Shown one piece after another: positions 1-64,000 of a stretch of DNA of 64,000 bases. Origin of the DNA: Kitasatospora sp. NBC_00240 (GTDB taxonomy: Bacteria; Actinomycetota; Actinomycetes; Streptomycetales; Streptomycetaceae); contig NZ_JAPEMU010000001.1 in NCBI RefSeq assembly GCF_026342405.1, forward strand, positions 6,014,001 to 6,078,000, given 5' to 3'. How positions within the stretch are numbered: the stretch's first letter is position 1; every line of letters starts with the position of its first letter. The notes beneath the pieces were generated by a model, which was given only the letters and a program-made list of their open reading frames with translations, was not told the origin of the DNA and did not search any database. A program made the translations under genes and the position numbers.

Positions 1-260
1 TCACCGAGTTCAAGTCGATGATCCAGCGGCGCTCCGACGACCGGGACCTGGTGCCGGCGCCCCGGCTGACCGACCGGGAGCTGGAGGTGCTCAAGCTGGT
101 GGCGACCGGGATGAACAACCGGGAGATCGCCAAGGAGCTCTTCATCAGCGAGAACACCGTGAAGAACCACGTCCGCAACATCCTGGAGAAGCTGCAGCTG
201 CACTCCCGGATGGAGGCCGTGGTCTACGCGATGCGGGAGAAGATCCTCGAAATAGGGTGA
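1..260 (+). CDS. LuxR-type response regulator, C-terminal end (5' truncated)
   Basis: Only the last 86 codons are present; the frame is open to the window edge. The visible part is a LuxR/GerE helix-turn-helix: LTDRELEVLKLVATGMNNRE followed by IAKELFISENTVKNHVRNIL, with the typical ENTVKNHV recognition helix. It binds DNA. In full-length NarL/FixJ-type regulators this domain follows a receiver domain, which would lie outside the window, so calling it a two-component response regulator is inference. The gene ends with TGA about 70 bp before the convergent YcaQ-like gene. Confidence 0.85.
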   Translation, partial: TEFKSMIQRRSDDRDLVPAPRLTDRELEVLKLVATGMNNREIAKELFISENTVKNHVRNILEKLQLHSRMEAVVYAMREKILEIG

Positions 261-327
261 CCGCCCGCCGCGTCCGCCCGCCGCTCCCGCCCGTTGTCCC
301 GGCCCGCCGGGCCCTCGCCGGCCCGGC

Positions 328-1497
328 TCAGCCGCCCAGGAGCTTCTCCAGGGCCGGGCGCAGCGACTCGTCCGCGAGGGCCTCCACCCGGACGCTCCCG
401 CAGCCCACCCAGTCGGCCGCCTCGCGCAGCGCGCGGGCCAGCGGCTCGACGTACTTCGGTGCCTCCAGGGAGATCTGACGGGCCACCAGGGTGCGCCCCT
501 CGCGGGCCGGGTCCACCCGGCCGACCAGCCGGCCGCCCGCCAGCAACGGCATGGCGAAGTAGCCGTGCACCCGCTTGTGCCGGGGCGTGTACGCCTCCAG
601 CCGGTGCGCCATGCCGAAGATCCGCTCCGTCCGGGCGCGGTCCCAGACCAGCGAGTCGAACGGGGACAGCAGCGTGGTGCGGTGCCGCCCGCGCGGCTCG
701 GCGGCCAGCGCCGCCGGGTCGGCCCAGGCGTCGGCGGCGGCGCCCTGCGGGCCCCAGCCGGCGACCCGCACCGGCACCAGGCCGGAGTCGGCCAGCACCG
801 TGTCCACCTGCTCGGCCTTGAGGCGGTGGTAGTCCGTCAGGTCCGTCCTGGTCGCGACCCCGAGCGCGGCGCCGGACTGCGCGACCAGGGTGCGCAGGCA
901 CTCGTGGTCGTCCGGGTCGCGGCCGAACAGCTCGGCCGGGACGGCCCGTTCGGCGAGCTCGTAGACCCGCTTCCAGCTGCGCCGCTCGGTGCAGACCACG
1001 TCGCCGAAGGCCAGCGCCCGCTCCACCGCGATCTTGGTGTCGGACCAGTCCCACCACTCGGCCGTCCGCTTGGCGCCGCCCAGCTCGGTCGAGGTCAGCG
1101 GCCCCTCGGCGCGGAGCTTGTCCAGCACGCCCTGGTACGTCCGGGGGGTGACCTGGTGGCCCCAGAGGTTGCCGCGCGCGCGGTAGGCGCGGCGGCGGAA
1201 GGCGAACAGCGGCCACTCCTCGACGGGCAGCACGCAGGCCGCGTGCGACCAGTACTCGAAGCTGGTGCCGCCGCCCCAGTAGGCCGCCTCCACGGCGGGC
1301 CGGCCGACCGCGCCCAGCCGCGCGTACGGGATCAGCTCGTGCGAGCGGGCCAGCACGGAGATGGTGTCCAGCTGGACGGCGCCCAGGTGCCGCAGCACCC
1401 CGCGGACCCCGCCCCGGCGGTCCGGCGCCCCGAGCAGGCCCTGCGCTCGCAGGGCGATCCGGCGGGCCTCGTCGGCGGTCAGCGTGGTGACGGTCAT
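328..1497 (-). CDS. winged-helix YcaQ/AlkX-like DNA glycosylase (HTH_42)
   Basis: 389 aa. The protein matches the HTH_42 (formerly DUF1006) family, whose members AlkZ and YcaQ/AlkX remove alkylated or crosslinked bases. Near the N-terminus it has HLGAVQLDTISVLARSHE; the QLD triplet (Q-hydrophobic-D) is the catalytic signature of the YcaQ/AlkX subgroup, whereas AlkZ has QxQ. A C-terminal LLSPFDSLVWDR-type segment is also typical of the family. I chose ATG at 1497 rather than the in-frame TTG at 1527, because a TACGCT -10 box lies 7 nt upstream of the ATG, as expected for a leaderless mRNA. The gene stands alone and is divergent from secA. Activity on a particular lesion cannot be read from sequence. 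Confidence 0.85.
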   Translation of the reverse strand: MTVTTLTADEARRIALRAQGLLGAPDRRGGVRGVLRHLGAVQLDTISVLARSHELIPYARLGAVGRPAVEAAYWGGGTSFEYWSHAACVLPVEEWPLFAFRRRAYRARGNLWGHQVTPRTYQGVLDKLRAEGPLTSTELGGAKRTAEWWDWSDTKIAVERALAFGDVVCTERRSWKRVYELAERAVPAELFGRDPDDHECLRTLVAQSGAALGVATRTDLTDYHRLKAEQVDTVLADSGLVPVRVAGWGPQGAAADAWADPAALAAEPRGRHRTTLLSPFDSLVWDRARTERIFGMAHRLEAYTPRHKRVHGYFAMPLLAGGRLVGRVDPAREGRTLVARQISLEAPKYVEPLARALREAADWVGCGSVRVEALADESLRPALEKLLGG

Positions 1498-1504
1498 GCC
1501 TGGC

Positions 1505-1510
1505 AGCGTA
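1505..1510 (-). promoter_or_regulatory. -10 box of leaderless YcaQ-like gene
   Basis: TACGCT on the minus strand, 7 nt before the ATG at 1497, with no Shine-Dalgarno between them. This spacing fits a leaderless transcript starting at or next to the start codon. Confidence 0.45.
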
Positions 1511-1717
1511 GGGTGCGGCACCGACAACGGACGGGCCCGGTGACCGGTTTGACCCGGTAGGCAGGGCTATCGGAGGAAGTGCTCCCAGGGGTGACACGGG
1601 AATAGCGTGCTGACGCACCTCCCGGGGCATTGGACTCCTCGCATACGATGGCCCGTGCGGTGGGGTGGACCCCCCGTGCAGTCGTCCAGTGCCAATACAG
1701 GCAAGGAGCCCGCTCTA

Positions 1718-4465
<2,748 letters not shown>

Positions 4466-4506
4466 GCCGGTGAGGCCTTGATCCACGAGGCCTGACGACG
4501 ATCGCA

Positions 4507-4543
4507 CAGGGCGCCGCTCCCCGGTTCGGGGGGCGGCGCCCTG
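4507..4543. terminator. hairpin terminator between secA and convergent gene
   Basis: An 11-bp outer stem (CAGGGCGCCGC paired with GCGGCGCCCTG) continues into an inner C/G stem around GGTTC. It lies between the convergent ends of secA and the Rv3235-family gene and can serve both strands. Confidence 0.8.
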
Positions 4544-4625
4544 CGTCGTGCCCGGCGGGGCTGCGTGGGGCTGCCCCGGGGCTGCCCGGGCCGGAGCGGG
4601 TCTGTATGAGTCCGCGGGGGTCGGC

Positions 4626-5402
4626 TCAGCGGGCCTCGACGGCCGCGCACTGCCACTGGCCGGTGCGCCGGTGCCGCTCCAGCCGGAAGGCCACCATGTG
4701 GTGCCGGGGGCCGAGCTCGACCCGGACGCACGCCTCCACGGCCTCCGCCGAGGGCGCGCTGTCGTGCACCCGGCCCAGCCGGGGGCGGGCCGCGGCGCCG
4801 CGCGGGCGCAGCGGACCGGAGCGGACCAGCGATGTGAGCCCGCCGTAGCCGTCCAGGGTGGTGTGGCGCTGGAGCTGGCCGGCCGGCCGGACGCCGGTGA
4901 GCACCTCGACCAGCCGCAGGGCGAAGCGGGCGGCCAGCTCGGCGCGGACGGCCCGTTCGGTGCCGGTGCCGGTGCCGGTGCCGATGTCGCCGGCGCGGGC
5001 CGGGGCGCAGGCCTCGCGGGGGTGCCGGGGGTGGCGCGGCGCAGCGGCCCGGTGCGGGCCCGGCGGGTGCTGCGGGGCCCGGTGGTGGGCGGGCTGCGGC
5101 CGACCGCCGGGGGGAGCGTGCTCGTGCCCGGGAGTCTCCCGCAGGCGGGCACCGAGGTGGCCGGCGCCGACGTGGCCGGTGCCCGGGGGCGGGGCGGCGT
5201 CCGGTGCGCCGAGGGGCGTGCCGGCGGGCAGCCCGCTCCCGTACGGCCCGGGGCCGTGGCCGTGGGAGTGCCGCACCGGGGCCTCGTGGCGGCGGGGCTC
5301 GTGCTGCCGGGCGAGCGGCCGGATCCGCGGGCCGCGGACGGCGGGCGCGTGCGCGAGGGCCGGCCGGACGGCGCTGTGCGGGGAGGCTGAGGACTCGATC
5401 AT
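4626..5402 (-). CDS. Rv3235 family protein
   Basis: 258 aa. The last ~90 residues (from ELAARFALRLVEVLTGVRP through the C-terminal HHMVAFRLERHRRTGQWQC) match the actinobacterial Rv3235 family, a small domain of unknown function commonly encoded beside secA. The first ~150 residues are low complexity, rich in His, Pro, Ala and Gly, and are probably disordered. A (GT)n run appears just before the domain. The start is ATG at 5402 with a G-rich stretch about 8 nt upstream; a shorter protein beginning nearer the domain is possible. Function is unknown. Confidence 0.75.
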   Translation of the reverse strand: MIESSASPHSAVRPALAHAPAVRGPRIRPLARQHEPRRHEAPVRHSHGHGPGPYGSGLPAGTPLGAPDAAPPPGTGHVGAGHLGARLRETPGHEHAPPGGRPQPAHHRAPQHPPGPHRAAAPRHPRHPREACAPARAGDIGTGTGTGTERAVRAELAARFALRLVEVLTGVRPAGQLQRHTTLDGYGGLTSLVRSGPLRPRGAAARPRLGRVHDSAPSAEAVEACVRVELGPRHHMVAFRLERHRRTGQWQCAAVEAR

Positions 5403-5834
5403 GCGCGGTACCCCCGGTTCGGGCGGGAAGGGCTGGACTGGCGGGAAGGGCTGGGCTGGCTGGACGGGACTGGTGGGAAGGGCGGGCCGCCGCGGGCCCG
5501 GGCCGGACGGGCGGGTGCGGCCGTTCGCCGGGTGGCCGCAGCCCTGGTATCGGCGTCCGGAGCGTGGGCGTGAGCGGCGGCCGGACGGCCCGCCCGGTCC
5601 TGGCCGGTGTCACCTATCCGGGTGACCCGGCCCGGCGTCGCAGGGGCTGGTCACGGCCCCCCTGGTAGCCCGGTTGACGCCTCCGGCGGGCGGGGAGCGG
5701 CCCCGAAGGGGGACGGTCCGTCTGTTAATTCTGTGCGGCCGATCGCGCGTGGCGGGACTGCTACTGGTTGGTAGTGCGGAGGATCGGACGGGGACCCGCA
5801 GCGAGTCCCCGCGGGAGACGAGGGGCGGCAGGCC
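5403..5834. other. intergenic region between Rv3235-family and patatin genes
   Basis: No ORF here has coding character. The left half is G-rich with short GGCTGG/GGGAAGG-type repeats. The right part holds an AT-richer patch (GTTAATTCTGTG near 5724) and a CTACTGGTTGGTAG partial palindrome near 5760-5773 that may belong to the divergent promoters. I see no clear -35/-10 pair. Confidence 0.4.
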
Positions 5835-6899
5835 ATGGTGACGCAGGCTTCGACGAGCGACGGCAGGACGGCGGCCCTGCCCGCCCGGGACGGGGTACGG
5901 CGCGGTCTGGTGCTCGGCGGCGGCGGCATGCTCGGTGCGGCCTGGACGATCGGCGCGCTCTGCGCCGTCCGGGAGGCGACCGGCCGCCAGCCCGGCCAGG
6001 CCGAGGTGATCCTCGGGACCTCGGCCGGCGCGATCCTCGGCGCTCTGCTGGCGGGCGGCGTCCGCGCCGAGGAGCTGCGGGACCACCAGCGCGGACTGCC
6101 GATCACCACCGGTCCGCTGGCCGGCGTCGACTTCGACTACGACACGGCGGTCGGCGGCGCCGTGCCGATGCTGCCCCGGCCCGGCATCGGCTCGCCCGGC
6201 CTGCTGCGGGACGCCGTCCGCCACCCGCGCGAGTACCCCTGGCTGACCATGGTGTCGGCGGTGGTGCCCACCGGGCGCGGCTCGGTGGCGCCGATCGGCG
6301 AGCTGATCCGCTCGCTGCCCGGCCTGGACGGCCCGCCGGGGGCCTCGCCGCTGCGGGTGGCGGCGGTGGACTACCGCACCGGCCGCCGGGTCGTCTTCGG
6401 GGACGACGGCGCGCCCACCGCCGAGTTCGCCGAGGCGGTGATGGCCTCGTGCGCGATCCCCGGCTGGTTCGCCCCGGTGGAGGTGGCCGGCAGCCCGTAC
6501 GTGGACGGCGGCTGCTGGTCGGCCACCAACGCGGACCTGATGCTCGGCCGTGGGCTGGACGAGGTCTACGTGCTCGCCCCGATGGCGCTGCGACTGCACC
6601 CGCGCGGCCGGGCGGAGCCCGGCCGGGGCACGCTGGCCGCGCTGCGCGAGTGGCGGGAGCGGGACCGGCCCCGGGGCGTGCTGGCCCAGTTGGTGAGCCG
6701 CTACCGGCGCTCGGTGACCCGGCAGATGCTGCGCGAGGCCCGGCTGCTGCGGGCCACCGGGGTCCGGGTGCAGCTGCTCGCGCCGACCCTGGAGGACCTG
6801 GCGGTGATGGGGCCCAACATGATGGACCCGGCCCGCCGCGGCGAGGTGCTGGAGACCGCGCTGCGCACCAGCAGGGCCGCCCTGGCCGGCGTGCGCTGA
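5835..6899 (+). CDS. patatin-like phospholipase family protein
   Basis: 354 aa. A predicted Ser-Asp dyad lipid acyl hydrolase. The oxyanion motif GGGGMLG is at residues 28-34, the nucleophile elbow GTSAG at 61-65 (Ser63), and the catalytic Asp in YVDGG at about 224. These are the three signatures of the family. No signal peptide or membrane segment is visible, so the enzyme is probably cytoplasmic. ATG at 5835 has a purine-rich GGGGCGGCAGG just upstream. Monocistronic; substrate unknown. A related actinobacterial group is annotated only as patatin-like esterase. Confidence 0.9.
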   Translation: MVTQASTSDGRTAALPARDGVRRGLVLGGGGMLGAAWTIGALCAVREATGRQPGQAEVILGTSAGAILGALLAGGVRAEELRDHQRGLPITTGPLAGVDFDYDTAVGGAVPMLPRPGIGSPGLLRDAVRHPREYPWLTMVSAVVPTGRGSVAPIGELIRSLPGLDGPPGASPLRVAAVDYRTGRRVVFGDDGAPTAEFAEAVMASCAIPGWFAPVEVAGSPYVDGGCWSATNADLMLGRGLDEVYVLAPMALRLHPRGRAEPGRGTLAALREWRERDRPRGVLAQLVSRYRRSVTRQMLREARLLRATGVRVQLLAPTLEDLAVMGPNMMDPARRGEVLETALRTSRAALAGVR

Positions 6900-6937
6900 G
6901 CCGCGGGCGCCCGGCGGGCGGGCCCCGCGCGGGCCCG

Positions 6938-7022
6938 TGCACCCCGCCCGTCAGTGCCCACGGCTCCCGGGTCGGTGCTAAGGCGGCCAACGCGTCCGGT
7001 GGGGGCCTGCACCCCGCCCGTC
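6938..7022. repeat. 15-bp direct repeat in intergenic region
   Basis: TGCACCCCGCCCGTC occurs identically at 6938-6952 and 7008-7022, 70 bp apart, upstream of the DUF6912 gene. Either duplicated noncoding sequence or a paired site; no function is evident. Confidence 0.5.
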
Positions 7023-7174
7023 CGACCTGCCCGGGCGCCCGGGCGCGGTGGCGCCGGTGAGCGGCGGGTACGAACGGGATGTAGCGGCGATCACCCGCGC
7101 CGTATTCTCTGTCCTAGCCGTTCCGTCCCAGCCGTCCGAGAGCCGTGCTGTACGAAGACCTGGAGAGTGCCCCG

Positions 7175-7684
7175 ATGCGCGTGTACGTGCCCACCACCTT
7201 GAACGGCCTGGCGGCGGCGCACCCGGGCGGCGCGTTGGAGCAGTCGGCGGCGTACGCCGTGACGCCCGCGCTGCGCGAGTGGTACGTCAGCGACGACCTG
7301 GAGGAACTGGAGTACGCGGCACTGAACCGGGCCGCCCAGTCCTCGCTGCGCCTGCTCGCCGCCGATCCCGGGGCCCCGCGCCGGCGCGTGGTGCTGGCGC
7401 TGGACGTGCCGGACTCGGCGGTCCGGCCGTTCGCCGGCGACGAGTACCAGGACCAGGCCTCGCTGGGCCAGGTGGTGCTGGCGGGCCCGGTGCCGCTGGC
7501 GAAGGCCGCCGCCGTGCACGCGGATGTGGCCGACAGCGACGTGGTGGACGACGTCACCGCGGCGGTGGCGGCGATCACGGCCGCCGACGCGGGCGACCAG
7601 GACGCCCAGTTCACCGTGGACGGCGCCGAGGACCACGATCTGCTCTGGTTCGCCACCCAGGAGATCGCGTCCCTGCTGGCCTGA
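7175..7684 (+). CDS. DUF6912 family protein
   Basis: 169 aa. The protein begins MRVYVPTTLNGLAAAH and ends LLWFATQEIASLLA, features of a conserved actinobacterial family of unknown function (DUF6912). It is acidic and Ala-rich with no membrane segment. I chose ATG at 7175 over the upstream GTG at 7145 because GGAGAG lies at 7162-7167. A TATTCT at 7103-7108 could be its -10 box. It sits upstream of the HAD gene, but a long hairpin separates the two, so they are probably separate units. Confidence 0.85.
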   Translation: MRVYVPTTLNGLAAAHPGGALEQSAAYAVTPALREWYVSDDLEELEYAALNRAAQSSLRLLAADPGAPRRRVVLALDVPDSAVRPFAGDEYQDQASLGQVVLAGPVPLAKAAAVHADVADSDVVDDVTAAVAAITAADAGDQDAQFTVDGAEDHDLLWFATQEIASLLA

Positions 7685-7728
7685 CCCCTGCCGGCCCGAC
7701 GCCCCTGCCGGCCCGACCGCGGCGGGGC

Positions 7729-7764
7729 GCCCGCGGCGGGCCTGGCGGCGGGCCCGCCGCGGGC
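7729..7764. terminator. hairpin terminator after DUF6912 gene
   Basis: A perfect 14-bp stem (GCCCGCGGCGGGCC with its complement) and an 8-nt loop, without a T-run, as usual for this GC content. Confidence 0.75.
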
Positions 7765-7802
7765 GTCTCCCCCGGCACTTCCGGTCCGCCGGGCACTCCG
7801 GT

Positions 7803-7808
7803 TACCGT
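7803..7808 (+). promoter_or_regulatory. -10 box of leaderless HAD gene
   Basis: TACCGT followed by exactly 6 nt and then GTG at 7815, with no Shine-Dalgarno. The same geometry occurs before prfB and the antitoxin gene in this window. Confidence 0.6.
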
Positions 7809-7814
7809 TCCGAG

Positions 7815-8474
7815 GTGCGAACTCATATCGTCTGGGACTGGAACGGCACGCTCTTCCACGACATGGAGGCGGTGCTCGGCGCGAGCAACGCCGCTTTCGC
7901 GACCCTCGGCATCGGCCCTTTGAGCCTGCAGGAGTACCGGGAGCAGTACGAGATCCCGATCCCGCGGTTCTACCAGCGGCTGCTCGGTCGGCTGCCGAGC
8001 GAGGCGGAGTGGATCCTGCTCGACGACGCGTTCCACGACCGGTACCACGAGCTGAGCCCGGCGTGCGGGCTGACCGAGGGCGCGCTCGGGCTGTTGAGCG
8101 CCTGGGGCGAGTCCGGCCACAGCCAGTCGCTGCTGTCGATGTACGAGCACGACCGGCTGGTCCCGGTGGTCGAGCGGTTCGGGATCAGCGGGCACTTCGT
8201 CCGGGTCGACGGCCGCAGCGGGCCCTCCGGCGGGCAGAAGGCCACCTACCTGTCGCGGCACCTGGCCGCGCTGGGGGAGCAGGTCGACCCGGCCCGCACG
8301 GTGCTGATCGGGGATGCCGCCGACGACGCGCTGGCCGCGCTGAGCGTCGGGGCGCACGCGGTGCTCTACACCGGCGGCTCGCACACCCGCGAGAAGCTGG
8401 AGCCGGTCGGGGTGCCGGTGGTGGACAGCCTGGCGGAGGCGGTGGAGCTGGCGGGCCGGCTGGCGGCGGCCTGA
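7815..8474 (+). CDS. HAD family hydrolase (phosphoglycolate-phosphatase-like)
   Basis: 219 aa. The N-terminus THIVWDWNGTLFHD carries HAD motif I with nucleophile Asp8, but the second acidic position is Asn (DWNGT instead of DxDGT). An alpha-helical cap follows, then Ser/Thr motif II (LLSMYEH region), a Lys motif (GGQKATYLSRHL) and motif IV, TVLIGDAADDALAA. Cytoplasmic phosphatase or related phosphotransferase; substrate unknown. GTG at 7815 is chosen because it is preceded by a TACCGT box at leaderless spacing. The longer frame upstream is coding shadow of DUF6912. Confidence 0.88.
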   Translation: MRTHIVWDWNGTLFHDMEAVLGASNAAFATLGIGPLSLQEYREQYEIPIPRFYQRLLGRLPSEAEWILLDDAFHDRYHELSPACGLTEGALGLLSAWGESGHSQSLLSMYEHDRLVPVVERFGISGHFVRVDGRSGPSGGQKATYLSRHLAALGEQVDPARTVLIGDAADDALAALSVGAHAVLYTGGSHTREKLEPVGVPVVDSLAEAVELAGRLAAA

Positions 8475-8651
8475 GCCGGGGGCCGCGGTGGCCGGCCGGT
8501 CCGGGGCAGGCGGGTCGCCCCGCAGTTCGCGCGCCTGACGGCGTGTCCGGTGCCACGCGCCCGAGGGCGTGTCAGACCGGGCCGAACGGGGCGGAACTGG
8601 TCAATCTGGTTTGACGCCACCCCGGCGTGCACCAGAGCGAGCGGAGCCACC

Positions 8652-10283
8652 ATGCCCATCGACGCAGTGACCCAGGTCCCGACCCCGGTCAACGAACCGG
8701 TGCACGGCTACGCGCCGGGCAGCCCCGAGCGGGCCCGGCTGGAGCGCAAGCTCGACGAACTCGCCGCCGAGACCGTCCCGCTGCCGATGACCATCGCCGG
8801 CGAGCAGCGCTTCGGCGGCGGAGAGCGGATCGACGTCGTCCAGCCCCACCACCACGCCGCCAAGCTGGGCGTGCTCGGCAACGCCACCCGGGAGGACTCC
8901 CAGCTCGCGGTGGACGCCGCACTGGCGGCCGGGCCGGCCTGGCGCTCGCTCTCCTTCGACGACCGGGCGGCGGTGTTCCTGCGCGCGGCCGACCTGCTGG
9001 CCGGGCCGTGGCGCGAGACGGTCGCGGCGGCCACCATGCTCGGGCAGTCCAAGACCGCGCAGCAGGCCGAGATCGACGCGTCCTGCGAGCTGGTCGACTT
9101 CTGGCGCTTCAACGTGCACTTCGCCCGACAGATCCTGGCCGACCAGCCGCTCTCCTCGCCGGGTGTGTGGAACCGCACCGACCACCGGCCGCTGGAGGGC
9201 TTCGTCTACGCCGTCACGCCGTTCAACTTCACCGCGATCGCCGGCAACCTGCCGACCGCGCCGGCACTGATGGGCAACACGGTGGTGTGGAAGCCGTCCC
9301 CCACCCAGACGCTCTCCGCCCACTACCTGATGCGGGTGCTGGAGGAGGCCGGGCTGCCGCCGGGGGTGATCAACATGGTGACCGGCGACGGCCACCAGCT
9401 GTCCCAGGTCGCCCTCGCCGACCCCGCCCTGGCCGGCCTGCACTTCACCGGCTCCACCGCCACCTTCCAGTCGCTGTGGAAGACCATCGGTGCCAACATC
9501 GGCAGCTACCGCGGCTACCCGCGGATCGTCGGCGAGACCGGCGGCAAGGACTTCCTGCTCGCCCACCGCTCCGCCGACCCCGACAGCCTGCGGACGGCGC
9601 TGATCCGCGGCGCCTTCGAGTACCAGGGCCAGAAGTGCTCGGCGCTCTCCCGGGCCTACCTGCCGCGCAGCCTCTGGCAGAAGATCAAGGACGAGTTCCT
9701 GGCCGAGGTGGACGCGATCACCGTCGGCGACGTCTCCGACTTCAGCAACTTCATGGGCGCGCTGATCGACCACCGGGCCTTCCGCAAGAACCAGGCCGCC
9801 ATCGACCGGGCCGTCCAGGACCCGACGGTGGAGCTGGCGGCCGGCGGCCAGTACGACGACGCGATCGGCTGGTTCGTCCGGCCGACGGTGCTGGTCTGCG
9901 GCGACCACCGCAACGAGATCTTCCGCACCGAGTACTTCGGGCCGATCCTCGCCGTGCACGTCTACGAGGACGCCCGCTGGGACGACGTGCTGCGCCGGGT
10001 CGACTCGGGTTCGCCGTACGGGCTGACCGGCGCGGTGATGGCGCGGGACAGGTACGCCGTCGCGCAGGCGGTGGAGGAGCTGCGGTTCGCGGCGGGCAAC
10101 TTCTACATCAACGACAAGCCGACCGGCGCCGTGGTCGGGCAGCAGCCGTTCGGCGGCGGGCGGGCGTCCGGCACCAACGACAAGGCAGGGGCGGCGCAGA
10201 ACCTGCTGCGCTGGACCTCGGCCCGGTCGATCAAGGAGACCTTCGTACCGCCGGCCGGGTACCGGTACCCGCACATGGGCTGA
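8652..10283 (+). CDS. pruA: L-glutamate gamma-semialdehyde (P5C) dehydrogenase
   Basis: 543 aa. Oxidises glutamate-5-semialdehyde/P5C to glutamate with NAD+, the last step of proline catabolism. Aldehyde dehydrogenase features: YAVTPFNFTAIAGNL, the NAD loop FTGSTATFQSLW, general base Glu295 in VGETGGKDF and nucleophile Cys329 in GQKCSALSR. The C-terminal TGAVVGQQPFGGGRASGTND is typical of the P5C dehydrogenase branch. ATG at 8652 has GGAG 5 nt upstream; the frame extends upstream without coding character. No proline dehydrogenase gene is adjacent. Its product glutamate is the substrate of the next gene, the NAD-glutamate dehydrogenase. Confidence 0.95.
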   Translation: MPIDAVTQVPTPVNEPVHGYAPGSPERARLERKLDELAAETVPLPMTIAGEQRFGGGERIDVVQPHHHAAKLGVLGNATREDSQLAVDAALAAGPAWRSLSFDDRAAVFLRAADLLAGPWRETVAAATMLGQSKTAQQAEIDASCELVDFWRFNVHFARQILADQPLSSPGVWNRTDHRPLEGFVYAVTPFNFTAIAGNLPTAPALMGNTVVWKPSPTQTLSAHYLMRVLEEAGLPPGVINMVTGDGHQLSQVALADPALAGLHFTGSTATFQSLWKTIGANIGSYRGYPRIVGETGGKDFLLAHRSADPDSLRTALIRGAFEYQGQKCSALSRAYLPRSLWQKIKDEFLAEVDAITVGDVSDFSNFMGALIDHRAFRKNQAAIDRAVQDPTVELAAGGQYDDAIGWFVRPTVLVCGDHRNEIFRTEYFGPILAVHVYEDARWDDVLRRVDSGSPYGLTGAVMARDRYAVAQAVEELRFAAGNFYINDKPTGAVVGQQPFGGGRASGTNDKAGAAQNLLRWTSARSIKETFVPPAGYRYPHMG

Positions 10284-10620
10284 GCGCCCGACGGCGGGCG
10301 GCTGAACCCACGGTGACGGCCGGCCGTACCGGCGTGCGGTGGCGGCCGGGCTTTGGACAAGGTGTCCAGGACGGACCGATCTTCCTGCGGGTTTGTGCCT
10401 CCCTGTCCCCTGACACCTTCGTTTCCTCCCGTTAGGCTGGCTGACGTCGTCGGGTTGGCTCCGCAGGCCAAAACATCGTCTCTTACCCGTTACAAGGGCA
10501 TTTCATGCGTGCCATGGAAGCCTTTCGGTCGGACGGTGCGGCAGGATTGCGGATGACCCGGCGGTGCACACCCACACACCACCGAGTCACGCAACGGCGC
10601 GCGACAGGAGCCAAACAGCC
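10284..10620 (+). other. leader region of NAD-glutamate dehydrogenase gene
   Basis: No gene. It contains a good promoter at 10410-10438 and then an untranslated leader of about 175 nt with modest AT-rich patches (CAAAACATCGTC, TTACCCGTTACAAGGGC). I cannot recognise a known riboswitch. A Shine-Dalgarno AGGAG at 10606-10610 closes the region. Confidence 0.5.
10410..10438 (+). promoter_or_regulatory. sigma-HrdB-type promoter of NAD-GDH
   Basis: -35 CTGACA (10410-10415), 17-nt spacer, -10 TAGGCT (10433-10438). Both hexamers and the spacing are close to the actinobacterial housekeeping consensus. Confidence 0.65.
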
Positions 10621-13600
10621 ATGCAGACCAAGCTGGACGCAGCCAAGGCCGAACTGCTCACCAAGGCAGCAGCAGCCGCTGAGAACAGCCAGGTGGGGGG
10701 AGCGGCGCCAGGGGAGGGTCTGAGCAACGGTGCTCTGACCGCATACCTGCACCACTACTACCTCCACACCGCCCCCGAGGACCTGATCAGCCGGGACCCG
10801 GTCGACGTGTACGGGGCCGCCGCCTCGCACTACCGCCTCGGGCTCAAGCGGCCCCAGGGGACCGCCGAGGTCCGGGTGCACACCCCGAGCGTCGAGGAGA
10901 ACGGCTGGTCCTGCGGCCACACGGTGGTCGAGGTCGTCACCGACGACATGTCCTTCCTGGTCGACTCCGTCACCAACGAGCTGTCCCGCCAGGACCGCGC
11001 GATCCACATCGTGATCCACCCCCAGCTGGTCGTCCGCCGTGACATCACCGGCAAGCTGCTGGAGATCCTGGACATCGACGCCTGCTCGCGCAGCCAGGCC
11101 GCCGGCGCCGAGTGGCCCGCCGACGCCGTGGTCGAGTCCTGGATGCACATCGAGATCGACCGCGAGACGGACCGCGAGGACCTCCGCGCCATCGAGTCCG
11201 ACCTGCGCCGCGTCCTCGGTGACGTCCGCGAGGTCGTCGAGGACTGGTCGAAGATGCGCGAGTCCGCGCTGCGACTGGCCGACGAACTCGCCGAGCAGCC
11301 CCCGGCCCACCTGCCCGAGCAGGAGGTCGGCGAGGCCTGGGAGCTGATGCGCTGGCTCGCCGACGACCACTTCACCTTCCTCGGCTACCGCGAGTACGAC
11401 CTGGTCGAGCACGAGGGCGAGGAGGTGCTGCGCGCCGTCGCCGGCACCGGCCTCGGCATCCTGCGCTCCGACCCGCTCAGCCACGACACCGACCACCACC
11501 CGGTCAGCGAGGCCTTCGGCCGGCTCTCCGCGCCGGTGCGGGCCAAGGCGCACGAGAAGAAGCTGCTCGTCCTCACCAAGGCGAACAGCCGGTCGACCGT
11601 GCACCGCCCCGCCTACCTCGACTACGTCGGCGTGAAGCGTTTCGACGCCAACGGCGAGGTGATCGGCGAGCGCCGCTTCCTCGGCCTGTTCTCCGCCGCC
11701 GCGTACACCGAGTCGGTCTCCCGCATCCCGGTGGTGCGCCGCAAGGTGCAGGACGTGCTGAACGCCTCCGGCTTCTCCAACGAGAGCCACGACGGCCGCG
11801 ACCTGCTGCAGATCCTGGAGACCTTCCCCCGGGACGAGATCTTCCAGACCCCCGCCGAGGAACTGCTCCAGATCGCCACCAGCGTGCTCTACCTGCAGGA
11901 ACGCCGCCGGCTGCGGCTGTTCCTGCGCCAGGACGAGTACGGGCGCTACTTCTCCGCCCTGGTCTACCTGCCGCGCGACCGCTACACCACCCGCATCAGG
12001 CTGCGCCTGATGGACATCCTGATGCAGGAGCTGAACGGCGCCGCGATCGACTACACGGTGTACGCCACCGAGTCGGTGCTGACCCGCCTGCACTTCGTCG
12101 TCCGGGTCACCCCCGGCAGCGAGCTGCCGCACCTGTCGGACGCCGAGGTCGAGCGGATCGAGGGCAAGCTCGCCGAGGCCGCCCGGTTCTGGATGGACGG
12201 CTTCAACGACCAACTGCACATCGAGCTGGGCGAGGAGCGGGCGGCCGACCTGTCCCGCCGGTACGCCAACGCCTTCCCCGACGGCTACCGGGCCGACTTC
12301 ACCGCCCGGACCGCCGTCGCCGACCTCAAGCAGATCGAGTCGCTGGCCGGCGCGGGCGACTTCCGCCTGAACCTGTACCAGCCGGTCGGCGCGGGCGACG
12401 ACGAGCGCCGCTTCAAGATCTACCGGGTCGGCGGCCCGATCTCGCTCACCGAGGTCCTGCCCGTCCTGCAGCGGCTGGGTGTCGAGGTGCTCGACGAGCA
12501 CCCGTACGCGCTGACCCGCTCCGACCACAGCACCGCCTGGGTCTACGACTTCGGCCTGCGGCTGCGCGAGGGCACCGAGCTGACCGACGAGGCCCGCGAC
12601 CGCGTCCAGGAGGCCTTCGCGGCCACCTGGATCGGCCAGGCCGAGAACGACGGCTTCAACGGCCTGGTCCTCACCGCCGGGCTGACCTGGCGCCAGGCGA
12701 TGATGCTGCGCGCCTACGCCAAGTACCTGCGCCAGGCGGGCAGCACGTTCTCCCAGGACTACATGGAGGACGCGCTCCGCAACAACGCCCACACCACCCG
12801 CCTGCTGGTCAACCTCTTCGAGGCCCGCCTGAGCCCCAGCCACCAGCTGGGCGCGCTGGAGCTGACCGAGGGCATCGTGGAGGAGCTCTCCGGCGCCCTC
12901 GACGAGGTCGTCTCGCTGGACGAGGACCGCATCCTGCGCTCCTTCCTGCACCTCATCCAGGCGACCCTGCGGACCAACTTCTTCCAGCACTCCACCGAGA
13001 CCGGCGACTGGCACCGCTACGTCTCGATGAAGTTCGACCCCAAGGCCATCCCGGACCTGCCGGCCCCGCGCCCCGCGTTCGAGATCTGGGTCTACTCCCC
13101 GCAGGTCGAGGGCGTGCACCTGCGCTTCGGCAAGGTCGCCCGCGGCGGGCTGCGCTGGTCCGACCGGCGCGAGGACTTCCGCACCGAGATCCTCGGCCTG
13201 GTCAAGGCCCAGATGGTGAAGAACACCGTCATCGTCCCGGTCGGCGCCAAGGGCGGCTTCGTCGCCAAGCAGCTGCCCGACCCGTCGGTGGACCGCGACG
13301 CCTGGCTGGCCGAGGGCATCTCCTCGTACAAGACCTTCATCTCGGCGCTGCTCGACATCACCGACAACCTGAAGGCCGGCGAGGTCGTCCACCCGCAGGA
13401 CGTGGTCCGTCACGACGAGGACGACACCTACCTGGTGGTCGCCGCCGACAAGGGCACCGCGACCTTCTCCGACATCGCCAACGGCGTCGCCGAGTCCTAC
13501 GGCTTCTGGCTGGGCGACGCGTTCGCCTCCGGCGGCTCGGCCGGCTACGACCACAAGGGCATGGGCATCACCGCCCGCGGCGCCTGGGAGTCCGTCAAGC

Positions 13601-15570
13601 GCAACTTCCGCGAGCTGGGCCACGACAGCCAGAGCGAGGACTTCACCGTCGTCGGCATCGGCGACATGTCCGGTGACGTGTTCGGCAACGGCATGCTGCT
13701 CAGCGAGCACATCCGCCTGGTCGCCGCCTTCGACCACCGGCACATCTTCCTCGACCCGAACCCGGACGCCGCCGTCTCGTACGCCGAACGCCGCCGGCTC
13801 TTCGACCTCCCCCGCAGCTCCTGGGACGACTACGACAAGTCGCTGATCTCCACCGGCGGCGGCGTCTTCCCGCGGAGCGCCAAGTCGATCCAGCTCAGCT
13901 CCCAGGTGCGGGCCGTACTCGGCATCGAGCAGGCCCGGCTGACCCCGGCCGAGCTGATGAAGGCCATCCTGCAGTCGCCCGTCGACCTGTTCTGGAACGG
14001 CGGCATCGGCACCTACGTCAAGGCCTCCACCGAGACCAACGCCGAGGTCGGCGACAAGGCCAACGACGCGATCCGGGTCAACGGCAGCGACGTGCGCGCC
14101 CGGGTGGTCGGCGAGGGCGGCAACCTCGGCTGCACCCAGCTCGGCCGGATCGAGTACGCGGCGAGCGGCGGCCCCGAGGCCACCGGCGGCTGGATCAACA
14201 CCGACGCCATCGACAACTCGGCCGGCGTCGACACCTCGGACCACGAGGTCAACATCAAGATCCTGCTCAACCAGGTGGTCGCCGACGGCGACATGACGGT
14301 CAAGCAGCGCAACAAGCTGCTCGCCGAGATGACCGACGAGGTCGGCCACCTGGTGCTGCGCAACAACTACGCGCAGAACGTGGTGCTGGCCAACGCCGTC
14401 GCGCAGGCCGTCAGCATGGTGAACGTCCACTCCCGGATGATCAACCGCCTGGAGGCCGACGGACAGCTCGACCGGGCCCTGGAGTTCCTGCCCACCGAGC
14501 GTCAGATCCGCGAGCGCCAGCAGAACGGCCGCGGGCTCTCCCAGCCCGAACTGTCCGTCCTGCTCGCCTACACCAAGATCACCCTGGCCGACGAGCTGCT
14601 CGCCACCGAGCTGCCCGACGACCCGTTCTTCCGCGCCGCCCTCCAGGAGTACTTCCCCAGCGCCCTGCGGGCCCGCTTCGCCGACGCGATCGACGCCCAC
14701 GCCCTGCGCCGGGAGATCATCACCACCCTGATCGTCAACGACACGATCAACCGCGGCGGCTGCACCTTCGCGTTCCGCCTCCGCGAGGAGACCGGCGCGA
14801 CGTACGAGGAGATCGCCCGCACCCACACCGCGGCCCGCGCCGTCTTCGGCCTGGGGGACATCTGGGCCGAGATCGAAGGCCTGGACACCAAGGTCTCCGC
14901 CCGCGCACAGACCAGGATGCGCCTGCACTCGCGCCGCCTGGTCGAGCGCGCCACCCGGTGGATGCTCAACAACCGCCGCCAGCCGCTGGACATCGCCGGC
15001 ACCATCGAGTTCTTCCACGACCGGGTGAACCAGGTCTGGGGCTCGCTCCCCAAGCCGCTGCGCGGCGAGGACCTCGTCTGGTTCGAGCACGTCTACAACG
15101 AGCTGGCCGAGGCCGGTGTCCCGGAGAGCCTGGCCACCCGGGTCGCGGGCCTGTCCTCGACCTTCCCGACCCTCGACATCACCGAGGTCGCGGACCGCTC
15201 CGGCAAGGACGTCGCCGAGGTCGCCGACCTCTACTACGACCTGGCCGACCGCCTGCAGATCACCCACCTGCTGGACCGCATCATCGAGCTCCCCCGGGTG
15301 GACCGCTGGTCCTCGATGGCCCGCGCGGCCATCCGCGAGGACCTCTTCGCGGCCCACGCGGCGCTCACGGCCGACATCCTGGCCTGCGGCGGCGAAGGCG
15401 CCACCCCCGAGGAGCGCTACACCGCCTGGGCCGAGCTCAACGCCACCCTGCTCAACCGCGCCAAGAGCACCCTCGACGACATAAGGGGTTCGGACAACTA
15501 CGAGCTGTCCAGCCTCTCGGTCGCGATGCGGGTGATCCGCACGCTGCTGCGCACCGGCTCGATGCGCTGA
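10621..15570 (+). CDS. NAD-specific glutamate dehydrogenase, large (GDH-180) type
   Basis: 1649 aa, matching the ~180-kDa NAD-GDH class first described in Streptomyces clavuligerus. It deaminates glutamate to 2-oxoglutarate and ammonium, a catabolic reaction. The long N-terminal half holds ACT-like regulatory regions. The catalytic core follows with ARGGLRWSDRREDFRTE, GLVKAQMVKNTVIVPVGAKG (substrate lysine region) and a Rossmann region GIGDMSGDVFGNGML. The C-terminal helical part ends RVIRTLLRTGSMR. ATG at 10621 has AGGAG 10 nt upstream. Upstream pruA supplies glutamate, which suggests a shared catabolic role, though each has its own start region. A perfect 16-bp terminator follows. Confidence 0.96.
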   Translation: MQTKLDAAKAELLTKAAAAAENSQVGGAAPGEGLSNGALTAYLHHYYLHTAPEDLISRDPVDVYGAAASHYRLGLKRPQGTAEVRVHTPSVEENGWSCGHTVVEVVTDDMSFLVDSVTNELSRQDRAIHIVIHPQLVVRRDITGKLLEILDIDACSRSQAAGAEWPADAVVESWMHIEIDRETDREDLRAIESDLRRVLGDVREVVEDWSKMRESALRLADELAEQPPAHLPEQEVGEAWELMRWLADDHFTFLGYREYDLVEHEGEEVLRAVAGTGLGILRSDPLSHDTDHHPVSEAFGRLSAPVRAKAHEKKLLVLTKANSRSTVHRPAYLDYVGVKRFDANGEVIGERRFLGLFSAAAYTESVSRIPVVRRKVQDVLNASGFSNESHDGRDLLQILETFPRDEIFQTPAEELLQIATSVLYLQERRRLRLFLRQDEYGRYFSALVYLPRDRYTTRIRLRLMDILMQELNGAAIDYTVYATESVLTRLHFVVRVTPGSELPHLSDAEVERIEGKLAEAARFWMDGFNDQLHIELGEERAADLSRRYANAFPDGYRADFTARTAVADLKQIESLAGAGDFRLNLYQPVGAGDDERRFKIYRVGGPISLTEVLPVLQRLGVEVLDEHPYALTRSDHSTAWVYDFGLRLREGTELTDEARDRVQEAFAATWIGQAENDGFNGLVLTAGLTWRQAMMLRAYAKYLRQAGSTFSQDYMEDALRNNAHTTRLLVNLFEARLSPSHQLGALELTEGIVEELSGALDEVVSLDEDRILRSFLHLIQATLRTNFFQHSTETGDWHRYVSMKFDPKAIPDLPAPRPAFEIWVYSPQVEGVHLRFGKVARGGLRWSDRREDFRTEILGLVKAQMVKNTVIVPVGAKGGFVAKQLPDPSVDRDAWLAEGISSYKTFISALLDITDNLKAGEVVHPQDVVRHDEDDTYLVVAADKGTATFSDIANGVAESYGFWLGDAFASGGSAGYDHKGMGITARGAWESVKRNFRELGHDSQSEDFTVVGIGDMSGDVFGNGMLLSEHIRLVAAFDHRHIFLDPNPDAAVSYAERRRLFDLPRSSWDDYDKSLISTGGGVFPRSAKSIQLSSQVRAVLGIEQARLTPAELMKAILQSPVDLFWNGGIGTYVKASTETNAEVGDKANDAIRVNGSDVRARVVGEGGNLGCTQLGRIEYAASGGPEATGGWINTDAIDNSAGVDTSDHEVNIKILLNQVVADGDMTVKQRNKLLAEMTDEVGHLVLRNNYAQNVVLANAVAQAVSMVNVHSRMINRLEADGQLDRALEFLPTERQIRERQQNGRGLSQPELSVLLAYTKITLADELLATELPDDPFFRAALQEYFPSALRARFADAIDAHALRREIITTLIVNDTINRGGCTFAFRLREETGATYEEIARTHTAARAVFGLGDIWAEIEGLDTKVSARAQTRMRLHSRRLVERATRWMLNNRRQPLDIAGTIEFFHDRVNQVWGSLPKPLRGEDLVWFEHVYNELAEAGVPESLATRVAGLSSTFPTLDITEVADRSGKDVAEVADLYYDLADRLQITHLLDRIIELPRVDRWSSMARAAIREDLFAAHAALTADILACGGEGATPEERYTAWAELNATLLNRAKSTLDDIRGSDNYELSSLSVAMRVIRTLLRTGSMR

Positions 15571-15606
15571 CGCGGACGCTGTGAGGCCCGAGGACGGGCC
15601 TGAGAG

Positions 15607-15641
15607 GTGAGGGCGGGACCGCACTGCGGTCCCGCCCTCAC
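15607..15641. terminator. terminator of NAD-GDH
   Basis: A perfect 16-bp stem, GTGAGGGCGGGACCGC with its complement, around a 3-nt ACT loop, 37 bp after the stop codon. Confidence 0.88.
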
Positions 15642-15863
15642 CCGTTGTGCGGCGGGCCGGCGCCCCGTGGTCCTCACCCCGTCCGCAGCACCTTGCGCAC
15701 CCGTACGATCTGCCGGGCCGCCCCGCCCGAATCCGCTCGGGCCGGAGCCGCCACGATGTCCCGGGACGGTCGGCGACGCCCGGGTCGGCAGGGCGTGCGC
15801 GGGAGTCGGGCGGTGTGGCCCGGATCACACGGAACCCGCCCGTCCGGGCGGACAGGTAGGGGT

Positions 15864-16502
15864 GTGGAACTGTCACTACGGTCCCGGCTGCGAGCCGGCG
15901 ACCAGAGCGCGCTGGGGGAACTGTTCGACGAGCAGGCGCGGGACCTGTACCGGTACGCGGTGCGGGCGTCGGGGGACTGGGCGATGGCCGAGGACATCGT
16001 CTCCCTGACCTTCCTGGAGGCCTGGCGACTGCGCGGGAAACTGCGCGAGGAGGGGGAGAGCGTACGGCCGTGGCTGTTCGGGATCGCGGCGAACGTGCTG
16101 CGCAACACCGCGCGGGCGGCCCGGCGGCACCAGGCGGCGCTGGCGCGGATGCCGGCCCGGGAGGTGATGCCCGACTTCGCGGACGAGCTGGTGTCCCGGC
16201 TCGACGACAGTGCGGAGCTGGCGGCGGCGCACCGGGCGCTGGCCCGGCTGCGGCGCGGGGAGCGGGAGGTGTTCACGCTCTGTGTCTGGGCCGGGCTCGA
16301 CTACGCGGGGGCGGCGCAGGCGCTGGGGGTTCCGGTGGGGACGGTGCGTTCGCGGTTGTCGAGGGCGCGGACCCGGCTGCGGAAGCTGGCGCAGGAGGAG
16401 CTGGCCGGGGCCCGAAGTCGGATGGAACCCGGTGACGGCGGCGGACAGGTACAGGGTGGCCGCACGGAAGCGGCCCGGTCGATGCGGGAGAAGAGCCGAT
16501 GA
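15864..16502 (+). CDS. RNA polymerase sigma factor, ECF-like (sigma-70 family)
   Basis: 212 aa. Region 2 is seen in LFDEQARDLYRYAVRASGDW and AMAEDIVSLTFLEAWR; region 4 in LARLRRGEREVFTLCVWAGL followed by DYAGAAQALGVPVGTVRSRL, the usual HTH with GTVRSRLSRAR. The GTG at 15864 (VELSLRSRLRAGD) has a GTAGGGG-type Shine-Dalgarno and is preferred over upstream starts. Its last four bases ATGA overlap the start of the next gene, so the two are translationally coupled. Probably an ECF-type sigma controlled by, or controlling, its membrane partner; the inducing signal is unknown. Confidence 0.9.
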   Translation: MELSLRSRLRAGDQSALGELFDEQARDLYRYAVRASGDWAMAEDIVSLTFLEAWRLRGKLREEGESVRPWLFGIAANVLRNTARAARRHQAALARMPAREVMPDFADELVSRLDDSAELAAAHRALARLRRGEREVFTLCVWAGLDYAGAAQALGVPVGTVRSRLSRARTRLRKLAQEELAGARSRMEPGDGGGQVQGGRTEAARSMREKSR

Positions 16503-17566
16503 ACGCCAAGCGCGACACCGACGAGCGCGCGGAGCTGAGCAGCCTGCTGCCGGCCCCGGCCCGGCCGGAACTCACCGCGGACCGTCAGCAGCTGTTGAGG
16601 GGACACCTGATGAACGAGATCACCGAGGCACCGCGGCCGGCACCCCGCCGCACCCGCAGGCTCGGCTGGCTGGCCCTGCCGGCGCTGGCCGGCGGCCTGG
16701 CGCTCGCCGTGGTGCTGGCCGACGGAGGGCCCGGAGCCCCGGCTGCGCCGCCGACGGCGCAGGGCGCGCCGCTGAACGTGGCGCCGGTCGCCGTCGCGCT
16801 GGTGCTGGACCACGCGGCGCAGGTCGCGGAGAGCAAGCCGGCCGGGGCGGTGACGGGCGGACAGTTCACCTACGTCAAGAGCCTGGTGGCGTTCAGCAGT
16901 ATGAACGCGGCCGCCGGCGCCGAGCCCGATGTCACCCATGGCGTTCCGCACCAGCGGGAGCTCTGGCTGTCGGTTGACGGCAAGCAGTGGGGGGTGCTGA
17001 TCGAGGAGGGCCGGAAGCCGTTTCAGGCCGACCCGCGCGACGGCAAGGGCAAGGCCAGGCCCGGCGAGCCCGCTCCGCGCGCGGACGGCGGCAGCTGGTT
17101 GGAACCGAACCCCAAGCCCGGTCTCAACGGGCCGACCTACGAGTACCTGGCCGCGCTGCCGACCGACCCGGACACCCTGCTGCGGAAGGTGTACAAGGAG
17201 ACCAAGGGCCAGGGGCAGACCCCTGACCAGGAGGCCTTCGTCACCATCGGTGACCTGTTGCGCGAGCAGGTCGCCCCGCCGGCGGTGAGCGCGGCGCTGT
17301 ACCGGGCTGCGGCGAAGATCCCCGGCGTCAGCGTCGTGGACGACGCGGTGGACGCCTCGGGCCGGCACGGCGTCGCGGTCGCCCTCGTGCACGGGGGGAC
17401 CCGGACGGAGTGGATCTTCGACCGGAGCAGCTACGAGTTCCTGGGCGAGCGTGAGGTCGTGGTGGACACCGGCAACAGCTGGGGCGCGCCGGGCACGGTG
17501 GTCGGCCAGAGCGCTGTGCTGGGCCGCGGTGTCGTCGACGCGGCGGGGGAGCGGCCGAAGCAGTAG
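16499..17566 (+). CDS. CU044_5270 family membrane protein (sigma-factor partner)
   Basis: 355 aa. The start overlaps the sigma gene by ATGA. A ~50-residue cytoplasmic N-terminus (ELSSLLPAPARPELTADRQQ) is followed by basic PRRTRR, one membrane helix (LGWLALPALAGGLALAVVLA, about 55-74) and an extracytoplasmic domain. This organisation and the family name fit the CU044_5270 group, which is regularly encoded beside sigma factors in actinobacteria. The topology resembles an anti-sigma factor, but no zinc-binding HxxxCxxC motif is visible, so anti-sigma activity is only inference. Confidence 0.82.
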   Translation: MNAKRDTDERAELSSLLPAPARPELTADRQQLLRGHLMNEITEAPRPAPRRTRRLGWLALPALAGGLALAVVLADGGPGAPAAPPTAQGAPLNVAPVAVALVLDHAAQVAESKPAGAVTGGQFTYVKSLVAFSSMNAAAGAEPDVTHGVPHQRELWLSVDGKQWGVLIEEGRKPFQADPRDGKGKARPGEPAPRADGGSWLEPNPKPGLNGPTYEYLAALPTDPDTLLRKVYKETKGQGQTPDQEAFVTIGDLLREQVAPPAVSAALYRAAAKIPGVSVVDDAVDASGRHGVAVALVHGGTRTEWIFDRSSYEFLGEREVVVDTGNSWGAPGTVVGQSAVLGRGVVDAAGERPKQ

Positions 17567-17583
17567 CCGGTCCTGTGACGGGC

Positions 17584-17613
17584 GCGGGGTCCGGGCGGAG
17601 GCCCGGGCCCCGC
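17584..17613. terminator. bidirectional terminator between convergent genes
   Basis: 13-bp arms (GCGGGGTCCGGGC and its near-complement with one T-G pair) and a GGAG loop, between the end of the CU044_5270 gene and the end of the convergent FHA-FtsK gene. Confidence 0.8.
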
Positions 17614-17646
17614 CATCCGTCGTGTCGGCCTCCGCCGGGCCCGCCC

Positions 17647-20616
17647 TTATCGTGCGGCGGCCCGCTGCAGGGCGCTGGCGAGCAGGGCCAGGTCGGTCGG
17701 GCCGTTGCCCAGCTCCCGGACGGGACGGCGGGACGGCGGGGCGCCGAGCTGGGCCGGGTCTATCGCGACCACGGTGGGCCGCAGGGTGGCCGTCCGGGGG
17801 ATGCGGCCGCTGATCCGGGCGGTCTGGAAGGCCGACACGCCGCCGTCCGGCAGCCGCAGGTAGCCGCGGCCGGGGGTGTCCTCGTCGAGCGCGGCGGCGT
17901 CGCCGAGATGGATCAGCAGGTCGGAGTCGGACGGGTACTCGGTGCGCAGAGCGATCCGCAGCAGCGCCGCCTCGTCCACCTCGGTGCCCGCCGTCTCCTC
18001 GGGCTGGCCGGTGGTGACCACCAGGTGGATGCCGAGCGGGCCGCCACGCTGGGCTACGGCGGCCAGGGCCCGGGCGAGCGGGCGGCCGGCGGGGGAGGTG
18101 GGGGCGAGCAGCGCTTCGTAGTCGTCGACCGCGACGATCAGCCGGGCGGGCGGTTCGACCGGCCCGCCGACGGGGGGCCGGGCCGAGCCGTTGCGCGGGC
18201 GGCCGACCTTGACGCCGGGCTCTGCGGCGGCCGGGGCGGCCGCGGGGACGGTGCCGGCGGGGGCCGAGGCGGCGCCGACGGCGGCGGTGCTCAGGGCCGC
18301 GCCGCTCAGGCCGGCGCTGCTCAGGGCGGGCACGGGGGCGGAACGGGCGGCGTCGCGGCCCGGTCCGTGCCCGTTCGTGTCGTGCCCGTTCGGGCCGCCG
18401 GCGTCCAGGCCGTGTCCGTCCAAGATCCTGGCCGCGTGCCAGGAGGCGAAGTCGAGCCCGTCGAAGAGCTGTTCGCGCAGGGTCAGCTCGTCGAGCAGGG
18501 CCTCCGCGGTCAGCAGCGCCTGCCGGGGGTCGGCGGCCGCGTTCACCTGGCCGGTGACGTGCGGCAGCTCGGTGCAGCCGCGCAGACCGGACTGGTCGTC
18601 CCCGTCGGCCGGGGCGCGGCCCTCGATCACCGTCACCGCGAGCCGGTCGGGGCGCTCCGAGACCGCGAGCGAGGCGATCAGGGAGCGCAGCAGCTCCGTC
18701 TTGCCGGCGCCCTTGGCGCCGCCGACCAGCAGGTGCGGCCCGCCGGGGTCGGGGGAGGGCAGGGTCAGCTCGGGGTCGGCGAGGTCGATGGCGCAGAGCT
18801 CGTCGCGGGTGGTGCCGATCAGGGCGGTGGCGGTGGCGATGCCGGTGGGCGCCGCCTGCCAGCGGGCGGAGAGCTTGGCGGGGGTGACGCTGTCGAGCTG
18901 GAGCAGGTCCAGCAGTCGCAGGGACTCGGGCAGCGGGCCGCGGGTGGCGGGGGTGGCCTCGCGCAGCGGGGCGAGGACCCGGGCGAGGCGCTCCGCCCAC
19001 GGGTCCGAGACGGCGTCCAGCGAGACGTCCTCGACGGTCTCGCGGCCGCCGGCGACCGGCCGGTCCACGGTCAGGTGGGTGCCGACCTCGCCGGTGATCA
19101 CCGCGGTGGCGCCCAGGCCGGCGGGCAGCAGCTCGGGCCGCTCGGCCAGGCAGACGGGGAAGACACCGACCGCCGGGCCCTGCCGCAGCAGCAGCTCCAG
19201 GGCCTGCCGGGCGGGCTCGGTGCCGGGCACGCCGTCGACCAGGACGACGGTGGCGGGCAGGCCGGCGGCGCTGTCGGGGGCGGCGAGGCGGGTGGTCAGC
19301 TCGGTCAGCCGGGCGGCGGCCTGCTCGTCGTCGAGGCCGAGCAGCAGCCGGCAGTCCTGCCCGTGCTGGGGGCGCAGGTGCGGCAGCCACAGGGCCCAGG
19401 CCCAGGTGTCGGCGCGGTCCTGCGGCGGCCGGGCCGCGTCGGCGTCGACCACCACCAGGCTGAGGCCGGTCGGCGGGTGCAGCGCGGCGAGCTGGGCGAC
19501 CACGGCCCGGGTGAGCGCGTCGAGGCGGGCGCGCGGGCCGGCCAGGCCGAGGCTGCCGGCCGTCTGCAGGTCGAGGGTGACGGGGACGGCGGGCAGCAGG
19601 GTGCCGGGCGCCGTGCCGGGGCCGCCAGGCCGGTCGCCGGTGCCCAGGCGCAGGGTCAGCGCGTCGGGGTGGGTGGGGCCGCGCTCCCAGAGCCGGGGGC
19701 CCGGGCCGAGGGCGTTGAGCAGCAGGGTGGCCGGGTCGGGCCAGCGTTCGCGCTGGTTGGCGGCCTGCCGGGTGCGGGCGGCGCTGTGCTGCTGGGCGGC
19801 GCTGTCGCGGCCGGCGTCGGCCGGGGCGGAGCCGAGGCCGAGGCGGCGGGAGAGCAGGGCGCGGGCCCGGCCGGCGGCGGGTGCCTCGGGTGCGGTGGGC
19901 GGTTCGGGTGCGGGCTGCGCGGGTTTGGCGGCGAGCGGCGCGGAGAGCTGGAGGTGGCCGAGGCCGTCCGGCAGCGCGGACCGGGCGGCCGGGCCGGGGC
20001 CTTCCCCTGCCCCGGCGGCGCTGACCTGCAGGGTGGACTCGCCGAGCCGCAGCAGGCCGGGCTCGCCCAGCGGGACGGCCTCCTCGGGGCTGACGAAGCG
20101 GCCGTCCAGGGTGGTGCCGTTGGTGGAACCCAGATCGCGGACGGTGACCGTGCCGTCGGTGGCCAGGTGCAGGGCGAGGTGGAGCCGGGAGACGTCCGGG
20201 TCGTCGAGCGGGACGTCGGCCTCGCTGGAGCGGCCCACGGTGATCTCGTGGCCGTGCAGCCGGTGGACGCCGCCGGCGTCCGGGCCGCCGGTGACCCGCA
20301 GCTCGGCGGCGGCGGGGTCGGGGGTGTCGTCGTCGGCGGCGGACGGGTCGGGCTCGCCCAGGCTGAGGACGGCGCCGTCGAGCAGCGGGGGGTGGCCGAT
20401 CAGGGCGTGCTCGTCCACCCGGCGCGCGCCGGCGTACAGATGCACATGGGTGGCCGCGCGCGGGCCGCGTACGCCCACGGCGCCCGCGAGAGCGCCTGCG
20501 ACGGCGCCGAGCGCCGTGCCGACGGGGGCGGTGACCAGCACGTCCACGGAGGGAATGACGGACCCGGCGACTGCCGGGCCGCTGCGCGGTCGGAGGACGG
20601 TCAGCCGGATCTGCAT
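17647..20616 (-). CDS. FHA domain-containing FtsK/SpoIIIE-type ATPase
   Basis: 989 aa. An FHA domain at about residues 105-175 (GHEITVGRSSEADV, SRLHLALHL, DLGSTNGTTLDG) has the conserved GR, SRLH and N residues that bind phosphothreonine. After a Pro/Ala-rich linker come FtsK/SpoIIIE/EccC-like ATPase regions with Walker A GGAKGAGKT at 632-640 and a hydrophobic strand ending VDDYEALL as a Walker B candidate. No transmembrane segment is evident. ATG at 20616 (MQIRLTVLRPRSG) has purine-rich AGAAGGGA and GGGCGAG upstream. The divergent neighbour is a Ser/Thr kinase, so phosphorylation-dependent docking is plausible. Type VII secretion-like role versus DNA/peptide motor cannot be decided here. Confidence 0.88.
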   Translation of the reverse strand: MQIRLTVLRPRSGPAVAGSVIPSVDVLVTAPVGTALGAVAGALAGAVGVRGPRAATHVHLYAGARRVDEHALIGHPPLLDGAVLSLGEPDPSAADDDTPDPAAAELRVTGGPDAGGVHRLHGHEITVGRSSEADVPLDDPDVSRLHLALHLATDGTVTVRDLGSTNGTTLDGRFVSPEEAVPLGEPGLLRLGESTLQVSAAGAGEGPGPAARSALPDGLGHLQLSAPLAAKPAQPAPEPPTAPEAPAAGRARALLSRRLGLGSAPADAGRDSAAQQHSAARTRQAANQRERWPDPATLLLNALGPGPRLWERGPTHPDALTLRLGTGDRPGGPGTAPGTLLPAVPVTLDLQTAGSLGLAGPRARLDALTRAVVAQLAALHPPTGLSLVVVDADAARPPQDRADTWAWALWLPHLRPQHGQDCRLLLGLDDEQAAARLTELTTRLAAPDSAAGLPATVVLVDGVPGTEPARQALELLLRQGPAVGVFPVCLAERPELLPAGLGATAVITGEVGTHLTVDRPVAGGRETVEDVSLDAVSDPWAERLARVLAPLREATPATRGPLPESLRLLDLLQLDSVTPAKLSARWQAAPTGIATATALIGTTRDELCAIDLADPELTLPSPDPGGPHLLVGGAKGAGKTELLRSLIASLAVSERPDRLAVTVIEGRAPADGDDQSGLRGCTELPHVTGQVNAAADPRQALLTAEALLDELTLREQLFDGLDFASWHAARILDGHGLDAGGPNGHDTNGHGPGRDAARSAPVPALSSAGLSGAALSTAAVGAASAPAGTVPAAAPAAAEPGVKVGRPRNGSARPPVGGPVEPPARLIVAVDDYEALLAPTSPAGRPLARALAAVAQRGGPLGIHLVVTTGQPEETAGTEVDEAALLRIALRTEYPSDSDLLIHLGDAAALDEDTPGRGYLRLPDGGVSAFQTARISGRIPRTATLRPTVVAIDPAQLGAPPSRRPVRELGNGPTDLALLASALQRAAAR

Positions 20617-21146
20617 CTCGCCCGCGGTCCCTTCTGCTGGTACTGACGCCTGGTGCCGAACGCGGGCCGCCGTCCGCCCGGCGGGCGCCGGAGGTCTGCT
20701 GCCTGCCTGCTGTCGTGCTGACCGTGCCCGGTGCCGTCGTGCCTGGTCCCGGCGGTGGGCCGGTCCCGACGGCGCCGCCGCGGCCGGTACGGACGGCCGC
20801 GCCGGCCTTTGGGCCACAAGAGTGGTCAGCTCATCCTGCCATCCATCACCGACAGTCCGCGCACGGTACCGGATTTGACGATCTTGCGATCATCGCCATG
20901 GTGGAGGCGACGGGCAGTCAGGTCAACCGCCGGCGCCCCCGGGGCGTCCTCACAGGTGGAGGCGCCGGTCGGCGGGCTCGCGGGACAGCCCCTACGGGAT
21001 GTCCCCCGGGCCCCGCGTGGCGGGCGGTCCGGACACATCGGAAACACGATCGGACACCGTTAGAGTGGCCGGAACACGGGCCCGGCAGGCTCACCGCACC
21101 GGCGGGGAGCGTCCCGCGGCGAGCGGCACGGCGAGGAGTGCGACAG
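20617..21146. other. divergent promoter region, FHA-FtsK / kinase
   Basis: About 530 bp with no convincing gene. The left 200 bp is extremely GC-rich. An AT-richer patch near 20865-20910 (GGATTTGACGATCTTGCGATCATCG) and the TTAGAGT at 21060-21066 are the best promoter candidates for the kinase side. GAGGAG at 21133-21138 is the kinase Shine-Dalgarno. Confidence 0.4.
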
Positions 21147-23132
21147 GTGCGGCCAGTCGGCAGCAAGTATCTGCTTGAGGAGACCCTCGGACGGGGGGCC
21201 ACCGGAACCGTGTGGCGTGCCCGGGTGCGCGAGGACGCCGTGGTGCCCGGCAGCGAGCCGGGGCAGCTGGTCGCGATCAAGGTGCTCCGGGAGGAGCTGG
21301 CGGCCGACCCGGACGTCGTGATGCGGTTCCTGCGGGAGCGGTCCGTCCTGGTGCGGCTCAGCCACCCCAACATCGTCCGGGTCCGCGACCTGGTGGTGGA
21401 GGGCGAGCTGCTGGCCCTGGTGATGGACCTGGTCGAGGGCCCGGACCTGTTCCACTACCTGCGCGGCAACGGGCCCTTCAGCCCGATCGCCGGCGCGCTC
21501 CTGATGGCGCAGATCGCCGACGCGCTGGCGGCCAGCCACGCCGACGGCGTGGTGCACCGCGACCTCAAGCCCGCGAACGTCCTGCTCGCCACCGTCCGGG
21601 TCGACGGAGCCGAGCAGATGCACCCGATGCTCACCGACTTCGGCATCGCCCGGCTCGCGGACTCCCCGGGGATCACCCGGACCCACGAGTTCGTCGGCAC
21701 CCCGGCGTACGTCGCGCCGGAGTCCGCGGGCGGCCGGCCGCAGACCTCGGCGGTGGACGTCTACGGCGCCGGGATCATGCTGTTCGAGCTGGTCACCGGC
21801 CGTCCGCCGTTCCAGGGCGACGGCCCGCTGGCGATCCTGCAGGCGCACCTCGCACAGGAACCGCAGCGCCCCTCGACCATGCCCGAACCGCTCTGGACGG
21901 TGATCGAGCGCTGCCTGCGCAAGGACCCGGCGCAGCGCCCGAGCGCCACCTCGCTGGCCCGCGCGCTGCGGGTGGTCGCGGCCGGGATCGGCGTGCACGC
22001 CTCCCCGGCGGCGGTGGACGAGGCCCTCGCGGTCGGCGCCCTGCTGCTGCCGGACCCGCAGCCCGCCCCGGTGACCGGCGGGGACGTCACGGTGCCCGGC
22101 CTGCCGGGCGCGCCCGCCGCGCCGTTCCTGCCGCCGCCGGTGCCGGCCGGGTCGGCCGACGCCACCCAGGTGCTGCCGGCCGGGGCGTTCGGCCCCGCCG
22201 GCGACGGCGGCTCGGCGGCCACCCAGCTGCTGCCGCCCGCCGGGGCGTACGGGGCGGGGGACCGCACCCGGATGATGCCGCCGCTGGAGCCCCCGGCCCC
22301 GCCGGCCGGGCCGCCCGCGCCGGAGAGCCCGCACCCGTGGCAGACCCAGCTGCGCGCCGCCCGTGACCGCAACCAGCAGACCGAGATCGGCTACCTCGAC
22401 CCGGAGGAGCTGCAGGCGCCCCAGGTCGCGCCGCAGCCCTACCAGGCCGGCCGCCAGCAGCAGCCGCCGCCGGGCGGCTACGGTCCCCCGCCGGGCCAGG
22501 GGCAGCAGCAGGGCCACGGGCAGGACCCGCGCCAGGGAGGCGGGCAGGGGCGCCCGCAGGGCGGCTACGCCCAGCGCCCGCCGGTGGCGCCCCCGCCCTA
22601 CCAGGCGTACCAGCCGGGCCGCCCGCCGCAGGGCGGGCAGCAGCAGCCTCAGCAGTACCAGCAGCAGTACCAGCAGCCCCAGCAGTACCAGCAGCCCCAG
22701 GGCCCCCAGCAGGGCCGGCCGCAGGGGGCCGGCCGGCAGGACGCCGGACGGCAGCAGTCCCGGCCGCCGCAGGGGGGCGGCTACCAGGCCGCGCCGCAGG
22801 GCGGTCAGGGCGCGTACCCGCCGGCCCCGCCCGCGGTGCCGCGCCGGGCCGAGCCGCCGGCCCCGCAGCGGCGGGAGCCGCCGGCCCGCCGGGAGCCCCC
22901 GGTCCGCGAGCCGGCTCCGGAGCGGGAGCCGCGCCGGCGCAGCCGCAACCGGATGTACATCCCGGGCCTCGGCTGCCTCAAGGGCTGCCTGATGGTGCTG
23001 GTGGTGCTCGCGCTGGGCGCGGCCGCGCTGTGGAACTTCACCCCGCTGCCCGAGTACTGGGCGGACGTCCAGACCTGGTTCGCGGACGCCAGCGACTGGG
23101 TCAGCACCACCTGGAAGTCGTTCGGCGGCTGA
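21147..23132 (+). CDS. membrane Ser/Thr protein kinase with Pro/Gln-rich linker
   Basis: 661 aa. An N-terminal kinase domain (about 8-275): glycine loop LGRGATGTVW, VAIKVL lysine, catalytic VHRDLKPANVLL, DFG in LTDFGIARL and a GTPAYVAPE activation segment. A ~330-residue linker follows, rich in Pro, Gln, Gly and Tyr, with repeated QQYQQPQ units. Near the C-terminus a basic RRRSRNR precedes one membrane helix (CLMVLVVLALGAAALW) and a short outer tail (~30 aa). There are no PASTA repeats. GTG at 21147 is selected by GAGGAG 8 nt upstream; a GTG at 21138 lies too close to that signal. Probable partner of the adjacent kinase and of the FHA protein. Confidence 0.92.
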   Translation: MRPVGSKYLLEETLGRGATGTVWRARVREDAVVPGSEPGQLVAIKVLREELAADPDVVMRFLRERSVLVRLSHPNIVRVRDLVVEGELLALVMDLVEGPDLFHYLRGNGPFSPIAGALLMAQIADALAASHADGVVHRDLKPANVLLATVRVDGAEQMHPMLTDFGIARLADSPGITRTHEFVGTPAYVAPESAGGRPQTSAVDVYGAGIMLFELVTGRPPFQGDGPLAILQAHLAQEPQRPSTMPEPLWTVIERCLRKDPAQRPSATSLARALRVVAAGIGVHASPAAVDEALAVGALLLPDPQPAPVTGGDVTVPGLPGAPAAPFLPPPVPAGSADATQVLPAGAFGPAGDGGSAATQLLPPAGAYGAGDRTRMMPPLEPPAPPAGPPAPESPHPWQTQLRAARDRNQQTEIGYLDPEELQAPQVAPQPYQAGRQQQPPPGGYGPPPGQGQQQGHGQDPRQGGGQGRPQGGYAQRPPVAPPPYQAYQPGRPPQGGQQQPQQYQQQYQQPQQYQQPQGPQQGRPQGAGRQDAGRQQSRPPQGGGYQAAPQGGQGAYPPAPPAVPRRAEPPAPQRREPPARREPPVREPAPEREPRRRSRNRMYIPGLGCLKGCLMVLVVLALGAAALWNFTPLPEYWADVQTWFADASDWVSTTWKSFGG

Positions 23133-23453
23133 CCGGGCGCGCCCGGTCGTCCCGCGGCTCCTCCCGGCTCCGTCCCGCCGCTTCTCCCGGCTCCGTCCCG
23201 CGCCGTCCGGCTCCTCCCGGCGGCGCCGGGACGTGGGCCGGGACACCGGCGGGGAACGGTTCGTGGGCCGTCCGGGAAACACCCGGCATTGCCGACATGT
23301 CGACACTTCACGATATTTCCCGCCAAGTACCGCCTGCCGGAACGCCCGCGGCGTCCCCCGGCGGCGGTCCGGGCGCGTAGGTTGGTCGCTGACGCACCGA
23401 CCTACCGAGCGCACAGCGTCCCTCCGTGCGCTCCCGCCGCCCACGGAGCAGCA
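23133..23453 (+). other. intergenic region between the two kinase genes
   Basis: The left part contains repeated GGCTCC(T/G)CCCGG motifs (CGGCTCCTCCCGGCTCCGTCCCG, three partial copies at about 23155-23222). The right part has an AT-rich patch (CACTTCACGATATTTCCCGCC near 23306-23326) and TAGGTT at 23377-23382, a possible -10 box for kinase 2. No gene seen. Confidence 0.4.
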
Positions 23454-24758
23454 TTGGCACGCAAGATCGGCAGCCGGTACACCGTCCACCAGGTGATCGG
23501 CCGGGGCTCGGCCGGGACGGTCTGGCTCGGCGAAGGCCCGGACGGCCCGGTGGCGGTCAAGCTGCTGCGCGAGGACCTGGCCTCCGACCAGGTGCTCGTC
23601 GGCCGCTTCGTCCAGGAGCGGGCCGCCCTCACCGGCCTCGACCACCCCCGGGTGGTCGGCGTGCGCGACATGGTCGTGGACGGCGACGACCTGGCCCTGG
23701 TGATGGAGCTCGTGCAGGGCACCGACCTGCGCTCCCGGCTGGAGCGCGACGGCGTGCTGCCGCCGCAGGCCGCCGTCTCGGTGATCGCCGACGTCGCCGA
23801 CGGCCTGGCCGCCGCCCACGCCGCCGGGATCGTCCACCGGGACGTCAAGCCGGAGAACGTCCTGCTCGACCTCGCGGCCCCGCCCGGCCCCGGCGGCGCC
23901 CCGCGCGCCAAGCTCACCGACTTCGGCATCGCCCGGCTGGTCGACGCGCCGCGCCGGACCAGGGCGACCCGGATCATCGGCACCCCGGACTACCTCGCTC
24001 CGGAGATCATCGAGGGCCTGGAGCCGCGCGCGGCCGTCGACATCTACGCCCTGGCGACCGTCCTGTACGAGCTGCTGGCCGGCTTCACGCCGTTCGGCGG
24101 CGGGCACACCGGCGCGGTGCTGCGCCGGCACGTGACCGAGAGCGTGCCGCCCGTCCCGGGCCTGCCGGACGGCCTGTGGCGGATCATCGCCGAGTGCCTG
24201 GCCAAGGCCCCCGCCTCCCGGCTGCGGGCCGCCGAGCTGGCCGAGCGGCTGCGCGAGCAGCTGCCCGCGCTGGCCGGCCTGCCCGGCATCGTGGTGCCCG
24301 CCCAGGGCCGGGCGCCGGTGGAGGAGGCGCTGACGCCCGCCGAGGCGGTGTACGCGGAGGTGGACGCCGGCCCGGGCACCCACAAGCGCCGGCGCGGCCC
24401 CGCCGTCCCGCTGGTGCCGGGGCCGTCCCCCGACTCCACCCGGGACACCCACACCAGCCTGCGCCGGCCGTCCCCGCAGGAGCTCGCCTCGTACGCCGCC
24501 GAGTCCCGGGCCCAGCGCACCGCGGCCACCCCCGCCGGGCACCGCAAGGGGCGCCGCGCGCTGGTCCGCCGGCGCCGGCTGCTGGCCGTGCTGCTGGCCG
24601 TGGTGCTGCTGCTGGCGGGCGCCGCCGCGGCCTGGACGGCCTTCGCCGCCGAGCCCCCCGCGGGGCCGGGCCCGGGGCCGGGAGTGGGCGCCGGAACGCA
24701 TGCGGGAGTGCGGCCGGGAGGCCCGCAGCCCCCGGTGTCGCCGAACGCCCCCCGCTAA
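23454..24758 (+). CDS. membrane Ser/Thr protein kinase
   Basis: 434 aa. The kinase domain covers about residues 7-265: IGRGSAGTVWLG, VAVKLL, IVHRDVKPENVLLD, LTDFGIARL, IIGTPDYLAPEI. A basic stretch (RKGRRALVRRRR) precedes a membrane helix (LLAVLLAVVLLLAGAAAAW) and a short Pro/Gly-rich outer tail. TTG at 23454 is chosen: GGAG at 23445-23448 is 5 nt upstream and the protein then starts LARKIGSRYTVHQVIG, the normal beginning for this kinase group. It lies just upstream of prfB, which has its own leaderless promoter. Confidence 0.92.
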   Translation: MARKIGSRYTVHQVIGRGSAGTVWLGEGPDGPVAVKLLREDLASDQVLVGRFVQERAALTGLDHPRVVGVRDMVVDGDDLALVMELVQGTDLRSRLERDGVLPPQAAVSVIADVADGLAAAHAAGIVHRDVKPENVLLDLAAPPGPGGAPRAKLTDFGIARLVDAPRRTRATRIIGTPDYLAPEIIEGLEPRAAVDIYALATVLYELLAGFTPFGGGHTGAVLRRHVTESVPPVPGLPDGLWRIIAECLAKAPASRLRAAELAERLREQLPALAGLPGIVVPAQGRAPVEEALTPAEAVYAEVDAGPGTHKRRRGPAVPLVPGPSPDSTRDTHTSLRRPSPQELASYAAESRAQRTAATPAGHRKGRRALVRRRRLLAVLLAVVLLLAGAAAAWTAFAAEPPAGPGPGPGVGAGTHAGVRPGGPQPPVSPNAPR

Positions 24759-24762
24759 CCAT

Positions 24763-24768
24763 TAGGCT
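24763..24768 (+). promoter_or_regulatory. -10 box of leaderless prfB
   Basis: TAGGCT, a 6-nt spacer (GGTGGC), then GTG at 24775. There is no Shine-Dalgarno apart from the spacer itself. It starts only 5 bp after the kinase stop codon. Confidence 0.65.
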
Positions 24769-24774
24769 GGTGGC

Positions 24775-25884
<1,110 letters not shown>

Positions 25885-25916
25885 TGGTCCGGCCGCGGAT
25901 CCGGTCCGCGGCCGCG

Positions 25917-25955
25917 CAGGAGGGCCCCGACGGCGTCGCCGTCGGGGCCCTCCTG
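25917..25955. terminator. strong terminator after prfB
   Basis: A perfect 18-bp stem beginning CAGGAGGGCCCCGACGGC around a GTC loop. A second hairpin (GGCCGCGGA paired with TCCGCGGCC, 25891-25913) lies directly before it. Confidence 0.85.
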
Positions 25956-26076
25956 TCGGTTCGGTGTCGGGCTGCCCGTCCGGGCCGGGCGCCCTGGCCC
26001 TTTCGGGCCTGCTGTCCGGGTCTTTCGGGCGGTGCCGCCCGGGTGTTCCGGGCCGTTCTGTTCCGGGTCGGACCGG

Positions 26077-26271
26077 TCAGGCCAGCGCCTGCCGGGCGAT
26101 GAACGCCACCGCGAGCAGGCCCGCGATCAGGGCGAGCAGCATCGCCGGGGAGAGCGCGGCCAGCGGCCCCTGCTGCTCCTGCAGCCGGGCCCGGTTGGCG
26201 CGGCAGACCGGGCAGCGGCCGTCGCTCACGCGGCCGTTGCAGTTGGCGCACACCAGATGGTCGCAGGTCAT
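26077..26271 (-). CDS. small zinc-ribbon membrane protein
   Basis: 64 aa. The N-terminal half has two CxxC pairs (CDHLVCANC and CPVC), a probable zinc ribbon. The C-terminal half is one membrane helix (AMLLALIAGLLAVAFIARQ). ATG at 26271 has a strong GGAGGAG Shine-Dalgarno. A tail-anchored orientation is likely. Its function is unknown; it is convergent with prfB and divergent from ftsE. Confidence 0.8.
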   Translation of the reverse strand: MTCDHLVCANCNGRVSDGRCPVCRANRARLQEQQGPLAALSPAMLLALIAGLLAVAFIARQALA

Positions 26272-26668
26272 GCGATCTCCTCCTCGCTGCTACAGCCAAC
26301 GCACCGGACGGGGCTTTGGTTCCTTATCGTGCCCTGTACGGGGTAGCGGCCAACCGCGGCCGCTGACTCCACTCTGCCAGGTTCCGGGCGGGAAGGCCCC
26401 CGGGCTGTGAGATCGCTCGCAATTTTCGGGGTATAGCCGGACATTCTCCGCCAATTCTCCGACCGTGTCCCGGGCTGCCCTGCGGGCCCGCGGGCGCTTC
26501 GCGTATGGTCCCAAGCCGAGGGAGTGGCCTACCGCACTCCCGCCGCCCGCCCCGGGCCGGATGCCGGGGGTGGTACCGACCGAGGAACGGCGCCGCAGGG
26601 TCGCGTCCTCCGGCCCCGCTGCGCAGCTCGGGACCCGGAGGCCCGGCAGAGCAGGTCGTCATTCCACC
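26272..26668. other. divergent region upstream of ftsE
   Basis: About 400 bp with no convincing gene. An AT-richer tract (GCTCGCAATTTTCGGGGTAT, about 26415-26434) lies in the middle. The frame from 26505 upstream of ftsE is open but ends in the tiny VMQP reading frame and lacks its own signals. Confidence 0.4.
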
Positions 26669-26696
26669 TAGGATGGCCTCCGTGATGCAGCCGTGA
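26669..26696 (+). promoter_or_regulatory. ftsE promoter with leaderless mini-ORF
   Basis: The -10 box TAGGAT (26669-26674) is followed after 7 nt by GTG-ATG-CAG-CCG-TGA (26682-26696). The TGA overlaps the ftsE GTG (26693-26695) as GTGA. ftsE has no Shine-Dalgarno in this interval, so it may be translated by coupling to the 4-codon leader. Confidence 0.45.
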
Positions 26697-27382
26697 TCCG
26701 ATTCGACAACGTCTCCAAGACCTATCCCAAGCAGAACCGTCCCGCCCTGTCGGACGTCTCGCTAGAGATCGAGAAGGGCGAGTTCGTCTTCCTGGTCGGG
26801 TCCTCCGGCTCGGGGAAGTCCACCTTCCTGCGCCTGTGCCTGCGCGAGGAGCGGCCGAGCACCGGCGAGGTGCACGTCCTGGGCAAGGACCTCGGCAAGC
26901 TGTCCAACTGGAAGGTGCCGCACATGCGCCGCCAGCTGGGCACGGTCTTCCAGGACTTCCGCCTGCTCCCCAACAAGACGGTCGCGCAGAACGTGGCCTT
27001 CGCCCTCGAGGTGATCGGCAAGCCCAAGAGCGCCATCAACAAGGTGGTGCCCGAGGTGCTGGACCTGGTCGGCCTCGGCGGCAAGGAGGACCGCATGCCC
27101 GGCGAGCTCTCCGGTGGTGAGCAGCAGCGCGTGGCGATCGCCCGGGCCTTCGTCAACCGCCCGATGCTGCTGATCGCGGACGAGCCGACCGGAAACCTCG
27201 ACCCGCAGAACTCCGTCGGCATCATGAAGCTGCTCGACCGGATCAACCGGACCGGGACGACGGTACTGATGGCCACGCACGACCAGGCCATCGTCGACCA
27301 GATGCGCAAGCGCGTCATCGAGCTCGACAAGGGGCTGCTGGTCCGCGACCAGGCTCGCGGCGTCTACGGGTACCAGCACTGA
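26693..27382 (+). CDS. ftsE: FtsE, ABC-type ATPase of FtsEX
   Basis: 229 aa. The cytoplasmic ATPase pairs with membrane FtsX to control peptidoglycan hydrolases during division. Walker [10 protein letters not shown] lies at about 36-44, the signature [14 protein letters not shown] in the middle, Walker [13 protein letters not shown], and the switch His in [10 protein letters not shown]. It begins [14 protein letters not shown], as FtsE proteins do, which fixes the GTG at 26693. ftsX follows after a 58-bp gap. Confidence 0.97.
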
Positions 27383-27440
27383 TCCCGTAGGCCGCCGGCC
27401 CAAGTTGCCCGACCAGCCTTGACCCTGGAGTTGGATACGC

Positions 27441-28349
27441 ATGCGCGCCCAGTTCGTCCTGTCGGAGATCGGCGTCGGTCTCCGCCGCAACCTGACGATG
27501 ACCATCGCCGTCGTCGTCAGCGTCGCGCTCTCGCTCGCCCTCGCCGGAGCCAGCCTCCTCGTCCGTGACCAGGTCAACTCGATGAAGGGTTACTGGTACG
27601 ACAAGGTCGAGGTGAGCATCTACTTCTGCACCAAGGCCGACGCCGCGCACTCGCCGCAGTGCGTGAACGGCGCGGCCACCGACCAGCAGATCGCCGACGT
27701 CAAGACGGCGCTGGACAAGATGCAGGTGGTGCAGACCTCGGCGTTCGAGAACTCCGCCGACGCGTACAAGCACTGGAAGGAGATGAACCCGGACAACCCG
27801 CTCATCTCCGTCCTCGGGCCGGAGGCCATCCCGCAGTCCTGGCGGGTGAAGCTGGTCGACCCGACCAAGTACGACGTGATCCAGAGCGCCTTCGCCGGCA
27901 AGCCCGGCGTGAAGTCGGTCGAGGACCAGCGCAAGATCCTGGAGAACCTCTTCGGGCTGCTCAACGGCCTGCAGACGGCCGCCTTCGTGATCATGGTGCT
28001 GATGCTCTTCGTGGCCCTGCTGCTGATCGTCAACACCGTCCGGGTGTCGGCCTTCAGCAGGCGGCGCGAGACCGGCATCATGCGCCTGGTCGGTGCCTCG
28101 AACTTCTACGTCCAGATGCCGTTCATCGCGGAGGCCGCCTTCGCCGCGCTGCTCGGCGCGGCGATGGCCTCCGGTCTGCTGCTCGGCGGGCACTTCTTCG
28201 TCCACAGCTGGCTCGCGGACCGGGTTCAGTTCATCCACTTCATCGGGCTCTCCTCGGTGCTGGCGGTGATTCCGCTGCTGGTGGTGGTCGGTATGGGCAT
28301 GGCCGCCATCGCCGCCTTCTTCACCCTGCGCAAGTACCTCAAGGTCTGA
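27441..28349 (+). CDS. ftsX: FtsX, membrane subunit of FtsEX
   Basis: 302 aa. The N-terminal cytoplasmic tail has RAQFVLSEIGVGLRRN. TM1 follows (MTIAVVVSVALSLALAGASL), then an extracellular loop of about 120 residues with two cysteines (FCTKADAAHSPQC), and three C-terminal helices. The FtsX-fold motif NTVRVSAFSRRRETGIMRLV is present. The outer loop normally contacts a wall hydrolase activator; which one cannot be told here. ATG at 27441 has CTGGAG upstream. It is followed by a strong terminator. Confidence 0.96.
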   Translation: MRAQFVLSEIGVGLRRNLTMTIAVVVSVALSLALAGASLLVRDQVNSMKGYWYDKVEVSIYFCTKADAAHSPQCVNGAATDQQIADVKTALDKMQVVQTSAFENSADAYKHWKEMNPDNPLISVLGPEAIPQSWRVKLVDPTKYDVIQSAFAGKPGVKSVEDQRKILENLFGLLNGLQTAAFVIMVLMLFVALLLIVNTVRVSAFSRRRETGIMRLVGASNFYVQMPFIAEAAFAALLGAAMASGLLLGGHFFVHSWLADRVQFIHFIGLSSVLAVIPLLVVVGMGMAAIAAFFTLRKYLKV

Positions 28350-28372
28350 GACGCGGATCACGGCACCACCCC

Positions 28373-28411
28373 GGACGACCCCGGACGGCACTGCGCCGTC
28401 CGGGGTCGTCC
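28373..28411. terminator. terminator of ftsEX
   Basis: A perfect 17-bp stem (GGACGACCCCGGACGGC with its complement) and a 5-nt loop, 24 bp after ftsX. Confidence 0.88.
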
Positions 28412-28468
28412 CGTTCCCGGCGACCCGACCGGGCGGCCGGTTCGGCCCCCTGGCCGCGAAGCTGCGCC

Positions 28469-28474
28469 TAGACT
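28469..28474 (+). promoter_or_regulatory. -10 box of S41 protease gene
   Basis: TAGACT, 8 nt before the ATG at 28483 and without a Shine-Dalgarno, so the mRNA is probably leaderless or nearly so. Confidence 0.5.
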
Positions 28475-28482
28475 CCGATGCC

Positions 28483-29631
28483 ATGTCAGGAACTCCGCGC
28501 CACCACAGCGGTACCGTGCTGCGCCACTCGAGCACGCTCAGCCTGGTGCTGGGCGCGGTGCTGCTGGCCGGCGCCGCGACCGGGGCGTGGGGCGACCCGC
28601 CCGCCGCTCCGCCGCCGATCTCGGCCGACGCCGTCCCCGCGCCGGCCGCCGGCCAGGACCCGGCCGGCGCCGCGCTCTCCCCGCAGCAGGCCGAGGGTCT
28701 GCTGGGCGCCAACGGCGACCGCTGGGGGGCCTACTACAGCGCGCAGGAGTACGCCGACTTCAGCCAGGGCCTGGGCGGCCGCTACCTCGGCGTGGGCCTC
28801 TCGGTGGGCCGGGGGCAGGACGGCGTGACCGCGGTGTCCCAGGTGCAGGCCGAGGGGCCCGCCGCGGCGGCCGGGATCGCCCCGGGCGACCGGCTGCTGA
28901 AGGTCGGCCCGGAGCAGGCGGACCACCTGCCGGTGACCGAGGTGGTGGCCCGGCTGCGCGGGCTGGAGGGGGAGCGGAGGGTCGGCTCCAGCGTCACGCT
29001 CGCCGTGCAGCGCCGGGACGGCGAGGTCCGCGAGGTCGCCCTGCACCGGGCCCTGCTGGAGAGCCGGCAGGTCGCCGTGGACCGGACCGACGACGGGGTC
29101 GTGCGGATCGCCGTACGGGCCTTCACCAGCGGCGTGGCCGACCAGGTGCGCGCCGCCGTACGCGGCGCGCACGCCGGTGTGGTGCTCGACCTGCGCGGCA
29201 ACTCGGGCGGGCTGGTCGAGGAGGCCGTCGGCACCGCCTCGGTCTTCCTGGACGGCGGCCCGGTCGCCTCCTACCAGGAGCGCGCCGAGCGGCGCGAGCT
29301 GACCGCCGCACGCGGCGGCGACACCCGCACGCCGCTGGTGGTGCTGGTGGACGGCGGCACCATGAGCGCCGCCGAACTGCTCACCGGCGCGTTGCAGGAC
29401 CGCTGCCGCGCCGTCGTGGTGGGCGCCCGCACCTTCGGCAAGGGCACCGTGCAGCAGCCGAGCCGGCTCGCCGACGGCTCCGTCCTGGAGCTCACCGTCG
29501 GCCGCTACTACACGCCCTCCGGCCGCTCGCCGGAGGGCACCGGCCTGAACCCCGACGTGCCGGCGCCGGACGCCGCGGGCGCGCCCGCGCTGGCCCTGCG
29601 CGTCCTGGCGGGGCTGGGCCGGCAGGCGTGA
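28483..29631 (+). CDS. S41 family C-terminal processing peptidase (CtpA-like)
   Basis: 382 aa. An N-terminal hydrophobic segment (LSLVLGAVLLAGAATGAW) acts as signal anchor or signal peptide. A PDZ domain follows (GRYLGVGLSVGRGQDGV, GPAAAAGIAPGDRLLKV), then the S41 core with LRGNSGGLVEEAV, nucleophile Ser in GGTMSAAELL and the general-base Lys in GARTFGKGTVQ, i.e. a Ser-Lys dyad. It is extracytoplasmic. It lies between ftsEX and smpB; natural substrates are unknown. Confidence 0.93.
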   Translation: MSGTPRHHSGTVLRHSSTLSLVLGAVLLAGAATGAWGDPPAAPPPISADAVPAPAAGQDPAGAALSPQQAEGLLGANGDRWGAYYSAQEYADFSQGLGGRYLGVGLSVGRGQDGVTAVSQVQAEGPAAAAGIAPGDRLLKVGPEQADHLPVTEVVARLRGLEGERRVGSSVTLAVQRRDGEVREVALHRALLESRQVAVDRTDDGVVRIAVRAFTSGVADQVRAAVRGAHAGVVLDLRGNSGGLVEEAVGTASVFLDGGPVASYQERAERRELTAARGGDTRTPLVVLVDGGTMSAAELLTGALQDRCRAVVVGARTFGKGTVQQPSRLADGSVLELTVGRYYTPSGRSPEGTGLNPDVPAPDAAGAPALALRVLAGLGRQA

Positions 29632-29755
29632 GGGCCGCCGGTCGGGCCTGAGGCCCGCCGGTCGAGCGCGGGGCCCGCCGCGGGGGGCGTAACGCGGCGG
29701 GCGGGCGTAAAGGGGCTGCCGGGCGCGGCCGGGTGGTGCGAGAATGATCGGCGCT

Positions 29756-30232
29756 ATGGCAAAGGAAACCGGACACAAGCTCGTCGCGCAGAACAAGAAG
29801 GCGCGGCACGAGTACACGATTCTCGACACCTACGAGTGCGGCATGGTGCTCACCGGCACCGAGGTGAAGTCACTGCGGGAGGGCCGGGCGAACCTGGTCG
29901 ACGGGTACGCCTACATCCAGAACCACGAGGTCTGGGTCGACAACGTCTTCATCCCCGAGTACACCCAGGGGACCTGGACCAACCACTCGGCGCGGCGCAA
30001 GCGCAAGCTGCTGCTGCACCGGATGGAGATCCGGAAGATCGAGTCGAAGCTCAGCGACGCGGGCCACACCCTCGTCCCGCTCTCGCTCTACTTCAAGGAC
30101 GGGCGGGTGAAGATCGAGGTCGCGCTCGCGATCGGCAAGAAGCTGTACGACAAGCGGCAGACCCTGCGGGAGAAGCAGGACACCCGGGAGACGGCCCGCG
30201 CGGTGGCGGCGGCCCGCCGGCGCCAGAGCTGA
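29756..30232 (+). CDS. smpB: SsrA-binding protein SmpB
   Basis: 158 aa. Binds the tRNA-like part of tmRNA and delivers it to stalled ribosomes. Family features: [56 protein letters not shown], and a basic C-terminal tail. ATG at 29756 ([12 protein letters not shown]) matches the usual start; an ATG four codons upstream at 29744 is possible. Its RNA partner ssrA begins 160 bp downstream in the same direction. Confidence 0.97.
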
Positions 30233-30276
30233 GCCCCGCCCATCCGTCCACCACGGTCCACCCGCCCTTAATGAGC

Positions 30277-30306
30277 TGGACCGCCGACAGACCGACCGCG
30301 TACCAT
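30277..30306 (+). promoter_or_regulatory. probable ssrA promoter
   Basis: -35 TGGACC (30277-30282), 18-nt spacer, -10 TACCAT (30301-30306). It would give a precursor with about 80 nt before the mature tmRNA 5' end. Confidence 0.5.
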
Positions 30307-30391
30307 GGCTCCAGCATCACCGGGAGGGCGACCGACCGGAGCTGCGGAGCAGAAAGCTGCTCGTCGTAGTAGATGTTTGTCAAATAAACAT

Positions 30392-30771
30392 GGGGATGAT
30401 CGGTTTCGACAGGGGACGTCGAAACAGGAGAAGCGAGCCGAGGAACGCGGCAATGATCTCGTTAACCATCTGTCGCAAAAAAATAATCGCCAACACTAAG
30501 CGCGATTCCCAGTTCGCTCTCGCTGCCTAATTAAGCAGCGATAGCGCAAGGGTGTCAGCCCGGGGAGTTCCCGACCCGGACCCTGGCATAATCTAGGGAA
30601 CTCAACCGTCCACCCGGGCTACGAGGGTGGATGGGAAATCAAACAGTAGCTGGGCCTGTTGGCGGCTTGTCCGTGTGACTGCCAGGGCCGAGAAAAGCAC
30701 AGCGGACTGCGCTCGGAGAAGTCCTGAATCCACTCCACTGGACCCGGGTTCGATTCCCGGCATCTCCACCA
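30392..30771 (+). ncRNA. ssrA: tmRNA (ssrA)
   Basis: 380 nt. The 5' GGGGATG pairs with 3' CATCTCC to form the acceptor stem; CCA is encoded. The 5' side has the conserved CGGTTTCGAC; the 3' side has a T-arm GGGTTCGATTCCC. The tag frame runs 30489-30530: GCC resume codon, encoding ANTKRDSQFALAA, then TAA with a second in-register TAA-like stop. The terminal ALAA is the usual protease degron. A 6-bp inverted repeat (ATGTTT/AAACAT, 30373-30391) abuts the 5' end and may guide processing. It works with SmpB, encoded immediately upstream. Confidence 0.97.
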
Positions 30772-30966
30772 CCCCATGTTGCAGATCCAGCCCGAAAGCC
30801 GTTCTCCGCCCAGCGGAGGGCGGCTTTCGTGTGTTCCGGATCCCTCACACCTACCCCCCGGAGCGGGTGAGAGGACGGTTCCGTAGCCGTCACAGGAGAC
30901 AACGAGGCGGAAACTCCCGCCTCCTAGCGTCAGTTGGGACAGGAGCCGGCAGGCAAGGGGAGAGCG

Positions 30967-32343
30967 ATGAGCACGAGCACGGCAGGTACGTCGAGAACTG
31001 GCGGCCGCTGGATCCAGCAGTGGGACCCGGAGAACGAGGGCTTCTGGGAGAGCACCGGAAAGCGCACCGCCAACCGCAACCTGATCTTCTCGGTCCTTTC
31101 CGAACACATCGGCTTCTCGATCTGGAGCCTCTGGTCGGTCATGGTCCTCTTCATGGGCCCCAAGTACCACGTGGACCCGGCCGGAAAGTTCTTCCTGGTG
31201 GCGATGCCCACCCTGGTCGGCGCCTTCGTCCGGATCCCGTACACCGTCGCGGTGGCCCGCTTCGGCGGCCGCAACTGGACGGTGGTCTCGGCCCTCCTGC
31301 TGCTGCTGCCGACCCTCGCGGCCGCCTATGTGATGCACCCCGGCACCTCCTACACCACCTTCATGCTGGTGGCGGCGCTCACCGGCCTCGGCGGCGGCAA
31401 CTTCGCCTCCTCGATGACCAACATCAACGCGTTCTTCCCGATGCGCCGCAAGGGCTGGGCGCTGGGCCTCAACGCGGGCGGCGGCAACATCGGCGTCCCG
31501 GTGATCCAGCTGATCGCGCTCGCCGTGATCACCTGGGCCGGCGCCACCCACCCCCGGATCGTGCTCGGCATCTACCTGCCGCTGATCATCGTCGCCGCGG
31601 TCTGCGCCGCCCTCTTCATGGACAACCTGGCGCCGATGAAGTCCGACACCGGGGCGCTCGCCGCGGTGATCAAGGAGAAGCACACCTGGCTGATGTCCGT
31701 CCTGTACATCGGCAGCTTCGGTTCCTTCATCGGCTTCAGCTTCGCCTTCGGCCTGGTCCTGCAGAACCAGTTCGGCCGCACCCCGCTGCAGGCGGCCCAG
31801 CTGACCTTCATCGGCCCGCTGCTCGGCTCGCTGATCCGGCCGATCGGCGGAAAGCTGGCCGACCGCTTCGGCGGCTCCCGGATCACCTTCTGGAACTTCG
31901 TCGCGATGGCCGCCGCCACCACCGTGGTCGTCTACGCCTCGTCCGTGAAGTCGCTGCCGGTCTTCCTGGTCGGCTTCATCGCCCTGTTCGTCTTCGCCGG
32001 GCTCGGCAACGGCTCCACCTACAAGATGATCCCCGGCATCTTCGACGCCAAGGCCCAGGACCGGATCGCCGTCCACGGCGACACCCCGGAGCAGGCCGCC
32101 GCGTGGTCCCGCCGGATGTCCGGTGCCGCGATCGGCGTCATCGGGGCGGTCGGCGCCCTCGGCGGCCTCCTGATCAACCTGGCCTTCCGCCAGTCCTTCC
32201 TGACCGCCAAGAGCGGAACGCCCGCCTTCGTCTCCTTCCTGGCGGCGTACGGGATCTGCTTCGTCCTCACCTGGGCGGTGTACCTGCGCCGCCCCTCGGC
32301 CGCCCCCGCCGAGGCCCAGCGCCCCGCACTCGCCGAAGTCTGA
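30967..32343 (+). CDS. narK: NarK-type nitrate/nitrite transporter (MFS)
   Basis: 458 aa. A major facilitator with about 12 helices. It shows both nitrate-signature glycine-rich segments, GLGGGNFASSMTNIN and GLNAGGGNIGVPV, and the conserved MFS loop GKLADRFGG. It carries nitrate in or nitrite out across the cytoplasmic membrane. The N-terminus has WIQQWDPENEGFWESTGKRT, typical of actinobacterial NarK. ATG at 30967 has an AAGGGGAGAG Shine-Dalgarno. The following gene encodes the nitrate/nitrite regulator NnaR-like protein, 135 bp downstream. Confidence 0.94.
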   Translation: MSTSTAGTSRTGGRWIQQWDPENEGFWESTGKRTANRNLIFSVLSEHIGFSIWSLWSVMVLFMGPKYHVDPAGKFFLVAMPTLVGAFVRIPYTVAVARFGGRNWTVVSALLLLLPTLAAAYVMHPGTSYTTFMLVAALTGLGGGNFASSMTNINAFFPMRRKGWALGLNAGGGNIGVPVIQLIALAVITWAGATHPRIVLGIYLPLIIVAAVCAALFMDNLAPMKSDTGALAAVIKEKHTWLMSVLYIGSFGSFIGFSFAFGLVLQNQFGRTPLQAAQLTFIGPLLGSLIRPIGGKLADRFGGSRITFWNFVAMAAATTVVVYASSVKSLPVFLVGFIALFVFAGLGNGSTYKMIPGIFDAKAQDRIAVHGDTPEQAAAWSRRMSGAAIGVIGAVGALGGLLINLAFRQSFLTAKSGTPAFVSFLAAYGICFVLTWAVYLRRPSAAPAEAQRPALAEV

Positions 32344-32478
32344 CCAGGTCAGGACCGACGCGAACCCGACAACCCGCCAGTAGCCCGCGGACAAGGAAAC
32401 GCTGCGGAAACCATCCGGACCCCGGGGCGACACCGCCCCGGGGGACGATTTTGGTCCACCCGACGAAGGACCTGCACC

Positions 32479-33693
32479 ATGGACGACCAGACGACCGGCC
32501 GCGCGCCGGACGCCGAGACCGTGTCGCCGCCGGCAGCCGTACCGCCCCTGGCAGGCTTCACCATCGGCATCACCGCGGCCCGCCGCGCCGACGAACTCGC
32601 CGCCCTGCTCCAGCGCAGGGGGGCCGCCGTCGTGCGGGCCCCCGCCCTGCGGATCGTGCCGCTGCCCGACGACGCGGACCTGCTCGCCGCGACCCACACC
32701 CTGATCAACGAGCCGCCCGACATCGCGGTCGCCACCACCGGCATCGGCTTCCGCGGCTGGATCGAGGCCGCCGAGGGCTGGGGCCTGTTCGACGAACTCA
32801 CCGAGTGCCTCGCCAAGGCCTCCCTGCTGGCTCGCGGGCCCAAGGCGAAGGGCGCGATCCGGGCGGCCGGCCTGCGCGAGGAGTGGTCGGCCCGCTCCGA
32901 GTCCTCGGTGGAGGTGCTGGAGCGCCTGCTGGACCAGGGCGTGGAGGGCCGCCGGATCGCCGTGCAGCTGCACGGCGCCCCGCTGCGGGACTTCGTGGAC
33001 TCGCTGCGGGCCGCCGGCGCCGAGGTGGTCGAGGTGCCCGTCTACCGCTGGCTGCCGCCCGCCGACCTGGCCCCGCTGGACCGGCTGCTGGACGCCTGCT
33101 GCGGCGGCGCCCTGGACGCCGTCACCTTCACCAGCGCCCCCGCCGTGCTCGGACTGCTGGACCGCGCCGAGCAGCGCGGCCTGACCGCCGACCTGCTGCA
33201 CGCCCTGCGCCGGGACGTCCTGCCGGTCTGCGTGGGCCCGATCACCGCCGTCCCGCTGGAGGAGCTGGACGTCCCCACCGTGTGGCCCGAGCGGATGCGG
33301 CTCGGCGCCATGGTGCAGACCCTCACCGCCGAGCTGCCCGAACGCTCCCGGCAGCTGTCCGTGGCCGGGCACCGGCTGGAGCTGCGCGGACAGGCCGCGC
33401 TGGTCGACGGCGGCCTGCGGCCCGTCTCGCCGGCCGGGATGGCCCTGCTGCGGGCGCTGGCCCGCCGCCCCGGCTGGGTGGTCCCGCGCGCCGAGCTGCT
33501 GCGCGCGCTGCCCGGCAGTGGTGACGACGAGCACGCGGTGGAGACCGCGATGGCCCGGCTGCGGGCCGCGCTGGGGGTGCCCAGACTGGTCGCGACCGTG
33601 GTCAAACGCGGTTACCGGCTGGCGGTCGACCCCGCCCCGGGCCCGGCGCCCGACCCGGACGGCAAGTACGGGGTGGCCGCCGTACGGGTCTGA
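32479..33693 (+). CDS. nnaR: HemD-like domain / winged-helix regulator (NnaR-like)
   Basis: 404 aa. Residues ~25-285 resemble uroporphyrinogen-III synthase (FTIGITAARRADELAALLQR, VATTGIGFRGW, VTFTSAPAVLGLLD). Residues ~310-390 are an OmpR-type winged helix (ALLRALARRPGWVVPRAELL, HAVETAMARLRAAL, LVATVVKRGYRL). This fusion is the architecture of NnaR, the Streptomyces coelicolor co-regulator of nitrate/nitrite assimilation genes, which also sits beside narK. Whether the HemD domain still makes uroporphyrinogen III cannot be told; a sensor role is possible. ATG at 32479 has GAAGGA upstream. Confidence 0.88.
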   Translation: MDDQTTGRAPDAETVSPPAAVPPLAGFTIGITAARRADELAALLQRRGAAVVRAPALRIVPLPDDADLLAATHTLINEPPDIAVATTGIGFRGWIEAAEGWGLFDELTECLAKASLLARGPKAKGAIRAAGLREEWSARSESSVEVLERLLDQGVEGRRIAVQLHGAPLRDFVDSLRAAGAEVVEVPVYRWLPPADLAPLDRLLDACCGGALDAVTFTSAPAVLGLLDRAEQRGLTADLLHALRRDVLPVCVGPITAVPLEELDVPTVWPERMRLGAMVQTLTAELPERSRQLSVAGHRLELRGQAALVDGGLRPVSPAGMALLRALARRPGWVVPRAELLRALPGSGDDEHAVETAMARLRAALGVPRLVATVVKRGYRLAVDPAPGPAPDPDGKYGVAAVRV

Positions 33694-33795
33694 ACGGCAG
33701 GTGGTGCGGCGGCGGTGGGCGCCTCGGGCGTAGGATCTTCTGTCCGCTCATTCCCGAGGCGGACGACCACCGCAGGATGTACGTCAGGGGGCTCC

Positions 33796-36129
33796 TTGGG
33801 CGCGCACGGCTCAACCCAGTACACCGCCGCAACCACCGAGGCCATGCAGAGCAACACTGAGATCGACACCGTCCGCGACCGCGAGATCGCCGGGGAACAG
33901 CGCCACCTGGACAACGTCTACCACCGGTTGGAGGAGAAGCTCGCCGAGGCCGAGTACATCCTCGAGGACGCCGCCAAGCGGGTCCAGGTCGGTACGCCCG
34001 GCGCGCTCGCCGAGCGCGACGCCCAGGTCTACCGGGCCGGGGCGCACCTCCAGCGGCTCAACAACGAGTTCGAGGACTTCCTCTTCGGGCGCATCGACCT
34101 CCAGCAGCCGGACGCCCCGGAGGAACACGGCATTCCCTCCAACACCCCGCTCGACCCGGCCGACCCGGCCGTCGCCGAGACCCTGCACATCGGGCGGCTC
34201 GGGGTGCTGGACGCCGAGTACGGCCCGCTGGTCATCGACTGGCGGGCCCCGGCCGCCGCGCCGTTCTACCGCTCCACCCCGCTGGAGCCGGGCCGGGTGA
34301 TCCGCCGCCGGGTGATCCGCTCCAAGGGCCGCAAGGTGATCGGCGTCGAGGACGACCTGCTGCGTCCCGATCTCACCCCGACCCTGGCCGGCGAGGAGCT
34401 CGCGGTGGTCGGCGACGGCGCCCTGATGGCCTCGCTGGGCCGGGCCCGCAGCCACTCGATGCGGGACATCGTCTCCTCCATCCAGAAGGAGCAGGACGAG
34501 GTGATCAGGGCGCCCGCCGCCGGCGCCACCCTGGTCACCGGCGGTCCGGGCACCGGCAAGACGGCGGTCGCCCTGCACCGGGCGGCCTTCCTGCTCTACC
34601 AGGACCGCCGCCGGTACGCCGGGGGCATCCTGGTGGTCAGCCCGACCGCCCTGCTGGTCTCGTACACCGAGGGCGTGCTGCCCTCGCTGGGCGAGGAGGG
34701 GCAGGTCGCGATCCGCGCGGTCGGTTCGCTGGTCGACGGCATCGAGGCGGCCACCTACGACACGCCCGAGGCGGCCCGGATCAAGGGGTCGGCCAGGATG
34801 GTCCAGCTGCTGCGCAGGGCCGCCAGGGCGGCCCTGGAGCTGGGCGCGCCGACCGAGCTGAAGGTGGTCGCGCGCGGCGAGGTGCTGCGGCTGGACGCGG
34901 GCCGTCTGAAGGCCGTCCGGGGCAACATCGTCGGCGCCGGCGGGACCCCGCTCAACCTGCTGCGCCCGCGGGCCCGCAGGCTGCTGCTGGACGCGCTCTG
35001 GTCGGAGCTGACCCGGCACCTGCCGAGGCCGTCCGACCACTACGCGCGCGAGCAGCGCCAGGAGGAGAAGGAGTCCTTCGACGAGTACGTCTCGGACGAG
35101 GCGTCCTTCCTGGACTTCCTGGACGCCTGGTGGCCCCCGCTGACCCCGCGTCGGGTGCTGGCCACGCTCAAGCAGTCCCGGCACACCAACCGGATCGCCC
35201 GCCGGGCCGTCACCCCGGAGGAGGCCCGGGTGCTGGGCACCTCCTGGCGCGGGCTGACCGACCGCGGCGAGGGGCCGCTCTCGCCGCACGACGTGGCGCT
35301 GGTCGACGAGCTCCAGCTGCTGCTGGGCGAGGCGGCCCGGCCGAAGGTGCGCGAGGTGGACGCGGTGGACCTGCTGTCCGGCCTGGACGAGGTGACCACC
35401 TACGCCGACCGCAACTCGCGTCAGCGCGAGCGGGTGCCGGTGGAGCGCACCGAGTACGCGCACATCATCGTGGACGAGGCCCAGGACCTCACCCCGATGC
35501 AGTGGCGCATGATCGGCCGCCGGGCCCGGACGGCCACCTGGACGATCGTCGGCGACCCTGCCCAGAGCTCCTGGCCGCACCCGAAGGAGGCGCAGGAGGC
35601 GCTGGACGAGGTGCTCTCCGGCAAGCCGCGCCGCCGGCACACGCTGACGGTCAACTACCGCAACCCGGCGGAGATCGCCGAGGTGGCGGCCAAGGTGCTG
35701 GAGCTGGCCGCGCCGGGCACCCCCTCGCCGAGCGCGGTGCGCTCGACCGGGGTGGAGCCGCGCTTCGCGGCCGTCACCGACCCGGCGCCGGAGGTCTTCG
35801 CCGACGCGGCGCGGGCCGAGCTGGTCCGGCTGCTCGGCGAGGTGGACGGCACGGTGGCGGTGGTGGTGCCGATGGACCGCCGGGCGGAGGCCGCCGGCTG
35901 GATCGCCGGTCTCGGCGAGCGGGCGGTGGCCCTGGGCAGCCTGGAGGCGAAGGGCCTGGAGTACGACGCCACGGTGGTCGCCGACCCGACGGGCATCGCC
36001 GGCGAGTCGGAGGCGGGCCTGCGGGTGCTGTACGTGGCGCTGACCCGGGCCACCCAGCGGCTGACCGTGCTCTCCGGGCCGGACGACCTGCCGGACGCGG
36101 ACGGCGTGCCCGCGATGCTGCTCGGCTGA
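33796..36129 (+). CDS. HelD-like RNA polymerase-recycling ATPase (UvrD/Rep-type helicase fold)
   Basis: 777 aa from TTG 33796; ATG 33844 (761 aa) is nearly as likely. Neither has an ideal Shine-Dalgarno (AGGGGG and CCGAGG respectively). The N-terminal coiled-coil-like arm (EQRHLDNVYHRLEEKLAEAEYI) would reach into the RNA polymerase secondary channel. The SF1 core has Walker A VTGGPGTGKTAVALHRAAFL, HIIVDEAQDLTPMQWRM and YVALTRATQRLTVL. HelD releases stalled RNA polymerase; some actinobacterial members (HelR) protect against rifamycins. A TAGGAT at 33731-33736 is a possible -10 box. No rifamycin-associated element was recognised upstream. Confidence 0.9.
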   Translation: MGAHGSTQYTAATTEAMQSNTEIDTVRDREIAGEQRHLDNVYHRLEEKLAEAEYILEDAAKRVQVGTPGALAERDAQVYRAGAHLQRLNNEFEDFLFGRIDLQQPDAPEEHGIPSNTPLDPADPAVAETLHIGRLGVLDAEYGPLVIDWRAPAAAPFYRSTPLEPGRVIRRRVIRSKGRKVIGVEDDLLRPDLTPTLAGEELAVVGDGALMASLGRARSHSMRDIVSSIQKEQDEVIRAPAAGATLVTGGPGTGKTAVALHRAAFLLYQDRRRYAGGILVVSPTALLVSYTEGVLPSLGEEGQVAIRAVGSLVDGIEAATYDTPEAARIKGSARMVQLLRRAARAALELGAPTELKVVARGEVLRLDAGRLKAVRGNIVGAGGTPLNLLRPRARRLLLDALWSELTRHLPRPSDHYAREQRQEEKESFDEYVSDEASFLDFLDAWWPPLTPRRVLATLKQSRHTNRIARRAVTPEEARVLGTSWRGLTDRGEGPLSPHDVALVDELQLLLGEAARPKVREVDAVDLLSGLDEVTTYADRNSRQRERVPVERTEYAHIIVDEAQDLTPMQWRMIGRRARTATWTIVGDPAQSSWPHPKEAQEALDEVLSGKPRRRHTLTVNYRNPAEIAEVAAKVLELAAPGTPSPSAVRSTGVEPRFAAVTDPAPEVFADAARAELVRLLGEVDGTVAVVVPMDRRAEAAGWIAGLGERAVALGSLEAKGLEYDATVVADPTGIAGESEAGLRVLYVALTRATQRLTVLSGPDDLPDADGVPAMLLG

Positions 36130-36263
36130 CCGCGCCGGACCGCCGCCACCGGCCTTCACGGCCGGGTCGGCGGCGGTCCGGCGGCCGGTGCCGGCGGTCC
36201 GGCGACAGCGCCGCCGACGGGTCGGCCGACCGCCGTCGCCCGGCCGGTGACGCTCCGTCAACG

Positions 36264-36296
36264 GCGAAGGCCCCCACCGGTGGTGGGGGCCTTCGC
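36264..36296. terminator. terminator after helD-like gene
   Basis: A perfect 15-bp stem (GCGAAGGCCCCCACC with its complement) and a GGT loop. Confidence 0.88.
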
Positions 36297-36545
36297 ACGA
36301 CGTTGGTGACACCGACCCGCCATGCTCGCCTCGCGGCAAGTGGTCGCTCGAAGCGACTAAGGTTGGGCCCGGGGGCTTGGATCGAGCCGGTGTCCCGTCC
36401 AATGTAACGCATCCGCCCCGGACGCCAAGGGCACGCGGCGGATTTCCGGTGCGAGGTTCCGCCGGCCGGAGACTCTTTTGTGGAGTCCGGACACTCAATG
36501 AACTTTATTTCTGCGTACCCCCTGGTAGGTGCGACGATCGAGGTC

Positions 36546-36584
36546 TAGCATGCGCTGGGCGCGATCTTCAACATTTTGTTGAAG
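36546..36584 (+). promoter_or_regulatory. malic enzyme promoter -10 and operator-like palindrome
   Basis: TAGCAT (36546-36551) is a good -10 box. About 15 bp downstream is a perfect palindrome with 8-bp arms, CTTCAACA and TGTTGAAG, separated by TTT (36566-36584). Such an AT-rich dyad is conspicuous in this genome and lies where a repressor would block transcription start. Confidence 0.55.
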
Positions 36585-36642
36585 GAGCCCCGCTGTGCAG
36601 ACCCTCAGAGTCATACCCTCAGTGGACGGAAGAAGGACGTCG

Positions 36643-38118
36643 ATGGCGACCGTGCCCAGTGTCTCCAACTCGATCACGGTGCGGATGGAGGTCCCGGCCT
36701 CGGGCAGTGCCGTCAGCTCCATCACCACCGCGGTGGAGTCCTCCGGCGGCTCGGTCACCGGCCTCGACGTCACCGCCTCCGGCCTGGAGGCGCTGCGGAT
36801 CGACGTCACCGTGGCCGCCTCCTCGGTCGCGCACGGCGAGGAGATCGTCGAGAAGCTCCGCGCGATCGACGGCGTCACCATCGGCAAGGTCTCCGACCGT
36901 ACGTTCCTGATGCACCTCGGCGGCAAGATCGAGATGTCGTCCAAGCTGCCGATCCGCAACCGCGACGACCTTTCGATGATCTACACCCCGGGTGTCGCCC
37001 GGGTCTGCATGGCGATCGCCGAGAACCCCGAGGACGCCCGCCGGCTCACCATCAAGCGCAACAGCGTCGCCGTGGTCACCGACGGCTCCGCGGTGCTGGG
37101 CCTCGGCAACATCGGCCCGGCCGCCGCGCTGCCGGTGATGGAGGGCAAGGCCGCCCTGTTCAAGCGCTTCGCGGGCATCGACGCCTGGCCGCTCTGCCTG
37201 GACACCCAGGACACCGACGAGATCGTGGCGATCGTCAAGGCCATCGCCCCGGGCTTCGCCGGCATCAACCTGGAGGACATCTCCGCGCCGCGCTGCTTCG
37301 AGATCGAGGCCCGGCTGCGCGAGGCCCTGGACATCCCGGTCTTCCACGACGACCAGCACGGCACCGCGATCGTGGTGCTCGCCGCGCTCACCAACGCGCT
37401 GAAGGTGGTCCGCAAGGACATCTCCGAGATCCGGGTGGTGATGTCGGGCGCCGGCGCGGCCGGCACCGCGATCCTCAAGCTGCTGCTGGCGGCCGGCGTC
37501 GAGCACGCCACCGTGGCGGACGTGCGCGGCGTGGTCCACGGCGGCCGCGACGACCTCAACGACAGCCTGCGCTGGATCGCCGAGCACACCAACCGCTCCG
37601 GCCGCACCGGCAGCCTCAAGGAGGCCGTGGCGGGCGCCGACGTCTTCATCGGCGTGTCGGCCCCCAACCTGCTGGACGGCGACGACCTCGCCACCATGGC
37701 GAAGGACGCGGTCGTCTTCGCGCTCGCCAACCCCGACCCCGAGGTCGACCCGGCCGTCGCCCGGCAGAGCGCCGCCGTGGTCGCCACCGGCCGCAGCGAC
37801 TTCCCGAACCAGATCAACAACGTGCTGGTCTTCCCGGGCGTCTTCCGCGGCCTGCTGGACGCCCAGAGCCGCCACGTGACCACCGAGATGATGCTCGCCG
37901 CCGCCCGCGCCCTGGCCACCACGGTCGCGGACGAGGAGCTGAACGCGAACTACATCATCCCCAGCGTCTTCCACCCGGACGTGGCCAAGACCGTCGCCGC
38001 GGCCGTGCGCGAGGCCGCGCTGGCCAACGCCGGCCCGCGCGAGCCCGCCCGCGACCGGCCCACCCCGGGCTTCGTCGGGACGCTCGACACCTCGTCCTTC
38101 CCGGCCGTCGAGCTCTGA
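36643..38118 (+). CDS. NAD(P)-dependent malic enzyme with N-terminal ACT domain
   Basis: 491 aa. Decarboxylates malate to pyruvate. Residues ~8-85 form an ACT-like regulatory domain (ITVRMEVPASGSAVSSITTA, LRIDVTVAASS). The malic enzyme core follows: SMIYTPGVARVCMAIAENPE, GSAVLGLGNIGPAAALPVME with catalytic Lys in GKAALFKRFAGID, metal ligands in NLEDISAPRCFEIE and VFHDDQHGTAIV, and a Rossmann VMSGAGAAGTAI. ATG at 36643 has AAGGA 5 nt upstream. Probable regulation by the palindrome around the promoter and by amino acids through the ACT domain (inference). Confidence 0.94.
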   Translation: MATVPSVSNSITVRMEVPASGSAVSSITTAVESSGGSVTGLDVTASGLEALRIDVTVAASSVAHGEEIVEKLRAIDGVTIGKVSDRTFLMHLGGKIEMSSKLPIRNRDDLSMIYTPGVARVCMAIAENPEDARRLTIKRNSVAVVTDGSAVLGLGNIGPAAALPVMEGKAALFKRFAGIDAWPLCLDTQDTDEIVAIVKAIAPGFAGINLEDISAPRCFEIEARLREALDIPVFHDDQHGTAIVVLAALTNALKVVRKDISEIRVVMSGAGAAGTAILKLLLAAGVEHATVADVRGVVHGGRDDLNDSLRWIAEHTNRSGRTGSLKEAVAGADVFIGVSAPNLLDGDDLATMAKDAVVFALANPDPEVDPAVARQSAAVVATGRSDFPNQINNVLVFPGVFRGLLDAQSRHVTTEMMLAAARALATTVADEELNANYIIPSVFHPDVAKTVAAAVREAALANAGPREPARDRPTPGFVGTLDTSSFPAVEL

Positions 38119-38638
38119 GCCGGCCGGTCCGGAGCGGGCCGTCAGGGGTGTCACGCCGCCGGGCAAATGACCGACTCGCGACCCTACCCGTCCGAGTCGG
38201 GCCCGAACCCTTGCGACACAAGGGCGAGGGGCGTGTTTGGGCTTGTCCGCGCCAGGGCGTACGGTAGCCCTGAACGGGGCAGGCGTGTCCGACAAGTACG
38301 GAACGTCCCCCCGGCCTACCGGCGTGTCGTCCCGACCGCCGCCCGCTCCGGTGCACCGGAGCCGACGGAGCGTCACCGCTTCGACGGGCGGGCGCTGTTC
38401 GGGTCAACAGCGCCGGGGCCCGATTGGCTTTCTCGGGCCCGGTCGGGGCAGGATTCGTACCCAGGCAGGCACGCGGGCAGAAAATGCACGGCGCGCGGCT
38501 CGGGGTACGAGCCGACCCCTGACCGACCCCATGCCTGAATGAGCACAGTGTGCGGACCAGCGGCCACCCGGGTGCCCCCGGAGGGACGACCGCTGGGTCC
38601 CCTGCACACCGCAACGCGAACAGACCACAGGAGTACAC
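38119..38638 (+). other. long intergenic region upstream of HU gene
   Basis: 520 bp without a supported gene. TTGTCC (38243-38248) and TAGCCC (38265-38270) with 16-nt spacing form a possible promoter. Several GC-rich dyads occur (for example GCCCGA-N9-TCGGGC near 38419-38439 and CGGCTCGGGGTACGAGCCG near 38497-38515), so a long structured 5' leader for the abundant HU protein is plausible. None matches a riboswitch I know. Confidence 0.4.
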
Positions 38639-38920
38639 ATGAACCGCAGTGAGCTGGTGGCCGCGCTGTCCGAGCGCGCCGAGGTGACCCGCAAGGACGC
38701 CGACGCCGTTCTGGCCGCTTTCGCCGAGATCGTCGGCGAGGTCGTCGCCAAGGGCGACGAGAAGGTCACCATCCCCGGTTTCCTGACCTTCGAGCGCACC
38801 CACCGCGCGGCCCGTACCGCCCGCAACCCGCAGACCGGTGAGCCGATCCAGATCGCGGCCGGCTACAGCGCCAAGGTCAGCGCCGGCTCCAAGCTGAAGG
38901 AAGCCGCCAAGGGCGCCTGA
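38639..38920 (+). CDS. hupA: HU family DNA-binding protein
   Basis: 93 aa. A nucleoid protein of the short HU class without a Lys/Ala-rich tail: MNRSELVAALSERAEVTRKD, VTIPGFLTFERTHRAARTAR and NPQTGEPIQIAAGYSAKVSA. The usual beta-arm RxxRxxRNPQTG region is intact. It bends and packages DNA as a dimer. AGGAG lies at 38629-38633, 5 nt before the ATG. Two very strong hairpins follow, consistent with a highly expressed gene facing convergent murA. Confidence 0.96.
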   Translation: MNRSELVAALSERAEVTRKDADAVLAAFAEIVGEVVAKGDEKVTIPGFLTFERTHRAARTARNPQTGEPIQIAAGYSAKVSAGSKLKEAAKGA

Positions 38921-38957
38921 CGCCGCAGGCTCCCAGGAGCCCCGCAGCAGCTGTGAA

Positions 38958-38999
38958 CCGCCGGGGGCGGACCGATGCGAGTCGGTCCGCCCCCGGCGG
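38958..38999. terminator. first terminator between hupA and murA
   Basis: A perfect 18-bp stem, CCGCCGGGGGCGGACCGA with its complement, and a 6-nt loop. Confidence 0.88.
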
Positions 39000-39030
39000 C
39001 GTCGTACGGCCCGGTGAACGGGCGTGGAAC

Positions 39031-39070
39031 GGCCGGTGGCCGGCTCCCCGAGGGGAGCCGGCCACCGGCC
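39031..39070. terminator. second terminator between hupA and murA
   Basis: A perfect 19-bp inverted repeat (GGCCGGTGGCCGGCTCCCC with its complement) separated by GA only, 14 bp before the murA stop codon; most useful for murA transcripts. Confidence 0.85.
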
Positions 39071-39083
39071 TTCGTACGGGCGG

Positions 39084-40424
39084 TCAGGCCGTCACCAGCT
39101 CCTCGCTGGGCAGCTCGACGTGGGCGCCGAGGTCACGGAGCTTGTCCATGAAGTTCTCGTAGCCGCGGTTGATCAGGTCGATCCCGTGCACGGTGGAGGT
39201 GCCCTCGGCGGCCAGCGCCGCGATCAGGTACGAGAAACCGCCGCGCAGGTCGGGGATGACCAGCTCGCCGCCGATCAGCTTCGACGGCCCGGAGACGACC
39301 GCCGAGTGCTGGAAGTTGCGCGCGCCGAACCGGCACGGCGTGGAGCCCAGGCACTCGCGGTAGAGCTGGATGTGCGCGCCCATCTGGTTCAGCGCGCTGG
39401 TGAAGCCGAGCCGCGACTCGTAGACCGTCTCGTGCACGATCGACAGGCCGCTGGCCTGGGTCAGCGCGACCACCAGCGGCTGCTGCCAGTCGGTCTGGAA
39501 GCCGGGGTGCACGTCGGTCTCCAGGGCGATCGCCTTGAGCTCGCCACCCGGGTGCCAGAAGCGGATGCCCTCGTCGTCGACCTCGAAGGCCCCGCCGACC
39601 TTCCGGAAGGTGTTGAGGAAGGTCATCATCGGGATCTGGTCGGCGCCGCGGACGTAGATGTCGCCCCGGGTGGCCAGCGCCGCGCAGGCCCAGGAGGCGG
39701 CCTCCAGGCGGTCCGGCAGGGCGCGGTGGTTGTAGCCGCCCAGCTCGTCCACGCCGGTGATCAGGATGGTGCGGTCAGTGCCCAGCGAGATGATCGCGCC
39801 CATCTTCTGCAGCACGCAGATCAGGTCGACGATCTCCGGCTCGATGGCGGCGTTGCGCAGCTCGGTGACGCCCTCCGCGAGGACGGCGGTGAGCAGGACC
39901 TGCTCGGTCGCGCCGACCGAGGGGTAGGGCAGCTCGATCTTGGTGCCGCGCAGTCGCTGCTGGGCCACCAGGTAGGTGCCCTGCGGGTGCTTCTCGATGG
40001 TGGCGCCGAACTGGCGCAGCACCTCGAAGTGGAAGTCGACGGGCCGGCCGCCGATGTCGCAGCCGCCCAGGCCCGGGATGAAGGCGTGGCCGAGGCGGTG
40101 CAGCAGCGGCCCGCAGAACAGGATCGGGATCCGCGAGGAGCCCGCGTGCGCGTCGATGTCGGCGACGTTGGCGCTCTCGACGTGCGAGGGGTCGAGGATC
40201 AGCTCGCCGTCCTCGTCGCCGGTACGCACGGTCACACCGTGCAGCTGCAGCAGGCCGCGCACGACCTTGACGTCGCGGATGTCCGGGACGTTGCGCAGCC
40301 GGCTGGGGCCCTGCCCGAGCAGGGCGGCGACCATGGCCTTGGGGACCAGGTTCTTCGCACCGCGGACCCGGATCTCGCCTTCGAGCGGGTTTCCGCCGTG
40401 AACCAGCAGGACGTCGTCGGTCAT
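39084..40424 (-). CDS. murA: UDP-N-acetylglucosamine 1-carboxyvinyltransferase MurA
   Basis: 446 aa. Transfers enolpyruvate from PEP to UDP-GlcNAc, the first committed step of peptidoglycan synthesis in the cytoplasm. The start MTDDVLLVHGGNPLEGEIRV leads into RGAKN with Lys24-Asn25. The active-site loop GGCDIGGRPVDFH keeps the Cys (residue 122) that fosfomycin alkylates. A DRTILITGVDELGGYNHRAL segment and a GGFSYLIAALAAEG C-terminal region complete the EPT fold. ATG at 40424. It is divergent from the yqgE-like gene and convergent with hupA. Confidence 0.96.
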   Translation of the reverse strand: MTDDVLLVHGGNPLEGEIRVRGAKNLVPKAMVAALLGQGPSRLRNVPDIRDVKVVRGLLQLHGVTVRTGDEDGELILDPSHVESANVADIDAHAGSSRIPILFCGPLLHRLGHAFIPGLGGCDIGGRPVDFHFEVLRQFGATIEKHPQGTYLVAQQRLRGTKIELPYPSVGATEQVLLTAVLAEGVTELRNAAIEPEIVDLICVLQKMGAIISLGTDRTILITGVDELGGYNHRALPDRLEAASWACAALATRGDIYVRGADQIPMMTFLNTFRKVGGAFEVDDEGIRFWHPGGELKAIALETDVHPGFQTDWQQPLVVALTQASGLSIVHETVYESRLGFTSALNQMGAHIQLYRECLGSTPCRFGARNFQHSAVVSGPSKLIGGELVIPDLRGGFSYLIAALAAEGTSTVHGIDLINRGYENFMDKLRDLGAHVELPSEELVTA

Positions 40425-40546
40425 CGTTCTCGCAATCCGGGGTGCCAGAGGTCGGGTCCGGGCTCCGCGGGAGAGCCTGGCGTGGTGGGGTCGATCGGGC
40501 GGCTGTGGGGCCCGGGCGAGCGAGTTTCCGCCGCGAAAGGGCGTCC

Positions 40547-40562
40547 ACCATCAGTAGATGGT
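40547..40562. repeat. inverted repeat upstream of murA
   Basis: ACCATC-AGTA-GATGGT, in the 296-bp interval between divergent murA and the yqgE-like gene. On the minus strand it overlaps a TACCAT -10-like hexamer about 130 nt before murA, so it could be an operator. Nothing else is recognisable in this interval. Confidence 0.4.
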
Positions 40563-40720
40563 AGTAGGCGTGTGATTGGTTCCCGTCTGCTCCTGTGGTG
40601 ATGGTGCTCTCTCCGGGTGGTGCCGCGCCCCCGCAGGGGGCCGTACGGGTGGCCGACGGGCCCTGCGGGGTTTCGTGTTGAGGTGCCCCGGAGGGGCTCT
40701 CCTGCGGGATCATGTGAGGC

Positions 40721-41290
40721 ATGACCGCGGCGCACTCGCACACCGGCCGGCTGCTCGTCGCGACTCCCGTGCTCACCGATCCCAACTTCGCGCGGGCCGT
40801 CGTGCTCCTCCTCGACCACGATGCCGAGGGGGCGCTCGGCGTCGTCCTGAACCACCCGACGCCGATCGAGGTGGGGGCGGTGCTGGACGGCTGGGGCGCG
40901 ATGGTCGGGCAGCCCGCGGTGGTCTTCCAGGGCGGCCCGGTCGCGCTGGACGCGGCGCTCGGCCTGGCCGTGGCACCGGGCGAGCCGGGGCAGGCCGAGC
41001 CGCTCGGGTGGCGGCGGGTGCACGGTGCGATCGGCCTGGTCGACCTGGAGGCGCCGCCGGAGGTGCTGGCGGGGGAGCTGGGGGGCTTGCGGATCTTCGC
41101 GGGGTACGCGGGATGGTCCCCGGGCCAGCTGGAGGCGGAGATCGCCGAGGGCGCCTGGTACCTGGTGGACTGCGAGCCGGGTGACATCTCCAGTCCCGAG
41201 CCGGAGCGGCTCTGGCGCGCGGTGCTGCGGCGCCAGCGGGGGCCGCTGGCGCTGCTGGCGACGTACCCCGAGGACCCGACGCTGAACTGA
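40721..41290 (+). CDS. YqgE/AlgH family protein
   Basis: 189 aa. Family features: TGRLLVATPVLTDPNFARAV, VVLLLDHDAEGALGVVLNHP, FQGGPVALDAALGLA and FAGYAGWSPGQLEAEIAEGA. The family has a conserved fold but no established biochemical activity. ATG at 40721 has GTGAGG immediately upstream. It is followed by the DUF3039 gene in the same direction. Confidence 0.93.
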   Translation: MTAAHSHTGRLLVATPVLTDPNFARAVVLLLDHDAEGALGVVLNHPTPIEVGAVLDGWGAMVGQPAVVFQGGPVALDAALGLAVAPGEPGQAEPLGWRRVHGAIGLVDLEAPPEVLAGELGGLRIFAGYAGWSPGQLEAEIAEGAWYLVDCEPGDISSPEPERLWRAVLRRQRGPLALLATYPEDPTLN

Positions 41291-41350
41291 GCCGCGGCCC
41301 GGCGGCGGGCCGCCGCCGCCGCACACTGGCCCGCCCTCGCGGCGCCCCCA

Positions 41351-41356
41351 TAGACT
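41351..41356 (+). promoter_or_regulatory. -10 box of DUF3039 gene
   Basis: TAGACT, 8 nt before the ATG at 41365 and with no Shine-Dalgarno; leaderless or nearly leaderless. Confidence 0.5.
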
Positions 41357-41364
41357 TGGCACTC

Positions 41365-41652
41365 ATGAGCACTCTTGAGCCCGAGCGCGGCCTCGGCACC
41401 GGCACCCTGGTCGAGCCCGTCCCGCAGGTGTCCCACGGGGACGGCGACCACGAGCGCTTCGCGCACTACGTCCAGAAGGACAAGATCATGGAGAGCGCGC
41501 TCTCCGGGTCTCCCGTGGTGGCGCTGTGCGGCAAGGTCTGGGTGCCGGGTCGTGACCCGAAGAAGTACCCCGTCTGTCCGATGTGCAAGGAGATCTACGA
41601 CGGCATCGGCCAGCCGGCCGACGGCAAGGGCGGCGGCAAGGACAACGGCTGA
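41365..41652 (+). CDS. DUF3039 domain-containing protein
   Basis: 95 aa. A conserved actinobacterial small protein: HERFAHYVQKDKIMESALSG, VVALCGKVWVPGRDPKKYPV, CPMCKEIYDG. The single Cys plus CPMC group suggests metal binding. The start MSTLEPERG at 41365 is preferred to the upstream TTG because of the TAGACT box. The tail is Gly/Lys rich. Function unknown. Confidence 0.9.
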   Translation: MSTLEPERGLGTGTLVEPVPQVSHGDGDHERFAHYVQKDKIMESALSGSPVVALCGKVWVPGRDPKKYPVCPMCKEIYDGIGQPADGKGGGKDNG

Positions 41653-41706
41653 CCTGCGCAGATCAAAGGCGGATCGATCCTGCGGCCCGGTCGAATCGAT
41701 CCCCTG

Positions 41707-41722
41707 ATTGGTCTATGCCATT
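41707..41722 (+). promoter_or_regulatory. candidate DasR (dre) operator
   Basis: ATTGGTCTATGCCATT agrees with the DasR consensus ACTGGTCTAGACCAGT at 12 of 16 positions, including the TGGTCTA half. It lies 27 bp before a beta-N-acetylhexosaminidase gene, a typical DasR target class. DasR is the GlcNAc-responsive GntR repressor of Streptomyces. Confidence 0.5.
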
Positions 41723-41748
41723 CGGGTTCGGCGGGGCAGGATGGCGGC

Positions 41749-43365
41749 ATGGACCTCATCCCTGCCCCGCTGAGTTCTGTCCGCCTCGCCGACCAGGACC
41801 TCCTCCTCGACCAGGACACCACGCTCACCGCCGCGCCCGGCCTGGAGCCGGTCGAGCAGTGGCTGCGCACCGCCCTCACGGCGGCGACCGGGCTGGCGCT
41901 GCGCCCGGCCCCGCCGGGCTCGGCGGCCGGCGTCGAGCTGACCCTCGACGACACGCTGGACGCCGAGGCCTACCGGATCTCCGTCCGGGCGGACCGGGCC
42001 GTGATCACCGCCGGCGGCCCCGCCGGGGCGCTCTGGGGGGCGCAGACCCTGCGCCAGCTGCTCGGCCCCGACGCCTACCGCCGGGCGCCGCTGCGCCGCA
42101 CCGGCTGGGTGCTGCCCGGCGGCGACGTCGAGGACTCGCCGCGGTTCGCCTGGCGCGGCGTCCTGCTGGACGTCTCCCGGCACTTCCTGCCCAAGTCGGA
42201 CGTGCTGCGCTTCCTGGACCTGATGGCCGTCCACAAGCTCAACGTCCTGCACCTGCACCTGACCGACGACCAGGGCTGGCGGATCGAGATCAAGCGGTAC
42301 CCGCGGCTCACCCAGGCGGGCTCCTGGCGGGAGCGCTCGATGACCGGCTACCGGGCCGGGCAGCGCCGGGACGATCGTCCGCACGGTGGCTTCTACACCC
42401 AGGACGACCTGCGCGAGATCGTCGCGTACGCGGCCGAGCGGCAGATCACCGTCGTCCCCGAGATCGAGCTGCCCGGCCACGCGCAGGCGGCCGTCGCCGC
42501 CTACCCGGAGCTCGGCAACGGCGACGTGGTGGACACCGCGTCCCTCGGTGTCTGGACCGACTGGGGTGTCAGCCCGAACGTGTTCAACGTCTCCGACGAC
42601 ACCCTGCGCTTCCTGGAGGGGGTGCTGGAGGAGGTCCTGGAGATCTTCCCGTCCGAGTACATCCACCTCGGCGGCGACGAGTGCCCCAAGGAGCAGTGGC
42701 GGGCCAGTGCCGCCGCGCAGGACCGGATCAAGGAGCTCGGGCTGGCCGACGAGGACGAGCTGCAGAGCTGGTTCATCCGGCACTTCGACGGCTGGCTCGC
42801 CGGGCGCGGCCGCCGGCTGGTCGGCTGGGACGAGATCCTGGAGGGCGGCCTGGCGCCCGGCGCCACGGTGTCCTCCTGGCGGGGCTACGGCGGCGGGGTG
42901 GCGGCCGCGAAGGCCGGGCACGACGTGGTGATGTGCCCCGAGCAGCACGTGTACCTGGACCACCGGCAGGCGCCCGGCGACGACGAGCCGATCCCGGTCG
43001 GCTGGGTCCGCTCGCTGGAGGACGTCTACCGCTTCGAGCCGGTGCCGGCCGAGCTGGACGAGGTCGCCGCCCGGCACGTGATCGGCACCCAGGCCAACCT
43101 CTGGACCGAGTTCATGGACAGCGCCCGGGACATCGACTACCGGGCCTTCCCCCGGTTGGCGGCCTTCGCCGAGGTGGCGTGGTCCCGCCTGCCGGTCGAC
43201 CCGGCGGCGCGCGACTGGGCGGGCTTCGAGCGGCGGATGACTGCCCACCTGGCCCGGCTGGACGCGCTCGGCGTCGAGTACCGCCCGGCGGCGGGCCCGC
43301 ACCCGTGGCAGCGGTGGCCCGGGGTGCTGGGCCGCCCGATCGAGGGCGCGCCGCCGCAGGTGTGA
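41749..43365 (+). CDS. beta-N-acetylhexosaminidase, GH20
   Basis: 538 aa. Cleaves terminal GlcNAc/GalNAc residues, for example from chitobiose or wall fragments. A GH20 N-terminal domain (about 1-125) precedes the barrel, which begins FAWRGVLLDVSRHFLPKSDV. The catalytic Asp310-Glu311 pair is in YIHLGGDECPKEQW, and HLHLTDDQGWRIEIKRYPRL is another family block. No signal peptide is visible, so the enzyme may be cytoplasmic and act on imported sugars. ATG at 41749. A dre-like site just upstream suggests GlcNAc control. Confidence 0.95.
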   Translation: MDLIPAPLSSVRLADQDLLLDQDTTLTAAPGLEPVEQWLRTALTAATGLALRPAPPGSAAGVELTLDDTLDAEAYRISVRADRAVITAGGPAGALWGAQTLRQLLGPDAYRRAPLRRTGWVLPGGDVEDSPRFAWRGVLLDVSRHFLPKSDVLRFLDLMAVHKLNVLHLHLTDDQGWRIEIKRYPRLTQAGSWRERSMTGYRAGQRRDDRPHGGFYTQDDLREIVAYAAERQITVVPEIELPGHAQAAVAAYPELGNGDVVDTASLGVWTDWGVSPNVFNVSDDTLRFLEGVLEEVLEIFPSEYIHLGGDECPKEQWRASAAAQDRIKELGLADEDELQSWFIRHFDGWLAGRGRRLVGWDEILEGGLAPGATVSSWRGYGGGVAAAKAGHDVVMCPEQHVYLDHRQAPGDDEPIPVGWVRSLEDVYRFEPVPAELDEVAARHVIGTQANLWTEFMDSARDIDYRAFPRLAAFAEVAWSRLPVDPAARDWAGFERRMTAHLARLDALGVEYRPAAGPHPWQRWPGVLGRPIEGAPPQV

Positions 43366-43386
43366 CCGGGACGCCGCAGGTGTGAC
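43352..43386 (+). repeat. tandem duplication at the hexosaminidase stop codon
   Basis: CGCCGCAGGTGTGAC is present at 43352-43366 and 43372-43386, a 20-bp period. It duplicates the last codons and the TGA. A 7-bp stem (GCTCCGG/CCGGAGC, 43443-43467) further downstream may terminate transcription. Confidence 0.5.
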
Positions 43387-43646
43387 GCCGGCGCCGGGAA
43401 CTTCGACCCGGTCGTCGTGCGTCAAGAAAAGGTGAACAATCGGCTCCGGTTCGTACCGGACCGGAGCTGATACCGGCTGGTTTCAGCCACAATCGGGCAC
43501 ACCTGTCCACCGGCCCAGAAATGATCATCAAGCATTGTGTGCCAGAGTTGCCCAACCCTGCCCGATCGCCCGTACCCTACGGGCCAGGCCGTGCTGCCAG
43601 ACGGGGGCGGGTCGTCGATGAGCAAGTGGAGCACGGTGGGACCCAG

Positions 43647-44528
43647 GTGAACCGGACGATCATGCTGCCGGCCTCCCTCGACGAGGCCGTCGAGGCGCTT
43701 GCCGCCACCCCGGCCGCGGTACCGGTGGCCGGCGCCACCGACCTGATGGAGGCCGTCAACGCAGGGCGGCTGCGCCCCGCCGCCCTGATCGGCCTGGGCC
43801 GGATCACCGAGCTGCGCGGCTGGCGTTACGAGGACGGCGGCACCGCCGTCCTCGGCGCCGGCCTCACCCACGCCCGGATGGACCGCCCCGACTTCGCCGC
43901 CCTCATCCCGGCGCTCGCCGACGCCGCGCGCACCGCCGGCCCCCCGCAGGTGCGCAACGTCGGCACCCTCGGCGGCAACATCGCCACCGCCGCCCCGGCC
44001 GGCGACACCCTCCCGGTGCTCGCCGCCCTCGAAGCCACCGCCACCCTCGCGCGGCCCGGCGCCACCCGCGAGGTCCCGGTCAGCCACCTGCTGACCGGGT
44101 TGGACCCGCTGCGCCCCGGCGAGCTGCTCACCTGGGTGCGGGTCCCGCTGCTGCACGCCCCCCAGGTCTTCCTCAAGGCCACCGGCCGCAGCGGCCCGGC
44201 CCGCGCCACCGCCTCCGTCGCCGTCGTGCTGGACCCGGCCCGCCGCGCCGTGCGCTGCGCCGTGGGCGCCGTCGCACCCGTGCCGCTGCGGCCGCTGGAG
44301 GCCGAGACCTGGGTCGCCAGCTGCATCGACTGGGAGGGCTCGCGCGAGATCGACCCCGCCGCGACCGCGGCCTTCGGCGAGTACGTGGCCGCCGCCTGCG
44401 TCCCCGACAGCTACGCCGCGGAGGGCCCCTGGGAGGCCGTGACCGAGGGGCCGACCGCCGCCGCCGTCCGGCTGCGGCGTACCGTATCGGTGCTGGCCCG
44501 CCGGGCACTGGGAAGGGCGCTGAAGTGA
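43647..44528 (+). CDS. FAD-binding subunit of a xanthine-dehydrogenase-like enzyme
   Basis: 293 aa. Medium subunit of the molybdenum hydroxylase family. FAD contacts: VPVAGATDLMEAVNAGRLRP and the second loop VRNVGTLGGNIATAAPAGDT. The C-terminal CO-dehydrogenase-flavoprotein domain follows. GTG at 43647 (VNRTIMLPASLDEAV) is preferred, with GGTGGGA upstream; GTG 43626 is possible. It overlaps the next gene by GTGA. TACCCT at 43573-43578 with TTGCCC 19 nt before is a weak promoter candidate for the operon. Confidence 0.88.
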   Translation: MNRTIMLPASLDEAVEALAATPAAVPVAGATDLMEAVNAGRLRPAALIGLGRITELRGWRYEDGGTAVLGAGLTHARMDRPDFAALIPALADAARTAGPPQVRNVGTLGGNIATAAPAGDTLPVLAALEATATLARPGATREVPVSHLLTGLDPLRPGELLTWVRVPLLHAPQVFLKATGRSGPARATASVAVVLDPARRAVRCAVGAVAPVPLRPLEAETWVASCIDWEGSREIDPAATAAFGEYVAAACVPDSYAAEGPWEAVTEGPTAAAVRLRRTVSVLARRALGRALK

Positions 44529-46039
44529 CCACCGAATCTCTTGACTCCGGCCCGCTCGACCCGGCCCCGCCGGTGAGTGCGGAGATGCGCCCCTGCGCCT
44601 CGTACACGCTGCGGGTCAACGGCTTCGAGCGCCCCGTCACCGACGCCTGGATCGGCGAGAGCCTGCTCTACGTGCTGCGCGAGCGGCTCGGCCTGGCCGG
44701 CGCCAAGGACGGCTGCGAGCAGGGCGAGTGCGGGGCCTGCTCGGTGCAGGTGGACGGCCAGCTGGTGGCCGGCTGCCTGGTCCCGGCCGCGCTGGCCGCC
44801 GACAGCGAGATCAACACCGTCGAGGGCCTCTCGGCCGGCGGCGCCGCCAGCGACGTCCAGCAGGCGCTGGCCGAGTCGGGCGCGGTGCAGTGCGGCTACT
44901 GCACCCCCGGCATGGCGATGGCCGTGCACGACCTGCTGCAGCGCAACCACCGGCCCAGCGAGGTCGAGGCCCGCCAGGCACTCTGCGGCAACCTCTGCCG
45001 CTGCACCGGCTACCGCGGTGTGCTGGCGGCGGTGCAGACCGTCGCCGAGGCGCGCGCGGCGGAGGCCGAGCAGGCCGAGGAGGGCTCCGCGCCGGCCGAG
45101 GAGAGCGCCGCCGAGCGGCCCGCCCCGGCCCCGGTGGCCACCGAGCAGTCCTCCGCCGACGTCCCGCTGGCCGGCGAGCTTCCGGTCTACGCGGACTCCG
45201 AGGCCTGGGTCGAGCACGTCCCGCAGCCGCCTGCGGCCGAACAGCCGCCCACCGGGCACCGGGGGCAGCAAGGGCACCACGGGCAGCCGGGTGCCGGCCC
45301 CTACGGCGACGGCACCGGCCCGGCCGGACAGCCGACCGCCGCCGGCACCGGCACCGGCATGGGGATGGCCTACGGCGGCCACGAGCAGGGCGGGCAGCCC
45401 GGCGCGTCCTACGACGCCGGCGTGTACGACACCGCGGTGCTGCCGCCGGTGCCGTCCTTCCCGACCCAGCAGGGCCCCGCCGGCCAGCACAACAGCCAGG
45501 AGAACGGCCAGCACACCGGCCAGCACCCGGGCCAGCCCAACGGCCAGGTCTACTACCAGCAGCCCGGCTACCCCGAGGCGGCCTACTCGGGCACTCCCGC
45601 GCACGGCACCTACCTGCCCGGCGCGCCCGGCTACCAGGAGACCCCGTACGAGGGAATGCCCTACCAGGTCCCCGGTCAGCAGGGCGTCCAGCAGAACGGC
45701 GGCCAGCAGAACGGCCAGCTGAACGGCGGCCAGCAGGGCGTCCCGCACGGCACGCCCTACCCCGGCCCGGCCTACCGCAGCGGCGAGTACGACACCACCG
45801 ACTTCGAGCACGCCCCGTACGACGGCCCGGTCTACGAGAGCACCCCCTCGCACGGCACCGCCTTCGACGGCACCGGCTACGACGGCACCCCGGCGCAGGG
45901 CACCCCGTACACCCCCACGCCCCCGCACGGCGTCCCGACCGACGGCGCCCCGGCGGGCGTCCCGTACGGCGCCGACCCCGCGCACGGCATCGTCCCCCAG
46001 CCTTCGGGGACCTCCATTCCCGAGGACCGCCACGTATGA
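44525..46039 (+). CDS. 2Fe-2S subunit of a xanthine-dehydrogenase-like enzyme with long low-complexity tail
   Basis: 504 aa, whereas family members are about 160-200 aa. Residues ~25-175 form the two [2Fe-2S] domains: CEQGECGAC with Cys64/69/72 plus Cys84, and CGYCTPGM with the later CRCTGYRG (Cys123/126/158/160). All eight ligands are present. Residues ~180-504 are Pro, Gly, Gln, Tyr and Thr rich with degenerate units such as GQQNGQ, HGTPY and YDGT, probably disordered. The reading frame remains codon-biased throughout, and the tail ends by overlapping the next start (ATGA), so it is not a frame error by eye. Starts by GTGA overlap with the FAD gene. Confidence 0.88.
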   Translation: MTTESLDSGPLDPAPPVSAEMRPCASYTLRVNGFERPVTDAWIGESLLYVLRERLGLAGAKDGCEQGECGACSVQVDGQLVAGCLVPAALAADSEINTVEGLSAGGAASDVQQALAESGAVQCGYCTPGMAMAVHDLLQRNHRPSEVEARQALCGNLCRCTGYRGVLAAVQTVAEARAAEAEQAEEGSAPAEESAAERPAPAPVATEQSSADVPLAGELPVYADSEAWVEHVPQPPAAEQPPTGHRGQQGHHGQPGAGPYGDGTGPAGQPTAAGTGTGMGMAYGGHEQGGQPGASYDAGVYDTAVLPPVPSFPTQQGPAGQHNSQENGQHTGQHPGQPNGQVYYQQPGYPEAAYSGTPAHGTYLPGAPGYQETPYEGMPYQVPGQQGVQQNGGQQNGQLNGGQQGVPHGTPYPGPAYRSGEYDTTDFEHAPYDGPVYESTPSHGTAFDGTGYDGTPAQGTPYTPTPPHGVPTDGAPAGVPYGADPAHGIVPQPSGTSIPEDRHV

Positions 46040-48378
46040 CCTCGCCCAGCGACATCGCGGCAATGCCCCCCGCGGACAACGCCCGGCCGGACGCCGGCGA
46101 GGGCGAGCCGCCCGAGCCCTTCGGCCTCGGCAGCTCCCCGCTGCGCACCGACGCCCTCCCCAAGGCGCTCGGCATCTACCCGTACGCCTCCGACCTGTGG
46201 GCCGAGGGCCTGCTCTGGGGCGCCGTGCTGCGGGCCCCGCACCCGCACGCCCGGATCGTCTCGGTCGACACCTCCGCCGCGCTCGCGCTGCCCGGCGTCC
46301 GCGCCGTGGTCACCGCCGAGGACCTGCCGGCCGGCCCGGACGGCGGCCACGACGGCGCCCCGCACGGCCCGGTGGTCGCCGACCGACCGATCCTGGCCGC
46401 CGGCGTGGTGCGCCACCACGGCGAGCCGGTCGCCGCGGTCGCCGCCGAGCACCCCGACACCGCACGGCTGGCCGCCGCCCTGATCGCGGTCGAGTACGAG
46501 CTGCTGGAGCCCGTCACCGACCCCGAGCAGTCGTTCACCGCCCCGCCGCTGCACCCGGACGGCAACCTCTTCCGCCACCTTCCGCTGCGCACCGGGGACC
46601 CGGAGGCGGTCGGCGAGATCGTCGTCGAGGGCCTCTACCAGGTCGGCCGGCAGGACCCGGCGCCGCTCGGCGCCGAGGCCGGCCTCGCCGTGCCCCGCCC
46701 CGACGGCGGTGTCGAACTGCACCTGTCCTCCACCGACCCGCACGGCGACCGCGACCGCACCGCCGCCTGCCTCGGCCTGGAGCCCGACCGGGTGCGCCTG
46801 GTCGTCACCGGCGTGCCCGGCGCCACCGCCGACCGCGAGGACCTCTCCTTCCAGGTCACGCTGGCCCTGCTCGCACTGCGCACCGGCCGCCCGGTGAAGA
46901 TGACCCTCACCCGCGAGGAGTCCTTCCACACCCACACCACCCGGCACCCGGCCCTGCTGCGCTACCGCCACCACGCGGACGCCGAGGGCCGGCTGGTGAA
47001 GGTCGAGGCGCAGATCCTGCTGGACGGCGGCGCCTACGCCGACGTCTCCGCCGAGGCGCTGGCCGCCGCCACCGCCTTCTCGGTGGGCCCCTACGTCTGC
47101 CCGAACGTGTTCGTGGACGCCTGGGCGGTCCGCACCAACAACCCGCCGGCCGGCCGGATGCGCGGCGAGGGCGCCCTGCAGACCTGCTTCGCGTACGAGT
47201 CCCAGCTCGACCAGCTCGCCGTCCGGCTCGGCCTCGACCCGGTGGAGATCCGCCGCCGCAACGCGCTCTCCACCGGCGACTCGATGCCCACCGGGCAGGC
47301 CGTCACCTGCCCCGCGCCGGTCACCGCCCTGCTGGACGCCGTCGCCTCCGAGCCGCTGCCCGCCCTCCCGGTGGACGACCCGGACGCCGACTGGCTGCTG
47401 CCGGGCGGGCCCGGCGGCGCCGGCGACCCGGCCTCGGTGCGGCGCGGCATCGGCTACGCGGTCGGCATGGTGCACATGCTCGGCGCCGAGGGCGAGGACG
47501 AGGTCTCCACCGCGACCGTCCGGGTCAGCGGCGACCACGCCACCGTGATCTGCGCCGCCGTCGACTCCGGCCAGGGCTTCGCGACCCTGGCCCGGCAGAT
47601 CGTGCAGAGCGTGCTCGGCGTCAGCGAGGTCTACATCGCGCCGGTCGACAGCGACCAGTCGATCGCCGGGCCGTCCGCCCGCGGCCGGCACACCTGGGTC
47701 TCCGGCGGCGCCGTGGAGCGGGCCGCGCTGATGGTCCGCCACCAGCTGCTCCAGCCGATCGCCGCCAACTTCGGCATGTCGGTGGAGCTGCTCTCGATCG
47801 CCGACGGCAAGATCACCTCCTACGACGGCGTGCTCGGCATGCCGGTCGGCGAGGCGCTGGAGGGCAAGGAGCTCTGGGCCACCGCGCAGTGCCGCCCGCA
47901 CCCCACCGAGCCGCTCGACGAGGCCGGCCAGGGCGACGCCTTCGTCTCCATCGCGTTCTGCGCGATGCGGGCCGTGGTGGACGTGGACATCGAGCTCGGC
48001 GCCGTCCGGGTGGTCGACGTCACCGTCGCCCAGGACGTCGGCAGGGCGCTCAACCCGCGCCAGATCGAGGACCGGATCGAGGCCGGCGTCGCCCAGGGCG
48101 TGGGCCTGGCCCTGCTGGAGGACCTGCGCACCGAGGGCGGGATGCTGGTCAACCCGTCGCTCACCGGCTACCGCCTGCCGACCGCGCTGGACACCCCCGA
48201 GGTCCGGGTCGCCGCCCTGCTGGAGGAGCGCGACGTGGTCGCCACCTTCGGCGCCAAGGCCGTCAGCGCGGCCCCCGCCGTGGTCGCCCCCGCCGCCGTC
48301 GCCGCCGCCGTGCGCGCGGCCACCGGTCTCCCGGTCGGCCGGCTGCCGATCCGGGCCGAGGACGCCGTCAGCGCCTGA
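46036..48378 (+). CDS. molybdopterin-binding (large) subunit of a xanthine-dehydrogenase-like enzyme
   Basis: 780 aa. Fold features: ALGIYPYASDLWAEGLLWGA, VLRAPHPHARIVSVDTSAAL, AGRMRGEGALQTCFAYESQL (about 372-391), VDSGQGFATLARQIVQSVLG and DVTVAQDVGRALNPRQIEDR. Two hallmark sites look degenerate. The FGGKE-type loop reads GVPGATADREDL (259-270), and the C-terminal GxGE glutamate region reads GAKAVSAAP (739-747), with Ala where the catalytic Glu is expected. It may therefore be inactive, altered or a structural paralogue; substrate naming is unsafe. ATGA overlap with the 2Fe-2S gene. Strong UUCG-loop terminator downstream. Confidence 0.85.
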   Translation: MTSPSDIAAMPPADNARPDAGEGEPPEPFGLGSSPLRTDALPKALGIYPYASDLWAEGLLWGAVLRAPHPHARIVSVDTSAALALPGVRAVVTAEDLPAGPDGGHDGAPHGPVVADRPILAAGVVRHHGEPVAAVAAEHPDTARLAAALIAVEYELLEPVTDPEQSFTAPPLHPDGNLFRHLPLRTGDPEAVGEIVVEGLYQVGRQDPAPLGAEAGLAVPRPDGGVELHLSSTDPHGDRDRTAACLGLEPDRVRLVVTGVPGATADREDLSFQVTLALLALRTGRPVKMTLTREESFHTHTTRHPALLRYRHHADAEGRLVKVEAQILLDGGAYADVSAEALAAATAFSVGPYVCPNVFVDAWAVRTNNPPAGRMRGEGALQTCFAYESQLDQLAVRLGLDPVEIRRRNALSTGDSMPTGQAVTCPAPVTALLDAVASEPLPALPVDDPDADWLLPGGPGGAGDPASVRRGIGYAVGMVHMLGAEGEDEVSTATVRVSGDHATVICAAVDSGQGFATLARQIVQSVLGVSEVYIAPVDSDQSIAGPSARGRHTWVSGGAVERAALMVRHQLLQPIAANFGMSVELLSIADGKITSYDGVLGMPVGEALEGKELWATAQCRPHPTEPLDEAGQGDAFVSIAFCAMRAVVDVDIELGAVRVVDVTVAQDVGRALNPRQIEDRIEAGVAQGVGLALLEDLRTEGGMLVNPSLTGYRLPTALDTPEVRVAALLEERDVVATFGAKAVSAAPAVVAPAAVAAAVRAATGLPVGRLPIRAEDAVSA

Positions 48379-48395
48379 CCGCCCGCCCGGCCTCT

Positions 48396-48439
48396 GACGC
48401 CCTCCCGGGACCCGCTTCGGCGGGAGCCGGGAGGGCGTC
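48396..48439 (+). terminator. terminator of the xdh-like operon
   Basis: A 13-bp outer stem (GACGCCCTCCCGG with its complement) and an inner CCCGC-TTCG-GCGGG hairpin with a UUCG tetraloop, 18 bp after the stop codon. Confidence 0.88.
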
Positions 48440-48552
48440 CTCGTGGCGGCGGCCATTCGCCGGCCGGGGCCGTCCTCGCAGGCCCGGCCGCGTGCCGGGG
48501 GAGGGGAATCTCACCGGCGGATTCCCGGGGAATATCCGAAGAATGACATGAA

Positions 48553-48590
48553 GAATTGCCGGTCGGCAATTTTCTGCCGACCGGCAATTC
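48553..48590 (-). terminator. terminator of the tRNA-Cys transcript
   Basis: A perfect 16-bp stem (GAATTGCCGGTCGGCA with its complement) and a 6-nt loop. It lies 6 bp beyond the tRNA 3' end on the minus strand. Confidence 0.82.
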
Positions 48591-48596
48591 AAAGGG

Positions 48597-48668
48597 AGGC
48601 CATGACGGGAATCGAACCCGTGTAAACCGCTTTGCAGGCGGTTCCCTAAACCACTCGGGCACACGGCC
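48597..48668 (-). tRNA. tRNA-Cys (GCA)
   Basis: 72 nt. The acceptor stem GGCCGTG pairs with CATGGCC; the discriminator is U, as tRNA-Cys requires. The anticodon arm ACCGC-CTGCAAA-GCGGT has anticodon GCA; the T-arm is CGGGTTCGATTCCCG. CCA is not encoded. A short cysteine-rich ORF precedes it on the same strand. Confidence 0.96.
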
Positions 48669-48715
48669 GTGGGGTGACGAGGGCTCAGCCCTTCGTCGGG
48701 GGAGGGAAGCTGCGC

Positions 48716-48796
48716 TCAGGCGCAGGGACAGGCGCGACAACACCGGGGAGCGGCACAGGTGCGGGGCGCTGCGAGGGCCACCGGCTTCCTGTTCAT
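48716..48796 (-). CDS. 26-aa cysteine-rich small ORF upstream of tRNA-Cys (putative leader peptide)
   Basis: ATG at 48796 with AGGAG 6 nt upstream. The peptide begins MNRKPVALAAPRTC and ends CCRACPCA: five cysteines in the last 13 residues, four encoded by TGT, which is unusual where TGC would be expected. A consensus-like promoter lies about 30 bp upstream and the tRNA-Cys gene 47 bp downstream. A 9-bp hairpin (GACGA/GGGC stem with one bulged base, 48676-48697) stands between the ORF and the tRNA. The composition suggests a sensor of Cys-tRNA supply that modulates this transcript; this is inference. Alternatively it is a chance ORF, but signal quality argues against that. I know no named family. 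Confidence 0.6.
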   Translation of the reverse strand: MNRKPVALAAPRTCAAPRCCRACPCA

Positions 48797-48831
48797 GTCC
48801 AACTCCTGTCGTCGCGCTGTTCGGTGAATTC

Positions 48832-48862
48832 ATCTTATGCGGAACGGGGTGGGGTGCGTCAA
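48832..48862 (-). promoter_or_regulatory. promoter of the cysteine-rich ORF / tRNA-Cys unit
   Basis: TTGACG (48862-48857) and TAAGAT (48837-48832) on the minus strand with a 19-nt spacer; both hexamers are near consensus. The predicted start is near 48825, giving a leader of roughly 30 nt before the small ORF. Confidence 0.6.
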
Positions 48863-48924
48863 TATCCTTTTGTAAATTCCGTGTGGCGGCTCGTGCTACC
48901 GTCGAAGACAGGTGAGCGATCACC

Positions 48925-48963
48925 CCGGACGAGCGCGTCGTACCCGGAACGACAAGACGGCGC
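48925..48963 (+). promoter_or_regulatory. guanidine-III (ykkC-III) riboswitch
   Basis: The strand shows the conserved blocks in order: CCGGACGAG, CGTACCCGG, then ACAAGACGGCGC. CCGG (48925-48928) pairs with CCGG (48944-48947). These match the ykkC-III consensus seen in the Thermobifida fusca aptamer. It senses free guanidinium and switches on an exporter. Its location 50 bp before an SMR transporter with AAGGA at 48999-49003 suggests translational control. A TACCGT -10 candidate is at 48897-48902. Confidence 0.9.
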
Positions 48964-49014
48964 AGTACCGGCGGCCACCCCGGCCGTCGACCACTGCGAA
49001 GGATCGGTTCCGTC

Positions 49015-49329
49015 ATGGCCTGGCTCGTTCTGCTCGTCTCCGGCGTCCTGGAGACCGTCTGGGCGGTCGCCCTGGAGAACTCCAAGGGCTTCTCCCGGCT
49101 CGTCCCCACCCTCGTCTTCTCCGTCGCCCTGCTGCTGAGCATGGGCGGCCTGGCCTACGCGATGCGCACCATCCCGATCGGCACCGGCTACGCGGTCTGG
49201 GTGGGCATCGGCGCCGTCGGCACCGCGCTCTACGGCATGGCCGTCCTCGGTGACGCCGTCACGATGGCCCGGATCGGCTGCCTGCTGCTGATCGTCTCCG
49301 GCGTGGTCGGCCTCAAGGTGCTGCACTGA
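49015..49329 (+). CDS. gdx: SMR family guanidinium exporter (Gdx/SugE type)
   Basis: 104 aa, four membrane helices. MAWLVLLVSGVLETVWAVAL carries the essential Glu13. GTGYAVWVGIGAVGTALYGM in helix 3 is typical of the Gdx (formerly SugE) branch rather than polyaromatic-cation exporters. It is expected to work as an antiparallel homodimer exchanging guanidinium for protons. ATG at 49015 has AAGGA 11 nt upstream. A guanidine-III riboswitch in its leader strongly supports the substrate. No guanidine carboxylase or hydrolase gene is nearby. Confidence 0.94.
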   Translation: MAWLVLLVSGVLETVWAVALENSKGFSRLVPTLVFSVALLLSMGGLAYAMRTIPIGTGYAVWVGIGAVGTALYGMAVLGDAVTMARIGCLLLIVSGVVGLKVLH

Positions 49330-49345
49330 CCCTCCGGCGCGGCCG

Positions 49346-49367
49346 GCCCGGAGACCCTCCTCCGGGC
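49346..49367 (+). terminator. terminator after gdx
   Basis: GCCCGGAG-ACCCTC-CTCCGGGC, 8-bp stem, flanked by further GC pairing (GCGGCCG/CGGGCCGC). Confidence 0.65.
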
Positions 49368-49449
49368 ACGGGCCGCCGGCCCCGCGGCCTAGGACTCGCG
49401 ATGTAGCCGATCAGGTCATAAGTCAGGGGTCACCAGAGCCGTTGCGCCT

Positions 49450-49455
49450 TACCAT
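49450..49455 (+). promoter_or_regulatory. -10 box of leaderless MFS gene
   Basis: TACCAT followed by 7 nt and ATG at 49463, without a Shine-Dalgarno. Confidence 0.55.
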
Positions 49456-49462
49456 GGCGGGT

Positions 49463-50908
49463 ATGACCACAGCCTCCCCCACCTCGGTCGACCCTGCCCC
49501 CGACCGGCTCCCCCCTGGTACGAGCGACTCCGACGGGGTGATGGGCGGCCGCTACCGGGCGCTGACCCTCGGCATCGTCTCGGTGGTGCTGCTGCTGGCC
49601 TTCGAGGCGACCGCGGTGAACACCGCTATGCCGGTGGCGGCCCGCCAGCTCGACGGGATCGCGCTCTACGCCTTCGCCTTCTCCGGCTACTTCACCACCA
49701 CCCTCTTCGCGCTGGTCGTCTCCGGCCAGTGGTGCGACCGCAGCGGCCCGCTGCGGCCGCTGTTCACCGGTATCGCGGTGTTCGGTGCCGGCCTGGTGGT
49801 CGCGGGTACGGCGCCGGGCATGTGGACCTTCGTGGCGGGCCGCGCGGTGCAGGGGCTGGGCGGCGGGCTGGTGATCGTCGCCCTGTACGTGGTGGTCGGC
49901 CGGGCGTACCCCGAGCGGTTGCGGCCGGCCGTCTTCGCGGCCTTCTCCTCCGCCTGGGTGCTGCCCTCGATCATCGGGCCCGTGGTCTCCGGCGCCGTCA
50001 CCCAGCACCTCGGCTGGCGCTGGGTGTTCCTGGCCGTACCGGTGCTGGTCCTGCTGCCGCTGGCGGTGATGGGCCCGGCGCTGCGCCGGTCCGAGAAGGA
50101 GCAGCCGGCCGCCACCGGCGAGCCGTTCGACCGGCGCCGCAGCGGCCTGGCCGCGATGGCCGCGCTCGGCGCCGGACTGCTGCAGTACGCGGGCCAGCGG
50201 CTGGACCTGCTGGGGCTGCTGCCCGCCGTGGCCGGAGCGGCGCTGCTGCTGCCGGCCGTCCTGCGGCTGCTGCCGCCCGGGACCCTGCGGGCCGCCCGCG
50301 GGCTGCCGACCGTGATCCTGCTGCGCGGGGTCGCCGCGGGGGCGTTCTTCGCCGCCGAGGCGTTCATCCCGCTGATGATGGTGACCCAGCGCGGCCTGTC
50401 GCCGACGCTCGCCGGGCTCACCCTGACCAGCGGCGGCCTGTCCTGGGCGCTGGGCTCCTGGCTGCAGGGCCGGCCGGGGGCGGAGAAGTACCGCGACGCG
50501 ATGATCCGGGCGGGCTTCGTGCTGACCGCGGTGGCGATCGCGGGCGCGGCCCTGGTGCTCGTCCCGGCGGTGCCGACCTGGGTGGCCGCGGTGGCCTGGG
50601 CGGTCGGCGGGATCGGGATGGGCCTGGCGGTGGCGAGCATCAGCGTGCTGATGATGAAGCTCTCCACCCCCGAGGAGGCCGGTGCCAACTCGGCCTCGCT
50701 GCAGATGAGCGACGCGTTGGGCAACGTCCTGCTGGTGGGTCTGGCGGGGGTGCTGTTCGGCGCTCTGGGCGGCGGCTCGCTCGCCGCCGCCCACGAGGGG
50801 GCCGAAGGCACCGGCTCGGCCGGTGCCTTCGCGGTGATCTTCCTGACGATGACCGGGGTGGCGCTGCTGGGCGCCCTGGTCAGCGGCCGGACCAAGGCCC
50901 GGGCCTGA
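49463..50908 (+). CDS. MFS transporter (drug-efflux type)
   Basis: 481 aa. About 12-14 hydrophobic helices. The first helix (ALTLGIVSVVLLLAFEATAV) contains NTAMPVAARQLDG, and MFS motif A appears as GQWCDRSGPLRP; GLGGGLVIVALYVVVGRAYP is typical of multidrug exporters. The likely role is proton-driven efflux of an unknown compound. The start at 49463 follows the TACCAT box; ATG 49454 is also in frame. Its stop lies only 4 bp from the stop of the convergent deacetylase gene, so the two 3' ends may read through each other. Confidence 0.9.
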   Translation: MTTASPTSVDPAPDRLPPGTSDSDGVMGGRYRALTLGIVSVVLLLAFEATAVNTAMPVAARQLDGIALYAFAFSGYFTTTLFALVVSGQWCDRSGPLRPLFTGIAVFGAGLVVAGTAPGMWTFVAGRAVQGLGGGLVIVALYVVVGRAYPERLRPAVFAAFSSAWVLPSIIGPVVSGAVTQHLGWRWVFLAVPVLVLLPLAVMGPALRRSEKEQPAATGEPFDRRRSGLAAMAALGAGLLQYAGQRLDLLGLLPAVAGAALLLPAVLRLLPPGTLRAARGLPTVILLRGVAAGAFFAAEAFIPLMMVTQRGLSPTLAGLTLTSGGLSWALGSWLQGRPGAEKYRDAMIRAGFVLTAVAIAGAALVLVPAVPTWVAAVAWAVGGIGMGLAVASISVLMMKLSTPEEAGANSASLQMSDALGNVLLVGLAGVLFGALGGGSLAAAHEGAEGTGSAGAFAVIFLTMTGVALLGALVSGRTKARA

Positions 50909-50912
50909 GTGC

Positions 50913-52211
50913 TCAGCCGGCCGCCGCGGTGGCCGGGGCCGGTGCGGCCGGCGGGGCGGCGGGGGTGCCCAGGAAGCTCTCCCAGCCGCCGGCCGGCGCC
51001 TGGCCGGGGTTGAGGCCCTGGAGCTTGCGCAGCACCGCCGGGTCCTGCGCCTCCAGCCAGTTGACGAGCTGGCGGAAGGACACCAGCCGGACCTCGGGCC
51101 GGCTCGCGATGGTGGTCAGCACCTCCTCGACGGCGTTCATGTAGATGCCGCCGTTCCACTGCTCGAAGTGGTTGCCGATGTAGAGCGGCGCCCGGTTGCC
51201 GTTGTACGCCCGGTCGAACCCCGCGAGGTAGGCGTCCCGGGCCTGGGTCTGCCAGGCGGGGTACATGCCCGAATCGCCCTTGGTGTTGTTGCCGGACTGG
51301 TTGTACATGATGTTGTAGTCCATCGACAGCACCTGGAAGCTGTGCCCGGGGAACGGGACGGACTGCAGCGGGAAGTCCCACAGCGCGCCGCCCTGGAACT
51401 TCTGCGGCCAGACCTGCAGCCCGCCGGGGCCGCTGCTGTCGTACTTCCAGCCGCGCTTGGCCGCGGTCGGCAGCAGTCCGCGCTGCCCCTCCAGGCAGGG
51501 GGTCCGGCCGCCGATCAGCTCCTTGCGGTAGTCGAAGGGCAGGGCGGGCAGGTCGGTGAAGCCGGTGTTGGTCTTCCAGTTCATGACGAAGTTCATCGCC
51601 TGCTCGATCTCGCTGTCCCACTCCTCGGGGGACCACTTGCCGCCGCCGTTGGCGCCGCAGAAGTGCCCGTTGAAGTGGGTGCCGATCTCGTGGCCCTCCA
51701 GCCAGGACGCCCCGATCTGCTCGATGGTGTCGTGGATGTGCTGGTCGGTCAGGTACCCGATGTCGGAGGCGCCGACGTTGTGCTGCGGCGGGTGGTAGAG
51801 GTCCTTCTTGCCCTCGGGGAGCAGGTAGATCCCGCTGAGGAAGAAGGTCATCGAGGCGTTGTGGTCCTGGGCGAGCTTGCGGAACCGGGTGAAGAGCCGG
51901 TTGTCCAGCTCGCCGGCGCCGTCCCAGGAGAACACCACGAACTGCGGCGGACGCTCACCGGGCTTCAGCTGCTCGACCTTCGGCTGGTTCGGCTGCGGGC
52001 CGGTGTCCGAGGTGGAGCCGTCGCCGATGGTGGTGGCCGGCGGCTTGGGGACGGCCGTGGGGCTCTCGGTGCGCGCCGCCGGGTCCGCCTCGACCGGTGC
52101 GGGGGCCGCCGCCTGCCCGCCGCCCGTGCCGCTGCCGGAGCAGCCGGCCGCGAGGGTGGCGGCGGTGGCGGCGCCCGCGGCCAGCAGAGTCCGACGGGAG
52201 AGCGCGTCCAT
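50913..52211 (-). CDS. polysaccharide deacetylase-like lipoprotein
   Basis: 432 aa. The N-terminus MDALSRRTLLAAGAATAATL then AAGCSG has a twin-arginine-like RR and a lipobox with Cys24, so it is probably a Tat-exported lipoprotein. A Thr/Pro-rich spacer (about 30-85) precedes a NodB-like domain: FVVFSWDGAGELDNRLFTRF with the motif Asp, and GHEIGTHFNGHFCG with the metal histidines. ATG at 52211 has GGAG 5 nt upstream. It may deacetylate peptidoglycan or another surface glycan. It is divergent from the lysyltransferase-like gene. Confidence 0.88.
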   Translation of the reverse strand: MDALSRRTLLAAGAATAATLAAGCSGSGTGGGQAAAPAPVEADPAARTESPTAVPKPPATTIGDGSTSDTGPQPNQPKVEQLKPGERPPQFVVFSWDGAGELDNRLFTRFRKLAQDHNASMTFFLSGIYLLPEGKKDLYHPPQHNVGASDIGYLTDQHIHDTIEQIGASWLEGHEIGTHFNGHFCGANGGGKWSPEEWDSEIEQAMNFVMNWKTNTGFTDLPALPFDYRKELIGGRTPCLEGQRGLLPTAAKRGWKYDSSGPGGLQVWPQKFQGGALWDFPLQSVPFPGHSFQVLSMDYNIMYNQSGNNTKGDSGMYPAWQTQARDAYLAGFDRAYNGNRAPLYIGNHFEQWNGGIYMNAVEEVLTTIASRPEVRLVSFRQLVNWLEAQDPAVLRKLQGLNPGQAPAGGWESFLGTPAAPPAAPAPATAAAG

Positions 52212-52479
52212 GGTCACTCCGTTCGTGAGGAAGTCCGGACGTCCAGTCCGACAAATGGGGTGATAGGCCTTCGGGCCCGATGTGCGCACAGCATGGCATG
52301 CCGTCCGGTCACCGGGGCGGACGTGCCACGCGATACCCCGGGCGGGGGCCGGGTGATCGCCCGATCGGAGCAGCAGCCGGGCGAGCCGGAGGGAAAAAAG
52401 GGATGAACCGGCGTCAGATGGGAGAAATCGCCGAGCCGTCCTGCTGAGTGGCAGCCGGCCCGAGCGGGGGGACGGTCCT

Positions 52480-55065
52480 ATGTGGCAGGCGCTGGTCGAC
52501 ACCTATCGGGAGCGGATCATCGACAGCGGCCGCCAGCCGCTCTTCCTGCTGCTGATCGGCCTGATCGGCTCCTTCCTGTTCATCCGTTTCAGCGTCCGGA
52601 TGATCCGCCGCGGTACCAGCTGGTGGCCCGGCAACGTCAGTCCCGGCGGGCTGCACATCCATCACGTGGTGTTCGGCCAGGCCCTGATGGTGATCGCCGG
52701 CGTCGGCTCGTTCACCGTCCGGGGCTGCGGCGAGGCGCCCTGGGACATCCTCGGCCTGGCCTTCGGCATCGGCTGCGGGCTGGTGCTGGACGAGTTCGCG
52801 CTGGTCCTGCACCTGGAGGACGTGTACTGGAAGGAACAGGGCCGCAAGTCCGTGGACGCGGTGATCCTGGCGGTCGCCATCATCGGCCTGCTGCTGGTCG
52901 GCGAGCTGCCGCTGGGCGGCTTCAAGCGGCACCTGACGGCCGGGCAGCTGGTCGTCGCCGCGGTACTTCTGGCCCTGGTCGTGGTCAGCCTGCTCAAGGG
53001 CAAGCTGTGGACCGGCCTGATCGGCCTGATGGTCCCGCTGTTCCCGCTGGTCGGCGCGATCCGGCTGGCCCGGCCGCAGAGCCCGTGGGCGCGCTGGCGC
53101 TACCGCAGCCGGCCCAAGCGGCTGGCCCGGGCCGAACGCCGGGACGCCCGGATCCACCAGCGGATCGTCCGCTTCAAGACCTCCGCCTACAACGTGCTGG
53201 CCGGCGCCCCCGACCGGGCCCCCGGCAGCGAGGCCCCGCCGGCCGTCGAGGCCGTACCCGCACCCGTACCGGCACCCGGGCCGCTGCCCGAACCGCCACC
53301 CGCGCGCGCGCCCGAGCCGGGCCCGGCCCCCGCACCGCTGCGCCCGCTGCCGCCCTGGCGGGCCCGCTGCGCGCTGGCCGCCGAGTGGTACCTGCGGGCG
53401 GCCGCGGTGCTCAACCTGCTCGCCGCCCCGATCGCGCCGTTCCGCGACCGGGTCCAGCGGGTCAACTCCGGCGAGTACTTCACCCCCGTCCTGATGACGG
53501 CCGGCTTCACCGCCGCGCTCTTCGCCGGCCTGCTCGCCGTCATGCTGCGCCGCCGCAAACGGGCCGCCTGGATCGTCGCCACCACCGTGGTCGGCCTCTA
53601 CACGGCGATCTTCGTGCTGGCGATGGTGCTGCTCCCCGAGGACCGCGCCCACCCGTTCAACTGGATCTCGGTCGTCCTGAGCCTCGGCGTGCTGGCCGCG
53701 CTGGTGCTGGGCCGGCCGGCCTACCGGGTCCGCGGCCAGCACGGCAACGTGGCGCTCGGCCTCGGCGTGCTGATCGGCGGCGCGATCGTGGTCACCGCGC
53801 TGGGTGCGCTGCTGGTGCGGCTCGCCGCGCCCGGGCAGATCCCGCCGAGCTGGGGCGCGAGCTTCCTGTACGCGTCGCTGCGGCTGTTCACCGTCTCCGG
53901 CATCGTCCTGGACACCGGGATCGACGTGGCCGGCTGGGTGGACCTCACCCTCAACATCCTCGGCGCGGTGCTCTTCCTGTTCGTGCTGCGGGTGTTCTTC
54001 CGCTCCCCGCGCGGCCGGGTCCGGATGGGGGACGAGGACGAGCGGCGGCTGCGCGACCTGCTGGAGCGGCAGGGCGAGCGCGACTCGCTCGGCTACTTCG
54101 CGCTGCGCCGGGACAAGTCCGTCTGCTGGTCGCCGTCCGGCAAGGCGGCCGTGCTCTACCGGGTGGTCTTCGGGGTGGCGCTGGCCTCCGGCGACCCGGT
54201 CGGCGACCCCGAGGCATGGCCGCAGGCGATCGAGGAATGGCGGACGGCGGCCCGGGCCAACGCCTGGGTGCCGGCCGTCACCGGGGCGAGCGAGCAGGCC
54301 GGCACCGCGTACGGACGGGCCGGTCTGAAGGCGCTGGAGTTCGGCGACGAGGCGGTGGTCGAGGTGGCCGGCTTCAGCCTGGAGGGCCGGCAGATGCGCC
54401 CGCTGCGGCAGGCGTACAACCGGGTCCGCAAGTCCGGCTACCGGGTGGTGGCGCGCCGGCACCGCGACATCCCGGCGGCGGAGCTGGAGACCCTGGTGCG
54501 GCTGGCCGACGCCTGGCGGCACGGCCGGACCGAACGGGGTTTCTCGATGGCGCTCGGCCGGCTCGGCGACCCCGCCGACGGCGACTGCCTGATGCTGGAG
54601 TGCCGGGACGAGAACGACCGCGTCTGCGCCCTGCTGAGCTTCGTCCCCTGGGGCGGGCACGGGCTCTCGCTCGACCTGATGCGCCGCGACCGGGAGTCCG
54701 ACAACGGTCTGGTCGAGTACCTGGTCACCGAGCTGCTGCTGAGCGCGGCGCGCGGTGAACTACCGGTCGACCGGGTCTCGCTGAACTTCGCGATGTTCCG
54801 CTCGGTCTTCGAGCAGGGCGGCCGGCTCGGCGCCGGCCCGGTGCTGCGGCTCTGGCGCTGGGTCCTGCTGCTGTTCTCCCGCTGGTGGCAGCTGGAGTCG
54901 CTGTACCGGGCGAACGCCAAGTACCAGCCGGCCTGGCAGCCGCGGTTCCTGCTGTACGAGCGCTCCTCGGAGCTGTTCGCGATCGTGGCGGCCAACGCCG
55001 CCGCCGAGGGCTTCGTCACCCGGCCCCGGCTGGTCGGGCCCAAGCTGCCGTGGACGCGCGACTGA
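52480..55065 (+). CDS. fusion: HIHH-motif membrane domain + MprF-like DUF2156 protein
   Basis: 861 aa. Residues ~1-200 form a small membrane domain with GGLHIHHVVFGQALMVIAGV and several helices. A Pro/Ala linker (about 250-290) leads to a second membrane domain (about 310-500, roughly five helices: FTPVLMTAGFTAALFAGLLA, ALGLGVLIGGAIVVTALGAL). The C-terminal DUF2156 GNAT-like domain (about 520-850) has YFALRRDKSVCWSPSGKAAV, ASGDPVGDPEAWPQAIEEW and SLNFAMFRSVFEQG. The last part resembles phosphatidylglycerol lysyltransferases, which aminoacylate lipids with Lys-tRNA. Acceptor and amino acid are unproven. ATG at 52480 has GGGGGACGG upstream. Confidence 0.87.
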   Translation: MWQALVDTYRERIIDSGRQPLFLLLIGLIGSFLFIRFSVRMIRRGTSWWPGNVSPGGLHIHHVVFGQALMVIAGVGSFTVRGCGEAPWDILGLAFGIGCGLVLDEFALVLHLEDVYWKEQGRKSVDAVILAVAIIGLLLVGELPLGGFKRHLTAGQLVVAAVLLALVVVSLLKGKLWTGLIGLMVPLFPLVGAIRLARPQSPWARWRYRSRPKRLARAERRDARIHQRIVRFKTSAYNVLAGAPDRAPGSEAPPAVEAVPAPVPAPGPLPEPPPARAPEPGPAPAPLRPLPPWRARCALAAEWYLRAAAVLNLLAAPIAPFRDRVQRVNSGEYFTPVLMTAGFTAALFAGLLAVMLRRRKRAAWIVATTVVGLYTAIFVLAMVLLPEDRAHPFNWISVVLSLGVLAALVLGRPAYRVRGQHGNVALGLGVLIGGAIVVTALGALLVRLAAPGQIPPSWGASFLYASLRLFTVSGIVLDTGIDVAGWVDLTLNILGAVLFLFVLRVFFRSPRGRVRMGDEDERRLRDLLERQGERDSLGYFALRRDKSVCWSPSGKAAVLYRVVFGVALASGDPVGDPEAWPQAIEEWRTAARANAWVPAVTGASEQAGTAYGRAGLKALEFGDEAVVEVAGFSLEGRQMRPLRQAYNRVRKSGYRVVARRHRDIPAAELETLVRLADAWRHGRTERGFSMALGRLGDPADGDCLMLECRDENDRVCALLSFVPWGGHGLSLDLMRRDRESDNGLVEYLVTELLLSAARGELPVDRVSLNFAMFRSVFEQGGRLGAGPVLRLWRWVLLLFSRWWQLESLYRANAKYQPAWQPRFLLYERSSELFAIVAANAAAEGFVTRPRLVGPKLPWTRD

Positions 55066-55260
55066 GCGGCCGCGGGCCCCGTTCGGAGCAGCCCGCCGGT
55101 GCCTTCGGCCGGATCCGGCCGCACCTGGGATGACCTGCGAGGACGCCGGACGGACGGGCCTTCGTACAGGCTCCGGCGACGGATCGCCGGGCGGTGCCGG
55201 GCGGTCGCCACCGGTTCACTGGCCGCAGCGCGACGGAGCGGGAGCGAGAGGGGCACCGGG

Positions 55261-55899
55261 GTGGGCGGGCAGCAGAGCAGGAGTCCCTGGCCGGGCACGC
55301 TGGTCGTCGGCGCGGCCCTGGTGCTGGGCGCCTGGATGCTGCACGACGGCGGGCGCACCCTGCCGCCGCTGCCGGGCGCCGGGCAGCGGATGGCGGGCTT
55401 CGGGCCGGTCAGTGTGGTGCCGCCGCTGGACGCCTCCACCCCGACCCGGATCAGGATCCCGGCGGTCCGGCTGGACGCCCCCGTCACCGGGCTGGGCCTG
55501 GACGGCTCGGGGCACCTGGAGCCCCCGCCGGAGACGGACCGCAATCTGGCCGGCTGGTACCGGGGCGCCGTCACCCCCGGGCAGCGCGGCACCGCGATCC
55601 TGGCCGGGCACGTCGACACCCGCAGCGGCCCGGCGGTCTTCTACAGCCTGGGCGCCCTGCACCAGGGCGACCGGATCGAGATCGCCCGGGCGGACGACAG
55701 CACGGCGGTCTTCCAGATCTACGCGATCGAGGTCTACGACAAGCAGGAGTTCCCCGACGACCGGGTGTACGGCCAGGCGGGCGACGCGCAGCTGCGGCTG
55801 ATCACCTGCGGCGGCGGCTTCAGCGAGCGGGACGGCTACCGGGGCAATGTCGTGGCGTACGCGTTCCTGGTGGACACCGCGCGGGGCAGACGGGCATGA
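55261..55899 (+). CDS. class F sortase
   Basis: 212 aa. A signal anchor (GTLVVGAALVLGAWML) is followed by a short sortase domain: RIRIPAVRLDAPVTGLGLDG, catalytic His117 in AILAGHVDT, Cys183 in LRLITCGGGF and Arg194 in ERDGYRGNVVAYA. This compact single-anchor form is class F, common in actinobacteria; natural LPxTG-like substrates are unknown. GTG at 55261 has GAGAGGGG about 7 nt upstream; the open frame before it lacks coding signs. Same direction as, and 195 bp after, the lysyltransferase-like gene. Confidence 0.92.
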   Translation: MGGQQSRSPWPGTLVVGAALVLGAWMLHDGGRTLPPLPGAGQRMAGFGPVSVVPPLDASTPTRIRIPAVRLDAPVTGLGLDGSGHLEPPPETDRNLAGWYRGAVTPGQRGTAILAGHVDTRSGPAVFYSLGALHQGDRIEIARADDSTAVFQIYAIEVYDKQEFPDDRVYGQAGDAQLRLITCGGGFSERDGYRGNVVAYAFLVDTARGRRA

Positions 55900-56018
55900 C
55901 CGGGCGCGGCGGCGGCCCCCCCGGCGCCGCAGGGCAGCGGGGTACGGGCGCCGGGCGGTGCCGCGGGGGTGCCGGCGCCCGGGTGCGGGCCGGGTGGGGG
56001 AGGCGGGCCGGTCGGGTG

Positions 56019-56456
56019 TCAGCCGAGCAGCTCGGCCAGCGCCCGGTCGGCGTCCAGGTGCCGGTGCTCCTCGCCCTCGGGGACGGCCAGGAAGCTCTGC
56101 CGGAGGAAGTACCGCAGGTCGGCCGTGTCGAACCGGAGCAGGGCGACCCCTTCGGCGGCGCGCAGCTCGACCGTGGTCTGCGGGCCGAGCGCGGGCCGGA
56201 CGTGGACGTCCCCGATCCCGGCCGGCCCGGTGAGCCCGGCGGCGAGCAGTTGCCGGGCGAAGACCCAGGTCACCTCGGGGCCGGCCGGCCCCTCCGCCGG
56301 CCCGGTCGCGTCCAGCGAGTACTCGGCGGGGAAGAGCATCCGGACGGCCAGCGGGTCGTCGGCGCGGTAGCGCAGGGTGACGTGGAGCAGCGCGGAGCGC
56401 CGGGTGGAGATGACGAGGCGGGCCTGGACGAGCTGCTCGACGGCGGGGGTGAGCAC
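56019..56456 (-). CDS. SsgA-like sporulation/cell-division protein
   Basis: 145 aa. SsgA-like proteins occur only in morphologically complex actinomycetes and control septum placement and wall remodelling. The core is LRYRADDPLAVRMLFPAEYS, VTWVFARQLLAAGLTGPAGI, GDVHVRP and LRFDTADLRYFLRQSFLAV, with an acidic C-terminal helix. GTG at 56456 (VLTPAVEQLVQARLVIS) is chosen: GGAGGA lies 8 nt upstream, and the size fits the family, unlike the longer ATG 56519 form. I cannot say which of SsgA-G it corresponds to. Divergent from the toxin-antitoxin pair. Confidence 0.93.
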   Translation of the reverse strand: MLTPAVEQLVQARLVISTRRSALLHVTLRYRADDPLAVRMLFPAEYSLDATGPAEGPAGPEVTWVFARQLLAAGLTGPAGIGDVHVRPALGPQTTVELRAAEGVALLRFDTADLRYFLRQSFLAVPEGEEHRHLDADRALAELLG

Positions 56457-56608
56457 GGGGGATTCCTCCGAGGGGTACGGGTGGGGCCCGAGTGACGGAC
56501 GGGGCTGCTGCGGCCCCACCTGTGGGGAGAGTCACGGGGGCGCCGGCGATTACCCGGCTTCGCCCCTCGGGTCATGGTGACCTGGATCACGGACGCTGCG
56601 AAAACTGG

Positions 56609-56644
56609 TACCGAAATGACCCCACATTCAGTACCGTTTTGGTA
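56609..56644 (+). promoter_or_regulatory. promoter/operator of the toxin-antitoxin operon
   Basis: TACCGAAA (56609-56616) and TTTTGGTA (56637-56644) form an imperfect inverted repeat (7 of 8). GTACCG is also directly repeated at 56608 and 56631. TACCGT at 56632-56637 lies exactly 6 nt before the antitoxin ATG, so the operator overlaps a leaderless promoter, as expected for autorepression by the antitoxin. Confidence 0.55.
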
Positions 56645-56847
56645 TGGCGATGAATCTGCGACTGACCGAGGAACAGCAGGAGGCCCTCCGCGAGCGGGCC
56701 GAGGTGGAGGGCCGCAGCATGCACGCGGTGGTCGTCCGGGCGATCGAGCGCTACCTGGACGAGGGCACCGACCGCGAGGCCGTGCGCAAGCTCGGCGCCA
56801 AGTACGCCGCCCGCCACTCCGATCTGCTGCGAAGGCTCGGGGAATGA
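56644..56847 (+). CDS. ribbon-helix-helix-type antitoxin
   Basis: 67 aa. MAMNLRLTEEQQEALRERAE with SMHAVVVRAIERYLDEG resembles a short RHH/Arc-type DNA-binding protein. The basic, helical C-terminus (REAVRKLGAKYAARHSDLLR) would wrap the toxin. It overlaps the toxin gene by ATGA, typical of a toxin-antitoxin operon. ATG at 56644 fits leaderless translation; ATG 56650 is possible. Confidence 0.85.
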   Translation: MAMNLRLTEEQQEALRERAEVEGRSMHAVVVRAIERYLDEGTDREAVRKLGAKYAARHSDLLRRLGE

Positions 56848-57230
56848 AGTACCTGAGCGTGATGGAGATCCTGGAGCTCGCCGAGTACGCCTGCCAGGAG
56901 CAGGAGGTCGGCGTCCGCGACCTCGGCCTGCTGTCCTCCGCGGCGCACCGGCCGGAGTCCCAGATGTTCGGCGTCGAGGCGTACCCCGGGCTGTTCGAGA
57001 AGGCGGCCGCGCTGCTGCACTCGCTGGCGATCAACCACCCCTTCGTCGACGGCAACAAACGGACGGCCTGGATGAGCGCGGTGGTCTTCCTCGACCTCAA
57101 CGGGGCCGAGATGACCGGCATCGACCAGGACGCCGCATACCTGCTGGTGGTGGGCGTCGCGGCCGGCGAGATCGGCGACGTGGAGGCCATCGCGGAACAG
57201 CTGCGGGCACTCCACCAGGGGCAGTCCTGA
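56844..57230 (+). CDS. doc: Doc-family (Fic fold) toxin
   Basis: 128 aa. The Fic-type catalytic motif INHPFVDGNKRTAWMSAV (His65, Asn71, Lys72, Arg73) is intact, with Gly in place of the Ala of P1 Doc (HxFxDANKR). The N-terminal YLSVMEILELAEYACQEQ and FEKAAALLHSLA match Doc toxins, which inactivate EF-Tu by phosphorylation. Translationally coupled to the antitoxin (ATGA). Activity of this copy is inference from the motif. Confidence 0.92.
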   Translation: MKYLSVMEILELAEYACQEQEVGVRDLGLLSSAAHRPESQMFGVEAYPGLFEKAAALLHSLAINHPFVDGNKRTAWMSAVVFLDLNGAEMTGIDQDAAYLLVVGVAAGEIGDVEAIAEQLRALHQGQS

Positions 57231-57365
57231 CCCCCGTCCGCCCTCCGTGTCGGGCGCCGCTCCGGCGCCCGGCCCGGTAGGCTAGGCGGGTTGTCCGACC
57301 GCCGCCCGACCGCGGGGCGGGGCCGCTAGAGTGCCCCTGACCTGCGACGATCCCCCTCGGAGACC

Positions 57366-59222
57366 GTGAGTACCGCAGCCGCTTCCGCCGCCATGTCGCC
57401 CCTGTTCTCCGACGCGGTCGAGCCGCACGCACCGGTCCGCCCGGCTGCCGCGGGGGCTCCGTCGCACCACCTCTCGCCGGCCTTCCCCGGACGCGCGCCC
57501 TGGGGCACGGCGGGCAAGCTGCGAGCCTGGCAGCAGGGTGCCCTCGACCGGTACATCGAGAAGCAGCCCCGGGACTTCCTGGCCGTCGCGACCCCCGGCG
57601 CCGGTAAGACCACCTTCGCCCTCACCCTGGCCTCGTACCTGCTGCACAACCACCTGGTGCAACAGATCACCGTCATCGCGCCGACCGAGCACCTGAAGAA
57701 GCAGTGGGCCGAGGCGGCCGCCCGGATAGGCATCAGGCTCGACCCGGCGTACTCCTCGGGCCCGCTGTCGAAGGACTACCACGGCATCGTGGTCACCTAC
57801 GCGGGCGTGGGCGTCAACCCGATGCTGCACCGCAACCGCACCGAGGCCCGCAAGACGCTGGTCATCATGGACGAGATCCACCACGCCGGTGACTCGAAGT
57901 CCTGGGGCGAGGCCTGCTTCGAGGCCTTCGAGCCGGCCACCCGCCGGCTCGCGCTGACCGGTACGCCGTTCCGCTCCGACACCAATCCGATCCCGTTCGT
58001 CCAGTACGAGGCGGGCAGCGACGGCATCCGCAAGTCCGTCGCCGACTACACCTACGGCTACGGGCACGCCCTCGCCGACCACGTCGTGCGACCGGTGATC
58101 TTCCTCTCCTACAGCGGCAACATGCGCTGGCGCACCAAGTCCGGCGACGAGCTGGAGGCCCGGCTCGGCGAGCCGATGACCAAGGACCTGATCGCCCAGG
58201 CCTGGCGCACCGCGCTGGCGCCGCAGGGCGAGTGGATCCCGAACGTGCTGCGGGCCGCCGACAAGCGGCTCACCGAAGTGCGCAAGGCCATCCCGGACGC
58301 CGGCGGGCTGGTCATCGCGACCGACCAGAACGCGGCCCGCGCCTACGCCAAGATGATCCGCGAGATCACCGGCGAGGGCGCGACCGTCGTGCTCTCCGAC
58401 GAGACCGAGGCCTCCCAACGGATCTCCGACTTCGCGGCCGGCGCCTCCCGCTGGATGGTCGCCGTCCGCATGGTCTCCGAGGGCGTCGACGTGCCCCGGC
58501 TCGCCGTCGGCGTGTACGCCACCTCGATCTCCACCCCGCTGTTCTTCGCCCAGGCCGTCGGCCGTTTCGTCCGGGCCCGCAAGCGCGGCGAGACCGCGTC
58601 GGTGTTCCTGCCGTCCGTCCCGACCCTGCTCGGCTTCGCCAACGAGATGGAGCTCCAGCGCGACCACGTGCTGGACCGGCCGAAGAAGGAGGGCGACGGC
58701 CTCTTCGACGAGGAGGACCGCCTGCTCGCCGAGGCCGAGCGCGCCAACGACGGGCCGGACGGCGCCGGCGGCGACGAGTTCTCCTACGAGGCGATCGGCT
58801 CGGACGCGGTCTTCGACCGGGTGCTCTACAACGCCATGGAATTCGGCATGCAGGCGCACCCGGGCAGCGAGGAGGAGGACGACTACCTCGGCATCCCCGG
58901 CCTGCTCGAACCCGACCAGGTGCAGATGCTGCTGCAGAAGCGCCAGCACCGGCAGATCCAGCGCAGCAAGGCCAAGCCCGCCGAGGAGGCGGACCTGCTG
59001 GAACTCCCCGCCGACCAGCGGCCGGTGGTGACCCATCAGGAACTGCGGGATCTGCGCAAGGAGCTCAACGGGCTGGTCGCCGGCTGGCACCACCGGACCA
59101 ACCAGCCGCACGGCACCATCCACAACGAGCTGCGCCGCCAGTGCGGCGGGCCGCTCACCGCGCAGGCGACGGCCAATCAGCTCAAGGCCAGGATCGCCAA
59201 GGTCAAGGAGTGGGCGGCCTGA
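57366..59222 (+). CDS. SF2 DEAD/DEAH-box helicase
   Basis: 618 aa. LRAWQQGALDRYIEKQPRDF (Q-like region) precedes Walker A ATPGAGKTTFA (75-85), motif Ia VIAPTEHLKKQW, motif II DEIHHAG, motif III LTGTPFRSD, and the second RecA fold with SEGVDVPRL and QAVGRFVRARKRG (motif VI). The C-terminal ~170 residues are acidic and helical (LLQKRQHRQIQRSKAKPAEE). It resembles ResIII-type helicases related to XPB/UvsW, nucleic-acid translocases. GTG at 57366 has CTCGGAG close upstream; TAGAGT (57327-57332) is a possible -10 box. No nuclease or methylase partner is adjacent. Confidence 0.9.
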   Translation: MSTAAASAAMSPLFSDAVEPHAPVRPAAAGAPSHHLSPAFPGRAPWGTAGKLRAWQQGALDRYIEKQPRDFLAVATPGAGKTTFALTLASYLLHNHLVQQITVIAPTEHLKKQWAEAAARIGIRLDPAYSSGPLSKDYHGIVVTYAGVGVNPMLHRNRTEARKTLVIMDEIHHAGDSKSWGEACFEAFEPATRRLALTGTPFRSDTNPIPFVQYEAGSDGIRKSVADYTYGYGHALADHVVRPVIFLSYSGNMRWRTKSGDELEARLGEPMTKDLIAQAWRTALAPQGEWIPNVLRAADKRLTEVRKAIPDAGGLVIATDQNAARAYAKMIREITGEGATVVLSDETEASQRISDFAAGASRWMVAVRMVSEGVDVPRLAVGVYATSISTPLFFAQAVGRFVRARKRGETASVFLPSVPTLLGFANEMELQRDHVLDRPKKEGDGLFDEEDRLLAEAERANDGPDGAGGDEFSYEAIGSDAVFDRVLYNAMEFGMQAHPGSEEEDDYLGIPGLLEPDQVQMLLQKRQHRQIQRSKAKPAEEADLLELPADQRPVVTHQELRDLRKELNGLVAGWHHRTNQPHGTIHNELRRQCGGPLTAQATANQLKARIAKVKEWAA

Positions 59223-59882
59223 CCGCCCTGTCCCGTCGGTGCGCTGACGGGACGTGAGGAGAACGCCGGGCGCCGGAGGCCGGGGCGCCCGGCGGTCTGC
59301 CGTCCGGCCGCCGCCGGTGCGCGCGGGCCCGGCGGATCGCCGGGGCGGGCGGGTCCGCGATCCGGTGCGGGGGCGCGGGGCCCTCCAGCGGCGGGGGAGG
59401 GGGCAGTGCCGGACGGCCGGGCCGCCACGGTGTCGCGCGACGGGGCGGATGGCGCCGACGAGGGGGCGTCCGCGGGCGACGGACGGCCGGGAGCGTGGCG
59501 TCCGGGTGGCGGGCCGCGGTGGGGCGGACCGGTGGGAGTGATCGTCGGTCGGATGAAACGGGTTGTGGGCGAATCATCGTCACTGTGCGGAGCGCCGTGA
59601 CGGATTCTCTGACGGAGCGTAACCAAATGGTCATGGGGGATTAATGGATCGGCGAAGAATTCGTGGAGACAGCCGGTGTGATCATCCGCTAGTGTTCCGC
59701 GTGCTACGCCGCCACGGGGGGACCGCCACGGCATTCGGGCCGTCATGGGCGGCCCGCCGAGGTCCTGTCGAGGACGAACGGTGTCGTGTCCCCTTCTCTT
59801 CGAACGCTCCGTCCGAGCGTTCCGCCCGGGCGGCCGGAGACCCCTGCCGCCCGGTCATGTCGTCACAAGGAGCAGACCGAAC
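59223..59882 (+). other. 660-bp intergenic region before TM2 gene
   Basis: No supported gene. A short terminator follows the helicase. The middle is very GC-rich. From 59540 to 59700 the base composition shifts toward AT (GAATCATCGTCAC, CGTAACCAAATGG, GGGGGATTAATGG) and TAGTGT (59690-59695) is a possible -10 box, giving a leader of about 180 nt for the TM2 gene. I do not recognise a structured RNA. Confidence 0.4.
59230..59253 (+). terminator. hairpin after helicase gene
   Basis: GTCCCGTC and GACGGGAC arms (8 bp) with an 8-nt loop, 8 bp after the stop codon. Confidence 0.6.
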
Positions 59883-60119
59883 GTGTCGTACCCCCAGAAC
59901 AACGCCCAGCAGTCCGACAAGTCCAAGGTCGTCGCGGGCGTCCTGCAGATCCTCCTTGGCTACCTCGGCGCCGGCCGTTTCTACACCGGTCACATCGGTC
60001 TTGGTATCGCCCAGCTGCTGACCTGCGGCGGCCTCGGCGTCTGGTCCCTGATCGACGGCATCCTCTTCCTCACCAGCAACGACCGCACCGACGCCCAGGG
60101 TCGTCTGCTGAAGAGCTGA
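59883..60119 (+). CDS. TM2 domain-containing membrane protein
   Basis: 78 aa. A short polar N-terminus (SYPQNNAQQSDKSK) precedes the TM2 domain: two helices (VAGVLQILLGYLGAGRFYTG and IGLGIAQLLTCGGLGVWSLI) with the GAGRFYTGH turn, then DGILFLTS. GTG at 59883 has AAGGAG at 59867-59872. The DUF2752 gene starts 3 bp after its stop, so they form one operon, a pairing often seen in actinobacteria. Function unknown. Confidence 0.93.
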   Translation: MSYPQNNAQQSDKSKVVAGVLQILLGYLGAGRFYTGHIGLGIAQLLTCGGLGVWSLIDGILFLTSNDRTDAQGRLLKS

Positions 60120-60122
60120 GCC

Positions 60123-60587
60123 ATGAGCTCCTCGCGCCCCGCGCGCGAGCCGCGATCCCTCCGCCCCGGTGACCGTACCCGGGGCGGAGGCTTCGCCGTT
60201 CCCGCGGCCGTGCGGCTGCGCACCGCGGCCGCGCCGCTCGGGCTGGCCGCCGCCGGCGCCGCCGGGGCGGCCTACCTCTGGTCGCGCGATCCGCACCTGC
60301 CGGGGCAGTGGCTGCCGTTCTGCCCCTGGTACCGGCTCACCGGCCTGCAGTGCCCCGGCTGCGGCGGCACCCGGATGGCCTTCGACCTGCTGCACGGCGA
60401 TCTCGCGGCGGCCTGGCAGGACAACGCGGCGCTGCTGCTCGCGCTCCCCGCGGTGGCCGCGCTGTACGTCACCTGGCTGCGGCACGGCCTGGCCGGGCGG
60501 AGCTGGCGGCCGGCGCTGGGGCGCCGGGGAACGGCCGCGGTCCTCGGGGTGGCCGTGCTGTGGACGATCGCCCGCAATCTGCTCTGA
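60123..60587 (+). CDS. DUF2752 membrane protein
   Basis: 154 aa. Three hydrophobic segments (APLGLAAAGAAGAAYLW, NAALLLALPAVAALYVTWL, GTAAVLGVAVLWTIARNLL). The family block is FCPWYRLTGLQCPGCGGTRM followed by AFDLLHGDLAAAWQDN; the CPGCGGTR motif is diagnostic. ATG at 60123 lies immediately after the TM2 stop codon. The role of the family is not established. Confidence 0.92.
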   Translation: MSSSRPAREPRSLRPGDRTRGGGFAVPAAVRLRTAAAPLGLAAAGAAGAAYLWSRDPHLPGQWLPFCPWYRLTGLQCPGCGGTRMAFDLLHGDLAAAWQDNAALLLALPAVAALYVTWLRHGLAGRSWRPALGRRGTAAVLGVAVLWTIARNLL

Positions 60588-60936
60588 AACCGGCATTCCG
60601 GCCGGGGTGAGTGTCCGAAGTCCGGACTGTGATCGAACTGGTGCCCACGGAACGATTGCGAATTAGGTGCTTTTGTCCGGTTCTGTCCGATCGAATCAAA
60701 ACGATCATGACCGAATTTTGGACAAGCACTTCCCCAGCGAGCATCTCCTTCACTACCTTTCCCCCACGCTCACTCGCCAGGCAATCCCCCGCGAGCGGGG
60801 CACCCCCGCAGGGCCGCACGCCCGTCAACGACGACGGCAACGGCGTGCCCTGGCGCGGCCCACCCAACCTGCGCGCGACACCCCCACCCGGACGGCCCTG
60901 CCGCTCCGGTGACCGCCGCGGAAAGGAATGCGCGTC
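60588..60936 (+). other. AT-rich regulatory region upstream of IclR gene
   Basis: No gene is supported. Positions 60640-60760 are markedly AT-richer than the surroundings. GTGCTTTTGTCC (60667-60678) and GGACAAGCAC (60720-60729) form a long-spaced dyad with a two-base bulge. Inside are GATCG/CGATC arms around AATCAAAA (60688-60705) and two TGTCCG copies. An operator or structured leader is likely. AAAGGA (60922-60927) serves the IclR start. Confidence 0.45.
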
Positions 60937-61587
60937 GTGACTGCCGAGACCTCCCAAACCCTGGACCGAGGAGTACGGGTCCTCAAACTGCTCGCCGACT
61001 CGGAGCGCGGGCTGACCGTCACCGAGCTGGCGGCCCGCCTCGCGGTCAACCGCACCGTCGTCTACCGGCTGCTCGCCACCCTGGAGCAGCACGGGCTGGT
61101 CCGCCGTGACATCGGCGGCCGGGCCCGGGTCGGCCTCGGTGTCCTGCGGCTCGCCCACCGGGTGCACCCGCTGCTGCGCGAGGCCGCCCTGCCCGCCCTG
61201 CGCAGCCTCGCCGAGGACCTCGGAGCCACCGCCCACCTGACCCTGGTGGACGGCAACGAGGCGCTCGCCGTGGCCGTGGTCGAACCCAGCTGGACGGACT
61301 TCCACGTCGCCTACCGGACCGGGCTGCGCCACCCGCTGAGCGAGAGCGCGGCCGGTCGGGCGATCCTGGAGGCCCGGGGCTTCCCCGGCCAGCGCAGGCC
61401 CGAGGACGGGTTCGTGATCACCCGTGCGGAGGAGCAGTCCGGCGCCAGCGGCGCCGCCGCCGCGCTGGTCGGGCTGAGCGGCATCGAGGGCAGCGTCGGC
61501 GTGGTGATGCTCAACGGACTCGTCCCCGAGCGGGTCGGCCCCCGGGTGGTCGAGGCCGCCACCGAGGTCGCCGACGCGCTGCGCTGA
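60937..61587 (+). CDS. IclR family transcriptional regulator
   Basis: 216 aa. The N-terminal winged helix (SQTLDRGVRVLKLLADSERG, TVTELAARLAVNRTVVYRLL) is followed by the IclR effector domain (LPALRSLAEDLGATAHLTLV, RHPLSESAAGRAILEARG, GIEGSVGVVML). It binds DNA as a dimer/tetramer and responds to a small molecule, here unknown. GTG at 60937 is preferred to ATG 60928, because AAAGGA directly abuts that ATG but is 9 nt from the GTG. The AT-rich dyads upstream may be its own operator. Confidence 0.93.
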   Translation: MTAETSQTLDRGVRVLKLLADSERGLTVTELAARLAVNRTVVYRLLATLEQHGLVRRDIGGRARVGLGVLRLAHRVHPLLREAALPALRSLAEDLGATAHLTLVDGNEALAVAVVEPSWTDFHVAYRTGLRHPLSESAAGRAILEARGFPGQRRPEDGFVITRAEEQSGASGAAAALVGLSGIEGSVGVVMLNGLVPERVGPRVVEAATEVADALR

Positions 61588-61666
61588 CGGCCGTCGCGTC
61601 GGCCCGGCGCGGCCGGGCGCTCGCGCCCGGGCCCGCCGGGCGCCCCCGGTGTGTTTGGATGCCTCT

Positions 61667-62467
61667 GTGCCCGACCTGAAGCTGCCCCCCGCCCTGACCG
61701 CCCCCCGGACGCGCGCGCTGACGCTGTGCGGCGCGCTCGTCACCGCGCTGTTCGGCGTGGCGGCCTTCGTGCCGCTGCCGTACACGCTCACCATGCCCGG
61801 CGTCACGGCGGACACCCTGGGCGACTACCAGGGGCAGCCGGTGATCACCATCACCGGGGCGCCCGTGCGCCCGACCGACGGACAGCTGCGGATGGTCACC
61901 ATCTCGGCCACCAACCAGGACGAGCGGACCAGCCTCTGGCGGGCCCTGCAGGCCTGGGCGGACCCGGACGAGGCGGTCCGGCCGACCGACTCGGTCTACC
62001 CCAAGTCCGACCCGGTGAAGTCCGAGCAGGTCAACGCCCAGCAGATGACCGAGTCGCAGGACAGTGCCACGGTCGCCGCGCTGGACTACCTGCACCTCTC
62101 GCCGGCCCAGGTGAAGGTCAGCATCGACCTGGGCGACATCGGCGGGCCCAGCGCCGGGCAGATGCTGGCCCTGGGCATCGTCGACAAGCTCGGCGGCGAC
62201 GGCGGCAGCCTCACGGCCGGCCGGACCATCGCCGGCACCGGCACCATCGACGACCAGGGCAACGTGGGCGCGGTCGGCGGTGTGCCGCTGAAGACCCAGG
62301 CGGCGGCGCGGGACGGCGCCACGGTGTTCCTGGTGCCCAAGGGCGAGTGCTCGGACGCCCGGGTGAACACCCCCGAGGGGCTCCGGCTGGTGCCGGTCTC
62401 CACGCTCGCCGAGTCGGTCTCGGCGCTCAAGGCGCTGCGGGACGGCGGGGACGTACCGAGCTGCTGA
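61667..62467 (+). CDS. membrane-anchored S16 (Lon-like) serine protease
   Basis: 266 aa. One N-terminal membrane helix (ALTLCGALVTALFGVAAFVP) is followed by a beta-rich stretch. The Lon-type proteolytic domain (about 140-250) has nucleophile Ser162 in GDIGGPSAGQMLALG and Lys209 in VGGVPLKTQAA, the Ser-Lys dyad of peptidase family S16. The YlbL-type relatives usually include a PDZ domain; I cannot see a clear one here. GTG at 61667 is 6 nt after TTGGAT, so a leaderless start is plausible. The catalytic domain faces outward if the anchor is type II-in. Confidence 0.88.
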   Translation: MPDLKLPPALTAPRTRALTLCGALVTALFGVAAFVPLPYTLTMPGVTADTLGDYQGQPVITITGAPVRPTDGQLRMVTISATNQDERTSLWRALQAWADPDEAVRPTDSVYPKSDPVKSEQVNAQQMTESQDSATVAALDYLHLSPAQVKVSIDLGDIGGPSAGQMLALGIVDKLGGDGGSLTAGRTIAGTGTIDDQGNVGAVGGVPLKTQAAARDGATVFLVPKGECSDARVNTPEGLRLVPVSTLAESVSALKALRDGGDVPSC

Positions 62468-62473
62468 GGCAGC

Positions 62474-62616
62474 GGGCCGTGGCGGTACCGGGCCGCCGGA
62501 GTGCCGGGCCGTGGCGGTACCGGGTCATGGACGAGGAGCCGGGCCGCCGACGTACGGGCCCGCCGGGCTTACCGGGCCGCCGACGTACCGGCCCGCCGGG
62601 CTTACCGGGCCGCCGG
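62474..62616 (+). repeat. tandem 32-33-bp minisatellite-like repeats
   Basis: GGGCCGTGGCGGTACCGGG occurs at 62474-62492 and 62506-62524 (32-bp period). Then a 33-bp unit starting GGGCCGCCGACGTAC and ending GGGCTTACC occurs at 62541-62573 and 62574-62606 with one mismatch, plus a partial third copy. The 290-bp interval between the S16 protease and the Lrp gene contains nothing else recognisable. Confidence 0.75.
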
Positions 62617-62757
62617 TGCCGGGCCGCATCGCCCGCCCGCGCTCGTCGGTCACCGACGGTTGGGGTCGGGCACGTGCAGCCGCCGAGGATCGTGCTCCGG
62701 GCAAGGGATCGTCCTGGCCTGTCGGGCGGGGCGTGATTCACCGCCCCTGAAGCGCCC

Positions 62758-63345
62758 TCACTCCGCGGCGGCCTGGTCCACCAGCGGCAGGATCCGGTAC
62801 GGCACCGGATTCTCCAGGGCGATGGCGGTGGAGGAGCGGACGATCCCGTCGAAGCCCACCACCCGGTCGATCACCCGCTGCAGATCGGCGTTGGAACGGG
62901 CCACGATCCGCACCATCATGTCCCCGTGGCCGGTGATGGTGTGCAGTTCCAGCACCTCGGGGACGGCCGACAGGTGGGCGCGTACGTCGGCGCCCTGGCC
63001 CTGGGAGATCTCCAGGGTGGCGAAGGCCGTGACCGGGTAGCCGAGCGCCGCCGGGTCCACCTCCGGGCCGAATCCGCCGATCACCCCCTTGGCCTGCAGC
63101 CGGTCCAGCCGGGCCTGCACCGTGCCGCGGGCGACCTGGAGCCGGCGCGAGCACTCCAGCACCCCGATCCGCGGCTCCTCCGCCAGCAGCCTGATCAGTT
63201 TCCCGTCCAGGGCGTCGATCGCGTCGTTCAGCGACCCGGCCGGGCGGGCCGCCGCCGGGCCGGCCGCTCCCGCGGCGCCGACCACCCCGGGAGCGCCGGG
63301 GAGGCCCGAGGGCCCGGGAGAACTGGGGGAGTTGGCGGGGGGCAT
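62758..63345 (-). CDS. Lrp/AsnC family transcriptional regulator
   Basis: 195 aa from ATG 63345; ATG 63369 (203 aa) is in frame but poorly signalled, while 63345 has ACGGAG 6 nt upstream. A Pro/Gly/Ala-rich N-terminal extension (~35 aa) precedes the HTH (IDALDGKLIRLLAEEPRIGV, ARGTVQARLDRLQAKGVIGG) and the RAM/ligand domain (TAFATLEISQGQGADVRAHL, HTITGHGDMMVRIVARSNAD). It is divergent from an HPPD-like gene, an arrangement expected for a regulator of tyrosine catabolism; that link is inference. Confidence 0.9.
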   Translation of the reverse strand: MPPANSPSSPGPSGLPGAPGVVGAAGAAGPAAARPAGSLNDAIDALDGKLIRLLAEEPRIGVLECSRRLQVARGTVQARLDRLQAKGVIGGFGPEVDPAALGYPVTAFATLEISQGQGADVRAHLSAVPEVLELHTITGHGDMMVRIVARSNADLQRVIDRVVGFDGIVRSSTAIALENPVPYRILPLVDQAAAE

Positions 63346-63542
63346 CGCGGGCTCCGTCCGGATGGGCATTCTGTACAACGGTGCCGCCAATTCTCCGGCC
63401 CGGCAGCGCACCTTGACCAGGAGGAATCGGAACAGTTGCGCATCGGTGTGCGGGGCGCCACCCTCCAGCGACACCCCGCGGGCAGGCCCCCACCGCCCGG
63501 CGGGACGCGTACTGGTCCGCACGCCCACCGGGAGGGCTCGTC

Positions 63543-64000
63543 ATGACCGAGATCGCCGCCGAACACGCCACCGTGCACACCTTCCCCACCCGTACCCGCA
63601 CCGACATGGGGCCGGGCCGAGGGGCCGGGTACGACCTGGCCCGGGAGATCGGCCCGGACGCCGAGCCCCGGACCCGCCCGGGGGGACACCCCGGGAACGC
63701 TCCCGGCACGGCCCCGGCGCCCGGCGTGACGGCGACCGGCGCGACCGACGACGACGCCGGGCCCCTGCCGGGCGGCCGTACCGACGCGGTGGTCTTCGTC
63801 GTCCGGGACGCCGAACGGGCCGCCCGGCGCTACCTCGACCTGCTCGGCCTCAGCTGCAGCGCCTACGCCGGGCCGGACACCGGCGAGCCGGAGACCGTCT
63901 CCTACGTACTGCAGGGGCCCGGCAGCAGATTCGTCCTCACCTCGGTCGTCCAGGTGATCGGCGAGCGCGGCCGCACCCTGGCCGCCCACCTGGTCACGCA
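63543..64000 (+). CDS. 4-hydroxyphenylpyruvate dioxygenase-like protein, N-terminal part (3' truncated)
   Basis: 152 codons, open to the window edge. Residues ~1-80 are an unusual extension rich in Pro, Gly, Thr and Asp (RPGGHPGNAPGTAPAPG). After it the first VOC module of HPPD begins: TDAVVFVVRDAERAARRYLD, LLGLSCSAYAGPDTGEPETV, SYVLQGPGSRFVLTSVVQ. HPPD converts 4-hydroxyphenylpyruvate to homogentisate in tyrosine breakdown; the iron ligands and second module lie beyond the window. The related hydroxymandelate synthase (HmaS) cannot be excluded. ATG at 63543 has GGGAGGG about 8 nt upstream. Confidence 0.8.
   Translation, partial: MTEIAAEHATVHTFPTRTRTDMGPGRGAGYDLAREIGPDAEPRTRPGGHPGNAPGTAPAPGVTATGATDDDAGPLPGGRTDAVVFVVRDAERAARRYLDLLGLSCSAYAGPDTGEPETVSYVLQGPGSRFVLTSVVQVIGERGRTLAAHLVT

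Follow-up and report, generated by a model that had tools for sequence, protein, structure and literature searches.

A cysteine-rich leader ORF before a tRNA-Cys gene of Kitasatospora: a candidate attenuator sensing charged tRNA-Cys

A short open reading frame (ORF) rich in UGU codons precedes a tRNA-Cys gene of Kitasatospora sp. NBC_00240, and we think it rather likely that it acts as a leader-peptide attenuator, gauging charged tRNA-Cys and setting transcription of the tRNA-Cys gene behind it. The locus lies in a stretch of 64,000 nucleotides (contig NZ_JAPEMU010000001.1, positions 6,014,001 to 6,078,000), called the window here. Sensing of Cys-tRNA by the leader is strongly supported by sequence comparison, the read-out is probably transcription termination, with Rho as the favoured agent, and the sign is probably that of negative feedback. 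The comparison with relatives found a conserved ORF, Cys codons in frame, a choice of UGU among them, drift of the other codons, a C-rich spacer and a recurrent hairpin at the stop codon (P1). A first-pass annotation of this DNA had proposed a Cys-tRNA-sensing attenuator, and both the conservation of the ORF and the comparison of Cys retention came out in its favour.

The elements of the unit are listed in the table below. The first-pass annotation had described a promoter, an AGGAG, a 26-codon ORF with five Cys, a hairpin, tRNA-Cys(GCA) and a 16-bp repeat, and all of these were found, at the coordinates of the table; hairpin P1 is absent from its description. The five Cys codons fall within the final 13 codons of the ORF, and four of them are TGT. 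A short ORF with a Shine-Dalgarno (SD) sequence and a putative promoter in common with the tRNA gene can be read in the sequence, the layout that a leader attenuator would have. A promoter scan with a spacing of 16-18 bp did not detect the TTGACG/TAAGAT pair, which is spaced by 19 bp where 17-18 bp is usual, and a terminator scan that required a T run did not list the inverted repeat, which has no long T run 3' of it. For tRNA-Cys this is a second gene copy; the genome's other one stands in a Gly-Cys-Val cluster.

Table. Elements of the tRNA-Cys unit, in window coordinates.
Feature	Position	Strand	Remark
-35 element TTGACG	48857-48862	-	read from sequence
-10 element TAAGAT	48832-48837	-	19 bp from -35
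Shine-Dalgarno AGGAG	48803-48807	-	6 nt 5' of ATG
Leader ORF, 26 codons, Cys-rich, MNRKPVALAAPRTCAAPRCCRACPCA*	48716-48796	-	TGA stop at 48716-48718
Tandem TGT TGT, putative sensor codons	48737-48742	-	read from sequence
Hairpin P1, 6 bp, CTGCGC-CTGA-GCGCAG	48710-48725	-	loop contains stop codon
Spacer from stop codon to tRNA, C-rich and G-poor, rut-like candidate	48669-48715	-	base composition
Hairpin P2, GACGA(A)GGGC-TGA-GCCC-TCGTC, 5+4 bp, bulged A, without U tract	48676-48697	-	
tRNA-Cys(GCA)	48595-48668	-	ARAGORN; Rfam RF00005, 62.4 bits
Perfect 16-bp inverted repeat, presumed transcription terminator	48553-48590	-	read from sequence

Codons were counted in the 58 distinct ORFs from 59 leader loci. 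Read in frame, 306 of their 1477 sense codons encode Cys, as against 13 and 31 (of 1477 each) in the other two frames, or 44 of 2954 pooled. The first-pass annotation had held that the TGT excess in the window's ORF was unlikely by chance. TGT and TGC number 216 and 90 in the leaders (TGT in 216 of 306); a reference set of 29 ORFs of the window, selected by GC position, has 5 and 81 (5 of 86), an odds ratio of 39. Among their non-Cys codons that end in a pyrimidine, these leaders have 61 NNT to 784 NNC, and the TGT preference is specific to the Cys codons. The leaders are related by descent, so that p-values are overstated, while the effects are large. Most Cys codons sit near the end of the ORF (246 of 306 within the last 12 codons), an adjacent Cys pair occurs in 54 of the 59 peptides, and 58 of the 59 ORFs stop at TGA. 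The control codons therefore match the product of the target gene, in excess and conserved, as in known leader attenuators.

The rest of the peptide is much less constrained. The peptides have 12-39 residues and 1-9 Cys at no fixed spacing, and changes of leader length across relatives preserve the reading frame. Across 26 close pairs, which reuse genomes and are not independent, nonsynonymous single-base changes are, per site, 0.99 times as frequent as synonymous ones; with multi-change codons included there are 144 nonsynonymous and 34 synonymous changes, and most of the peptide can thus vary freely. In the same pairs aligned Cys were retained in 132 of 147 cases, compared with 414 of 543 for other residues (p 2e-4), and 5 further Cys were gained or lost through indels. 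This is the pattern that the first-pass annotation had predicted, with the ATG and Cys codons retained while other codons drift, and it fits a codon sensor, unlike a functional peptide. The N-terminal MNRKTVALAAPRTCA block of the main Kitasatospora clade is conserved beyond the needs of a pure codon sensor. The stretch from the SD region into the opening codons (GACAGGAG..ATGAACAGGAAG, with MNRKTVALAAPRTCA in many relatives; window 48752-48812) finds matches across Kitasatospora genomes in which the Cys-rich tail finds none (matched query part 49-109).

Upstream ORFs are not a general habit of the tRNA genes of this genome, an idea that was rejected on finding an SD-preceded ATG ORF of 10-50 codons in only 6 of 74 distinct tRNA upstream regions, a set that includes in-cluster tRNAs and the window tRNA-Cys itself. 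In the leader before tRNA-Cys the cognate codon is 36-fold over the average of the window genes, where Cys makes up 0.56% of codons. The runners-up come from one ORF, which precedes both tRNA-Ser (5.7-fold) and tRNA-Gln (2.9-fold), and the other three have zero.

The distribution of the leader was then read across relatives by genus code, with g1 taken as Kitasatospora and g25 as Peterkaempfera (Streptomycetaceae). A Cys-rich leader ORF precedes the second tRNA-Cys gene in 51 of 70 Kitasatospora genomes examined. It is intact in 6 of 13 genomes fetched of g16, missing from 6 and broken in frame in 1, whose assembly (G129) is 76% complete, and it is present in both Peterkaempfera genomes fetched. 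It was not found in 20 genomes of g23 (at a guess Streptomyces), 5 of g20, 2 of g21, 2 of g27, 1 of g22 or 1 of g29. The g29 locus is borderline and was left uncounted: an SD-preceded ATG with two Cys codons opens a frame that continues into an orphan tRNA-Cys. The count leaves aside G096 of g16, G071 of g25 and the larger part of the genomes drawn from g20 and g23. It speaks against the attenuator reading that 19 of 70 Kitasatospora and all 20 g23 genomes examined manage without the leader. In leaderless relatives the promoter block TTGAC...GAATTCA stands immediately 5' of tRNA-Cys. This is so in 17 of the 19 leaderless Kitasatospora, with TTGAC 38-39 nt 5' of the tRNA in 16 of the 19 and 45 nt in G224; the other two, G011 (57 nt) and G023 (77 nt), retain a stretch of about 30-50 nt without an ORF. 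Of 394 genomes across the class, a strict pattern search picked out 2, including that of the window.

The leader set was adjusted before the count. By hand, one leader without TTGAC 5' of it was added (L028) and the start of another was placed at an SD-preceded ATG (L077). Two long ORFs without Cys excess (L098, L099), two entries that are second tRNA copies after a leader already in the set (L090.1, L089.1) and the broken frame of G129 (L112) were dropped. Two or three tandem tRNA-Cys genes stand behind one Cys leader in Peterkaempfera griseoplana (L146), Sinosporangium siamense (L155) and G232 (L090).

A codon tree of MurA was built with FastTree for 80 genomes taken from a longer list, of which 56 have an intact leader, 1 a broken one (scored as leader) and 23 none. 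The cut to 80 removed, for example, G036, G139, G193, G197 and four genomes of g16, and MurA is partial in three tree genomes (G013, G129, G093). Parsimony on this tree needs 4 leader gains or losses, whereas 500 label shuffles needed 20.2 on average and never fewer than 14. On the most economical reading the leader was gained once, may be ancestral to Kitasatospora, Peterkaempfera and g16 and was later lost, with the root state ambiguous and several inner branches weakly supported (for example 0.25-0.72); the losses would then be one Kitasatospora clade (17 tree genomes), G224 and three g16 genomes. G224, which lacks the leader, is the sister of G186, where the leader has 12 codons, one Cys and a distance of 10 nt from the tRNA; the one-Cys leader is possibly in decay.

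Leaders of this kind occur in other families too. Nine loci with a similar tRNA-Cys were collected in Streptosporangiaceae, seven from 90 genomes (E <1e-20) together with L152 and L154. A similar leader (e.g. MDRKAAVTMIRTTCDLVTSSCCRA) is present in 7 of the 9, and none was found before the tRNA-Cys of the other two (L358 and L360). Six of the seven leaders have 16 TGT and 3 TGC, the seventh (L158) having been left out of the codon counts and of the P1 set. The Streptosporangiaceae leaders look homologous to those of Kitasatospora, and either vertical descent or transfer might account for this. In four loci (L152, L153, L158, L355) the order is Cys leader, DUF4180 gene, tRNA-Cys, with DUF4180 recognized by Pfam in three and by tblastn in L355. 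In L155 DUF4180 is reduced to a 36-residue piece, and in L154 (by eye) and L159 none was found between leader and tRNA; leader and tRNA are kept in all three, and DUF4180 was not found elsewhere in these three genomes. The DUF4180 gene could have been the first target of the leader.

In a further family, coded f3, a RLHVDLRRQASALC peptide, of another type, precedes 3 of 3 orphan tRNA-Cys genes in two genomes. These leaders resemble the model NF042934 (cis_reg_atten, 'putative leader peptide'), likewise a Cys-containing leader: against a cut-off of 27 bits, those of G045 (30.2) and G047 (L385, 32.3) pass and the second of G047 (L045, 21.1) lies below. The window peptide has no Pfam or NCBIfam match, NF042934 included. 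A search of the window's own genome found six NF042934 loci above the cut-off, and some of its loci of this type (L199-L207) precede sulfur-related ORFs; five ORF starts downstream of these leaders were tested, and 3 match Bac_luciferase, FMN_red or CDO_I. At seven of ten loci of this type that were examined, a simple rule yielded a peptide; their Cys codons are 8 TGT and 6 TGC, with TGC only in L205. One genome considered as a route to the right family (G406) was rejected, its best match (E 7.9e-12, 79% identity) being taken as a housekeeping tRNA-Cys. Altogether the first-pass check of whether the ORF is conserved in relatives gave a clear answer: it is, over three genera, with an extension to two further families, which excludes non-conservation.

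How the leader might act is suggested by the RNA between the Cys codons and the tRNA. Rho loads on C-rich, G-poor RNA. The mean composition of the spacer from stop codon to tRNA is 50% C and 22.5% G, and all 59 leaders have more C than G there. A C/G ratio of 1.8 or higher occurs in 48 of 59 spacers but in only 3 of 74 upstream regions (the 47 nt before this genome's tRNAs). Across these leaders of Kitasatospora and related genera the spacer is 10-85 nt long with no gene inside. By the first-pass annotation, its reading would fail if transcription began between the ORF and the tRNA; 15 of the 59 spacers have only 10-31 nt, so that no separate promoter fits within them, though one might overlap the ORF. 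In the shortest leaders, where 1-2 Cys codons precede a spacer of 10-12 nt, there is scant room past the ORF for a Rho site or P2. A P1-type stop-codon hairpin, varying in sequence, is above the shuffled mean in 55 of 65 leaders, six of them from Streptosporangiaceae (Wilcoxon p 4e-9), and is individually below p 0.05 in only 9 of 59. Taken alone, the leader of the window has an unremarkable fold (z -1.38; 19 of 200 shuffles equally stable).

From these features we infer that the ORF is translated, that ribosomes stall on it, that Rho acts and with which sign. Transcription would start immediately 3' of GAATTCA, near 48825, and a ribosome would trail RNA polymerase along the leader ORF, whose Cys codons, mostly UGU read by wobble, would register the supply of charged tRNA-Cys. 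When Cys-tRNA is ample, the ribosome would pass quickly and be released at UGA, exposing the C-rich, G-poor spacer, and Rho (or a hairpin) would end transcription before or within the tRNA. When it is scarce, the ribosome would stall on the 3'-terminal UGU codons, masking both P1 and the stretch used for loading, and the tRNA would be made. The tRNA gene would be gated by the decoding of its own codon, in a closed negative-feedback loop. With so many Cys codons in the last 12, a stalled ribosome would shield the 3' end of the ORF and P1, and their 3' position together with the C-rich spacer favours Rho blocked by a stalled ribosome, and hence negative feedback. Since the target is a tRNA, translation attenuation by freeing an SD sequence is impossible; termination (by Rho or a hairpin) or control of tRNA maturation remain.

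The same sensor may instead be read out by an RNA hairpin switch in place of Rho, which we consider possible, if somewhat unlikely. Here P2 would be an intrinsic terminator without a U tract, competing with P1 or with pairing of the UGUUGUCG codons to the 5' arm of P2. The final 75 nt of the leaders are indeed more stable than shuffles (mean z -1.07, n=59, 11 below -2), while the first 60 nt of the ORF are less so (mean z +0.38), and folds of L005, L006 and L061 pair the tandem Cys codons with the 5' arm of P2, as a candidate pairing only. P2 shows a change from A-U to C-G in L006 (read by eye), and in one subgroup of 12 it has a modest 2 double changes, equalled by 15 of 500 shuffles, with 91.7% of cells paired; when the P2 position is slid, 2 of 6 controls score higher covariation, yet only 23-49% of their cells pair, compared with 94%. 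However, P2 lacks a U tract, it is absent from the folds of five leaders (L008, L009, L011, L057, L078), and the shortest leaders have little space past the stop codon. The hairpin that the first-pass annotation placed before the tRNA is thus present in the window, clear in the window's relatives and in several other subgroups, but it is not universal, so a terminator/antiterminator picture is not established. An opposite sign, in which stalling would reduce tRNA-Cys through exposure to Rho or RNase or a block of maturation and tRNA-Cys would track cysteine supply, seems unlikely to us. The sequence does not fix the sign, and a ribosome at the stop codon of the shortest leaders would reach the 5' end of the tRNA; against this, a ribosome stalled on the clustered Cys codons shields much of the ORF, and leader attenuators responding to amino-acid supply normally de-repress on starvation.

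The remaining explanations do without a sensor that acts on the tRNA today. That the leader once regulated the DUF4180 protein gene and is a relic where the tRNA alone remains is improbable: the gene order in the four Streptosporangiaceae loci speaks for it, but loci with a truncated DUF4180, or with none found, have kept the leader, no gene lies in the spacers of the 59 leaders from Kitasatospora and related genera, and a frame-specific Cys excess would not survive in a relic. Slightly less credible still is a Cys-rich peptide that is itself the product, binding metal or thiols and co-transcribed with the tRNA that serves it. Its high Cys content and the conserved N-terminus in the main Kitasatospora clade would suit such a product, but the variable length, number and spacing of Cys, the strong choice of the rare codon TGT and the absence of a Pfam or NCBIfam match for the window peptide do not, and the idea was rejected on the free drift of the other residues. 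A chance ORF, or conservation of nucleotides without translation, is very improbable. In its favour, conservation of the SD region and the opening codons is seen in the DNA sequence as well, and one frame is broken, in the incomplete assembly of G129; yet the Cys excess is frame-specific, the TGT choice is confined to Cys codons, leaders cluster on the MurA tree and length changes keep the frame, and this explanation was rejected on the frame and codon statistics.

Several known systems resemble the attenuator proposed here. In TnaC-type leaders with Rho the ribosome stalls on free tryptophan through the nascent chain; there as here the ribosome at the end of the leader ORF would decide the access of Rho, with the difference that codon supply would be sensed here. 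The T-box riboswitch is likewise an RNA leader that reads tRNA charging, whereas sensing would be by translation in the present case, and a T-box was rejected because Rfam gave no match to one at E up to 5 in 48400-49100. Mycobacterial cysteine operons carry polycysteine leader ORFs for which Rho was suggested (Seliverstov 2005, PMC1262725), and in the excerpted text of that paper these share with the present leader a short ORF, a Cys run near the stop and no conserved terminator. They precede protein genes, and the target here is the tRNA that reads those codons. The trp, leuS and ilvB attenuators of actinobacteria also have control codons for a single amino acid in a leader ORF; their targets are protein genes, many have a terminator, and none stands before a tRNA gene in the excerpts of PMC1262725 and PMC8079986. 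The polycysteine leader of Canestrari 2020 is of the translation attenuation type according to the excerpt of PMC13236596. A target of that type would be translated from an occluded SD sequence, and the target here is a tRNA gene, on which such control cannot act. Among the best matches listed in a search of titles and abstracts of the open-licence literature, a leader ORF controlling a tRNA gene was not described.

The match of tRNA amount to demand in bacteria is largely attributed to gene copy number and growth-rate control. If the attenuator reading is true, the locus would be a direct, testable case of homeostasis of an individual tRNA through a codon-specific sensor, and leader-peptide attenuation would then cover a stable RNA besides protein genes, a target on which translation attenuation is impossible. 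The UGU bias would be a usable signature for finding further Cys sensors. We are evenly divided on a broader statement, that this is a self-gauging tRNA gene whose transcription is set by the reading speed of its own least-used codon, UGU, in a closed loop built at least twice in actinobacteria from leader peptides without detectable similarity.

Divergent from the tRNA-Cys unit, on the plus strand, the window holds a Guanidine-III riboswitch (48906-48966; 51.4 bits, gathering 36). Behind it, at 49015-49329 (+), is a gene for a 104-residue protein which, at 118.3 bits and slightly below the cut-off of 126, is closest to the SugE-type SMR transporters.
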